A DNA stretch of 42,319 nt, from positions 1 to 42,319 of the forward strand of contig JAHCJK010000027.1 of assembly GCA_026184295.1 (NCBI GenBank). Direction: 5' to 3'. The position numbers were made by a program, and so were the translations under genes. Of the stretch, positions 1 through 42,319 are shown piece after piece. The notes beneath the pieces are model-generated. The model searched no databases. It saw nothing but the letters and a program-made list of their open reading frames with translations, and was not told the origin of the DNA. The first letter of the stretch is position 1; each line of letters opens with the position of its first letter. This DNA comes from Planctomycetota bacterium (GTDB taxonomy: Bacteria > Planctomycetota > SZUA-567 > H5-PLA8).

Positions 1-908
1 TCGGCCCCGGCGAACCTGGCGGAAGCCGCGCGGATCGTGGCGCAGCGCGACGCCGGCTTCCTGCTGCTGCTGAACGAGAATGGCGGCGCGCGCGGCGTGC
101 TGACCCGGGCGGACCTGCTGGCCGCCGAGGGCGAACGCCTGCGCCGCCTCATGCAGGCCATGGAACGCGTCGCCGAGGAACTGCGCGCGGAAAACGAGGA
201 CGCCGGCCGCGAACACCTGCGCGTCATGGGCATGCTCGCCCACGACCTGCGCGGCCCGCTGGGCGGCATCCGCAGCATCGCCCAACTGCTCGCCACCGAT
301 CCCGACGTCGCGCCGGAGCAGGTGCGGCACTTCGCGCGCCTGATCGGCTCGCAGTCGGAGGGGATGCTGAAGCTGGTCCGCAACATCCTGGACCTGGCGC
401 GCACCAGCACCGGGCGCGTGCACCTGAAGCTGGAACCGGTCAATCCCGTGGAGCTGGTGTACGAAACGAGCGCGCTGTACGAGCAGATGGCCGCGCGCAA
501 AGGCATTCGCTTCGACCTGCGCCTGCCCGGGCAGCCTTGCCCGCTGGTGCACGTGGACCGCGACAAGATGCTCAACGCCGTCGGCAACCTGCTCGACAAC
601 GGCGTGAAATACTGTTCCGCCGGCCAGCAGGTGCGGGTCTGGCTGGAGGCCTCGCCGACGGCGGTGACCATCGCGGTCGCCGACAACGGGCAGGCCTGAC
701 CCGCGAGGAACAGGCGGCGCTCTTCGAGCGATTCGTGCGGGCCAGCAGCGTGCCCACGGGCGGGGAACCGTCCACGGGGCTGGGGCTGGCGATCACGAAG
801 GAGATCGTGCAGGCGCACGGCGGGCAGATTCTGGTGGAAGGCGACAAGGGGCAGGGGCTGACCTTCCGCATCATCCTTCCCGTGCACAAGGGACCGGCGG
901 CGGAGTGA
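1..908 (+). CDS. CBS-domain sensor histidine kinase, 5' end outside window, frameshifted
   Basis: The reading frame is open from base 1, so the gene starts upstream. The first ~40 codons resemble the second half of a CBS pair (AGFLLLLNENG..GVLTRADLL). A short coiled coil follows, then a HisKA domain with H-box MLAHDLRGPLG (phospho-His codon at 241) and an N-box with NLLDNGVKY. The G1 box reads VADNGQ and then runs into a stop at 697-699. The next frame continues GLTREEQAALFERF, G2 (STGLGLAITKEIVQAHGG) and the C-terminus, ending at 908. A single missing G in the run near 693 explains the break: the paralogue at 7572 reads DNGQGLAK at this point. No membrane segment is visible, so it should be a cytoplasmic kinase sensing a ligand through CBS domains (inference). 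It probably shares an operon with the receiver gene 22 bp downstream. The frameshift may be real or a sequencing error. Confidence 0.85.
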   Translation, partial: GPGEPGGSRADRGAARRRLPAAAEREWRRARRADPGGPAGRRGRTPAPPHAGHGTRRRGTARGKRGRRPRTPARHGHARPRPARPAGRHPQHRPTARHRSRRRAGAGAALRAPDRLAVGGDAEAGPQHPGPGAHQHRARAPEAGTGQSRGAGVRNERAVRADGRAQRHSLRPAPARAALPAGARGPRQDAQRRRQPARQRREILFRRPAGAGLAGGLADGGDHRGRRQRAGLTREEQAALFERFVRASSVPTGGEPSTGLGLAITKEIVQAHGGQILVEGDKGQGLTFRIILPVHKGPAAE

Positions 909-930
909 CGCGCGCCGGGAAAGGGGCCGT

Positions 931-1650
931 ATGAAGATTCTCTCGGTGGACGACGACCAGACCACGCGTTCCCTGCTGAAAATGATCCTCAAGGGCGCCG
1001 GGCACCAGGTCGAGGAAGCCGCGTCGGCCTCCGCCGCGCACGCCCTGCTGGAGACGGCCAAGTTCGACCTGATCGTCGCCGACATGCACATGCCGGACGC
1101 CACGGGGCTCGAGATGCTGCGCGAACTCCGCAAGGACCCGCGCACCGCCAAGACCCACGTGATCTTCTGCACCGCCGACGCGACGCGCAACACCGTGGTG
1201 GAAGCCGCCAACCTCGGCGTCTCCGCGTACATCCTCAAGCCGATCAATTCGAAGGACGTGCTCGAGAAGGTGGCGCTGGTCGCGAAAGCCGTCCCCCCGT
1301 TCCTGGAAGCCTCGGAGCGCGTGATCGACCGGCTCGGCATCGGCGTCAAGGGCTACCGCGAGATGCTGCGCATGCTCGTCGAGTCGTACCGGCAGCACAT
1401 CGAACAGCTTTCCAGTTGCCTCCAGGACGACAAGATGGCGCAGTTCGACCGCACCGCGCGCAGCCTGAGCGGCGCGGCCGCGAACCTGGGCGCTTCGGCG
1501 CTGAAAGACGCGACCGACGAGGCCTGCGCCACGGTGCCTTCGGTGCCCGAAGAGCAGCGCGCCCGGTATCTGCGGAATCTCTCCGCCGAGGTGGAACGAA
1601 TTGCCGAATTCGCGGGCATGGAAGGCAACGCGCACAGCCATGCGGCGTGA
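931..1650 (+). CDS. Response regulator: receiver plus degenerate Hpt-like domain
   Basis: This 239-residue protein starts with a complete receiver domain (about 1-120): acidic pocket D7-D9, phosphoacceptor D51 in VADMHMPD, T81 and K103 in LKPI. Residues ~135-230 form a helical region resembling an Hpt domain: GYREMLRMLVESYRQHIEQL, then ARSLSGAAANLGA. In Hpt proteins this last motif normally reads AH(S/T)LKGAAxNLGA. Here the phospho-histidine position is Arg177 and the following Lys is Ser180, so histidine phosphotransfer should be impossible. It may instead be a docking or dimerisation module (inference). A Shine-Dalgarno-like gaaagggg precedes the ATG. It sits between the CBS kinase and a CheX-like phosphatase, which suggests a kinase-regulator-phosphatase set. 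The receiver call is firm and the Hpt-like call is by motif only. Confidence 0.87.
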   Translation: MKILSVDDDQTTRSLLKMILKGAGHQVEEAASASAAHALLETAKFDLIVADMHMPDATGLEMLRELRKDPRTAKTHVIFCTADATRNTVVEAANLGVSAYILKPINSKDVLEKVALVAKAVPPFLEASERVIDRLGIGVKGYREMLRMLVESYRQHIEQLSSCLQDDKMAQFDRTARSLSGAAANLGASALKDATDEACATVPSVPEEQRARYLRNLSAEVERIAEFAGMEGNAHSHAA

Positions 1651-1714
1651 ATGCGCGCGAAGCGCGCCGAGGACGAGATTGGCCTGGAAATCGCGCGCGT
1701 GTTCCGTTCGGCGA

Positions 1715-1747
1715 GCCCCGCGGAAAATTCTTCCGTGGCCGCGGGGC
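1715..1747 (+). terminator. Strong GC hairpin between receiver gene and cheX-like gene
   Basis: A 9-bp perfect inverted repeat has arms GCCCCGCGG (1715-1723) and CCGCGGGGC (1739-1747) around a 15-nt loop. It lies in the 138-bp gap before the cheX-like gene. No T-tract follows, so it may be an attenuator, an mRNA-processing site or a poor terminator rather than a classical one. Confidence 0.4.
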
Positions 1748-1788
1748 GAACGCGTCCGACCGGGCCCACCGGCTGAAATGGAGCTGCC

Positions 1789-2286
1789 ATGACCTTCGAC
1801 GAACCGGCCGTCACCGGCGTAGTGACCAGCGTCTTCGAGAACATGCTCGGCGTGCCGGCCGCGTTCTCGGCCGATCACGCGGAGCCGCTGGACCAGGTCT
1901 CCGTCGTCGCCTGCGTGCAGATCGGCGGCACGTGGAACGGCGCGGTGGTGCTGGAATTCACCGAACCGCTGGCCAAGCGCATCGCGGCGCTGATGTTCGG
2001 GAGCCCGAGCAACGACGCGACGCCGGCGGAAATCTGCGACGCGGCGGGCGAACTGGCCAACATGATCGGCGGGGCGCTGAAGACGCGGGTGCCGGAACCG
2101 GCGCAGCTTTCGCTGCCCGCGGTCACGCAGGGCGCCAACCTGCGGCTGAGCATCCTGGGCGGAGCCCAGGTGCGCCGCTTGGAGTACGCCTGCGAAGGGA
2201 TGGTCTTCGACGTCCGCATCGAAGAGTGCGCGCCGGGCGCGGCGAAGGCTCACGCCTCGGGCGCCCGGGCCGCGGCGCACGCCTGA
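1789..2286 (+). CDS. CheX/CheC-like receiver phosphatase
   Basis: This 165-residue protein has the alpha/beta layout of the CheC-CheX-FliY phosphatase family. The catalytic signature D-x3-E-x2-N is present as DAAGELAN (D84, E88, N91), followed by MIGGALKTR. Only one clear copy is seen, which points to CheX rather than CheC. Family members dephosphorylate CheY-type receivers. Likely substrates here are the receiver protein encoded just upstream or the receiver fused to FliN at 31893, but this is inference. The ATG follows a ggag sequence. The gene ends 7 bp from the end of the convergent sigma-54 activator. Confidence is high for the family and low for the partner. Confidence 0.83.
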   Translation: MTFDEPAVTGVVTSVFENMLGVPAAFSADHAEPLDQVSVVACVQIGGTWNGAVVLEFTEPLAKRIAALMFGSPSNDATPAEICDAAGELANMIGGALKTRVPEPAQLSLPAVTQGANLRLSILGGAQVRRLEYACEGMVFDVRIEECAPGAAKAHASGARAAAHA

Positions 2287-2293
2287 GCGGCGG

Positions 2294-3712
2294 TTAGCTG
2301 CCGACGGCGGCGAGCGGCCCGTCTTCGGTGTTTTCCATGCCGTAGCTGACCAGCTTGCGGTACAGGGTCGTGCGGTTGATCCCCAGCATCGCGGCGGCCT
2401 GGTTGCGGTTCCCGTTGACGCGGTGGAAGACTTCCAGGATCAGCGCGCGCTCGGCGTTTTCGAGGGTGGGTTCCTCGAGATGCAGCGTGAAACCGGACGC
2501 GGGGTCCGCTTCGGCCCGCGCGGGCGCGGCCGGCCGGGCCGGCGCGGCGACGGCGTTCAGCGGCACGGTGCCGATCTCGACGTGCTCCAGGTCCAGCAGC
2601 ACGGTCCGCTCGATGCAGTTGCGCAGCTCGCGGATGTTCCCCGGCCACGCGTACTCCAGCATCTTCTTCTTGTCGTCCTCCGAGATCGCGCGCGCGGGGC
2701 GGTTGAACTCCTTGGCGAACTGATGGAAGAAGTGCTGCGCCAGGGCCATGATGTCCTCGCGTCGCGAACGCAGCGGCGGGACGTGCAGCGGGATGACCAT
2801 CAGGCGGTAGAAAAGGTCCTCGCGGAACTTGCCGTCGCGGACGGCCTTCTGCAGATCGACGTTGGTCGCGGCGATGACGCGCACGTCCACGTTGATGTCC
2901 TTGGCGCCGCCGACGCGCTTGATCACGCGCTCCTGGAGCGCGCGCAGCAGCTTCGACTGCATCGCCATGGGCAGTTCGCCCAGTTCGTCCAGGAAGAGCG
3001 TCCCGCCTTCGGCTTCCTCGAAGAGACCCTTGCGGAACGACTTCGCGTCGGTGAACGCGCCGCGTTCGTGCCCGAAGAGTTCGCTCTCGATCAGGGACTC
3101 GGGAATCGCGGCGCAGTTGACGGCCACGAAGTTGCCGCCGCGGCGGTTGCTGAGGTGGTGCAGGCAGCGCGCGACCACTTCCTTGCCGGTGCCGGTCTCG
3201 CCGGTGATCAGCACGGTGGTGGTGGGGCTGCGGGAGACCTTTTCGAGAATGTTCGTGACGTGCTTCATCGCCGGGCTGGCCACGATCATGGGCAGCGTGG
3301 GCAGGTTGTTGCAGTGGATTTCCTTGTGGATCACGATCCCGCTGCTGGCTTCCTTCAGGTACTGTTCGAGCTGCTTGAGCGAGACGGGCTTGGTCAGGCA
3401 GTGGAAGGCGCCGTGGCGCATCGCTTCGACCGCGTCTTCGACGGCCAGGGAGCCGCTGATCAAAATCGAACGGATGTGGCGATGCGTGTTCCGGGAGCGC
3501 TTGAGGACCTCGAGCCCGTCCATGTCCGGGAGGTTGAGGTCCAGCAGCATGACGCTGGGCGGGTCTTTCTCGATCTTGGCCAGCGCCTCGGCGCCGCAAC
3601 CGGCCGCGTCGCCTTGAAACCCCATATGCGCAAGCAGATCCAGAAAGAGCGTGCGAATGGCGGCATCGTCGTCAACGACTAGAACACGTGTCCCGGCTGC
3701 GCCTTCTGACAT
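2294..3712 (-). CDS. NtrC-family sigma-54 response regulator with GAFTDA loop
   Basis: This 472-residue protein has a receiver (about 8-122; D14-D16, phosphoacceptor D58, K108), an AAA+ sigma-54 activation domain (about 140-385) and a C-terminal Fis-type helix-turn-helix (NRNQAAAMLGINRTTLYRKL). Walker A is GETGTGKE (171-178) and Walker B TLFLDELGE (about 238-246). The sigma-54 contact loop reads GAFTDA (218-223) instead of the usual GAFTGA, a variant also seen in other natural activators. It is the only gene on the minus strand. It diverges from the hybrid kinase across a 461-bp regulatory region and converges on the cheX-like gene. The hybrid kinase opposite could be its partner, though that kinase carries its own receivers. 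Its target promoters are unknown. Confidence 0.93.
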   Translation of the reverse strand: MSEGAAGTRVLVVDDDAAIRTLFLDLLAHMGFQGDAAGCGAEALAKIEKDPPSVMLLDLNLPDMDGLEVLKRSRNTHRHIRSILISGSLAVEDAVEAMRHGAFHCLTKPVSLKQLEQYLKEASSGIVIHKEIHCNNLPTLPMIVASPAMKHVTNILEKVSRSPTTTVLITGETGTGKEVVARCLHHLSNRRGGNFVAVNCAAIPESLIESELFGHERGAFTDAKSFRKGLFEEAEGGTLFLDELGELPMAMQSKLLRALQERVIKRVGGAKDINVDVRVIAATNVDLQKAVRDGKFREDLFYRLMVIPLHVPPLRSRREDIMALAQHFFHQFAKEFNRPARAISEDDKKKMLEYAWPGNIRELRNCIERTVLLDLEHVEIGTVPLNAVAAPARPAAPARAEADPASGFTLHLEEPTLENAERALILEVFHRVNGNRNQAAAMLGINRTTLYRKLVSYGMENTEDGPLAAVGS

Positions 3713-4173
3713 GTGACCCCCCCTGAATACGACCTGCGCTCCTCAGGCGTTCCCCAGCGCTTGAAACAGAATGCTTCGCGATTCCTCTAACAACATATAT
3801 GCCATTCACGTGCACGTTTGATGCAATCTAGGAAGATACTTCCGGCAAATAAGTTACGCTTCCCACAAAGTTCCGCGACGGCTCGGGCAAGTCTTCCACG
3901 TTGCAGAATGCAATACCCAATCCGGAGGAACAGACGCGGGTTCGCTCATTCTGCCCAACATGCATGTTGGTTCAAGAAGTTTGTTTGTTCTTGTTCGCGA
4001 CGGGGATTACATTTTTGAAAGCCCGCCAAGCACAAGGTGAACTGAGGGATACGCACGGTTGGCAGGGCTGAAGCGGCTTATTCGGTCCGTCAGTTGCTCA
4101 ATTTTTATGGATTTCTTTAGCCAAGAAGAGCCTTGTTATTCGTGAGATAAAGGGATTACTACGACCTTCGAAC
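3713..4173. promoter_or_regulatory. Divergent intergenic region, AT-richer than its surroundings
   Basis: This 461-bp gap separates the minus-strand sigma-54 activator from the plus-strand hybrid kinase. I see no convincing gene; a 66-codon frame at 3818-4018 has no recognisable features. It holds a 13-bp inverted repeat GGAAG-ATA-CTTCC (3831-3843), an ACTTCCGGCAAAT element (3838-3850) shared with the flgB upstream region, and a perfect 16-bp palindrome (3955-3970). A weak sigma-54-like match, TGGCAGGGCTGAAGCG (4060-4075), has correct GG/GC spacing but a poor -12 element. The lower GC content and palindromes fit a regulated divergent promoter, but no start site can be assigned. Confidence 0.6.
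3955..3970. repeat. Perfect 16-bp palindrome, candidate operator
   Basis: CCAACATGCATGTTGG reads identically on both strands, with 8-bp half-sites and no spacer. It lies in the middle of the divergent regulatory region, 242 bp from the activator start and 203 bp from the kinase start. The symmetry suggests a binding site for a dimeric regulator. Which protein binds is unknown. Confidence 0.5.
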
Positions 4174-5760
4174 ATGAACGCGACGCCTTCCAATCTCCTG
4201 GTCCTGGGCGATCCCTCTCCGTTGCAGGGTTGCGTGGTGGAGTGGCTCCAGCACTGCGGCCATCGCGTAACGCCCTTCACGTATCCTTCGTATACGTCGC
4301 AGCGTTCGCCGGACGTCTTCGACCTGGCGGTCCTGTGCGATACGACGCCCGGCCAGCGGGTCGAAGCGGTCTGCCGCGAACTGAAGGCCCGCAGCCAGGG
4401 GCGGACGGCGGTGGTGGCGCTGCTGCGCGACGAGAGCCGCGGGTCGCTGCATGCGTTCCTGGACGCGGGGGTGGACGAATTCGTGGACGCGCCGGTGGAC
4501 CCGCAGCTTCTGGTCCTGCGCGTCAACCGCCTGCTGGCGCTGCAGCAGGCCGCGCCCGCGGCGCCGGCGGCCGAACCGGCCTTCGCCGTCGCCTCGGACG
4601 ATACGCACGGCGACGAGGCCATTCAGGAACAGAAAATGGAAGCCATCGGCCGGCTGGCCGGCGGCGTGGCGCACGATTTCAACAACCTCCTGATGATCAT
4701 CGACGGCAACCTGGAACTGGTGCTCGGCCAGCCGAACCTGACGGCGCAGGTGCGCAAGAACGCGGAGGCCGCGCGCAAGGCCACCGACCGCGCCGTCGAT
4801 CTGACCAACCAGTTGCTCAGCTTCAGCCGCAAGCGCGTGCTGCAGGCGCGGGTCTTCGACCTGAACCAGATGATCGGCGAGATCGGCGACCTGCTGCGGC
4901 GGGTCATCGACGCCCGGATCGAACTCGCGACCTCCCTGGCGCACGGCGATACGCGGGTGAACGCGGACCGTTCGCAGATCGAGCAGGTGATCCTGAACCT
5001 GGCGGTGAACGCGCGCGACGCGATGCCCAACGGCGGGCGCATGACGATCTCGACCGCGCTGTTCCAGCACGACGGGCAGGACGAGAGCCTGCGGCGGCTG
5101 GAGCACGGGGCGTACATGCTCCTGTCGGTGGCCGACACCGGCGTGGGCATGGACGCGATCACGCGCAAGCACGTCTTCGAGCCGTTCTTCACGAAGAAGG
5201 GCAAGAGCAAGGGCTCGGGGATGGGCCTGGCGACGGTGTACGGGATCGTGCAGCAGAGCCAGGGGACGGTGCTGGTGGAGAGCGCGCCGAACTGCGGCTC
5301 GGTCTTCAAGGTGTATCTGCCCTGCGCGGAGGCCACGGCGGTCACGGCGGAGCCCGACGCGATTCGGCCTTCGGTGCGCAAGTCCAACGAGACGATCCTG
5401 ATCGTCGAGGACGAGGACGGGGTCCGGGAACTGCTCTGCCATACGCTGGAAAGCATCGGCTACCGCGTGCTGACGGCGTGCGACGGGCAAGACGGGCTGC
5501 GGGTGAGCGCGGCGTTCGGGGAGACGATCGACCTGGTGGTCACCGACATGGTCATGCCCAACCTGGGCGGGCGCGAGATGGTGGCCGAACTGCTGAAGAC
5601 CCGGCCGGACGTGAAGGTGATCTTTATATCGGGCTATTCCGAGAGCCTGGTGATGCAGAACCAGATGGACCACCGCTCGATCTTCCTGCCTAAACCCTTC
5701 GACCTGGACGTGTTGGCGTCCAAGGCCCGGGCCCTGCTCAGCGCCCAGGTGCAGGCCTGA
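4174..5760 (+). CDS. Hybrid histidine kinase: pseudo-receiver - HisKA - HATPase - receiver
   Basis: This 528-residue soluble protein begins with a receiver-like fold (about 6-122). It keeps an Asp at position 56 but lacks the second acidic-pocket residue, the switch Thr/Ser (LLRDES) and the invariant Lys (DAPV at 105-108), so it is probably a pseudo-receiver. An Ala/Pro linker leads to a HisKA domain with H-box GGVAHDFNNLL (H167) and then a HATPase with NLAVNARDAMPNGG, DTGVGM, FEPFFTKK and GSGMGLATVYG. A canonical receiver follows (about 404-525) with D458 in VTDMVMP and a KPFD lysine motif. HDFNN kinases often act through their own receivers and a downstream phosphotransfer protein. The gene ends in a terminator-like hairpin and appears monocistronic. 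The input signal is unknown. Confidence 0.93.
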   Translation: MNATPSNLLVLGDPSPLQGCVVEWLQHCGHRVTPFTYPSYTSQRSPDVFDLAVLCDTTPGQRVEAVCRELKARSQGRTAVVALLRDESRGSLHAFLDAGVDEFVDAPVDPQLLVLRVNRLLALQQAAPAAPAAEPAFAVASDDTHGDEAIQEQKMEAIGRLAGGVAHDFNNLLMIIDGNLELVLGQPNLTAQVRKNAEAARKATDRAVDLTNQLLSFSRKRVLQARVFDLNQMIGEIGDLLRRVIDARIELATSLAHGDTRVNADRSQIEQVILNLAVNARDAMPNGGRMTISTALFQHDGQDESLRRLEHGAYMLLSVADTGVGMDAITRKHVFEPFFTKKGKSKGSGMGLATVYGIVQQSQGTVLVESAPNCGSVFKVYLPCAEATAVTAEPDAIRPSVRKSNETILIVEDEDGVRELLCHTLESIGYRVLTACDGQDGLRVSAAFGETIDLVVTDMVMPNLGGREMVAELLKTRPDVKVIFISGYSESLVMQNQMDHRSIFLPKPFDLDVLASKARALLSAQVQA

Positions 5761-5775
5761 AATTGCAGGCTTTTT
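5753..5775 (+). terminator. Rho-independent terminator after hybrid kinase
   Basis: The arms AGGCCTG (5753-5759) and CAGGCTT (5766-5772) form a 7-bp stem with one G-U pair and a 6-nt loop, running into five T residues (5771-5775). The stem overlaps the stop codon of the hybrid kinase, so the HDOD gene 60 bp further on probably has its own promoter. Confidence 0.6.
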
Positions 5776-5834
5776 AAACTCCCATCTTCAGCGGCGGCGT
5801 TTGCTTCCGATGAGCACCTATAAGAGAGGTGTTC

Positions 5835-6686
5835 ATGGCGACGCAACCATCGGCCACGCTTTCCTTGCCCGCGGTGCTGCGGAAGACCAGCGACCGTCTG
5901 CCGGTCTGCCCGGCCGTCTTCGGGCGGCTGATCGAACTGCTCGGTTCGGCCGACAGCACCTGCGACGACCTGGCCAAGGTGATCGCGCTCGACCCGATCC
6001 TGGCCTCCGAAATCCTGCGCGTGGTCAACTCCGTGCGCTTCGCCGGCGGCAGCAGCGTCACCAGCGTCGAACACGCGGTGCTGCGCCTGGGCTTCCAGGA
6101 AGTGAACGCGATCGCGCTGGCCATGCAGGCCAAGGGCATCTTCAAGGGCGGCCAGTGGACCGCGTTCAACAGCGCGATCTGGAAGCACTCGGTGCGCACG
6201 GCGGCGCTTTGCGCGCTGATGGCCGCGCGGCAGCGCACGGGTTCCGCGGACCTGCTCTTCACCGCCGGGCTGCTCCACGACATCGGCAAGCTGGTGCTTT
6301 ATGCGTACGACCATGCCTACGAGGCGTGGGCGCACCCCGAGCAGCTTTACGGCAAGGGGCTCGTCTCGGAGGAACTCGCGCGCTTCCGCACCGAGCACTC
6401 GGTGGTGGGCGCCGAACTGCTGCGCGGCTGGCGCTTCTCGGCGCAGTTGGTCAAGCTGGTGGAAACGCACCACGACCTGCCGCCGGGCGCCCAGCCCCTC
6501 TTCGAACTCCTGGCCCACACCGACGCCCTGGCCCATCAGCTTCCCTGGGAAATGGGGGAGCACGCCGAGGCCTCCCATCTGGCGGTCGATCCCGCGCTGC
6601 TAAGCCGCATGAACCTTACACCCGAGATGTGCTGCGACCTGCTGCGCATGGCGACCCAGCGCGTCGAACTGTTTGGAGGCCACTGA
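5835..6686 (+). CDS. HDOD-domain protein (first of a tandem pair)
   Basis: This 283-residue protein is a single HDOD domain. LPVCPAVFGRLIELL, then ALDPILASEILRVVNS and SVEHAVLRLGFQEV give the N-terminal HDOD pattern. The centre keeps LLHDIGKLVLYAY, so the HD dyad is retained although many HDOD proteins lack a working phosphohydrolase site. HDOD proteins usually act as adaptors in signalling, including motility and c-di-GMP pathways. The ATG at 5835 is preferred over the GTG at 5829 because it follows AGAGAGGTG at a suitable distance. It is 3 bp from the second HDOD gene and clearly shares its transcript. No partner is named by the sequence, but the surrounding kinases suggest a scaffold role (inference). 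Confidence 0.88.
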   Translation: MATQPSATLSLPAVLRKTSDRLPVCPAVFGRLIELLGSADSTCDDLAKVIALDPILASEILRVVNSVRFAGGSSVTSVEHAVLRLGFQEVNAIALAMQAKGIFKGGQWTAFNSAIWKHSVRTAALCALMAARQRTGSADLLFTAGLLHDIGKLVLYAYDHAYEAWAHPEQLYGKGLVSEELARFRTEHSVVGAELLRGWRFSAQLVKLVETHHDLPPGAQPLFELLAHTDALAHQLPWEMGEHAEASHLAVDPALLSRMNLTPEMCCDLLRMATQRVELFGGH

Positions 6687-6689
6687 ACC

Positions 6690-7565
6690 ATGACCGGCGC
6701 GACCAGGGAACTGGAAATCATCGAACGCATCGCCGCGGCGAAGAACCTGCCGCCCTGCCCCGTGGTGCTCTCCGCGCTGATGAAGGTCTTGGAGGACCCC
6801 GACGCCACGGTCTCCGACCTGGCCCAGGTGGTCTCGGCCGACCAGGCGCTGACGGTCAACGTGCTGCGCATCGTCAACTCGGCCTTTTACGGGCTGCCGC
6901 GCGCCGTCCGCAGCGTCGAAGAGGCGGCCTTCCGGCTCGGCTTCCGCGAACTCTGGTCGCTCACGGTCGGGATGCGCGCCAGCGAGATGTACCGGTCGCA
7001 GAAGAGCCTGCCGCCCGAGACCGCCGCCGGCCTGTGGGAACACGCCCTCAAGGTCGGGCTGATCGCCAAGTCGCTCTCCAAGCGCACGCGGCTGGGCCAG
7101 CGCGAGGAACTCTTCACCGCCGGCATGGTCCACGACATCGGCAAGCTGGCCTTCTTCTGCCACGACCCCGCACGCGCGGCGCCGACCTACGCCAAGGACG
7201 GCCCGGAAGGCTGCCGCCTGACGGAGTTCGAGCGCGCGCAGTGGGGCGCGGACCACGCGGAACTGGGCGGCGCGCTGCTGCGGCGCTGGAAGCTGCCCGA
7301 GTCGCTCGCGCGCGCCGTCGCGCAGCACCACAACCCCGAGATCGACGACCCCGCGCTGGCCCTGCTGCCGGTGGCCGACGCCATCGCGCACGCGGCGCGG
7401 GACGTGGGCACGCAGGCCGGCGAAGGGATGCTGCGGCTCGATTTCTCCGCCGACCTGGTGACCGGCCGCATGCTGCAGATGCTGCCCCTGCGGGACGCGG
7501 ATTACATCGCCATCGCGACCGAAGCCCTGGCGGACGTGCGAACCTTCATGCATTCCCTGACCTGA
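6690..7565 (+). CDS. HDOD-domain protein (second of a tandem pair)
   Basis: This 291-residue HDOD protein is a paralogue of its upstream neighbour. It has LPPCPVVLSALMKVLEDP, VSADQALTVNVLRIVNSAF, SVEEAAFRLGFRELWSL, and the HD-type core GMVHDIGKLAFFCHDP, followed by VAQHHNP. The extra histidines (HDIGK, AQHHN) make a residual metal-binding site possible, but hydrolase activity is not established. The start is set by GGAGG about 11 bp upstream. The downstream CBS kinase begins 6 bp after the stop, so this is a HDOD-HDOD-kinase operon. That linkage suggests the HDOD pair controls or scaffolds the CBS kinase (inference). Confidence 0.88.
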   Translation: MTGATRELEIIERIAAAKNLPPCPVVLSALMKVLEDPDATVSDLAQVVSADQALTVNVLRIVNSAFYGLPRAVRSVEEAAFRLGFRELWSLTVGMRASEMYRSQKSLPPETAAGLWEHALKVGLIAKSLSKRTRLGQREELFTAGMVHDIGKLAFFCHDPARAAPTYAKDGPEGCRLTEFERAQWGADHAELGGALLRRWKLPESLARAVAQHHNPEIDDPALALLPVADAIAHAARDVGTQAGEGMLRLDFSADLVTGRMLQMLPLRDADYIAIATEALADVRTFMHSLT

Positions 7566-7571
7566 GGCCCC

Positions 7572-8765
7572 ATGAACGGCGAGACCGGCATCCTGCAACC
7601 GGAAGCTCCGCCCGCCACGCGGGCCTGGAACGGCCTGGCGCTCCGGACCGATCCGGCGGTCGCGCCGCACGCCACCTTGAAGGAATGCCTGGAAGCCCTG
7701 AAGCGCACCGGCGCGCCGGTGCTCCTGGTCCTGGAAGACGAACGCCCCGCCGGGGCGCTTTCCGCGGCCATCCTGCTCGACGCGGCCATCGCCGGACGCT
7801 TCGAAGCCCGCGCGCGCGACCTGATGGCGCCCTGCGGCGAAGCGGCGCTCATGGCCGAAAGCCTGCTGGCCGCGCAGCACGCCATGTCCGAAATCCCCGG
7901 CCCCGGGCTGGCCCTGCTCGGCCCGGACGGCCGCTTTCTGGGCTGGCTGGGGCGGTCCGAACTGGCGCAGTACGAATCGCAGCACTACCGCGCGCAGTTG
8001 CGCAAGGCCCAGCGCGTGATGGACGAGATGCGCCAGGAGATCGAGCACATCCAGAACGAGAACGTGGACATCATGGGCATCATGGCGCACGACCTGCGCG
8101 GGCCGCTGGGCTGCGTGCTCAACGCGGCCCAGTTCCTGCTCGACAAGCCGGCCGACCTGACGCCCGCGCAAGCGGACAAGTTCACGCGCATCGTCGTGCA
8201 GGAGGCCCAGCACCTCCTGGAGATCACCAAGGATGTCATGGCCTTCACGCAGAACGCCCAGGGGCGCCTCAAGCTCAGCCTGGAAGCGTGCAGCCCCGTC
8301 CTGGTGATGGCCCGGGCCGCCGGCGTCTACGCCTCCATGGCCGAACGCAAGGGCATCGCCTTCGAGATGGCCATGCCGGCGCCCGAACATCTGCCCGTGG
8401 TCTACGTGGACCTGGAACGCATCCACACGGTGGTCTCGAACCTGCTCGACAACGCCGTGAAGTACTGCCGCAAGGACGACCGCATCCGCTTCGTGCTCGA
8501 ACACGACCACGAGACGGTGACGTTTGTGGTCGCCGACAACGGGCAGGGCCTGGCCAAGGCCGAACTGGGCCGGCTCTTCGTGCGCTTCGGGAAGGGCAGC
8601 AGCAAGCCCACGGGCGGGGAACCTTCCACCGGCCTGGGGCTCGCGATCGCCAAGGAGATCGTGCAGGCCCACGGTGGCAAAATCGACGTGAGCGGCGACA
8701 AAGGACAGGGCCTGACCTTCCGGCTCACCCTGCCCGTCCACACCAAAGTCATTTCCTCGGCGTAG
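7572..8765 (+). CDS. CBS-domain sensor histidine kinase, intact paralogue of the gene at 1
   Basis: This 397-residue soluble kinase starts with a CBS pair: residues ~33-75 (TLKECLEALKRTGAPVLLVL) and ~83-135 (DLMAP...GLALLGPDGRFLGWLGRSEL). A coiled coil (about 137-165) leads to HisKA with H-box IMAHDLRGPLG (H173). The HATPase follows with NLLDNAVKYC, VADNGQGL, LFVRFGKG and STGLGLAIAKEIVQAHGG. No membrane helix is seen. CBS pairs commonly bind adenine nucleotides, so an energy or nucleotide input is plausible but not shown. It follows two HDOD genes and precedes a sigma-54 activator that has its own promoter. The near-identical ATPase motifs show recent common ancestry with the frameshifted kinase at 1-908. 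Confidence 0.92.
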   Translation: MNGETGILQPEAPPATRAWNGLALRTDPAVAPHATLKECLEALKRTGAPVLLVLEDERPAGALSAAILLDAAIAGRFEARARDLMAPCGEAALMAESLLAAQHAMSEIPGPGLALLGPDGRFLGWLGRSELAQYESQHYRAQLRKAQRVMDEMRQEIEHIQNENVDIMGIMAHDLRGPLGCVLNAAQFLLDKPADLTPAQADKFTRIVVQEAQHLLEITKDVMAFTQNAQGRLKLSLEACSPVLVMARAAGVYASMAERKGIAFEMAMPAPEHLPVVYVDLERIHTVVSNLLDNAVKYCRKDDRIRFVLEHDHETVTFVVADNGQGLAKAELGRLFVRFGKGSSKPTGGEPSTGLGLAIAKEIVQAHGGKIDVSGDKGQGLTFRLTLPVHTKVISSA

Positions 8766-8807
8766 GTTCCACGCGATTCCAATTCTTCGTATCCGAATTC
8801 CTGGAAA

Positions 8808-8823
8808 TGGCCCGAAAGGTGCT
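8808..8823 (+). promoter_or_regulatory. Sigma-54 promoter for the activator at 8877
   Basis: TGGCCCGAAAGGTGCT matches the -24/-12 consensus TGGCACGnnnnTTGCT with two changes (A to C, T to G). The invariant GG and GC are correctly spaced. It lies 53 bp upstream of the ATG. A CTTCCGGATG element follows at 8860-8869. Confidence 0.6.
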
Positions 8824-8876
8824 TTTACCCACTCGTCGGCACGGTGCCGAAGGCAATTTCTTCCGGATGCAGAGCC

Positions 8877-10370
8877 ATGGATATGATTACGATCTTCGTT
8901 ATCGACGACCAGGTTGAGACGCTTGAGATCATCAAGTGCGCCCTGGAAGCGCCGGACCGCCGGATCTACTGCTTCGCCAATCCCGCCGAAGCGCTCGAGG
9001 AAGCGAAGGATCAGAGCATCGACATCGTGCTCACCGACCTGCGCATGCCCGGGATGACGGGGCTGGACGTGCTGCGCGAGATCAAGGCGCATTCCGCCGA
9101 GACCGAGGTCATCCTGATGACGGCCTTCGCCGAAGTCGAGATGGCCGTGCAATCGATCAAACAGGGCGCCAGCGACTTCTTCACCAAACCCCTGCGCATC
9201 CCCGAACTCCAGGCCGTCATCGGCAAGCTCGTGGAACTCCAGTCGATGCGCCGCCGCCTCAAGGACCTCTCCGGCGACGGCGTCGCGCCGGTCGGCACGG
9301 GCGAGACGATGCAGCGCGTCGTGGCCCTGGCGCGCACCGTGGCCGAGACCGATTCGTCGGTGCTGATCCTGGGCGAGACCGGCGTCGGCAAGGAGATCCT
9401 CGCCAACTACATTCAGCGCATAAGCTCACGCGCCAACGGGCCTTACGTGAAGGTCAACTGCGCGGCCCTGCCCGAATCGCTGCTCGAATCCGAACTCTTC
9501 GGGCACGAGAAAGGTTCCTTTACGGGCGCGGCCGAACGGCGCATCGGGCGCTTCGAACGCGCGCACCGCGGGACGCTTTTCCTCGACGAGATCGCCGAGC
9601 TGCCCCATCCGGTGCAGGTCAAGCTGCTGCGCGTCCTGCAGAACCAGGAGATCGAGCGCCTGGGCGGGAACCAGCCGATCGTCTGCAACTTCCGGCTCGT
9701 CTGCGCGACGCACCGCAACATCGACGCGCTGATCGAAGAGCAGCGCTTCCGCGAGGATCTGTACTACCGCATCAACGTCTTCCCCATCGAGATTCCGCCG
9801 CTGCGCGAACGCACCGAGGACATCCCCGCGCTGGCGATGCACTTCCTGCGCCGCGTGCGCAGCAAGATCGGGCACGGCCCGCACGAAATCCATCCCAGCG
9901 CGCTGCTGCAACTGACCGAGTACGCCTGGCCCGGCAACGTGCGCGAACTCGAGAACGTGATCGAACGCGCCTGCGTGCTGGCGCGCGGGCAGGTGCTCAC
10001 GCCCGACCTGCTGCGCTTCCGCAACTTGAATCACGCGAGCGAGCCGCGCCGCGTCACGCTGGAGGCCAAGGCCATCGCGGCCTCGGCCGGCGGCGCGAAG
10101 GACGACCTGGTGCCCGTGGGCGTCGCGGAGGCCGAAGCCGCGAGCGGCGGGCACGGGACGGCGCATGCCTCGGGCGGGAACGGAAACGGGAACGGCCACG
10201 CGACCTGGAACGTCGTGGACGCCGAGAACCCGCTCGAAGAAGCCGAGCGCGTGACCCTGAAACTGGTGCTGGAACGCTGCGGCTGGAACTACGTCCGCGC
10301 CGCGCAGGTCCTCAAGCTCAGCCGCTCCACCCTGTACGCCAAAGCCAGCCGCTACGGAATCAAGCGATGA
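8877..10370 (+). CDS. NtrC-family sigma-54 response regulator with GSFTGA loop
   Basis: This 497-residue protein has a receiver (about 4-120; D10-D11, D54 in LTDLRMPG, K104 in FTKP), an AAA+ domain (about 135-375) and a C-terminal Fis-type helix-turn-helix (WNYVRAAQVLKLSRSTLYAK). Walker A is GETGVGKE (166-173). The sigma-54 loop is GSFTGA (213-218), a common natural variant. A low-complexity Gly/Asn/His linker (GGNGNGNGHA) precedes the DNA-binding domain. The ATG at 8877 is chosen because the receiver strand MITIFVIDD begins right after it; a GTG at 8844 would add residues with no domain match. A sigma-54-like promoter lies upstream, so it may be autoregulated. Its stop overlaps the start of a lipoprotein gene (ATGA), which makes them co-translated. 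Confidence 0.93.
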   Translation: MDMITIFVIDDQVETLEIIKCALEAPDRRIYCFANPAEALEEAKDQSIDIVLTDLRMPGMTGLDVLREIKAHSAETEVILMTAFAEVEMAVQSIKQGASDFFTKPLRIPELQAVIGKLVELQSMRRRLKDLSGDGVAPVGTGETMQRVVALARTVAETDSSVLILGETGVGKEILANYIQRISSRANGPYVKVNCAALPESLLESELFGHEKGSFTGAAERRIGRFERAHRGTLFLDEIAELPHPVQVKLLRVLQNQEIERLGGNQPIVCNFRLVCATHRNIDALIEEQRFREDLYYRINVFPIEIPPLRERTEDIPALAMHFLRRVRSKIGHGPHEIHPSALLQLTEYAWPGNVRELENVIERACVLARGQVLTPDLLRFRNLNHASEPRRVTLEAKAIAASAGGAKDDLVPVGVAEAEAASGGHGTAHASGGNGNGNGHATWNVVDAENPLEEAERVTLKLVLERCGWNYVRAAQVLKLSRSTLYAKASRYGIKR

Positions 10371-11266
10371 CCCTCGGCACGACCGTCTTTCGCCTGAGCC
10401 GGCGGGCCCTGCTGCCCGCGCTGCTCCTCGGCGCCACGCTGCTCTCGGGCTGCGCGATCGACCAGTACGAGGGCACGCCCAGCATGCCCTCGGCGGTGGC
10501 CTCCGTCGCCCGCGAGAACACCGGCCTGATGGAAGCGCTCGACGCCATGGACGAACGGCGCGGGCAGGTCGAGAACGTCAGCGCGCGCCTCAACGCCACC
10601 CTGCACGACCGCGCGCGCAACCGCGACGTGGCGCTCAGCGCCGGCTACATGGGCGACAAGGACGGCAACTTCCGCCTGCGCCTGAAGATGGGCGATCAGC
10701 TCCTGGCCGACATCAGCCTCTTCCGCGAGAACGTCACCGTCTGGCTCCCGCGCCGCGAACGCTACCTCAAGGGCACCCGCGACGACCTGCGCGCCGCGCC
10801 CGCCAGCGAACTGACCTTCCTCATCGACTCCTGCAACGCCTGCGACCTGTTCTTTCCGCGCGCCTGGGCCCCCAAGGCCGTCGAACGCGTGCTCCTGCCC
10901 GGCACGGCCAGCGACGAGATTCTCGTCACCGAGAAGATCGGGATCTTCAACCGCCTGACCCGCCGCATGCGCATCGGCAAGAACGAGACCTTCCCGGCGA
11001 GCATGGCCTTTATCTCGCCCGCGGGCACGGACTTGGGCGTCGTCAGCTACGAGGGCTTTCAGCCCAACCAGGAGACGAACCTCGAGTACCCGCAGCGCCT
11101 GAAACTCGAGCCCGCCATGGGACCCTGCGGCCTGCTGCTCAGCGTCGAAGAGATGATGATCAACCGCGCCATCGACAGCAGCCGCTTCGAGATTCAGGCC
11201 CCGACCGAAAACCCGCCCCTCAACCTCGCCCAGTTCCTGCGCAAGGGCGCGAGCCTTTGGGAATAA
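10367..11266 (+). CDS. Predicted outer-membrane lipoprotein, LolA/DUF4292-like region possible
   Basis: This 299-residue protein has a clear type II signal: RRALLPALLLGATLLSGC with lipobox LSGC (Cys26). The mature part contains a beta-rich stretch (VALSAGYMGDKDGNFRLRLKMG, shortened here as GNFRLRLKMGDQLLADISL) followed by VTVWLPRRERYLKG. This resembles the LolA/LolB or DUF4292 lipoprotein fold, but I cannot assign a family firmly. Two nearby cysteines (DSCNACDLFF) could form a disulfide in the periplasm. The ATG overlaps the stop of the sigma-54 activator, an unusual pairing of regulator and lipoprotein. It may monitor or serve the envelope during flagellar assembly (inference). A 229-bp gap with a sigma-54 promoter follows. 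Confidence 0.75.
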   Translation: MTLGTTVFRLSRRALLPALLLGATLLSGCAIDQYEGTPSMPSAVASVARENTGLMEALDAMDERRGQVENVSARLNATLHDRARNRDVALSAGYMGDKDGNFRLRLKMGDQLLADISLFRENVTVWLPRRERYLKGTRDDLRAAPASELTFLIDSCNACDLFFPRAWAPKAVERVLLPGTASDEILVTEKIGIFNRLTRRMRIGKNETFPASMAFISPAGTDLGVVSYEGFQPNQETNLEYPQRLKLEPAMGPCGLLLSVEEMMINRAIDSSRFEIQAPTENPPLNLAQFLRKGASLWE

Positions 11267-11428
11267 GTACGCCCCATCGGACGCCGTATGTCCATGTTGC
11301 AGAATTACGTTGCAGAATCTCGGACGGCCGCCGTGCAGGAATTTCCGGCCGGCTTGACGCCCATCGCAACTCCTTTTCCCGCCCATAGTTAATCGCCATC
11401 CAGAAGTTCTTTCAGGCAAAACTTGCTT

Positions 11429-11444
11429 TGGCCCGGACCTTGCA
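11429..11444 (+). promoter_or_regulatory. Sigma-54 promoter of the TPR / flagellar regulator operon
   Basis: TGGCCCGGACCTTGCA differs from TGGCACGnnnnTTGCA at one position only. GG and GC have the required spacing, and the site lies 51 bp upstream of the ATG at 11496. An ATTTCCGGCCGGC element lies about 80 bp upstream of it (11341-11353), a typical distance for a sigma-54 activator site. It would drive 11496 through the kinase-regulator pair ending at 18073. Confidence 0.7.
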
Positions 11445-11495
11445 TTTCATCTCCCCGCAAGGCCCCCGACCTCGGGTGAACCGGAGTCCGAAAAC

Positions 11496-13175
11496 ATGGA
11501 AAGTAAGAAGAAAGACCTCTTAACGACCGTCGGCGGCGTCCTCGTCGTCGGCGCGATCACGTTCGGCGGGGCGCTGCTGCTGCTCGGATCGTCCTCGGGC
11601 ACGCCCAAGGCCGAAGCGCACGGCGAAGAGGCCTCCCACGAAGCACATGCCGAGGACGCCAAGTCCGAAGCCAAGCCCGAAGCCGGCCACGGCGAAGCCC
11701 CCAAAGGCCACGACGCCAAGACCGCCGGACACGGCGAGGCCCAGCCCAAGGAAGCCAAGCACGCCGAAGCGCCCAAGACCGAAGCGGCCCCAAAGGCGCA
11801 CGAAGAAGCCAAGAGCGAAGGCCACGAAGCCAAGAGCGCGCACGGCAAGAGCGAAACCAAGGGCGAACACGGCGAAGCCAAGCCCGAGGCCAAGCCCGAG
11901 ACCAAGAAGGGTCCGGTCGAACCGCTCACCCTCGACGAACTGACCGCCAAAGCCGACGCGCTGCTCTCGCGCGGGCGCGCCGACGACGCGATCGACTTCT
12001 ACTCCCGCGCCAACAAGGTGGGCCTGACCGGCCCCATGGCCGCGCGCACGCTCAAGCGCTGGTCCGACGCGTACCTTCAGTCCAACGTCCTGCCGCTGCA
12101 ACGCCGCAATGAGAAGGCCATCGAACTGCTCGGCCGCATCCTGAACGATTACCCCGCCTACGAAGGCACGCCGGCGGCGCTGCTCGACCTGGGCGACTGC
12201 CAGCGCGGGATGGGCAAGTGGCAGGAAGCCTACGACACCTTCGGGCAGTACGCCGACCGCTTCCCCAAGGGCGAAGGCGTCTTTTACAGCCGCATGAACC
12301 AGGTGGACGCGCTGCTGGCCCTGGACCGCGCGCTCGAAGCCGTCGAACTGCTCAAGAAGGTCAGCCCTGCGGGGCTCGACGCCGACCGCAAGGCGGTGCT
12401 GCTGGCCAAGACGGCCACGGCCAAGCTCCAGCTCGCCCGCGACGGGCAGCTCCCGGCCTCGACCTCGCAGAAGGCCGAGATCGTCGGGACGGGCATCTTC
12501 TCGGGCCCGGGCAAGCCGGTCATCGAGGAAGCCAAAGAGACCCTCGCGCCGGTCGCGCCCCTGGCCAAGCCGGCGCCGGCGCAGCCCAAGAAAGACGAAG
12601 CGGAACCCGCGACGCACGAAGCGGTTCCCGAAGCGCCCGCGGAATCGAAGCATTCGGACGCCGAGCCGGCCGGCCGGCCCAAGGTCCTCGCGGCTCCGAA
12701 GGCCGCCGAGCCCGCGCGGGAGGCCCATTCGGAGCAGGCGGAGGAAGCACAGCGCCCGGCCAGCAAGCTCACTGCGCCCGTGCGCCCGGTGGCCTCGGCG
12801 CAGGAGAAGGTCCCCGCGCCAATCCGCAAGGCCGCGCTGGAAGCGAACCAGCCGAAGGTAAGCGGTAAAGAACAGGAGCAGAAAGCGGAGGAACACGCCC
12901 CCGCTCACGATGACGGCGCCGCCAAGAACACCGGCGCGGCCCGCGGCCACATCCCCGCCGGACAGCTCGACGCGGTGAAGAAGGCGATCGCGCTCGGGCA
13001 GATTCGCGAGGCCCGCCGCCTGATGCAGCCGTTCCTCGAAAACGACGACCAGGACCCGCAGCAGACCGCCGAACTGTGGATGGAATGGGCGCGCCTGCTC
13101 AACGACCACCTCTCGACGCTCAAGACCCACAACGCCACTGCGGACGCCCAGCCGGCCCTGGAGAACCAGCGATGA
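11496..13175 (+). CDS. Membrane-anchored TPR protein with His/Glu/Lys-rich periplasmic region
   Basis: This 559-residue protein has a positively charged N-terminus (MESKKKD), one membrane helix (about 10-32) and a long extracytoplasmic part. Residues ~37-140 are low complexity, rich in Ala, Glu, Lys and His, with about a dozen histidines in motifs such as HGE, AHA and GHD. Residues ~145-310 contain TPR-like helical pairs (LTLDELTAKADALLSRGRAD; AALLDLGDCQRGMGKWQEAY). A second Ala/Pro/Glu-rich stretch (about 345-480) leads to a C-terminal helical repeat (AIALGQIREARRLMQPFLEN). The function is unknown. Position in front of the flagellar regulators and next to a TPR lipoprotein suggests an envelope scaffold, possibly for the motor, by analogy with PflA/PflB-type TPR proteins (inference). 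An ATGA overlap couples it to the next gene. Confidence 0.8.
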   Translation: MESKKKDLLTTVGGVLVVGAITFGGALLLLGSSSGTPKAEAHGEEASHEAHAEDAKSEAKPEAGHGEAPKGHDAKTAGHGEAQPKEAKHAEAPKTEAAPKAHEEAKSEGHEAKSAHGKSETKGEHGEAKPEAKPETKKGPVEPLTLDELTAKADALLSRGRADDAIDFYSRANKVGLTGPMAARTLKRWSDAYLQSNVLPLQRRNEKAIELLGRILNDYPAYEGTPAALLDLGDCQRGMGKWQEAYDTFGQYADRFPKGEGVFYSRMNQVDALLALDRALEAVELLKKVSPAGLDADRKAVLLAKTATAKLQLARDGQLPASTSQKAEIVGTGIFSGPGKPVIEEAKETLAPVAPLAKPAPAQPKKDEAEPATHEAVPEAPAESKHSDAEPAGRPKVLAAPKAAEPAREAHSEQAEEAQRPASKLTAPVRPVASAQEKVPAPIRKAALEANQPKVSGKEQEQKAEEHAPAHDDGAAKNTGAARGHIPAGQLDAVKKAIALGQIREARRLMQPFLENDDQDPQQTAELWMEWARLLNDHLSTLKTHNATADAQPALENQR

Positions 13176-15358
13176 CCGCGGGCCTTTCCCAGCGCGCCTT
13201 CCGCCGCCTCTTCGTCCTCTCGAGCCTGGTCTTCCTGGTCTCGTGCCGGGCGAACCAGATCAGCGAGGACATCCAGCAGGCCGCGCACCGCGCGGGCGTG
13301 ATCGAAGCGGATCAGCGCAGCAGCATGCTGGAAGGCACGCGCGTCCTGCCGCCGCCCAAGGAATTCCGCGCCGTCCAGAAGCCGAAGCCCAGCGAGAGCG
13401 AACGCGAGAAGAAGGGCATCGAGGACGCCACCTCCGTGCTGCTGACGCGCCTGATCGAACGCCAGCAGGAACTGGAACAGAAGCACGCCGAGGTCGAGAC
13501 GCACCTGAAGGAAGCCAACGCGCACCTGAAGAACCTGCGCGAAGACATCGCCAGGGAGACCGCCTTCGCGATCAAGCAGCAGCTCCTGGAAGTGAACGAG
13601 CGCATGGAACGCCTGGAAGTGGTGCTGCGCGAACGCAACAAGCGCGAGGCCGAGACGCCGCCGGTCAAGGTCGCGGAGCCGCCCAAGGCCAAGCCCGAAC
13701 CCGCGCCGGAACCCGCCCCCGAACCCGAAGCGGCGCCCGCGCTGCCCAAGCCCGGCGACCTGGCCGGCCTGGAGTCCGCCAAGACGCCGCGCCTGGCGAA
13801 GCTCTTCACGCCCGACGCTCAGCGCCTGCGCGCGCAGGCCCGCGAGGCCTACCGGAAGATCGTGACCCAGTTCCCGGATTCGGAGAAGGCCATCGAGGCG
13901 CGCCTGGGCCTGGGGCAGCTCGCGCTGGAAGACGCCGACACGAACGAGGCGCTGATCCAGTTCGAACGCATCCTCACCGACTTCCCGGAGTCCGAGGCCG
14001 CCTCGGGCGCGCTGCTGGAAGCCGGGCGCCTGCGCCGCGAACTGAAGGACTACCCGACCGCGCTGCAGCACTTTTTGGCCTTCGCCGACCGCTACCCGCG
14101 CGACCGCCGCACGCCCATCGCGCTGCTGGAAGCCGCCGAGACGCAGGAGGCCTCCGGGAACCTCGATTCCGCGCTCTCCTCCTTCAAGGACGCCTCCAAC
14201 CGCTTCGGCGACACGACCGTGGGCCTGCGCGCGCTGCTGCGCTACGGCGACACGCTGGTCAAGCAGGGCAAGCACGCCGAAGGGCGCGAGGCCTACGCGA
14301 AGGTGGCGGCGGCCCGGAATCCGGCCACCGACCTGCCGGTCGAAGCGCAGATCCAGGCGGCGCGCTCGTGGATCGCGGAGAAGAAGGCCGCCGAGGCGCG
14401 CGCCGTCCTGCAGAACGTGCTCTCGGGCCGGACCTCCGACGACCTGCGCGGGGAAGCCGCCTTCCTGATCGCCGAGACCTACGACATGGAAGGCGACAAC
14501 CTGGACGCCGGCCGCGCGTACAACGCGGCCGCGGACGAATTTCCCGGGCACGCGCGCGCCCTGGACAGCCGCCAGCGCGCGGGCGAACGCATGGCCGCCG
14601 CCGGCCTGCCCGAACGCGCCGGCGCGCACTTCCGCAAGATCGTCGAATCGCTCGAGGCCAAGCCCGCCGACGTGCGGCGCGCGTACGGCCCGCCGGCGAT
14701 GCTCGGCCTCGCCCGCGCCCTCGACCGGATGAACAAGGAACCCGAAGCCCAGGCGGTGCTCAGCGAGATGCGCCAGACCTGGCCGCAGCACCCGCTCACC
14801 AGCCAGGCGGACCTGCTCGAAGCCGACATCCTGATCGGCAAGAACCTGAAGCCGCAGGCCATGCTGCTGCTCGACCGCGTGATCGAACACCGCCCCGGCA
14901 CGCCCGAAGCCATGCGCGCGCTCACCCGCAAGGCCGAACTCGAGAACCAGGCCTCCAACACCGACGGCGCGCTGAAGACGCACGCCCTGCTGCGCAAGAC
15001 GTACTCCCCCGCCGAGACCGCCGAAGGCGACTTCAAGATGGCCATGCAGCTTCTCGGCGGCGGCACGCTGGAGCAGGCGGGCAAGATGTTCGTGCGCATG
15101 GCGGGCGATCCGCTGGTGCCCGAGTCCATCCGCCGGCAGTCGGCGTACTACGTCCCCGTCGTGCTGGAACGCGAAGGCAAGCGCGCCGAGGCCCTGGCCG
15201 GGTACCGCGCGTTCCTGAAACAGTACGGCAAGACCGAAGGCGACGAGGCCTGGACCGAACTGGTGGACAACGCGAAGTGGAAGGAACGCACGCTCGCGGC
15301 GTTCCAGGCCAACACCGCCAAGACGGCCGAACCCACCCACGAGAAGAAGACGCCATGA
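13172..15358 (+). CDS. Large TPR-repeat lipoprotein with coiled coil
   Basis: This 728-residue protein starts with a lipoprotein signal ending in LVSC (Cys25). Residues ~75-160 are a strong coiled coil (ERQQELEQKHAEVETHLKE), residues ~165-215 are Pro/Ala/Glu-rich, and the rest is a series of TPR-like repeats (FPDSEKAIEARLGLGQLALE; AEGREAYAKVAAARNPATD). The plan recalls BamD or CpoB/YbgF-type envelope TPR proteins but is much longer. Start and stop both overlap their neighbours by ATGA, so it is co-translated with the anchored TPR protein and the PAS kinase. A role linking cell envelope and flagellar assembly is plausible from context only. No catalytic motif is seen. Confidence 0.82.
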   Translation: MTAGLSQRAFRRLFVLSSLVFLVSCRANQISEDIQQAAHRAGVIEADQRSSMLEGTRVLPPPKEFRAVQKPKPSESEREKKGIEDATSVLLTRLIERQQELEQKHAEVETHLKEANAHLKNLREDIARETAFAIKQQLLEVNERMERLEVVLRERNKREAETPPVKVAEPPKAKPEPAPEPAPEPEAAPALPKPGDLAGLESAKTPRLAKLFTPDAQRLRAQAREAYRKIVTQFPDSEKAIEARLGLGQLALEDADTNEALIQFERILTDFPESEAASGALLEAGRLRRELKDYPTALQHFLAFADRYPRDRRTPIALLEAAETQEASGNLDSALSSFKDASNRFGDTTVGLRALLRYGDTLVKQGKHAEGREAYAKVAAARNPATDLPVEAQIQAARSWIAEKKAAEARAVLQNVLSGRTSDDLRGEAAFLIAETYDMEGDNLDAGRAYNAAADEFPGHARALDSRQRAGERMAAAGLPERAGAHFRKIVESLEAKPADVRRAYGPPAMLGLARALDRMNKEPEAQAVLSEMRQTWPQHPLTSQADLLEADILIGKNLKPQAMLLLDRVIEHRPGTPEAMRALTRKAELENQASNTDGALKTHALLRKTYSPAETAEGDFKMAMQLLGGGTLEQAGKMFVRMAGDPLVPESIRRQSAYYVPVVLEREGKRAEALAGYRAFLKQYGKTEGDEAWTELVDNAKWKERTLAAFQANTAKTAEPTHEKKTP

Positions 15359-16632
15359 GCGCCGCCACGGTCGAAAACTCGGGCCTGGGCACCAAGGCCG
15401 CGCAGGTCGAGCGCCTTCAGGCGCAGATCGAGCACTTCCTGGTCTCGCAGGCCAAGGCCGAACGCGCGTTCGAAACGCTGACCCGCCGCGTCGAGGAACT
15501 GAAGGCCGAACTCGAGGACACCAACCGCAAGCTGCGCGACAAGGTGAGCGAACTGAACCATCTCAGCGGCCACCTGATCGGCATCCTGCACAGCATGTCC
15601 GACGGCGTGATCGCGCTCGACACCGGCGGCGTGGTGCGCTTCTTCAGCCCCGCGGCCGAAAACCTGACCGGTTCCAGCGGCGGCTCGGCCATCGGCACCT
15701 CCTTCGAAACCTTCGCCGCGTTCGCGCCGGACCTGCTGCGCAACGTCCGCGCGGCCCTGAACGGCCGCTCGGGCCTGCCGCGGCTGCGCGTGGACTGGCC
15801 GGGCGAGGCCGACGCGCGCCCGCTCTCGATCGCCGTCGCGCCGGTGTTTGAACAGCCGGGCGCGATTATCGGCGTCGTGGTGGTCCTGCAGGACCTGACC
15901 GAAGTGACCTCGCTGCAGAAGCGCGTCTTCCAGGTGGAGAAGCTCGCCGCGCTGGGACAGATGGCCGCGGTGGTCGCGCACGAGATCCGCAACCCGCTGG
16001 GCGGGATCGAAGGCTACGCGACGATGCTGCGCGCGGACCTGCAGTACCAGCCCGACCAGCGCCGCTACGCCGAGATGATCGTCGAAGGCATCCAGAGCCT
16101 GAACGGGCTCGTCAACAGCCTGCTGACGTACTCGCGCCCCGTGGACCTGCGCTGCGAATGCGTCGAACTCGAGACGATGCTGCGGCGCCTGTGGGAGATG
16201 GCCAAGGCCGACCCGAACTTCGGGCGCATGGCCTTCCGCGTGGAGATCGAGAACGGCTCGGGCGCATCGCGCGTGCGCGCCGACGCCGGCGCCCTGCGCC
16301 AGGTCTTCACCAATCTGATCCGCAACGCCCTGGAGGCGATGGCGCCGCTGGGAGGCGGGGAACTGCGCATCCGCATCCGCGAGGCGCAGGTGGACGCGCG
16401 CGAGGCCGTGGCGGTGGAGATCGCCGACACGGGCCCCGGCATCCCCGAGAAGACGCGCCGGAACCTCTTTCAGCCGTTCATGACCACCAAGCACAACGGC
16501 ACCGGGCTGGGCCTGCCCACCAGTGCCAAACTGATCGAAGCCCATGGGGGCGAACTGACCTGCACGCCGGAACCGGGAACGGGCGCCTGCTTCCGCGTGG
16601 TCCTGCCGAAAAACAACGAAGCCGCCGACTAG
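15355..16632 (+). CDS. PAS-domain histidine kinase, FlrB/FleS/AtoS-like
   Basis: This 425-residue soluble kinase starts with a coiled coil (about 14-72). A PAS domain follows (about 73-185; SMSDGVIALDTGGVVRFFSPA), then HisKA with H-box AAVVAHEIRNPLGGIEG (H209). The HATPase has NLIRNALEAM, ADTGPGIP, FQPFMTTKHNGTGLGLP. This is the architecture of the flagellar kinases FlrB, FleS and AtoS-like NtrB-type kinases, which control sigma-54 activators. It lies 10 bp upstream of an NtrC-type regulator, its near-certain partner. The ATG overlaps the stop of the TPR lipoprotein. In FlrBC-type systems the signal is a cytoplasmic assembly cue; the same is likely but not shown here. Confidence 0.92.
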   Translation: MSAATVENSGLGTKAAQVERLQAQIEHFLVSQAKAERAFETLTRRVEELKAELEDTNRKLRDKVSELNHLSGHLIGILHSMSDGVIALDTGGVVRFFSPAAENLTGSSGGSAIGTSFETFAAFAPDLLRNVRAALNGRSGLPRLRVDWPGEADARPLSIAVAPVFEQPGAIIGVVVVLQDLTEVTSLQKRVFQVEKLAALGQMAAVVAHEIRNPLGGIEGYATMLRADLQYQPDQRRYAEMIVEGIQSLNGLVNSLLTYSRPVDLRCECVELETMLRRLWEMAKADPNFGRMAFRVEIENGSGASRVRADAGALRQVFTNLIRNALEAMAPLGGGELRIRIREAQVDAREAVAVEIADTGPGIPEKTRRNLFQPFMTTKHNGTGLGLPTSAKLIEAHGGELTCTPEPGTGACFRVVLPKNNEAAD

Positions 16633-16642
16633 GAGGAGTATC

Positions 16643-18073
16643 ATGCAAGTCGAACGTATTCTCGTGGTGGACGACGACAACACGATGCGCGGGTTCCTGA
16701 CCGACGCGCTGCGCCGCGCCGGCTGCGACGTGACGCCCGCCGAGCACGGCGAGGCCGCGCTGGCGCTGCTGGCCGAAGGCAAGACCTTCGACCTCGTGCT
16801 GACCGACATCCGCATGGGCGGCCCGGCCGACGGCCTGGCGGTGCTGGCCAAGGTCCGCGAGACCAGCCCGCAGACGCTGGTGGCGCTGATGACCGCGCAC
16901 GCCACGCTCGACTCGGCGCTTGAAGCCATGCACCAGGGCGCCTTCGACTACCTGACCAAGCCGATCTCCCCCAACCAGCTCGAAGTTCTGCTGGCCAAGG
17001 CGAGCGAGTACCGTTCGCTGGTCGAGGAGAACCGCTTCCACCGCCGCGCCGCGCTGCGCGGGGACGACGGCTTCGAGGACATCGTCGGGCGCAGCGAGCC
17101 GATGAAGGAAGTCTTCCGCCTCGTGGACAAGATCGCGCCGAGTTCGGCCACCGTGCTGATCACCGGCGAGAGCGGCACGGGCAAGGAACTGATCGCGCGC
17201 GCGATCCACCAGCGCAGCCCGCGCGTGGACAAGCCGTTCATCCGCGTCAACTGCGCCGCGCTGCCCGAGACGCTGCTCGAAAGCGAACTTTTCGGCCATG
17301 AAAAGGGCGCGTTTACCGGCGCGGCCGACCGCCGCCCGGGCCGCTTCGAACTCGCGCACCAGGGCACCCTGCTGCTGGACGAGATCAGCGAGACCTCGCT
17401 GGCGCTGCAGAGCAAGCTGCTGCGCGTGCTGCAGGAACGCGAGTTCGAGCGCGTCGGCGGCACGAAGACGCTGAAGGTGGACGTGCGCGTCGTCTGCACC
17501 AGCAACCGCAACCTGCGCCAGATGGTCAAGGAAGGCACCTTTCGCGAAGACCTCTTCTACCGCCTGAACGTCGTGCCGCTGCACCTGCCGCCCCTGCGCG
17601 AACGCGAACGCGACGTGCTGCTGATCGCGGAATACTTCGTCCGCCGCTTCAGCGAGCGCTACCACCGCCCCACGCCGGTGCTGAACGAGAGCGGCCGCCA
17701 GGCGCTTTGCGCGCACGAATGGCCCGGCAACGTGCGCGAGATGGAGAACACGATCGAACGCGCCGTGTTGCTCTGCGAAGGGCGCGAACTCGGCGCCGAA
17801 GCCTTCGCGCTCGGCGGCTCGGCGGCCCGCAGCGCGCCGGCGGCTCAGGCGGCCGGCGCCGCGCGCCTGCCCGACGAGTTCGCCATCGAAGGCATCAACA
17901 ACCTGGCGGAGGTCGAGAAGCGCGTGATCCTGCGGACCCTGCGCATCACCCAGGGCAACCGCACCAAGGCCGCGCAGATTCTGGGGATCAGCGTCCGCAC
18001 GCTCTACACCAAGCTGCGCGAATACGAAGGCAGCACGGTACGCGAAAACGAACTGGCCGAAATGACCGCCTGA
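16643..18073 (+). CDS. Sigma-54 flagellar response regulator, FlrC/FleR-like
   Basis: This 476-residue NtrC-type protein follows a strong AGGAGGAG ribosome site. It has a receiver (about 4-122; D10-D12, D55 in LTDIRMGG, K106 in LTKP), an AAA+ domain (about 145-380; Walker A GESGTGKE 175-182, loop GAFTGA 222-227, Walker B TLLLDEISE) and a Fis-type helix-turn-helix (NRTKAAQILGISVRTLYTKL). It forms an operon with the PAS kinase upstream. Immediately downstream is flgB with a good sigma-54 promoter, which fits an FlrC/FleR role in activating rod and hook genes. Two other sigma-54 activators in the window make the regulon assignment uncertain. Confidence 0.94.
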   Translation: MQVERILVVDDDNTMRGFLTDALRRAGCDVTPAEHGEAALALLAEGKTFDLVLTDIRMGGPADGLAVLAKVRETSPQTLVALMTAHATLDSALEAMHQGAFDYLTKPISPNQLEVLLAKASEYRSLVEENRFHRRAALRGDDGFEDIVGRSEPMKEVFRLVDKIAPSSATVLITGESGTGKELIARAIHQRSPRVDKPFIRVNCAALPETLLESELFGHEKGAFTGAADRRPGRFELAHQGTLLLDEISETSLALQSKLLRVLQEREFERVGGTKTLKVDVRVVCTSNRNLRQMVKEGTFREDLFYRLNVVPLHLPPLRERERDVLLIAEYFVRRFSERYHRPTPVLNESGRQALCAHEWPGNVREMENTIERAVLLCEGRELGAEAFALGGSAARSAPAAQAAGAARLPDEFAIEGINNLAEVEKRVILRTLRITQGNRTKAAQILGISVRTLYTKLREYEGSTVRENELAEMTA

Positions 18074-18097
18074 GGAAACTTCCGGCAAAATCTTCCG

Positions 18098-18122
18098 GAA
18101 ACGAGCCTTTTTCTCTCGTTTC
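18098..18122 (+). repeat. 8-bp inverted repeat upstream of flgB promoter
   Basis: GAAACGAG (18098-18105) and CTCGTTTC (18115-18122) are perfectly complementary around a 9-nt T-rich loop. The repeat lies between the regulator stop and the -24 element and could be a protein site or a weak terminator; no T-tract follows the second arm. Confidence 0.4.
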
Positions 18123-18127
18123 TCGGA

Positions 18128-18143
18128 TGGCCGGAAACTTGCG
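18128..18143 (+). promoter_or_regulatory. Sigma-54 promoter of the flgB flagellar operon
   Basis: TGGCCGGAAACTTGCG has the invariant GG and GC with correct spacing and a perfect TTGC at -12. Only the third pair of the -24 element and the final base depart from consensus. It lies 42 bp upstream of the flgB ATG. Two TTCCGG elements (18078-18090 and 18091-18102) sit just upstream. Confidence 0.65.
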
Positions 18144-18185
18144 TATGAATTCCCGGAATCGCACGGATTGGAAGGAAAAGATCGC

Positions 18186-18548
18186 ATGGAAGGCATGAAC
18201 GACCGCTCGGATGTGATGCTCACGCGGATCCTGGATCTGACGTCGGAGCGCCACCGCATCCTGGCCCACAACCTCGCGAACATCAACACGCCGGGCTACC
18301 GCCGCATGGACCTGGACTTCAGCGAGGAACTGGCCATCGCGGCGCAACAGGGCATCACGGCGCTGCGCAACCTGGCGATCGAGGGATCGGAAGACCCCCA
18401 CGCGCCGGCGCGCGCGGACGGGAACAACGTGATCCTCGAGACCGAGATGGCCGAGATGTCCAAGAACGCCATGATGCACCAGCTCGCGCTGAGCGCGCTG
18501 CAGCAGAAACTATCGATCAAGCGCACCGCGATCACGGGCCGCGCCTAA
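18186..18548 (+). CDS. flgB: Flagellar proximal rod protein FlgB
   Basis: This 120-residue protein has the N-terminal rod signature RILAHNLANINTPGYRRMDLDF and a C-terminal MSKNAMMHQLALSALQQKL helix, both typical of FlgB. FlgB forms the proximal rod with FlgC and FliE and is exported by the flagellar type III apparatus. The ATG at 18186 follows GGAAGGAAAAG at 6-10 bp; an in-frame TTG at 18168 would destroy that spacing. It is the first gene of the structural operon behind a sigma-54 promoter. The length fits the family. Confidence 0.96.
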   Translation: MEGMNDRSDVMLTRILDLTSERHRILAHNLANINTPGYRRMDLDFSEELAIAAQQGITALRNLAIEGSEDPHAPARADGNNVILETEMAEMSKNAMMHQLALSALQQKLSIKRTAITGRA

Positions 18549-18559
18549 GGAGCTTTACG

Positions 18560-18994
18560 ATGGCCTCGTCCACGCAGAGCCTTTTCTCCTCGATGGACAT
18601 CAGCATCTCGGCGATGCGCGCCGAACGCACGCGGATGGACGTGGTGATGTCGAACCTGGCCAACGCCGAAAGCACGCGCACGCGCGAAGGCGGGCCGTAC
18701 AAGCGCCGCACGGTCACGTTCCAGGCGGAACTGACGGACGCGTACCAGGCCGGCTTCCGGGGCAACGGCGTGAAGGTGGCCGCGATCGAGCAGGACAACA
18801 GCCCGCCGATCCGGGTCTTCCGCCCCGGGCACCCGGACGCCGACGCCGACGGCTTCGTCAGCTTTCCCGACATCCGCACGGCGGAAGAGATGGTGGACCT
18901 GATGACGGCGTCGCGCTCGTACGAGGCCAACGCCGAGGCGTTCAAGATTTCGAAGGCGCTCTTCCAGCGCGCGCTCGACATGGGCCGCGGTTGA
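18560..18994 (+). CDS. flgC: Flagellar proximal rod protein FlgC
   Basis: This 144-residue protein carries the FlgC pattern. The N-terminal SMDISISAMRAERTRMDVVM leads to SNLANAESTRT, then GPYKRRTVTFQ, and the C-terminal helix has EEMVDLMTASRSYEANAEAF. It joins FlgB and FliE in the proximal rod. AAGGAG is placed 8 bp before the ATG. It is 11 bp from flgB and 32 bp from fliE, in one operon. The Ser-Asn-Leu-Ala-Asn rod motif is intact. Confidence 0.96.
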   Translation: MASSTQSLFSSMDISISAMRAERTRMDVVMSNLANAESTRTREGGPYKRRTVTFQAELTDAYQAGFRGNGVKVAAIEQDNSPPIRVFRPGHPDADADGFVSFPDIRTAEEMVDLMTASRSYEANAEAFKISKALFQRALDMGRG

Positions 18995-19026
18995 CCGCTT
19001 TTTGAAGGAAAGAAAGGGCCGAAGCG

Positions 19027-19353
19027 ATGGATCCGATCTCGATGGGCATGGGCGCTCCGAAGCAGATCACGGGGAACCCGTACAAATTCGAACTGGGCGG
19101 CGATAAAGCGTCGCCGACGGGCGAGACCAAAGGTACCAGCTTCGCGGACTCGCTCACCAAGGCCCTGGACGAAGTGAACAGCCTGCAGTCCAACGCCGAC
19201 GGCGCGATCGAAAAGATGGCCAGCGGCAACGCGCAGGACATCCACCAGGTGATGGTCGCGTTCGAACAGGCCCGGCTCTCGATGCAGATGCTTGTGGAAG
19301 TCCGCAACAAGATCGTGGACGCGTACCAGGAAATCTCGCGCATGCAGGTGTAG
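19027..19353 (+). CDS. fliE: Flagellar MS-ring/rod junction protein FliE
   Basis: This 108-residue protein ends with the FliE signature: SFADSLTKALDEVNSLQSNA, then ASGNAQDIHQVMVAFEQARL and LVEVRNKIVDAYQEISRM. FliE joins the rod to the MS ring and is among the first exported subunits. The position between flgC and fliF is standard. The ATG follows AAGGAAAGAAAGG. A hairpin lies in the 89-bp gap before fliF. Confidence 0.96.
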   Translation: MDPISMGMGAPKQITGNPYKFELGGDKASPTGETKGTSFADSLTKALDEVNSLQSNADGAIEKMASGNAQDIHQVMVAFEQARLSMQMLVEVRNKIVDAYQEISRMQV

Positions 19354-19399
19354 CGCGCCGCACTCCGCTTCTGACGTAAATCGAAACCAGCTTCGTGAA

Positions 19400-19423
19400 C
19401 GATGGCGCTTCAGCGCGCCATCG
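19400..19423 (+). repeat. 9-bp hairpin in fliE-fliF spacer
   Basis: CGATGGCGC (19400-19408) pairs perfectly with GCGCCATCG (19415-19423) around a 6-nt loop. It ends just before the GAGGGGAGGG ribosome site of fliF. It could tune fliF translation or mRNA stability. No T-tract follows. Confidence 0.45.
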
Positions 19424-19442
19424 CGAGGGGAGGGTGTACGCC

Positions 19443-21005
19443 GTGAAAGAATTCCTGACCCAGCTCCAGCAGCAGACGGCGCGCGTGTGGAACGCGCTGA
19501 GCATCCCGCAGCGCGTGACGATGGTGATGTTCGCCGTCGCCCTGGCCGCGGTGCTCGCCTTCGTCGGCCTCTGGTCCAGCAACCCGAACTACGTGCCGGT
19601 CGCCTCGGGCCTCGCGCCCGACGAAGTGACGGCCGCCTCCGCGAAACTCCGCGACAGCCAGATTCCCTTCCGCTACGAAGGCAGCCGCGGGCTGATCTCC
19701 GTGCCCACCGGCAAGCTCGACGACGCGCGCCTGGTGCTGGCCGAACTGGGCGTGCCCTCGGGCGCGGGCAAGAGCGAAGGCTTCGAACTCTTCGACCGCA
19801 ACACCTTCGGCATGACCGAATTCGTCCAGAAGGTGAACTACGTCCGCGCGCTGCAGGGCAAGCTGGAACGCCAGGTGAGTTCGCTCGACGGCGTCGAACG
19901 CGCCAACGTGACGCTCTCGATCCCCGAAGACCAGGTCTTCCTGCGCGACCAGCAGGAGGCGAAGGCCAGCGTCGAAGTGAAGATGCGCCGCGGGCTCTCG
20001 CTGCGCGCCAACCAGGTCGCCTCCATCCGCCACATCGTGGCCGCCGCCGTCCCCAAGCTGACGCCGCAGAACGTCGCCGTCATGGACAGCGAAGGGCGCC
20101 TGCTCGCGCGCTTCCAGACCCCCGGCGACGACGCCTCCATGGCCGGCGACCAGCTTGAAAACCGCATGCGCATGGAACGCTACCTCACCGACAAGGTCGA
20201 AGGCCTGCTCGACCATGCCCTGGGGCCGGGCCGCGCCGCGGTGCAGGTGGCCGTCGAACTGGACTTTTCGCGCATCGAACGCCGCTCCGAAAAGAAGGAT
20301 CCCAACAGCGAAGTGCTGATGAAGCAGACCACCCACAGCAAGGAAAGCCGCGGCGTGACGCCCATCGCGGGCGGTTCGCTGGGCGTGAAGGCCAACCAGC
20401 CGGCCGGCGGCGACGCCGGGACGACGGTGGCCTCGACGCAGCTCCAGACCGAAAAGAACATCACCACCGACTTCCACTTCGACACCGTCACCGAGGTCGT
20501 GCGCCCCGAAGTCGGCTCGATCAAGCGCCTCTCGGTGGCCGTGATGGTCAAGCCGCGCGTGGACGGCGCGGGGCAGGAACAGAAGTTCGTCACGCTGACC
20601 GAGACCGAATTGAAGGGCCTCTCCGAGGTCATCAAGAACGCCGTCGGCTTTGCCGCCACGCGCAACGACGAAGTGAAGGTGGAGAATTCGCCGATGCCGC
20701 AGTCGGTGTCCGAAGCCTTCGTCGCGCCCACGGCCGCCGCCGAAGGCATGGCCGACACGGTGGAACGCTTCATGCCCGCGGCCGGAACGGTCTTCGGGAT
20801 CGCGGCGCTGGCGGTGGTCTTCTGGATCACCATGAAGCGCCTCAGCGGCCCGATGCCGGCCAGCTCCGCCGAACCCGCGGGCGCGCCCGACGCGGGCCGC
20901 GGCGCGGGCCCGGGCGGGCGCAACGTACAGGTCGAAATCCAGAGCCTCGTCCGGCAGAACTCCGGGCAGGCCGCCGAAATGATCCGCACCCTGCTGAAGA
21001 ACTGA
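19443..21005 (+). CDS. fliF: Flagellar MS-ring protein FliF
   Basis: This 520-residue inner-membrane protein has a first helix at about 25-43 (TMVMFAVALAAVLAFVGLW), YscJ/FliF ring-building domains (LVLAELGVPSGAGKSEGFEL; TEFVQKVNYVRALQGKLERQ) and a second helix at about 447-464. Its tail, VQVEIQSLVRQNSGQAAEMI, matches the FliG-binding end of FliF. The GTG at 19443 is chosen because GAGGGGAGGG lies about 10 bp upstream and the sequence after it starts the FliF family; a GTG at 19395 would place the hairpin inside the gene. FliF is the base for rod, switch and export gate. Confidence 0.95.
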   Translation: MKEFLTQLQQQTARVWNALSIPQRVTMVMFAVALAAVLAFVGLWSSNPNYVPVASGLAPDEVTAASAKLRDSQIPFRYEGSRGLISVPTGKLDDARLVLAELGVPSGAGKSEGFELFDRNTFGMTEFVQKVNYVRALQGKLERQVSSLDGVERANVTLSIPEDQVFLRDQQEAKASVEVKMRRGLSLRANQVASIRHIVAAAVPKLTPQNVAVMDSEGRLLARFQTPGDDASMAGDQLENRMRMERYLTDKVEGLLDHALGPGRAAVQVAVELDFSRIERRSEKKDPNSEVLMKQTTHSKESRGVTPIAGGSLGVKANQPAGGDAGTTVASTQLQTEKNITTDFHFDTVTEVVRPEVGSIKRLSVAVMVKPRVDGAGQEQKFVTLTETELKGLSEVIKNAVGFAATRNDEVKVENSPMPQSVSEAFVAPTAAAEGMADTVERFMPAAGTVFGIAALAVVFWITMKRLSGPMPASSAEPAGAPDAGRGAGPGGRNVQVEIQSLVRQNSGQAAEMIRTLLKN

Positions 21006-21018
21006 CCGAGGAGCCGCC

Positions 21019-22061
21019 ATGGCGACCGCCACCGCCGAACCCCCGAAAGACGCCGCGCCGGTCACCGCCGCGTCGTTGACGAAAATCGACAAGGCCGCGA
21101 TCCTGCTCATGTCCATGGGCCGAAGTGGCCGCGCAGATTTTTCCGCAACCTGGACGAGCCCGAGGTCGAGATCCTGACCGCGGCGATCACCAAGGTCGCG
21201 GCGGTGCCGAAGGCGATCCGCGACGAGGTGCTGCAGGACTTCATCGACCAGTTCCGCAGCGGCGGCGGGATGGCGGACAGCCCGTCCGCGCGCAGCTTCC
21301 TGCGTCAGGCGCTGGGCAGCGACAAAGCCAACGACCTGCTGAACAACGTCCAGACCGACGGCAAGCGCGAACACTTCGACTTTCTGGACAAGATCGACAC
21401 GGCGCAGGTGGCCAGCGCGCTGCGCCTGGAACAGCCGCAGACGATCGCGCTGATCCTCACGCAGCTCAAGCCCGCCCGCGCGGCCGAAATCCTGGACGCG
21501 CTGAACCTCGACCTGCAGAGCCAGATCGTCGAGAAGATCGGAACCATGGGCCGCGTAGGCCCCACGGCCGTGCGCCGCGTCGAGGCCACCCTGCAGAAGA
21601 AGCTGACGCTGAACGTGAAGGAAAAGCCCAAGCCCACCGGCGGCGCGAAGACGGTCGCCGACATCCTGAACCACGCCAAGAAGGACCTCGAACGGCGCGT
21701 CTTCGAGAACCTGGGCTCGACCAATGCCGAACTCGTCGAGGAAGTGAAGCGCCAGATGCTGGTCTTCGAGGACCTCGCCAAGCTGACCGACCAGGCGATG
21801 CAGCAGATCCTGCGCGAAGTGGACATGGCCATGATGTCCATCGCGCTCAAGGGCGCCTCCGAAGGCATGCGCTCGCTGGTCTTCAAGAACCTCTCCTCGC
21901 GCGCCGCGGAGCGCCTGAAGGAAGAAATCGAACTGCTGGGCCCGAAGCCCAAGTCGGAAGTGAAGTCCGCGCAGGAAAAGATCGTCGCGGTCGCGCGCAA
22001 GCTCGAGGAAGACGGCAAGATCTCGCTCGGCAAGGGCGGAGGCGGCGATGAGTTCATCTAG
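21019..22061 (+). CDS. fliG: Flagellar switch protein FliG, N-terminal part frameshifted
   Basis: The gene starts at ATG 21019 after GAGGAG and reads KIDKAAILLMSMG, the FliG N-terminus. The frame then breaks and stops at 21175-21177. The protein resumes in another frame: EVAAQIF around 21123-21140, then FRNLDEPEVEILTAAITK from 21141. Two small indels explain this, one near 21121 (one extra base or two missing) and one extra T in the run 21138-21142. From 21204 to 22061 the frame is intact, with the middle (LLNNVQ..FDFLDKIDTAQVASAL, EKIGTMGRVG) and C-terminal torque domain (VDMAMMSIALKGASEGMRSLVFKNLSSRAAERLKEEI, in pieces). FliG links FliF, FliM and MotA. The indels are probably sequencing errors, since the rest is well conserved. 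Confidence 0.92.
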
Positions 22062-22746
22062 ACTGCCGGCCCAGACCCTGCACGTCGGCCGCATTCTCCG
22101 CGACGTCCGGCTGACCGCGCCCGAGGGCGCGCGCAGCAACACCGCCGCGCGGGCCGCGGGCTCGCTCACGCCGCCCAAGGCGGAACCGGCGCAGCCGCAG
22201 GAGACCGCCGCGGCCGCCGAGCGCGAGCAGGCCGCGTACGAACGCGGACTCGCGGACGGCCGCAAGGAAAGCCGCAAGGACCTGGGCCCCGCCATCGAAC
22301 TCTTCCGCAACGCCGCGCAGTCGATGGAGCGCGCGCGCCAGGAGATCAACCGGAGCTTCGACGCGCAGGTGATCGCGCTTTCGCTGGAGATCGCGCGCAA
22401 GGTGCTGGCGCGGGAAGCGACCGACGGCGAGGCCGTGCGCAGCGTGATCGCGCGCGCGCTGGCGCAGTCGCCCAACCGCACCGCCGCGCGCGTGCGCCTG
22501 AACCCGCTCGACCTCGAACAGCTCGAGCAGGTGCGCAACGACCACCACGACCTGGGCCAGCGCCTGCCGGAAGACCTGGTGCTGCTGCCCGACCCGAAGA
22601 TCACGCGCGGCGGCTGCGTGGTGGAAGGCGCCTCCGGCTACGTGGACGCGCGGGTCGAGACCCAGATTCAACTGATCGAAGAAGCCCTTGCCGCCAAAGA
22701 CAGACAAAGCGAGATGCCCACCGGTGACGCCCCTAAGCGATCTTGA
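22048..22746 (+). CDS. fliH: Flagellar export regulator FliH
   Basis: This 232-residue protein has the FliH layout: an Ala/Pro/Glu-rich N-terminus, a GLADGRKESRK helix and a C-terminal domain (FDAQVIALSLEIARKVLARE; VRLNPLDLEQLEQV; ITRGGCVVEGASGYVDARVE). FliH binds and restrains the ATPase FliI and docks it at the export gate and C ring. Its start overlaps the end of fliG by 14 bp and its end overlaps fliI. The position and length are standard. Confidence 0.93.
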   Translation: MSSSRLPAQTLHVGRILRDVRLTAPEGARSNTAARAAGSLTPPKAEPAQPQETAAAAEREQAAYERGLADGRKESRKDLGPAIELFRNAAQSMERARQEINRSFDAQVIALSLEIARKVLAREATDGEAVRSVIARALAQSPNRTAARVRLNPLDLEQLEQVRNDHHDLGQRLPEDLVLLPDPKITRGGCVVEGASGYVDARVETQIQLIEEALAAKDRQSEMPTGDAPKRS

Positions 22747-24043
22747 CGCCAAACTTCGACGCGTTCGCGAGACCTCCACGTTCCGCCGCACCGGGCGCGT
22801 CGCCCAGGTCGTCGGCCTGACGGTGGAAAGCGAAGGGCCCTCCGCGGCCCTGGGCGAGATGTGCTGGATCGAACTTCCCGACGGCCGGCGGCGCGTGGCG
22901 GAAGTCGTGGGTTTTCGCGATTCGCGCATCCTGCTGATGCCGCTGGGCGAACTGGAAGGCATCTGCCCGGGGCTGACCGTGCGCGCCGACGGCCGCCCGC
23001 TCTCCGTGCCCGTCGGGCGCAACCTGCTCGGGCGCGTGGTGGACGGGCTGGGCCGCCCGGTGGACGGCAAGGGCGACGCCGGTCACGACGAATACCGGCC
23101 CCTGATGGCCAATCCCCCCGATCCCCTCAAGCGCGCGCGCGTGCTCGAACCGATGCCCCTGGGCGTGCGCTCGGTGGACTCGTTCCTCACCTGCGGCCGC
23201 GGGCAGCGCATCGGCATCTTCGGCGGCAGCGGCGTGGGCAAGAGCACCCTGCTGGGCATGTTCGCGAAACACACCAAGGCGGACCTGAACGTCATCGCGC
23301 TGATCGGCGAACGCGGACGCGAGGTGCGCGACTTCCTCGAACGCGACCTCGGCCCCGAGGGCCTGGCGCGCTCGGTGGTCGTGGTGGTCACCTCCGACCA
23401 GCCGGCGCTGCTGCGCGTCAAAGGCGCGCTGACGGCCTCGGCCATCGCGGAATACTTCCGCGACCAGGGCGCGAACGTGCTGCTGATGATGGATTCGGTG
23501 ACGCGCGTGTGCATGGCGCAGCGCGAGATCGGCCTGGCCGTCGGCGAGCCGCCGACCACGCGCGGCTACACGCCCTCGGTCTTCTCGATGCTCCCGCGGC
23601 TGCTGGAACGTTCGGGCATGGCCGAGAAGGGTTCGATCACCGGGCTTTACACGGTGCTCGTCGAAGGCGACGACATGAACGAGCCGGTGGCCGACGCGAC
23701 CCGTTCGATTCTCGACGGGCACGTGGTCATCTCGCGCGACCTGGCCGCGGCGAACCACTTCCCCGCGATCGACGTGATGCAGAGCGCGAGCCGCGTCTTC
23801 ACGGACATCGTGAAGCCCGAGCACCGCGCGGCGGCCGGAAAACTTCGCAATCTGATGGCGGTCTACAACAAGGCCCGGGACTTGCTCGATGTGGGAGCGT
23901 ACGTGCCGGGTTCGAACGCCGAGGTGGACCTCGCGCTGAAGATCTGGCCGAAACTGCAGGAATTTCTGCGCCAGGGGCCGGAAGAAAAGTCCGAGTTCCC
24001 CGTTCAGGTCAGGCGGCTGCTGGAACTTGCCTCCATGCACTGA
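22724..24043 (+). CDS. fliI: Flagellum-specific export ATPase FliI
   Basis: This 439-residue ATPase has Walker A GGSGVGKST in FGGSGVGKSTLLGMF, Walker B VLLMMDSVTRV and the F1-beta-like segment GEPPTTRGYTPSVFSMLPRL. The N-terminal beta barrel (GRVAQVVGLTVESEG) and C-terminal helix are complete. FliI drives unfolding and delivery of export substrates together with FliH and FliJ. The GTG at 22724 (VTPLSDLDAKLRRV) is preferred; a TTG at 22688 would add residues encoded mostly over fliH and unlike the family. Overlap with fliH is 23 bp. Membership of the family is certain, the start less so. Confidence 0.96.
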   Translation: MTPLSDLDAKLRRVRETSTFRRTGRVAQVVGLTVESEGPSAALGEMCWIELPDGRRRVAEVVGFRDSRILLMPLGELEGICPGLTVRADGRPLSVPVGRNLLGRVVDGLGRPVDGKGDAGHDEYRPLMANPPDPLKRARVLEPMPLGVRSVDSFLTCGRGQRIGIFGGSGVGKSTLLGMFAKHTKADLNVIALIGERGREVRDFLERDLGPEGLARSVVVVVTSDQPALLRVKGALTASAIAEYFRDQGANVLLMMDSVTRVCMAQREIGLAVGEPPTTRGYTPSVFSMLPRLLERSGMAEKGSITGLYTVLVEGDDMNEPVADATRSILDGHVVISRDLAAANHFPAIDVMQSASRVFTDIVKPEHRAAAGKLRNLMAVYNKARDLLDVGAYVPGSNAEVDLALKIWPKLQEFLRQGPEEKSEFPVQVRRLLELASMH

Positions 24044-24067
24044 TCGTGCGCAGGTTAGGCGGATGAA

Positions 24068-24535
24068 GTGAAAAAATTCACCTTCAGGCTCGAAACGCTG
24101 CTGCGCCTGCGCAAGAAACAGGAAGACGAACGCAAGGCCGCCCTGGGGGCCGCGCAGCGCCGCGTGCGAGACCTGTTCATGGAACTGGACCGGCTGCACG
24201 AGGAACGCGAGCGGCTTGAAAAGGAATGGTCGGCGCGCCTGAGCGGGACGCAGAACGCGGGCAGCCTGCGCGCGTTCGAAGAGTTCCGCACGCACCTCTT
24301 TCGCCGCACCGAACATACGCAGATCGAACTCGACGCCGCGCAGGCGGAACTCGACGAGGCCCGCCGCAAGCTCAGCGAGGCCATGCGCAAGGTCGCCTCG
24401 CTGGAAAACCTGCGCGACCGCCACGAAGCCCGCCACCGCGCCACGGCGCTGAAGCAGGAACAGGACATGCTCGACGAATCCGCCACGATGCGCTTCGCGC
24501 GCGCCGACGCCGCCCCCCACGAGGTCCGACCATGA
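24068..24535 (+). CDS. fliJ: Flagellar export chaperone FliJ
   Basis: This 155-residue, almost fully helical protein starts KKFTFRLETLLRLRKKQEDE, the classic FliJ N-terminus, and continues as a coiled coil rich in Glu, Arg and Ala. FliJ acts as the stalk of the FliI ring and recycles chaperones. The start is GTG, 24 bp after fliI. Its stop overlaps the ATG of motE. Sequence drift is high in this family, but the position between fliI and motE supports the call. Confidence 0.92.
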   Translation: MKKFTFRLETLLRLRKKQEDERKAALGAAQRRVRDLFMELDRLHEERERLEKEWSARLSGTQNAGSLRAFEEFRTHLFRRTEHTQIELDAAQAELDEARRKLSEAMRKVASLENLRDRHEARHRATALKQEQDMLDESATMRFARADAAPHEVRP

Positions 24536-25248
24536 GCACCGCCACCGCACCGAAAAAATCGCTGCTCGGCAGCCTGTTGCTTTTCGTCATGGGCCTGGCG
24601 GCCGGCGCCGGCGGCCTGATCGTGGCGCTCTCGATGGGCGTCAAACTCCCCCTGCCCGAACCGGCCAAGGACGCCGCCCCCGGCGCCGAGGCCGAGAAGC
24701 CCAAGGGGCCGGTCACCGCGGACGCCAAAGCCAAGGAAATCGAACTGCGCAGCATGACCTCCGAACTCGCCCGCGAACGCGAGCGCCTCGACAAGCAGAA
24801 GGAAGAGCTGGACCTGAAGGCCAAGCAGGTCGCGATCGACAAGCAGACCGTCGAGACGCTGAAGAAGCTGATCGACGACGCGGAGAAGCGCATCGCCGAG
24901 AAGGTGAAGGAAGACCAGCCCGATGAACCGTCCGAACAGAAGAACGCCAAGCGCCTGGGCAAGATGTGGGCGCAGATGGAACCGGTGCAGGTGCTCGAGA
25001 TCATCGCCGGACTGAGCGACGAGACGATCGCGCAGGTGCTCTACACGATGAGCGAACGCCAGTCGGCGCCGATTCTCGCCGCGATGGGCTCGGCCGTGCC
25101 GGAAGGCCCGCGCCGCGCCAGCATCATCCAGCTCAAGCTCAAGGCCATGCGCGATCCGGCTACCGCGAAGCTTTCCAAGCAGCCCGAGAACAAGACCGCC
25201 CAGGCGCAACCGGCCCCGGCGGCGCAACCCGACAGGAGCACGCCGTGA
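24532..25248 (+). CDS. motE: MotE-like flagellar chaperone (MgtE N-terminal type)
   Basis: This 238-residue protein has an N-terminal membrane helix (about 12-35; LLLFVMGLAAGAGGLIVALS), a long coiled coil (about 62-135; ELARERERLDKQKEELDLK) and a C-terminal MgtE_N-like domain (KMWAQMEPVQVLEIIAGL; VLYTMSERQSAPILAAMG). This is the MotE architecture, a periplasmic chaperone of MotC in rhizobia, found at this locus in many flagellar operons (YlxF in Bacillus). Here it may help stator or hook proteins in the periplasm (inference). ATGA and GTGA overlaps couple it to fliJ and fliK. Confidence 0.85.
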   Translation: MSTATAPKKSLLGSLLLFVMGLAAGAGGLIVALSMGVKLPLPEPAKDAAPGAEAEKPKGPVTADAKAKEIELRSMTSELARERERLDKQKEELDLKAKQVAIDKQTVETLKKLIDDAEKRIAEKVKEDQPDEPSEQKNAKRLGKMWAQMEPVQVLEIIAGLSDETIAQVLYTMSERQSAPILAAMGSAVPEGPRRASIIQLKLKAMRDPATAKLSKQPENKTAQAQPAPAAQPDRSTP

Positions 25249-26843
25249 TCGTTCCGAACCTGAACGTGCCCGACCTGGCCGCGACGCCGGCCGTCTCGAG
25301 CGCCCAAGCTCTCCCGCATGCGGCCGCGTCCAAGGCCGGCCAGGCGGAAGGCTACGCGCCCGTGCAGGACGAAGGCTCGCCGCAGGATGCGGCCGATGAA
25401 GGCGAGACGATGGACTTCGAGTCCGCGCTCGAGGCCGCGGTGGCGATCTCGGCAGCGCCTGCCAAGGCCCCGGCCGCGCCCGTCGCGCAGGAATCGGGCG
25501 CCGAGAAGCACGCCGAGCCCGCGGAGCCCGTGGCGGGCCTGGCCGAACGCGCCGGGCGCGCCGCGCTGAGCGAGACCGAACGCGCCCTGGCTACGGTGAC
25601 GCCCGCGCCCGCGAGCGAGCCCGCCGAGGGCGATGCGTTCGTCCTCCCGCGGGAGGCCGCGAACGCGTATCAGGCCATGGAGATTTCCGCGAGCGACGCC
25701 GGCCAGGCGGAACTCCCCGAAGGGTTCACGCCCGTGACGCCGCGTCCGGTGGCCGCCCAGGCGCCCGCGCCGGCGTCCGCCGAGCCCGCTGCCGAAATCG
25801 CCGCCGGGTTCCCCGCGGAAGAATCCGGCATCGAAGTAGTGGCGAAGGCGTCCTCGGCGCAACTCGCGGCCGCGCCCCAAGCCGAGCAAGCGGAAGCCGC
25901 CACGGAACCCGCGGAAACCGCGAAGCCCGCGGTCCAGCCGCAGCAGCAGACGACGCACCTGGCCCCCGACGCTCCCGCGCCCGACCTCGAGACCCAGGCG
26001 GTGGCGATCACGCAGGCGAACGAGACCGCTCCTTCGAAGGAAACCGGCAAGCCCGACGCGCGCGCCAAGGCCGACGCGCCGGTGGCCGGCGACGCGGCGT
26101 CCGTCGTGCAGCGCGCGGACATTTCCAGCCGCTACGGCGTGCGAAATTCCGAAGGTTCCGCGGAAAAAGCCCCTGAATCTTTGCGCGGCGCGGCCGAAAA
26201 GAATCTGGAAGGCGGCCGCGCGCACGCCCCGTCCACTCCTCTCTCGTCCGAGCGTGGAGCGGAAGGCATTTCGCCCCGGCAAGCTCTTCCGGAAGAGAAC
26301 GAAGCCGCGCGGGAGATTCCTGCGTACGCCGGCGCCTCGGCGCAGGCCGAAAAGAATATCGGCGGCCCCGACGCGAAAAATAATGTCAGCCCCACCGCGC
26401 CGCGCGCGCCGGTCGAGCAGGTTCAGCAGGTCGCGCAGGCCGCGCGCGAAGGCCTAGCCAACGGCAAGCGCGTCCTGGAGATAGAGCTGAAGCCGGAAGG
26501 CATGGGCAGCGTGACGCTGCGCATCACCGGCAACCCGAACTCCACTCATCCCGCCAATGAACTGCGCCTCGACATCTCGGTTTCTTCGCAAGAGGCCCAC
26601 TCTTTGCTCTCACGTCATCTGGACGATCTGAAGTCCGTCCTCGGCAAGTGGGATGTCAGCCTCTCGCCGGTCGCAACGCAGCAGGTCCGCGGCGCGCAGG
26701 AAGGCTCGAACGGATCGGCGCCCGACGGACGCAACCCGCAGCAGGATGGACAGCGCCGCCCGCAGTACCAGCCCTGGTTCGAACGGCGCGAAGCGGGCGC
26801 GGAGGCCTTCAGCGAACACTTCGATTCGGCGGTCGGCAACTAA
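25245..26843 (+). CDS. fliK: Flagellar hook-length control protein FliK
   Basis: This 532-residue protein has a long, low-complexity Ala/Glu/Pro-rich body (about 1-390) and a conserved C-terminal Flg_hook domain (about 400-490). That domain has KRVLEIELKPEGMGSVTLRI, then ELRLDISVSSQEAHSLLSRH and LDDLKSVLGKWDVSL, with the LKPEGMG core that marks FliK. FliK measures the hook and switches export specificity by acting on FlhB. The GTG at 25245 overlaps the motE stop and follows AGGAG. flgD and flgE, its export substrates, follow directly. Confidence 0.93.
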   Translation: MIVPNLNVPDLAATPAVSSAQALPHAAASKAGQAEGYAPVQDEGSPQDAADEGETMDFESALEAAVAISAAPAKAPAAPVAQESGAEKHAEPAEPVAGLAERAGRAALSETERALATVTPAPASEPAEGDAFVLPREAANAYQAMEISASDAGQAELPEGFTPVTPRPVAAQAPAPASAEPAAEIAAGFPAEESGIEVVAKASSAQLAAAPQAEQAEAATEPAETAKPAVQPQQQTTHLAPDAPAPDLETQAVAITQANETAPSKETGKPDARAKADAPVAGDAASVVQRADISSRYGVRNSEGSAEKAPESLRGAAEKNLEGGRAHAPSTPLSSERGAEGISPRQALPEENEAAREIPAYAGASAQAEKNIGGPDAKNNVSPTAPRAPVEQVQQVAQAAREGLANGKRVLEIELKPEGMGSVTLRITGNPNSTHPANELRLDISVSSQEAHSLLSRHLDDLKSVLGKWDVSLSPVATQQVRGAQEGSNGSAPDGRNPQQDGQRRPQYQPWFERREAGAEAFSEHFDSAVGN

Positions 26844-26867
26844 GCCGCGCAGGCAAGGAAGACCAAC

Positions 26868-27266
26868 ATGGTAAGCGCCGTCAGCAGTGCCCAGAACGCG
26901 AACCTGACCAGCAGCATTCAGAGCTTCCTGAACTCCTACGACTTCCTGAAGCTCTTCACCGCGCAGCTCGAATACCAGAACCCGATGGAACCGATGAGCA
27001 ACTCCGAACTGATGCAGCAGGTCGGGCAGATGACGAACATCCAGATGATCAGCGACATGACGTCGAAGCTTTCGGCCACGCTGGACGGCAACAGCATGCT
27101 CCAGGCCAGCGGGATGATCGGCCACGTGATCGAGTTCCCCATGCCCGACGGCACGATGGGAGCCGACCTGGTCACGGAAGCGAAGATGGACGGGAACGGA
27201 CGCGTGTCCCTGACGACCCTCAGCGGCCTCAGCGTGGGGCTGAGCACCGTACGCGGCATCCGATAG
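26868..27266 (+). CDS. flgD: Flagellar hook cap protein FlgD, short form
   Basis: This 132-residue protein has the FlgD N-terminal signature YDFLKLFTAQLEYQNPMEPMSN, shown here as FLKLFTAQLEYQNPMEP, and MQQVGQMTNIQMISDM. The rest is a single small beta domain (MIGHVIEFPMPDG...LSGLSVGLSTVRGI). The tudor/fibronectin-like region of the 220-residue proteobacterial FlgD is missing, as in Bacillus-type short FlgD. FlgD caps the growing hook. It lies between fliK and flgE, the expected order. GCAAGGAAG precedes the ATG. Confidence 0.93.
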   Translation: MVSAVSSAQNANLTSSIQSFLNSYDFLKLFTAQLEYQNPMEPMSNSELMQQVGQMTNIQMISDMTSKLSATLDGNSMLQASGMIGHVIEFPMPDGTMGADLVTEAKMDGNGRVSLTTLSGLSVGLSTVRGIR

Positions 27267-27307
27267 GCCTTTTTTTCGCGGGAAACCGTAACGCAAGGAG
27301 AGCACCC

Positions 27308-28237
27308 ATGCTTCAGTCTCTGTACAGCGGGATTTCGGCGCTCAAGAGCCATCAGCAGATGATGGGCGTCGTCTCGAACAACCTCGCCAACGTGAATACG
27401 ACGGGGTACAAGGGCAGCCGCACGCTCTTTCAGGATACGCTTTCGCAGACCCTCGCCTTCCCGACGCAGGGCGGCAAGAACGGCATCCAGATCGGCCTGG
27501 GCGTGGGCCTGTCGGCCGTGACGCCGATCTACGCGCAGGGTTCGCTGCAGTCCACCGGGCTGCCGACGGACATCGCGATCGAAGGCGACGGGTTCCTGAT
27601 CGTCCACGACCCGAACACCGCCGCGGGCAGCAACCTGTACACGCGCGCGGGCGCGCTGCGCCTGGACGAACAGGGCTTCCTGGTCGATCCGAACGGCTAC
27701 CGCGTGCAGGGCTTCGGATTCCACGTCACCGACAGCGACCCGGGTCCCGGCATTACGCCCGCCTACACAACCCCGACCAGTTCCGACGCGCTGGAAGACA
27801 TCCAGGTCAGCACCGCGGTGCTCCAGAACGCCTACACCGCGCTGTACGGCGGCACGCCGCCGGCCGGCACGTATTCGGACATCGTCTCGTTCTCGATCGA
27901 GTCTTCGGGGCGCATCCTGGCCAAGGAAGACAACGGCATAACGGTGCCGATCGGCTACATCAGCATGACCAAGTTCAGCAATCCGGAAGGCCTGCTGCGC
28001 TCGGGCGCGAACATGTTCTCCGATACGCCCGCGGCCGGCATCCAGTTCACCACGTACCAGGAGCCGGGCACGAGCGGCCTGGGCAAGGTGCGCGGCGGCT
28101 TCCTGGAAATGTCCAACGTGGACCTCGGCACGGAATTCACCGACATGATCCGCTCGCAGCGCGGCCTCCAGGCCAACTCGCGCGTGATCACGTCGTCCGA
28201 CGAGATCCTGCAGGAACTGATCAGCCTGAAGCGGTAA
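27308..28237 (+). CDS. flgE: Flagellar hook protein FlgE, short form
   Basis: This 309-residue protein starts LQSLYSGISALKSHQQMMG with SNNLANVNTTGYKGSR, the hook/rod N-terminus. It has the central IAIEGDGFLIV and TRAGALRLDEQGFLVDPNGY motifs and ends DMIRSQRGLQANSRVITSSD. Its place after flgD and before motA argues for hook protein FlgE rather than FlgF or FlgG, although it is shorter than the enterobacterial FlgE and lacks an extra outer domain. The ATG at 27308 follows CAAGGAGAG. FlgG or FlgF remain possible names by sequence alone. Confidence 0.88.
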   Translation: MLQSLYSGISALKSHQQMMGVVSNNLANVNTTGYKGSRTLFQDTLSQTLAFPTQGGKNGIQIGLGVGLSAVTPIYAQGSLQSTGLPTDIAIEGDGFLIVHDPNTAAGSNLYTRAGALRLDEQGFLVDPNGYRVQGFGFHVTDSDPGPGITPAYTTPTSSDALEDIQVSTAVLQNAYTALYGGTPPAGTYSDIVSFSIESSGRILAKEDNGITVPIGYISMTKFSNPEGLLRSGANMFSDTPAAGIQFTTYQEPGTSGLGKVRGGFLEMSNVDLGTEFTDMIRSQRGLQANSRVITSSDEILQELISLKR

Positions 28238-28248
28238 CGGTTAGCGCC

Positions 28249-28274
28249 GGGGGCGCGGCGCAGGCCGCGCTCCC
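28249..28274 (+). terminator. Strong GC hairpin between flgE and motA
   Basis: GGGGGCGCGGC (28249-28259) pairs with GCCGCGCTCCC (28264-28274) in an 11-bp stem with one G-U pair and a GCAG loop. No T-tract follows. It may be an mRNA-stability element or partial terminator that separates hook and stator expression. Confidence 0.45.
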
Positions 28275-28315
28275 GTTCTGAAAACACCGCCGTCGCGAGA
28301 GGGAGAGGCATATCC

Positions 28316-29167
28316 GTGGTCATACCGGGCATCGTATTCGTCCTGGTCGCGATCCTGACCGGCTACAGCATCGCCGGCGGGCATATCAGCGCGATCATCC
28401 AGCCCGCCGAGTTCATCACGATCCTCGGCGCGTCCTTCGGCACCATGATCATCATGGCGCCGAAGAAGATCATGAAGGGCATCTTCGGCAACCTCACGCA
28501 CGCCTTCAAAGGCAGCAAGCTGGGCAAGCAGGCCTACCTGGACGTGCTCGCCGTCATGTTCAAGCTCTTCTCGCTCGCGCGCAAACAGGGCCTGCTGGCG
28601 CTGGAATCCCACGTCGGCGACCCGAAGAAGAGCGACATCGTTTCCAAGTATCCCTCGCTGCTGCACAACCACCACGCGCTCGAGTTCCTCACCGAGTCGC
28701 TGAAGCTGGTGATCGACGGCAGCGTGCAGCCGGAGGAACTCGAGAACCTGCTCGATTCGACCCTGGACACCGAGAAGGCCGAGAACCACATGCCGGTGAA
28801 CGTGCTGACGAAGGTCGGCGACGGCCTGCCGGGCATCGGGATCGTCGGCGCGGTGCTGGGCATCATCATCACCATGGGCCACATCGACGGCCCGCCCTCG
28901 GAAGTCGGCCACCACGTCGCCTCGGCGCTGGTCGGGACGTTCCTGGGCGTCTTCTTCGCGTACTGCCTGATCAACCCGGTGATCGCGGTGATCGAACAGA
29001 TGCACGCGGAGGAATCGAAGTTCCTGGAAGTGATCAAGGTGGGCACGCTGAGCTTCATCGGGGGCGGGACGCCCGCGACGGCCGTGGAATACGCGCGCCG
29101 GGCCATCTTCTCGTTCGACCGGCCGACGATGGAAGAGACGGAAACCGCCTGCAAGGGCGCCAAGTAA
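28316..29167 (+). CDS. motA: Flagellar stator protein MotA
   Basis: This 283-residue protein has four predicted membrane segments: near 4-24, 34-50, the GLPGIGIVGAVLGIIITMG helix around 174-195 and 208-228. The cytoplasmic loop has LTESLKLVIDGSVQPEELEN, and the proline-rich pore motif is intact. MotA forms the ion channel with MotB and pushes on FliG. The GTG start follows GAGAGGGAGAGG. motB follows 12 bp later. The gene order flgE-motA-motB-fliL is common in operons of this type. Confidence 0.95.
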   Translation: MVIPGIVFVLVAILTGYSIAGGHISAIIQPAEFITILGASFGTMIIMAPKKIMKGIFGNLTHAFKGSKLGKQAYLDVLAVMFKLFSLARKQGLLALESHVGDPKKSDIVSKYPSLLHNHHALEFLTESLKLVIDGSVQPEELENLLDSTLDTEKAENHMPVNVLTKVGDGLPGIGIVGAVLGIIITMGHIDGPPSEVGHHVASALVGTFLGVFFAYCLINPVIAVIEQMHAEESKFLEVIKVGTLSFIGGGTPATAVEYARRAIFSFDRPTMEETETACKGAK

Positions 29168-29179
29168 GCGGGAGCCGCC

Positions 29180-30085
29180 ATGTCCGACGCCGCGCCAAAA
29201 ATCAAGATCGTCTACAAGAAGCGCAAGAGCGAGGGCCACGGGCACCACGGCGGCGCGTGGAAGGTCGCCTTCGCCGATTTCATGACCGCGATGATGGCGC
29301 TCTTCCTCGTGCTGTGGATCATGGCGCAGAGCCAGGAAGTGAAATCCGCGGTCGCGTACTACTTCCGCCACCCCTCCGATTACGAAGGCAAGCCCGACTC
29401 GCTGCTGCGCGGCAACCAGGGCCTGATGGACGTCAAGAACGGCCGCCTGGACACCCGGCCGTCGCTGAACGAGGAAGGCAAGTCCTTCTCGCCGCCGCAG
29501 GGCAACCAGGGGCTGGACCCGCAGTCCGTCGCCGGCGGCGCCTCGAACCTGAACCCCGAGCCCGGCCTGCGCCCCGAACCGGTGGAACGCATCGAGGAAG
29601 ACCCCGACGAGGTGCGCGACTTCCTCAAGCTCGCCGACCTGCTCTGGCAGCAGCTCGGGCTCGATCCCTCCTACATGCGCTTCAAGGACCAGGTGACCAT
29701 CGAGACGATGGAAGACGGCCTGCTCGTGCAGCTCGTCGAGACGCCCGACGCGCCCCTGCTGGAAGACCACACCTTCAACTTCACGCCCTCGATCAAGCGC
29801 GCCCTGGCCGTCCTCGGGAAGAAGCTGAAAGCCTATCCGAACAAGATCGAGATCGACGGGCACGGGACCGGGCTGGGCAAGGATCCGGCCGACAAGTGGG
29901 TCGGCAGCGCGATGCTCGCCGATCTGGCCCGCGCCGAACTGCAGGCCAACGGCATCCGGCCCTCGCAGATCTCGCGCATCGCCGGCTGCGCGGACACGCG
30001 CCCCCTGAACAAGGAACCCCGCGCGATCAACCGCCGCATCTCCATCATGGTCCACCCCAAGCAGTGGCGGCCGGACCGCTACTGA
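29180..30085 (+). CDS. motB: Flagellar stator protein MotB with atypical OmpA-like domain
   Basis: This 301-residue protein has a basic His-rich N-terminus, one membrane helix (about 28-49) with the ion-binding Asp33 in WKVAFADFMTAMMALF, a Pro/Gly/Asn-rich linker (about 66-140) and a C-terminal OmpA-like domain (about 160-293). The motif around Asp33 is of the proton-driven type. The peptidoglycan-binding GHTD motif reads GHGT (227-230), so Asp is replaced. The Arg of the usual W-x-L-S-x-x-R-A motif is Leu246. NRR (284-286) is kept. MotB anchors the stator, so cell-wall binding may differ here. It pairs with motA upstream. Confidence 0.94.
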   Translation: MSDAAPKIKIVYKKRKSEGHGHHGGAWKVAFADFMTAMMALFLVLWIMAQSQEVKSAVAYYFRHPSDYEGKPDSLLRGNQGLMDVKNGRLDTRPSLNEEGKSFSPPQGNQGLDPQSVAGGASNLNPEPGLRPEPVERIEEDPDEVRDFLKLADLLWQQLGLDPSYMRFKDQVTIETMEDGLLVQLVETPDAPLLEDHTFNFTPSIKRALAVLGKKLKAYPNKIEIDGHGTGLGKDPADKWVGSAMLADLARAELQANGIRPSQISRIAGCADTRPLNKEPRAINRRISIMVHPKQWRPDRY

Positions 30086-30162
30086 GCCCCGCCATGCGCT
30101 GCGGCCGCCCGCCTCCCCCCTGTGGTGAAGAAGGACGCCGGGCGCGCAGACTGCAACATCGG

Positions 30163-30174
30163 CCGGAATTCCGG
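30163..30174. repeat. 12-bp palindrome upstream of fliL
   Basis: CCGGAATTCCGG is perfectly symmetric and contains TTCCGG on both strands. It lies 75 bp upstream of the possible fliL sigma-54 site, a distance that would suit an activator site. Confidence 0.4.
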
Positions 30175-30248
30175 GGCCTCCCGTCCGCGCCGAGCACACA
30201 AGCTGATGCAAATACTGATCTTGCAATAGTCGTCCGAGATTTTGAACG

Positions 30249-30264
30249 CGGTACATGGTTTGCG
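30249..30264 (+). promoter_or_regulatory. Possible sigma-54 promoter of fliL-fliM-fliN
   Basis: CGGTACATGGTTTGCG keeps the invariant GG and GC at correct spacing and a full TTGC, but the -24 element is weak (CGGTAC for TGGCAC). It lies 84 bp upstream of the preferred fliL start in a 263-bp gap with no gene. Confidence 0.4.
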
Positions 30265-30284
30265 TTCCAACATTTCGGACTGCT

Positions 30285-30309
30285 CCGGTCGGATTTTTCT
30301 TCCGGTCGG
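30285..30309 (+). repeat. Direct repeat CCGGTCGG with T-tracts before fliL
   Basis: CCGGTCGG occurs at 30285-30292 and 30302-30309, each followed by a run containing five T residues (ATTTTTC and TCTTTTTC). The 17-bp period places both copies on nearly the same DNA face over two helical turns. The role is unknown; it lies in the leader just before the ribosome site. Confidence 0.35.
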
Positions 30310-30348
30310 TCTTTTTCAGGATGACCCGATTGAAGATAGGAAATGGCC

Positions 30349-30879
30349 ATGTCTAACGCAGCCGCACCCGCTCAAGCCGCCGCGCCTGCAGCCGGAACCG
30401 CCGCCGCGCCGAAGTCGAAGAAGAAGCTGATCGTCATCCTCGCCGCCGGGCTGCTGCTGGGCGGAGGAGGCGCGGGGTCGTACTTCATGCTCTTCGCCAA
30501 GTCCAGCGGGGAAGATGCGCACGTCGAAAAGAAGGACGATCACGGCAAGCCCGAACCCACCGCCGACACGCACCAGCGCGGCAAGATCGTGATCCTGAAC
30601 CCCATCGTGGTGAACCTGCGCGGCTCCAGCGGCACGCGCTACCTGAAGGTGGCGATCGCGCTCGAGACGCAGAACCAGGAAGCCGTGGACGAACTGAAGG
30701 AGATCACCGTCCCGCTGACCGACTTCCTGCGCGAACGGCTCGCCAGCGCCAAGCTCGAGGAACTCGACAACACCGAAGGGCGCAACCGGCTGAAGCGCGA
30801 GATGATGCAGGGGATCAACGACCTGTTGAGCAAAGGCTTTGTGGCCAACCTGTACTTCAGCGAATTCGTGATTCAATAG
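30349..30879 (+). CDS. fliL: Flagellar basal body-associated protein FliL
   Basis: This 176-residue protein has an Ala/Pro-rich cytoplasmic head, one membrane helix (about 27-48; LIVILAAGLLLGGGGAGSYF) and a periplasmic FliL domain. That domain includes NPIVVNLRGSSGTRYLKVAI, VPLTDFLRERLA and MMQGINDLLSKGFVANLYFS. FliL surrounds stator units and supports torque. ATG 30349 suits the AGGA at 30335-30338 better than ATG 30343, which would add two residues. fliM follows 11 bp downstream. Family match is clear. Confidence 0.93.
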   Translation: MSNAAAPAQAAAPAAGTAAAPKSKKKLIVILAAGLLLGGGGAGSYFMLFAKSSGEDAHVEKKDDHGKPEPTADTHQRGKIVILNPIVVNLRGSSGTRYLKVAIALETQNQEAVDELKEITVPLTDFLRERLASAKLEELDNTEGRNRLKREMMQGINDLLSKGFVANLYFSEFVIQ

Positions 30880-30890
30880 GCGGAACGCGC

Positions 30891-31868
30891 GTGAACGACA
30901 TCCTTTCTTCCGAAGAGATCGAATCGCTGCTCTCGGCCGTATCGAAGGGCGACGTCCGTCTCACGCCGCTGCAGCAGGAAGCCCGCGGGACCAACCCGGA
31001 CGCGCGCGTGTACGACTTCACGCACCCGTCGGCGCCGCTGGGCCAGTCGAAGAAGATTCTCGACGCGATCCACGAGGCGCTCGCGCGCAACCTCTCGTCC
31101 TCGCTGAGCATGCACATGGCGGTGACGGTCGAGGCGCGCGTGGCGGGCTTCGAACAGATGTCCTACGCGGAACTGGAACGGCGCTTCCCCGCCGTCGGCA
31201 CCTTCGCCATCGCGCAGCTCGAAGGCGTGGACCTGAAGGCGCTGATGGTCATCTCCCCGCAGATGGGCTCGCAGATGATCGACCGCCTCTGCGGCGGCAC
31301 GGGCGTGCCCGGCGCGCAGGAGCGCATGTACACCGAGATCGAACAGGACCTGATGGACGAGATTCTCGGGTACTTTCTCGAAGAATGGAACGCGGCCTGG
31401 ACGGCGCTGCCCCCGGCGAAGGTGAAACTCGAATCGCGCTGCTCGTCCTCGCAGTGGGTGCGCTACCTATCGTCGGAAGAACAGATTCTCTCGGCTTCGC
31501 TGGAAGTGCGCATGAACGAGAACGTGGGCGTGATCACGATCGCGTATCCGTCGCGGCTGGTGCACTGGATCGCGGAACATTTCGGCACCGAGAACGGCAA
31601 CCACCTTCCGAGCCTGTCCGAGAGCGCGGGCACCGGCGGGGACATCAAGGACGTCGTGGACCAGGTGCCGATCCCGGTCGAGGCCGACCTGGGCCTGGTG
31701 CGCCTGCGCCTGCGCGACATCCTGACCCTGAGCCAGGGCGACGTGCTGCTGATGGACAAGCACGTGGGCGAGAGCATGGAACTGAAGGTCGGCGGGCAGC
31801 TTCGTTACCGCGGGTTCCTGGGCGCCCACCAGGAAAAGATGGTCTTCGGAATCACCCAGAAGCTCTAA
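30891..31868 (+). CDS. fliM: Flagellar motor switch protein FliM
   Basis: This 325-residue protein starts DILSSEEIESLLSAV, which keeps the N-terminal CheY-P docking motif (LSxxEI-x-x-LL). The CheC-like middle domain and C-terminal SpoA domain are complete (QVPIPVEADLGLVRLRLRDI; LSQGDVLLMDKHVGESMEL). FliM connects FliG to FliN in the C ring and receives CheY-P. A conserved docking peptide means free CheY could still act here besides the receiver fused to FliN next door. The start is GTG after GGCGGAAC. The next gene starts 24 bp downstream. Confidence 0.96.
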   Translation: MNDILSSEEIESLLSAVSKGDVRLTPLQQEARGTNPDARVYDFTHPSAPLGQSKKILDAIHEALARNLSSSLSMHMAVTVEARVAGFEQMSYAELERRFPAVGTFAIAQLEGVDLKALMVISPQMGSQMIDRLCGGTGVPGAQERMYTEIEQDLMDEILGYFLEEWNAAWTALPPAKVKLESRCSSSQWVRYLSSEEQILSASLEVRMNENVGVITIAYPSRLVHWIAEHFGTENGNHLPSLSESAGTGGDIKDVVDQVPIPVEADLGLVRLRLRDILTLSQGDVLLMDKHVGESMELKVGGQLRYRGFLGAHQEKMVFGITQKL

Positions 31869-31892
31869 CCAGCAAGACCTTGGAGTCACTTC

Positions 31893-32669
31893 ATGGCCGC
31901 CCGACAAACCGCCCTCGCGCCGATGAACATCATGGTCGTGGACGACGACCCCGCGCTGCGCAGCCTCTTCTCGCAGTACCTGTCCGACGCGGGGCACAAG
32001 ATCGCCGAGGCCGACAACGGCGCCGCGGCGCTGGAATCGATCGCCCGCGCGCCCGTGGACCTGGTGCTGACCGACCTGCGCATGGACGGCGTCTCCGGCA
32101 TCGACGTGCTTAAAGGCGTGCAGGAGAAGCACCCCGAGACCGGCGTGATGCTCATCACCGGGTTCGCGACGCTCGATTCGGCCATGGAAGCGATGCGCCT
32201 GGGCGCCATCGACGTGATCCAGAAGCCGGTGAACCTGGAAGAGTTGGGCAAGAAGATCGACGCGTACATCTCGAAGAAGAAACTCGGCAAGGCGGGCAAG
32301 AGCGGCGAGGCCCAGCCTACCCCGGTCGCGGCCGTGCCCGCGCCGGCGGGCGTGGAAGTTCGCCCCATCGAGCTGCCTCATATGCAACCCGGATCCCCCG
32401 ACGGGCCGGCCGACAGCATCGACCGGATCCTGGACATCCCCGTGACCGCCACCGTGATGATCGGCAAGGCCTCCATGCAGATCTCCGACCTGCTCAAGCT
32501 GGGCCCCGGCACCGTCATCGAACTCCAGAAGGCGGTCGGCGAACCCATGGAACTCCTGATCAACGAGAAGCTGATCGCCTACGGCGAGGTCGTCGTGGTC
32601 AACGACACCTTCGGCCTGCGCGTGACCGGCATCGTCGATCCCAAGCAGCGCATCCAGTCGCTGCGCTGA
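31893..32669 (+). CDS. fliN: Receiver-FliN fusion: CheY-like domain joined to the motor switch protein FliN
   Basis: This 258-residue protein has a full receiver domain (about 11-127): D17-D19 acidic pocket, phosphoacceptor D61 in VLTDLRMDG, T89 and K111 in IQKPV. A Lys then Pro/Ala linker (about 128-170) leads to a complete FliN SpoA domain (about 174-252): SIDRILDIPVTATVMIGKA, LLKLGPGTVIELQKA, GEVVVVNDTFGLRVTGI. FliN normally has a short, disordered N-terminus. The receiver resembles NtrC-type receivers (ATLDSAMEAMRLGAIDVIQKP) more than classical CheY. Phosphorylation would therefore occur on the C ring itself. In Bacillus, cheY lies next to fliY at this locus, so fusion of neighbours is plausible. 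One frame with no internal stop; ribosome site TTGGAG. Confidence 0.93.
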   Translation: MAARQTALAPMNIMVVDDDPALRSLFSQYLSDAGHKIAEADNGAAALESIARAPVDLVLTDLRMDGVSGIDVLKGVQEKHPETGVMLITGFATLDSAMEAMRLGAIDVIQKPVNLEELGKKIDAYISKKKLGKAGKSGEAQPTPVAAVPAPAGVEVRPIELPHMQPGSPDGPADSIDRILDIPVTATVMIGKASMQISDLLKLGPGTVIELQKAVGEPMELLINEKLIAYGEVVVVNDTFGLRVTGIVDPKQRIQSLR

Positions 32670-32701
32670 CGGTCTACGCCTTCGCCGGCAGACGTTCCCC
32701 T

Positions 32702-32720
32702 CGCGCCGCCCGGCGGCGCG
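32702..32720 (+). terminator. GC-rich inverted repeat after receiver-fliN
   Basis: CGCGCCGCC (32702-32710) and GGCGGCGCG (32712-32720) are perfectly complementary around one base, so the folded loop must open by 2-3 pairs. It begins 33 bp after the stop and precedes a new sigma-54 promoter, consistent with an operon boundary. There is no T-tract. Confidence 0.4.
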
Positions 32721-32834
32721 CTCGCGTTGCGCCTTGCCCGCGTAAGCCGGTCCCCTTCCAAGTTCAGCAGGATCACCTGGCAAAAAAATCCTGAGCTGCG
32801 CCGATTTCCGGCAGATTCGGCTGCTTTTTCGAGA

Positions 32835-32850
32835 TGGCATTACGCTTGCT
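32835..32850 (+). promoter_or_regulatory. Sigma-54 promoter of fliO and the export-gate operon
   Basis: TGGCATTACGCTTGCT matches TGGCAYRnnnnTTGCW at all but one position with correct GG/GC spacing. It lies 26 bp upstream of the fliO ATG. ATTTCCGGCAGAT lies just upstream (32804-32816), and a palindrome overlaps its -12 end. Confidence 0.7.
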
Positions 32851-32865
32851 CGGACACTGTCCGAG
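32849..32865. promoter_or_regulatory. 17-bp palindrome overlapping the fliO promoter start region
   Basis: CTCGGACA-C-TGTCCGAG is a perfect 8-1-8 inverted repeat. It starts inside the -12 element and reaches the ribosome site GAGGAGG. The expected transcription start falls within it, so it would act as a DNA operator rather than an RNA hairpin. A bound protein would block sigma-54 polymerase. Confidence 0.5.
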
Positions 32866-32876
32866 GAGGAATACAC

Positions 32877-33482
32877 ATGCGTCTGAATTTCTGGAAACTC
32901 ACGCTCTGCGCACTGCTGCTCGCCCTGGCGATGCCCCGTGCCGCGCGCGCCGAAGATGAGAACGAGATGGTGCTTGCCGGAACGGGCAAGGCCGCGGCGG
33001 CGAAGTCCGGCGCGCCGCTGGCCATGACCACGTCCGAACAGGGCTCGTCGTCCCTGCGGGTCACCGGCACGCTGCTGCTCTTCTTCGGGCTGCTGGGCGG
33101 TGGCGTTCTGATGCTGCGGAGGATGAAAAACGCAACGTCGGGGGGGCGCGAGGCCGCTCCGTCGCTGCAGGTGATGGAACGCCTGTCGCTGGGCCTGAAG
33201 CGCGAACTGCTGATGGTGCGCGCCGGCGAACACGTGCTCGTGCTGGCCGCGCTGAACCAGGACGTGAAGCTGATCGCGTCCATGCCCGCCCCGAACGCCC
33301 CGGCCGCTGCGGCGCCGGCGGCGAGCCCCGCGGGCGAGCCGTCCTTCGAGCAGCTCCTCGGGCGCTTCCAGGTGCACAAGGAACCCGAGGCCGAACGCCC
33401 CGCGAGCGTGGCCGTGCCGAGCAAGATCGACGCGCTCGCCGCCGCCTTCGGCCAGATGTGGCCGTCGGCGAAGGAGCGCTGA
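32877..33482 (+). CDS. fliO: Flagellar export assembly protein FliO
   Basis: This 201-residue protein has a signal-like N-terminus (LTLCALLLALAMPRAARA), a membrane helix (about 61-82; VTGTLLLFFGLLGGGVLML) and the FliO core LQVMERLSLGLKRELLMVRAGEHVLVLA, seen here as LSLGLKRELLMVRAGEHVLV. An Ala/Pro-rich tail follows. FliO helps assemble the FliP ring. ATG 32877 follows GAGGAGG and the sigma-54 promoter; longer in-frame starts upstream would lie before the promoter. fliP begins 3 bp after the stop. Confidence 0.88.
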   Translation: MRLNFWKLTLCALLLALAMPRAARAEDENEMVLAGTGKAAAAKSGAPLAMTTSEQGSSSLRVTGTLLLFFGLLGGGVLMLRRMKNATSGGREAAPSLQVMERLSLGLKRELLMVRAGEHVLVLAALNQDVKLIASMPAPNAPAAAAPAASPAGEPSFEQLLGRFQVHKEPEAERPASVAVPSKIDALAAAFGQMWPSAKER

Positions 33483-33485
33483 TCC

Positions 33486-34256
33486 ATGGTCCGCGCGCGC
33501 ATCCTGGCCGCCTTCTTCGCCGCGAGCATGGCGCTGTCCCTGATGGGGGCGCGCGCCCACGCGGAAGACGAAGACCGCACGCCGAAGATCGAGATCAACT
33601 TCGGCGAAGAAGGCGGCAAGCGCTCCACCTGGAGCACGTCGATCAAGGTCGTCGTCATGATGACCCTGATCTCGATCGCGCCCGCGCTGCTGATCCTGAC
33701 CACCTCGTTCACGCGCACGATCATCGTCCTGGGTTTCATGCGCCACGCGCTCTCGACCCAGCAGCTCCCGCCGAACATCGTGCTGATCGGCCTCTCGCTC
33801 TTCCTGACCATGTTCATCATGACGCCGGTCTGGAACCGCATCTACGAGGATGCCTACGTGCCGTACCAGAAGGGCGACCTGACCGAGAAGGAAGCGATGG
33901 AGCGCGCCGCGAAGCCGATCCGCACCTTCATGGGGCACAACACGCGCAAGAAAGACCTGGCGCTCTTCCTGGAACTCTCGCGCACGCCGCAGCCGGAGAC
34001 CTTCGACGACGTGCCCTCCACGGTGCTCGCGCCGGCCTTCGTCATCAGCGAACTGCGCACGGCCTTCCAGATGGGCTTCCTGATCTTTCTGCCGTTCATC
34101 ATCATCGACCTGGTGGTCGCTTCGACGCTGATGTCGCTGGGCATGGTGATGCTGCCGCCGGCGATGATCTCGCTGCCGCTCAAGATTCTGCTCTTCGTGC
34201 TGGCCGACGGCTGGCGCCTGCTCGTGCAGGCCATCGTCACGTCCTTCGTCACCTGA
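33486..34256 (+). CDS. fliP: Flagellar export gate protein FliP
   Basis: This 256-residue protein has a signal peptide (about 1-26, ending ARAHA), then the FliP core: VVMMTLISIAPALLILTTSF, FTRTIIVLGFMRHALSTQQ, LSLFLTMFIMTPVW. The C-terminal part has FVISELRTAFQMGFLIFLPF and MLPPAMISLPLKILLFVLAD. FliP forms the pentameric gate with FliQ and FliR. It follows fliO closely and precedes fliQ by 14 bp. Length and motifs are typical. Confidence 0.97.
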   Translation: MVRARILAAFFAASMALSLMGARAHAEDEDRTPKIEINFGEEGGKRSTWSTSIKVVVMMTLISIAPALLILTTSFTRTIIVLGFMRHALSTQQLPPNIVLIGLSLFLTMFIMTPVWNRIYEDAYVPYQKGDLTEKEAMERAAKPIRTFMGHNTRKKDLALFLELSRTPQPETFDDVPSTVLAPAFVISELRTAFQMGFLIFLPFIIIDLVVASTLMSLGMVMLPPAMISLPLKILLFVLADGWRLLVQAIVTSFVT

Positions 34257-34270
34257 ACCGGAACACGCCG

Positions 34271-34540
34271 ATGAACAGCGCCGTTCTGCTCGAAGTCTTC
34301 TCCATCGCCGGCCTGGTGGCCCTCAAGGTCGCCGCGCCGATCCTGATCACCGCGCTGGCGATCGGGCTGCTGGTTAGCCTCTTCCAGGCGCTGACGCAGA
34401 TCAACGAGAGCACGCTCGCGTTCCTGCCCAAGGTCCTGGCGCTGGCCCTGGTCGGATGGCTGGCCATGCCCTGGCTGGTGCAGGTGATGGTCACGTTCAC
34501 CGTGCGCATGCTCTCGATGGCCAGCGAGGCCGCGCGATGA
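34271..34540 (+). CDS. fliQ: Flagellar export gate protein FliQ
   Basis: This 89-residue protein has two membrane helices and the FliQ pattern KVAAPILITALAIGLLVSLF, FQALTQINESTLAFLPK and MVTFTVRML. FliQ surrounds the FliP-FliR gate. The ATG at 34271 lies 14 bp after fliP. Its last codons overlap the fliR start in an ATGA junction. Length is exactly as expected for the family. Confidence 0.96.
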   Translation: MNSAVLLEVFSIAGLVALKVAAPILITALAIGLLVSLFQALTQINESTLAFLPKVLALALVGWLAMPWLVQVMVTFTVRMLSMASEAAR

Positions 34541-35301
34541 TCGACCTCGCCCCCGAAACCGTCGTGCCGTACGGCGTCGTGGTGACCCGCGTGAGCGGCA
34601 TCATGGCGGCCGCGCCGGCCTTTTCGAGCGTGAACGTGCCGATGAAGGTGCGCGTCTTCACCGCGCTGGCGCTGACGTTTTTCCTGACGCCCATCGTGAG
34701 GCGCCACGCCGAGCCCCGGAGCGACGAGATCCTGACCGTGCTGGTCATGGAATTCTGCGCCGGCCTGGCCATCGGGCTTGCGTTCCGCTGGACGCTCTCG
34801 GCCATGTCCGTCGCCGGCGAACTGATGGGCCTGCAGATGGGCCTGGGCATCGCCTCGACCCTGGACCCCATGGCGGGCAGCAACGCGCTCTTTACCGACG
34901 CCTGGCTGGCGCTCACCTACACCGTCGTATTCCTTTCGCTGAACGGGCACCACGAAGTGATCCGCGCGCTGACGGCCAGCTACACGGTGCTGCCGGCGGG
35001 GCAGCCCGCGGCGGCGCTCTCCTCGCCCGAGACGCTGGTGCAGCAGACCGGGCAGATCTTCATCGTCGGGCTGCGCATCGCGGCGGGGATGATGATCCCG
35101 CTGATGCTGGTCACGCTGGCGATGGCGCTGGTCTCGCGCGCCTTCCCGCAGGCCAACGTCTTCGCGATCAGCTACACGGTGACCCTGATTCTCGGGCTGG
35201 TGCTGCTGGCCGGCTCGTCCGAAACGATCCGCCGCGCGGTGATCCACGGGATCTCCGACGGCCTCCGCAACGCATCGCAGCTTATCGTAGCAGCGCAGTA
35301 A
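34537..35301 (+). CDS. fliR: Flagellar export gate protein FliR
   Basis: This 254-residue, multi-spanning protein carries the FliR core: VTRVSGIMAAAPAFSSVNVP, FCAGLAIGLAFRWTLSAMSV and GLQMGLGIASTLDPMAG. C-terminal segments VGLRIAAGMMIPLMLVTLAM and RAFPQANVF are also typical. FliR caps the FliP pentamer and contacts FlhB. The start overlaps fliQ. flhB begins 21 bp after the stop. Confidence 0.96.
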   Translation: MIDLAPETVVPYGVVVTRVSGIMAAAPAFSSVNVPMKVRVFTALALTFFLTPIVRRHAEPRSDEILTVLVMEFCAGLAIGLAFRWTLSAMSVAGELMGLQMGLGIASTLDPMAGSNALFTDAWLALTYTVVFLSLNGHHEVIRALTASYTVLPAGQPAAALSSPETLVQQTGQIFIVGLRIAAGMMIPLMLVTLAMALVSRAFPQANVFAISYTVTLILGLVLLAGSSETIRRAVIHGISDGLRNASQLIVAAQ

Positions 35302-35322
35302 CGCCAAACACGGGGTGGCACG

Positions 35323-36426
35323 GTGGCCGAACAGGACGAAGAAAGCAAAACAGAACCGGCATCCCCGCGGCGCCGCGAAGAGGCCCGCAAGGAAGGCCGC
35401 GTCGCGCGCTCGCAGGACCTGGGCGCGGCGCTCTCGGTGCTCGGCGGGCTGATCGCGATCTCCGCGGCCGGCCCGCACCTCGTCGGCGGCATCCTGGAAC
35501 TCTTCACCGGCACGCTCCCGCAGCTCGGCACGTGGAACGCCAGCGCGGAGTCGGTCAAGCAGGTGCTGGCGCAGGCCGGCGGGAGCATCGGGCTGGCCAT
35601 GATCGGGCTGATGCTGATCGTGCTCGTCATCGGCGTCGGCGGCACCGTCGCGCAGGTCGGCTGGAACCTGAACAGCCAGCTCCTCTCGCCCAAGTGGGAA
35701 CGCATCGATCCGATGCAGGGCTTCCAGCGCCTCTTCAGCATGCAGTCGGTGGGCAGCCTGGTCGCGGGCTGCCTGAAGCTGGGCGCGATCGCGCTCACGG
35801 CGTACCTCTTCATCCATCCCCTGCTGCCCGAATTCCCGCAGATGGCGCAGTTGAGCGTGCGCGAGATTCTCCCGCGCGCGACGGGGCTGATGGCCTCGAT
35901 GGGCTGGCGCATCGTCCTGGCCATGCTGGCCATCGGCGCGGCCGACTACATCTTCCAGTGGTGGCGGCTGGAAAAGAGCCTGCGCATGACCAAGCAGGAG
36001 GTGAAGGAAGAGAACAAGGACCAGGAAGGCGATCCGCACATCAAGTCGAAGGTGAAGTCGATCCAGCGCCAGATGGCCATGCGCCGGATGATGAACGACG
36101 TGCCGAAGGCGACGGTGGTGATCACCAACCCGACGCACGTCGCGGTCGCGCTGCGCTACGAGCCCGAGTCGATGGCCGCGCCGGTCGTCGTCGCCATGGG
36201 CGAACGCCTGGTCGCGCAGCGCATCAAGGCGCGCGCGCGCGACCTGGACATCCCCGTCATCGAAGAACCGCCGCTGGCCCGCGCGATGCTCCGCGCGTCC
36301 ACGGTGGGCCGCGAGATTCCCCCGGCCTTCTACCGCGCCGTCGCGCAGGTCATGGCCCTGGTGATGCGCAACCGCCGCGGCCCGCGCCCGCAGCCGCTGG
36401 CAGGCCTTAGCGGAGGCCTGGCCTGA
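35323..36426 (+). CDS. flhB: Flagellar export switch protein FlhB
   Basis: This 367-residue protein has four membrane segments in the N-terminal half and an autocleaving cytoplasmic domain with N269-P270-T271-H272 (VVITNPTHVAVAL). The N-terminus has EPASPRRREEARKEGRVARS, the usual FlhB opening. Cleavage between Asn and Pro, guided by FliK, switches export from hook to filament. The C-terminal IEEPPLARAML is typical. The start is GTG; the stop shares one base with the flhA start. Confidence 0.97.
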   Translation: MAEQDEESKTEPASPRRREEARKEGRVARSQDLGAALSVLGGLIAISAAGPHLVGGILELFTGTLPQLGTWNASAESVKQVLAQAGGSIGLAMIGLMLIVLVIGVGGTVAQVGWNLNSQLLSPKWERIDPMQGFQRLFSMQSVGSLVAGCLKLGAIALTAYLFIHPLLPEFPQMAQLSVREILPRATGLMASMGWRIVLAMLAIGAADYIFQWWRLEKSLRMTKQEVKEENKDQEGDPHIKSKVKSIQRQMAMRRMMNDVPKATVVITNPTHVAVALRYEPESMAAPVVVAMGERLVAQRIKARARDLDIPVIEEPPLARAMLRASTVGREIPPAFYRAVAQVMALVMRNRRGPRPQPLAGLSGGLA

Positions 36427-38612
36427 TGAACAAAGCCGCCGCTTCGCCCGGTCCCGTGCCCGCGCTCGCCGCCCCCGGCGGCGGCGGCGACCTGCGCGCG
36501 CTGACCAAGTTCGCCGACGTCGGCCTGGCCATGGGCGTCGTGGGCGTGATCGTGGTGCTGGTGATCCCGGTGCCCACGACGATCCTGGACCTGCTGCTCT
36601 GCTGCCAGCTTGCGCTCTCGCTTGCGGTCCTGATGGGCACGCTCTACTGCAACGAACCGCTCGAGATGGCCGGCTTCCCCGCCCTGCTGCTCTTCCTGAC
36701 CCTGCTGCGGCTGGGCCTGAACGTGGCTTCCTCGCGCCTGATCCTGCTCCAGGCCGACGCGGGGCACGTGATCCAGGCCTTCGGCGACTTCGTCGTCGGC
36801 GGCAACTACGTGGTCGGCTTCGCGATCTTCCTCGTGCTGATCGTGATCCAGTTCGTGGTGATCACCAAAGGCGCCGGGCGCGTGGCGGAAGTCGCCGCGC
36901 GCTTCACCCTCGACGCGATGCCCGGCAAGCAGATGGCCATCGACGCGGACCTGAACGCCGGGGTCATCGACGAGACCCAGGCGCGCGAGCGCCGCCGCAA
37001 GATCGAACGCGAAGCGAACTTCTTCGGGTCGATGGACGGCGCGAGCAAGTTCGTGCGCGGCGACGCGGTGGCGGCGCTGATCATCGCCGCGATCAACGTG
37101 ATGGGCGGCCTGGCCATCGGCGTCATGCAGCACAACATGGAACTGGGCGAGGCGCTGAAGCGCTACACCCTGCTGACCATCGGCGACGGCCTGGTGACCC
37201 AGATTCCCGCGCTGCTGATCTCCACCGCCGCCGGCGTGCTCGTCACGCGCGGCAGCTCCGACCTGAACCTCGGCCAGGACCTCAGCCGCCAGCTCCTGCT
37301 CAAGCACCGCCCGATCATGATCTCGGCGGTCTTCCTGATGCTCTGCGCGCTGGTGCCCGGCCTGCCCACGATCCCCTTCCTGGTGCTCGGCGGCCTGCTC
37401 TTCTTCGTCGCGCAGGTGGTGCGCAAGCGCACCGCCGAAGACGCCGCCGCCGAAGCCGCGGCCCAGGCCCAAAGCCAGGGCCAGGCCGGCGCGCGGGACA
37501 AGAAGAAGGAAGTCGCCGAGAGCCTGGCGAAGATGGAATCGCTGGAACTGGAACTCGGCGCGAGCCTGATCTCGCTGGTGGACGGAGGCGGCCGCCACGA
37601 CGTGCTCGCGCGCATCGCCCAGATCCGCAGCCGCATGGCCGCCGACCTCGGCACCATCGTCCCCGCCGTGCGCATCTGCGACAACCTGCAGCTCCTGCCG
37701 CGCCGCTACCGCCTGCGGGTCCGCGGCGCGCCGGTGGCGGAAGGCGAACTCCACCCCGACCGCCTGCTGGCCATCAACCCGGGCAACGCGCGCGAAGGCC
37801 TGCAGGGCACCGCGACCAAGGATCCGGCCTTCGGCCTGCCGGCGGTCTGGATCGCCGCCGACCAGCGCAGCCGCGCGGAGGCCTTCGGGTACACGGTCGT
37901 CGAGGCGCCCTCGGTGCTGACGACGCATCTTCAGGAAGTGCTCCGCGCCCACGCCGCCGACCTGCTCTCGCGCCAGGACGTCCAGGCGATGGTGGACCGC
38001 GTCAAGGAGACCGATCCGGCGGTGGTGAAGGACGTCGTACCGAACCTGATCGGGCTGCCGGTGCTCCACCGCGTGCTCCAGGGCCTTCTGCGCGAACGCG
38101 TGCCCGTCCGCGACCTCATCACGATTCTCGAGACTCTGGGCGACCTGGCCGGCACGCAGCGCAGTGTCGAAGCCCTGGTCGAACACGTGCGCGTCTCGCT
38201 GGCGCCGGCCTTCGTGCGCACGCTGGAAGACGCGCAGGGCAAGCTGGCCACCGTCGCCTTCGACCCGGCGCTCGAATCGCGCTTGCTCCAGTCGGTGGTG
38301 CAGACCGACCGCGGGCCGCAGTTGGTGCTGACGCCCTTCCAGGTGCCGAAGCTGCTCAAGGCCGTCGAAGACCGGCACGCGGAACACAGCAAGCGCCGCC
38401 GCAACGTCGCGCTGATCTGCTCCGCGGCCATCCGCCCGCACCTGCGCCGGCTGCTGGAACGCAGCCTGCCCAAGGTCGCGGTGCTCTCGTATCTGGAAAT
38501 CCCGCGCGGCACGCAGCTCGAGATTCTCGCGCAGATCGGCGCCGACGCGCTGGGCGACGACGCGGGCGGCATCTTCGGCGCCCGGCCGCAGAAGGAAGGC
38601 GTCAAGGCGTAG
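36426..38612 (+). CDS. flhA: Flagellar export gate protein FlhA
   Basis: This 728-residue protein has an N-terminal half with about eight membrane helices (LLCCQLALSLAVLMGTLY; LRLGLNVASSRLILLQ) and the conserved FHIPEP loop region (KGAGRVAEVAARFTLDAMPG, GKQMAIDADLNAG). The C-terminal half (after ~350) is the cytoplasmic ring that docks chaperones; an Ala/Gln-rich linker around 342-362 separates the two. FlhA forms the nonameric export ring. It overlaps flhB by one base (TGATG). Both halves are intact with no unusual change seen. Confidence 0.97.
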   Translation: MNKAAASPGPVPALAAPGGGGDLRALTKFADVGLAMGVVGVIVVLVIPVPTTILDLLLCCQLALSLAVLMGTLYCNEPLEMAGFPALLLFLTLLRLGLNVASSRLILLQADAGHVIQAFGDFVVGGNYVVGFAIFLVLIVIQFVVITKGAGRVAEVAARFTLDAMPGKQMAIDADLNAGVIDETQARERRRKIEREANFFGSMDGASKFVRGDAVAALIIAAINVMGGLAIGVMQHNMELGEALKRYTLLTIGDGLVTQIPALLISTAAGVLVTRGSSDLNLGQDLSRQLLLKHRPIMISAVFLMLCALVPGLPTIPFLVLGGLLFFVAQVVRKRTAEDAAAEAAAQAQSQGQAGARDKKKEVAESLAKMESLELELGASLISLVDGGGRHDVLARIAQIRSRMAADLGTIVPAVRICDNLQLLPRRYRLRVRGAPVAEGELHPDRLLAINPGNAREGLQGTATKDPAFGLPAVWIAADQRSRAEAFGYTVVEAPSVLTTHLQEVLRAHAADLLSRQDVQAMVDRVKETDPAVVKDVVPNLIGLPVLHRVLQGLLRERVPVRDLITILETLGDLAGTQRSVEALVEHVRVSLAPAFVRTLEDAQGKLATVAFDPALESRLLQSVVQTDRGPQLVLTPFQVPKLLKAVEDRHAEHSKRRRNVALICSAAIRPHLRRLLERSLPKVAVLSYLEIPRGTQLEILAQIGADALGDDAGGIFGARPQKEGVKA

Positions 38613-38653
38613 CGCGAACCTCGTGATTCGAATTCGAGGGAGGCAGGTGGACC

Positions 38654-39544
38654 GTGAAAATCAAGACGTACCAGGCAGGTTCGATGGTGGAACTCTTCGA
38701 CCAGGCCCGCGAGGACCTGGGGCCGTCGGCGGTGATCCTGTGGGTGCGCCGCGTGGCGGACGAACGCGCCTTCGGCAAGCATCTCTTCGAAGGCGCCGCC
38801 GCCGTCGATCTGGACAACGCCCCGGAAGCGTCGGCCGAGTCCGCGCGGCCCGAACCGGCGCGCCCCGCGCCCGCGCCGCGCGAGGAGCCCCGTACGGTCC
38901 GCGCGATCGTGGCCGACGCCCCCGTGCAGGCGCCCTCGCCGGCGCAAAGCGCCCGCGGGCCGCGCCGCCTGCCGGAGACGCTGGTCACGCGCACGGATGC
39001 GAGCATTCACTGCATGGTGGGTGCAACAAATTCGGGGAAGACGCTGAGTGCGGCAAAATTTGCCGTGTTGCTGCGCGAGCGGGTGAAGCTGCCCGTGGGC
39101 ATCCTTTCCATCGACGCGTCGAACCTGCGCGGCAACGCCAACTTGCAGAAGTTCGCCGCGAAAGAAGGGTTCCCGTTCGCCACGGCGCGAACGGCCTCCG
39201 AGTTGCTTGAACACATCCGGGCGTGGGACGAGCGCGGCCCAGTCGTGCTGGATACTCCCGGGGTGAGACCGCAAGAGGTTCGCGCGATGGCCCAGATTCT
39301 GAACGTGCTGAAGAAGGCCGGCTACGCGGTCGCGGTGCACCTGGCCGTGCGCGTGGACGAAAACCCCGGCGCCTGCCTGCGCGCGCTCAACGATTTTGTA
39401 GGCCTCGGGTTCGACGACGTCATTCCCATCGGGCTGGGCGACGCGAACTCGAACATTCCGCTGCTGGAAATGAAGGCATGGGGCGCGCGCCTGCTGAACC
39501 TGGAAGCGCCCGCAACGCAACCGGCCGGATCGCCCTCGCGGTAA
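38654..39544 (+). CDS. flhF: FlhF-like SRP-type GTPase with degenerate nucleotide motifs
   Basis: This 296-residue protein opens with the FlhF B domain (KIKTYQAGSMVELFDQARED, then LGPSAVILWVRRV). A Pro/Ala/Glu linker (about 55-105) leads to a G domain with P-loop GATNSGKT (123-130), IDASNLRGNANLQKFA and DTPGVRP (200-206, DTAGR in relatives). The guanine-specificity motif TKLD is missing: the matching stretch reads PIGLGDAN (258-265). The G domain is also short. FlhF marks the pole and number of flagella in many species. Its place between flhA and flhG is standard, so it is FlhF by position and B domain, but GTP binding or hydrolysis may be altered. GTG start after GGGAGG. Confidence 0.85.
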   Translation: MKIKTYQAGSMVELFDQAREDLGPSAVILWVRRVADERAFGKHLFEGAAAVDLDNAPEASAESARPEPARPAPAPREEPRTVRAIVADAPVQAPSPAQSARGPRRLPETLVTRTDASIHCMVGATNSGKTLSAAKFAVLLRERVKLPVGILSIDASNLRGNANLQKFAAKEGFPFATARTASELLEHIRAWDERGPVVLDTPGVRPQEVRAMAQILNVLKKAGYAVAVHLAVRVDENPGACLRALNDFVGLGFDDVIPIGLGDANSNIPLLEMKAWGARLLNLEAPATQPAGSPSR

Positions 39545-39568
39545 CGGCTCGAGATAGGAAGGCATGAC

Positions 39569-40414
39569 GTGACCAACCCGGAACGTGCTTCAAAGATCGT
39601 GGCCATCGCCAGCGGCAAGGGCGGCGTGGGCAAGACGCTGCTGGCCGCCAACCTGGCCATCGCGATGGCCGAAGAGAAAAAGCGCGTGCTCGTTTTCGAC
39701 GCCGACCTCTCCCTCGCCAACCTGGACGTGCTGCTCGGCATCACGCCCTCGCACAGCATCCGCCAGGTGGTCAACCGCACCAAGACCCTGGAGGAAGTGA
39801 TCGTGCAGGGGCCGGGCGGCTTCTCGCTCATTCCGGCCAGCTCGGGCGTCGCCTCCCTCGCCGACCTGCCGCGCGAAGCACTTTCCGAAATCGTGCAGGG
39901 CCTGAGCAAGCTCGCCTCGCAGTACGACGTGATGCTGATCGACGTGCCCGCCGGCATCGGGCGCAACGCGCTGAAGTTCTGCCGCATGGCCGACCAGATG
40001 GTGGTGCTGACGACGCCCGAACCGACCTCGTTCACCGACGCGTACGCGCTGGTCAAGCTCCTGCGCGCGCGCCAGCCCTGCCCGAGCATGCGCCTGGTCG
40101 TGAACATGGCCGAGGACGCGCGCGAGGCCGACCGCATCGCCGAAGCCTTCTCGAACGTCTCGAAGCGCTTCCTGCACACCGAACTGCCGCTCGCGGGCGC
40201 GCTGAACTTCGATCCCTCGATCCCGGTGGCCGTGCGCCGCCAGCGGCCCTTCTACATCACGCATCCGTCCAGCGCGGCCGCGCAGCAGCTCCGCGGGCTC
40301 GCGCGCTACCTGCTGTCGCCGAACGAAGGGGAGCTTCCCGGCGCGGGCCACCACAACCGCATCACCAAGTGGCTCGATTCCTGGTGCGCCGAAGACGGGG
40401 TCTCGCGGGCATGA
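39569..40414 (+). CDS. flhG: MinD-like flagellar number regulator FlhG
   Basis: This 281-residue ParA/MinD ATPase has the deviant Walker A KGGVGKT in AIASGKGGVGKTLLAANLA, then FDADLSLANLDVLLGI and LIDVPAGIGRNAL. FlhG restricts flagellar number and acts on FlhF. In well studied FlhG a short N-terminal DQAxxLR helix stimulates FlhF GTPase. Here only nine residues precede the first strand and no such motif is present. An in-frame stop at 39542-39544 rules out a longer start. The GTG follows GATAGGAAGG. It is coupled to the next small gene by ATGA. Confidence 0.93.
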   Translation: MTNPERASKIVAIASGKGGVGKTLLAANLAIAMAEEKKRVLVFDADLSLANLDVLLGITPSHSIRQVVNRTKTLEEVIVQGPGGFSLIPASSGVASLADLPREALSEIVQGLSKLASQYDVMLIDVPAGIGRNALKFCRMADQMVVLTTPEPTSFTDAYALVKLLRARQPCPSMRLVVNMAEDAREADRIAEAFSNVSKRFLHTELPLAGALNFDPSIPVAVRRQRPFYITHPSSAAAQQLRGLARYLLSPNEGELPGAGHHNRITKWLDSWCAEDGVSRA

Positions 40415-40755
40415 TCGCGCCCCTGGATCCGCGGCCCGCGGACGCGCCGAAGGCGGGCGTGCCCGACCCCGAGCACGAACGCGCGGTGAACCTGCTGTAC
40501 GCGCGGGTGATTTTCCTGAGCGCCGCGGCCGCCGCGGCGGTGGCGGTGTTTGACCGCGCCGCGGGCAGCGACTGGCCGGGCGCGCTGCTGCGGGGCGAGA
40601 TGGCCGCGGTGGGCGTGGCCATGCTGGGCCTGCTGGCCCACGGGCCGGTCGGCCGCGCGCTGCAGCGGATTCCCGAGCCCGAACCGCCGGCCGAGCCCGA
40701 GCCTCCGGCGGACCCGAAGGCCGCGCCCGAACGGCCGGCCGCACGACCGCATTAG
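40411..40755 (+). CDS. Small membrane protein between flhG and fliA, unknown function
   Basis: This 114-residue protein has two likely membrane helices (about 29-46, RVIFLSAAAAAAVAVF, and about 58-78, GEMAAVGVAMLGLLA) and a Pro/Glu-rich tail (PEPEPPAEPEPPADP). I recognise no family. The ATG overlaps the flhG stop, so it is translated with flhG. It lies where several other flagellar operons also have a small unnamed membrane gene, which suggests a link to flagellar control (inference). The GC-rich, proline-rich tail is uninformative. Confidence 0.7.
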   Translation: MIAPLDPRPADAPKAGVPDPEHERAVNLLYARVIFLSAAAAAAVAVFDRAAGSDWPGALLRGEMAAVGVAMLGLLAHGPVGRALQRIPEPEPPAEPEPPADPKAAPERPAARPH

Positions 40756-40783
40756 CGTGCCGTAAACACGAGGACCCGAACGC

Positions 40784-41632
40784 GTGGCTTCCAAACTCGA
40801 ATGCACCGCCCCCGCGCACGCCAGCGGGTACGCCCAGGGCGTGCTCGACGCGGACCTCTGGCAGCGCCTCCAGAACGACCCGCAGGACCGCGGCGCGCAG
40901 GAAGAACTCGTCGAGCGCCACCTGCTCCTGGTCGCGGCGGAACTGAAGCGCATCTCCTACCACCTGCCCAGGCACGTGGACCGCGACGAACTCTACGCCG
41001 AAGGCCTGACCGGCCTGCTCGCGGCCGTCACCAACTTCCGCCACGCCATGGGCGTCGCGTTCGAAGCGTACGCCCGCAAGCGCATCTGGGGCTCGATGAT
41101 GGACCGCGTCCGCTCGCTCGGCGGCATCCCGCGGTCTTCGCGCATGGCCGCGCGCCAGCTCACCGGCGCGATCGGGCGCTTCCTGGGCGAACACGGCCGC
41201 CAGCCCGACGAGGCCGAACTCGCGCGCGCCCTCGGCGTCTCCACCGACGACCTTCACGAACTCGAACGCCAGGCCGGCCTGGCGCAGACCCTCTCGCTCG
41301 ACCATGCCGCGCCGGCCGGCGACGGCAACGCCAGCGTCACCTACGCCGAGACGATCGCGGACCGGCGCGCGTCCGAGACCAGCGCCCTCGACCGCCTGGA
41401 AGAACGGGAATCGAAGGCCCTCCTGGCCAAGGGCATCAAGTCCCTGCCGGACCGCGAGCGCGCCGTGCTGGTGCTGTACTACCACGAGAATCTGATGCTC
41501 AAGGAAATCGCGGAGGCCATGAACGTTTCGGAATCGCGCGTCTCCCAGTTGCACAACCGGGCCATCTTCCGGTTGCGCGCGTTCGTGGGACGCATCGAGG
41601 CCGGGCAGGCCGTGCCGGAATCGGCGGACTGA
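40784..41632 (+). CDS. fliA: Flagellar sigma factor FliA (sigma-28)
   Basis: This 282-residue protein is a compact sigma-70 family member with regions 2, 3 and 4. Region 2 has ERHLLLVAAELKRISYHLP and FEAYARKRIWGSMMDRVRSL. Region 3 has AIGRFLGEHGRQPDEAELAR. Region 4 ends KEIAEAMNVSESRVSQLHNR. FliA directs late genes such as filament and chemotaxis genes, usually after export of FlgM. No flgM is seen here. The start is GTG after GAGGACC. It is the last regulatory gene of the main cluster; FliA is well supported by context and length. Confidence 0.94.
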   Translation: MASKLECTAPAHASGYAQGVLDADLWQRLQNDPQDRGAQEELVERHLLLVAAELKRISYHLPRHVDRDELYAEGLTGLLAAVTNFRHAMGVAFEAYARKRIWGSMMDRVRSLGGIPRSSRMAARQLTGAIGRFLGEHGRQPDEAELARALGVSTDDLHELERQAGLAQTLSLDHAAPAGDGNASVTYAETIADRRASETSALDRLEERESKALLAKGIKSLPDRERAVLVLYYHENLMLKEIAEAMNVSESRVSQLHNRAIFRLRAFVGRIEAGQAVPESAD

Positions 41633-41668
41633 CAGACTTCGACGGGCGCAACGCACGGGTAGGGGCTC

Positions 41669-42319
41669 ATGATCTCGGCAACGCCAGCATCGCTTGGAAC
41701 GGAGAGCCTGCTCCCGTTCGATCCGCGCGCTTCGCAGGCGCCGGTGCAGGCCGCTTCGCCCGCGGTCAAGGACAGCGTCTCCCCCGCCGCGCCGGTGCGC
41801 CCGATGGGCGACGTGCTTTCCATCACGGGCGAGAACCTGCCGCAGAAGACCGAACAGATTCTCTCCACGCTCGCGCAGCTTTCCGAACGCGCGGGCGCGG
41901 GCAGTTCCGAAGAGATTCAATCCCTCCAGAAGTTCCTCAAATCGACGACCCTGAACGCCGAGGCCCCCGAGTCCTTCGCGCCCCGGCTGAAAAATCTGGT
42001 GGAAGGCGAACGCGCCGCACGGCAGGCTGCGCCGGAGACGGCCCCGCGCAACTGGATGAGCGAGGTCGCGCGGCTGGCGCAGAACATCGACGAGGCCGCG
42101 AAGACGCACGCGCCCGCGAACCACGTCCAAGATTTGATCGCCCGCGCCGCGCATTCGCTGGTGGAAGGCATGGCCGAAGCGAAGCCGCGCGCGGGGAACG
42201 AACACCTTGCCGCGCGGCAGACGGTCTTTGCCCGCCCCGAGGCCCAGGCGACGTACGCGCTGCCGGAAGCGGGCTTCGCGCCCACGGCCGAAGCCGGCGC
42301 ACCCGCCGCGCAGACGGTC
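41669..42319 (+). CDS. Unknown Ala/Pro/Glu-rich protein, 3' end outside window
   Basis: From ATG 41669, preceded by GGTAGGGG, a frame of 217 codons stays open to the end of the window with no stop. The codon pattern matches the surrounding genes. The protein is rich in Ala, Pro and Glu with helical stretches such as TEQILSTLAQLSERAG and ISATPASLGTESLLPFD. I see no known domain. It is downstream of fliA and may be a FliK-like or export-related protein by composition only. It is oriented with the cluster, 36 bp after fliA, and probably belongs to the same transcript. Confidence 0.65.
   Translation, partial: MISATPASLGTESLLPFDPRASQAPVQAASPAVKDSVSPAAPVRPMGDVLSITGENLPQKTEQILSTLAQLSERAGAGSSEEIQSLQKFLKSTTLNAEAPESFAPRLKNLVEGERAARQAAPETAPRNWMSEVARLAQNIDEAAKTHAPANHVQDLIARAAHSLVEGMAEAKPRAGNEHLAARQTVFARPEAQATYALPEAGFAPTAEAGAPAAQTV

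Follow-up and report, generated by a model that had tools for sequence, protein, structure and literature searches.

A FliN with its own NtrC-like receiver domain in a Planctomycetota flagellar locus, a candidate phosphorylatable part of the C ring

In the flagellar locus of a Planctomycetota bacterium, the C-ring protein FliN is encoded as one chain with an N-terminal, NtrC-like receiver domain, and we read the sequence as hard-wiring this receiver into the C ring. A FliN carrying its own receiver may build the ring, each copy being phosphorylatable on the rotor and thereby setting rotation, a proposal that we consider about evenly poised. The fusion and its parts lie at the following positions of the window, by which we mean the whole stretch of DNA analysed (42,319 nucleotides).

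31893..32669, plus strand: REC-FliN fusion gene (258 aa), a single uninterrupted open frame
31929..32258, plus strand: receiver domain, residues 13-122, NtrC-like (Pfam, residue check, AlphaFold pLDDT mostly 90-97)
32073..32075, plus strand: codon of the predicted phospho-acceptor D61
32259..32423, plus strand: linker, likely flexible (model confidence below 50 from residue 137, to 190)
32424..32636, plus strand: FliN SpoA domain, residues 178-248 (Pfam)

A preliminary description of this DNA had claimed a receiver and a complete FliN SpoA domain in one frame, together with an intact phosphorylation site, and both claims were confirmed. Within the 258 codons, Pfam assigned the receiver half to Response_reg (PF00072) with 99.9 bits over residues 13-122 and the FliN half to FliMN_C (PF01052) with 79.5 bits (cut-off 23.8) over residues 178-248, while the FliN equivalog-domain model TIGR02480 gave 87.4 bits against a cut-off of 84.05. 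All six of the acidic and phosphorylation residues (D17, D18, D19, D61, T89 and K111) are present, so that the PF00072 match is accompanied by the acidic pair, the phospho-accepting Asp, the Thr/Ser and the Lys of a receiver. The FliN-type N-terminal motif VEVRPIELP begins at residue 154, within the linker. The gene stands in the order fliL-fliM-(REC-fliN)-fliO-fliP inside a long flagellar cluster, with GGAG 7 bases 5' of its ATG, and a scan of 30300-33000 for promoters and terminators found none. AlphaFold modeled the receiver confidently and most of the SpoA part at moderate confidence; residues 137-190, comprising the linker and the first SpoA residues, had pLDDT below 50, and the packing between the two halves came without a confident prediction (pTM 0.51).

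The preliminary description had left room for a missed stop or frameshift between the two domains, and this was not borne out. The same fusion, 51% identical and with its gene order preserved, occurs in H5_PLA8 (JABTUM010000001.1; G003), which belongs to a different genus of the window's family, and a profile search of a 5.8-billion-protein collection returned, among the best 120 of 3076 matches, at least 56 clusters (90% identity) that combine PF01052 with PF00072, the window's own being one of them. Because the architecture and gene order recur in H5_PLA8 and the architecture in so many protein clusters, the fusion is not an assembly slip, and an assembly or frameshift artefact is ruled out. 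In an alignment of 59 rows of fused proteins, all phosphorylation residues (the acidic residues, D61, T/S89 and K111) are kept in 20, the window's among them, which we call intact; the other 39, called degenerate, have K111 in none (0 of 39) and D61 in none of the 38 with a letter at that position, where Q is the most frequent replacement (22 of 38). A search with the degenerate profile gave no further fusion among the best 120 of 1758 matches.

The domain search for receiver plus SpoA across genomes, which had been proposed at the outset, showed the fusion to be rare. Of the 9 genomes in the window's order, 2 (the window's and H5_PLA8) have a SpoA domain and both have it fused; in the class, the full fusion was present in the same 2 of 29 genomes. 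Across the phylum, SpoA was present in 230 of 392 sampled genomes and only these 2 yielded the fusion, with either of two profiles, at most 6 and 7 candidates respectively being scored per genome, so that misses are possible; degenerate fusions in particular were not found in the 392 genomes among the up to 7 candidates scored in each. Every frame with both domains among the 196 loci compared came from the window's genome or H5_PLA8, and a profile scan of genome contigs gave at least one fused locus among 80 loci. H5_PLA8 also has a weak third SpoA match (23.6 bits, G003:C2:552904-553053) within a 654-codon open frame. That the fusion might be common and already characterised, a reservation entered in the preliminary description, was not borne out by these searches: it is rare, and we found no description of a receiver-FliN fusion in the open-licence literature.

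The fusion is the sole FliN-type SpoA protein of the flagellar locus, where its neighbors include:

30891..31868, plus strand: FliM, divergent (185.6 bits, below the TIGR01397 cut-off of 219.6)
32877..33482, plus strand: FliO (TIGR03500 35.3 bits, below the cut-off of 55.25; scored on 32886-33482)

It lies beside fliM and fliO/fliP, and a family search of the window's genome (6.39 Mb, 93.9% complete) placed SpoA domains at two sites only, FliM and the fusion. Because no other FliN was found in the genome, we expect the receiver to be fixed in the C ring, and the earlier idea of a permanent ring component is supported in this form, as an expectation drawn from sequence. Also as described earlier, FliM appears to offer a CheY docking peptide: its N-terminus, MNDILSSEEIESLL, resembles the CheY-docking (EIDAL) peptide, a motif named in PMC6946799, and this docking-like N-terminus is kept in both the window's genome and H5_PLA8. 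The FliM proteins of the two genomes (L016 8998-9960 in H5_PLA8) share 28% identity, compared with 51% for REC-FliN, and both score below the NCBIfam FliM cut-off.

Three signaling genes of the window enter the comparisons that follow. The kinase is here called FlrB and the regulator beside it FlrC.

15361..16632, plus strand: FlrB-like PAS histidine kinase, start uncertain (counterpart beside the system in H5_PLA8)
16643..18073, plus strand: FlrC-like NtrC-family regulator
1789..2286, plus strand: CheX-like protein (no match in the H5_PLA8 locus)

Sequence and fold searches bear out the earlier assignment of the receiver to the NtrC type, not the CheY type, with NtrC1, NtrC, FleR, LuxO, Spo0F and FixJ-type receivers all ranking ahead of CheY and NtrC1 (1zy2, 1.9e-24) among the closest matches of the window's receiver. 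The receiver tree that had been suggested was built from 90 rows and 119 columns, 17 of the 39 degenerate rows among them, and its bootstrap had not settled. The intact receivers form their own clade (97/80), which adjoins neither the window's FlrC nor the chemotaxis receivers; the CheY of the window's own genome (contig C168) falls elsewhere, on a long branch of unsure placement. A chemotaxis CheY moved into fliN finds no support in this tree or the fold search. The tree, in setting the intact receivers apart from FlrC, also leads us to reject a recent copy of that neighbor, which is the second-best other match to the receiver in its own genome (44% identity).

At what we take to be the Tyr106 position of CheY, the aromatic switch residue, the intact rows have V (V108 in the window; 19 of 20) or M (1 of 20), and tyrosine is the commonest residue (49%) in 98 control receivers, which are own-genome, H5_PLA8 and database matches and not a random sample. 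The fusion thus shows neither closeness to CheY receivers nor the aromatic switch residue, and because that residue is replaced by V or M, output need not follow ordinary Y-T coupling. On alpha5, K121 is found in 85% of the 20 intact rows and in all 35 of the degenerate rows compared, whereas R is the most frequent residue at this position in the 98 controls (23%), a hint that this lysine may be a contact on the ring shared by both groups.

The two groups differ in how their halves are conserved. D17, D18, D61 and K111 are invariant in all 20 intact rows, as are 29 of the 110 receiver columns overall, and the mean pairwise identity of the receiver is 0.64 in the 20 intact rows vs. 0.45 in 34 degenerate rows (P0127 and P0155-P0158 left out), whereas the FliN half behaves in the opposite way (0.72 intact, 0.79 degenerate). 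A tree built on the FliN half and its motif unites 41 fused rows, including 21 of the 39 degenerate ones, in one clade (100/99) against 46 free FliN rows hand-picked from Planctomycetota and other phyla; within it, support is 99/95 for a clade of the intact rows and 96/95 for another that holds 20 of the 21 degenerate rows. The remaining degenerate row, P0127, adjoins the intact clade on both FliN (91/72) and the receiver (93/96), and since its site is also lost, the site may have disappeared on two occasions. Of the 17 degenerate rows in the receiver tree, 16 group with double-receiver proteins (98/88), on a long branch apart from the intact rows; a tree holding all fused receivers together was 18 log units worse, with a p-AU of 0.262, and hence is not rejected. 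Both trees are of short domains.

Because the FliN halves of the fused rows form one clade, a single fusion origin with a working receiver, followed by at least one and perhaps two losses of the site, is likely; since the receiver tree sets 16 of the 17 degenerate rows apart from the intact ones, the receiver may instead have been swapped, or fusion may have happened a second time. The one degenerate receiver modeled, P0123, is still predicted to have a receiver fold (pLDDT about 90), with NtrC1, DrrB and CheY as best PDB matches. From these patterns, the receiver is likely to be under phospho-control in the window's clade and to act independently of phosphorylation in the sister group. The existence of this larger sister group, with receivers that lack the phosphorylation residues, is something that the letters of the window alone could not show.

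By gene neighborhood, FlrB is the best local candidate for the donor kinase. In about 57 kb of the H5_PLA8 flagellar locus, clear counterparts were found for FlrB (46%), FlrC (65%) and NtrC-a (56%), as well as for two TPR proteins (32-33%, in the same order); the CheX-like protein and the HDOD proteins had no match in that span, and the window's CBS-HKs and hybrid kinase matched only FlrB or receiver stretches there, at about 28-32%. A CBS-HK or the hybrid kinase had been put forward earlier as the donor and the CheX-like protein as the phosphatase, and neither suggestion is supported; lacking a syntenic counterpart in these 57 kb, the local CBS-HKs, hybrid HK and CheX are rejected as dedicated partners. 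The receiver differs by eye from FlrC at the alpha1 specificity positions (4 of 4 in the window, 2 of 4 in H5_PLA8), positions that, after RR468, we take to set kinase specificity, and these differences count against FlrB as the donor.

Other signaling genes of the window include a row upstream of the flagellar genes, at 5829-10370, of two HDOD proteins (so named by eye) followed by a histidine kinase and a regulator of the NtrC family; this kinase has only a 30% match in the H5_PLA8 locus, and the regulator, NtrC-b, matches a third NtrC-type gene of H5_PLA8 (49% over 257 residues). A histidine kinase at the left edge (37-908) is read as two overlapping frames (37-699 and 537-908), reflecting either a broken gene or a sequencing error. 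On horizontal gain of the whole flagellar locus we make no call, because, H5_PLA8 aside, the FlhA, FliP and FlhB proteins resemble those of the same class and those of other phyla to about the same degree.

The earlier remark that no cheA is visible in the window stands for the window's contig, which has no CheW-domain match, but not for the genome, since the first 20 kb of contig C168 (L096) encode a CheA-REC, CheY, CheX, CheD, two CheB, CheR, four CheW and four MCPs. The CheX of this cluster is the second of the genome beside the CheX-like protein at 1789-2286, which has the intact-looking stretch GELANMIGG when read against ExxN, presumably the motif of CheX. In H5_PLA8, three CheW-domain matches were found, all in one stretch that also holds a CheA hybrid, CheB, CheR, an MCP, hybrid kinases and a single-domain receiver. 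G004 (88% complete), of the same genus as H5_PLA8, has no SpoA match yet three CheW matches in a span of the same size, and because a SpoA-less genome has so similar a span, the H5_PLA8 flagellum has no clear link to any chemosensory operon. Neither SpoA nor CheW matches were found in G005, of the same genus as the window's genome.

The mechanism that we favor for the window's clade would begin with a histidine kinase phosphorylating D61 on the rotor itself. Phosphorylation would alter the contact of the alpha4-beta5-alpha5 face with FliM/FliN, and the changed contacts would bias the direction or speed of rotation, alongside the docking of free CheY on FliM. The corresponding domain of the sister group, without phosphorylation residues, would act as a fixed module of the ring. 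An enteric ring has about 34 FliM. If the ring has the FliM1:FliN3 composition that PMC10128058 and PMC11302681 argue for in E. coli and Salmonella, a ring of 34 would carry about 100 receivers. Contacts of CheY with FliM_N, FliM_M and FliN are reported (PMC7355467, PMC10128058), so that a receiver on FliN would sit near an input site. Counted against phospho-control of rotation is the complete CheY system elsewhere in the genome. The wider proposition, that two-component signaling is wired into the rotor with no diffusing messenger and that the sister-group receiver is frozen as a phosphorylation-free structural switch, we hold at somewhat less than even strength.

Because 39 of the 59 rows are without the site, phosphorylation is not essential to the architecture, and the receiver might instead serve the C ring as a module for architecture or protein binding, its phosphorylation being minor or unimportant. 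The degenerate rows keep the domain with K111 in 0 of 39 and D61 in 0 of 38, P0123 retains a predicted receiver fold, and P0127, beside the intact clade, is also without the site, which was maybe lost twice. We nevertheless judge this explanation unlikely; the window's clade keeps all phosphorylation residues in 20 of 20 rows, and its receiver is more constrained than the degenerate one. Slightly less likely still is a receiver that reports C-ring assembly, an FlrB-type kinase docking on the finished ring and tuning or titrating the flow of phosphate to FlrC. Of the two-component genes, FlrB, FlrC and NtrC-a are those clearly matched next to the system in H5_PLA8, the receiver is NtrC-like, and FlrBC activity in V. 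cholerae requires the export gate, FliF and FliG (PMC7064773); FliM and FliN, however, are dispensable for that activity (PMC7064773), and the receiver stands apart from FlrC both in the tree and, by eye, at the alpha1 specificity positions.

Two products, REC-FliN at full length and a shorter FliN translated from within the gene, would put receivers on only part of the ring, as an internal start in an SctQ gene (PMC8553256) might suggest. An internal start of the SctQ type with a ribosome-binding site is absent from the window's linker, no exact Shine-Dalgarno match preceding its in-frame ATG, GTG or CTG codons, but there is one in the H5_PLA8 orthologue, where an in-frame linker ATG (fusion residue 155, L016) has AAGGAGG 8 bases upstream; such a 7-base match occurs at 1 of 121 internal ATGs in 11 flagellar genes of the window. 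A Met coincides with the start of the FliN motif in 17 of 39 degenerate rows (P0022, P0121, P0122, P0124-P0126, P0128-P0134, P0137, P0152, P0156 and P0157), against a background of 12 Met among the 982 linker residues that the 59 rows have in total, but in 0 of 20 intact rows; the Met may be the scar of an old fliN start, and kinship among the rows inflates its count. We regard two products as improbable. That the receiver gates export, its phosphorylation controlling FliH-FliI delivery at FliN and not rotation, is more improbable still, although FliH binds the FliM_C-FliN module (PMC7355467) and the linker that joins the receiver to FliN is likely flexible.

The way in which a bound receiver flips the C ring is disputed, as is its site of action on FliM and FliN (PMC7355467, PMC10128058, PMC11302681). 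Having receiver and FliN as one chain would fix the stoichiometry and place of the signal, and phospho-mimic alleles would therefore test local activation and conformational spread without the kinetics of CheY binding. Furthermore, phospho-competent and phospho-dead relatives that likely stem from one fusion would constitute a natural experiment on what a receiver does in the ring apart from phosphorylation. Should the preferred reading, phosphorylation of the receiver on the rotor, prove true, a sensor kinase would write its own state onto the ring through about a hundred receivers per motor.

Among known systems, NtrC/FlrC-family receivers are the closest to that of the fusion in sequence and fold, but their output, an AAA+ ATPase and DNA binding, is different and the intact REC-FliN receivers form a clade of their own. 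The diversified C rings of Campylobacter resemble the fusion in having extra SpoA paralogues and domains, and the portions of PMC6946799 available describe no receiver domain in them. The Cle proteins of Caulobacter are, similarly, CheY-like domains that tune the motor, and their activation is independent of phosphorylation; they are, however, free proteins driven by c-di-GMP via a C-terminal extension and are not fused to a ring protein (PMC5677366). Enteric CheY, in docking on FliM, is likewise a receiver acting on FliM/FliN of the C ring, but it diffuses and binds reversibly, whereas the receiver described here is covalent to FliN, NtrC-like and without the aromatic switch residue. FliY of Bacillus and Thermotoga shares with the fusion a chemotaxis-signaling domain N-terminal to the SpoA domain of a C-ring protein. 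The fusion scores 104.7 bits against the FliY model NF005995 (cut-off 218) and has no CheC or CheX domain by Pfam, and the roles of the two N-terminal domains are opposed: the CheC phosphatase fold of FliY removes phosphate from CheY, whereas a receiver on FliN would be a taker of phosphate.
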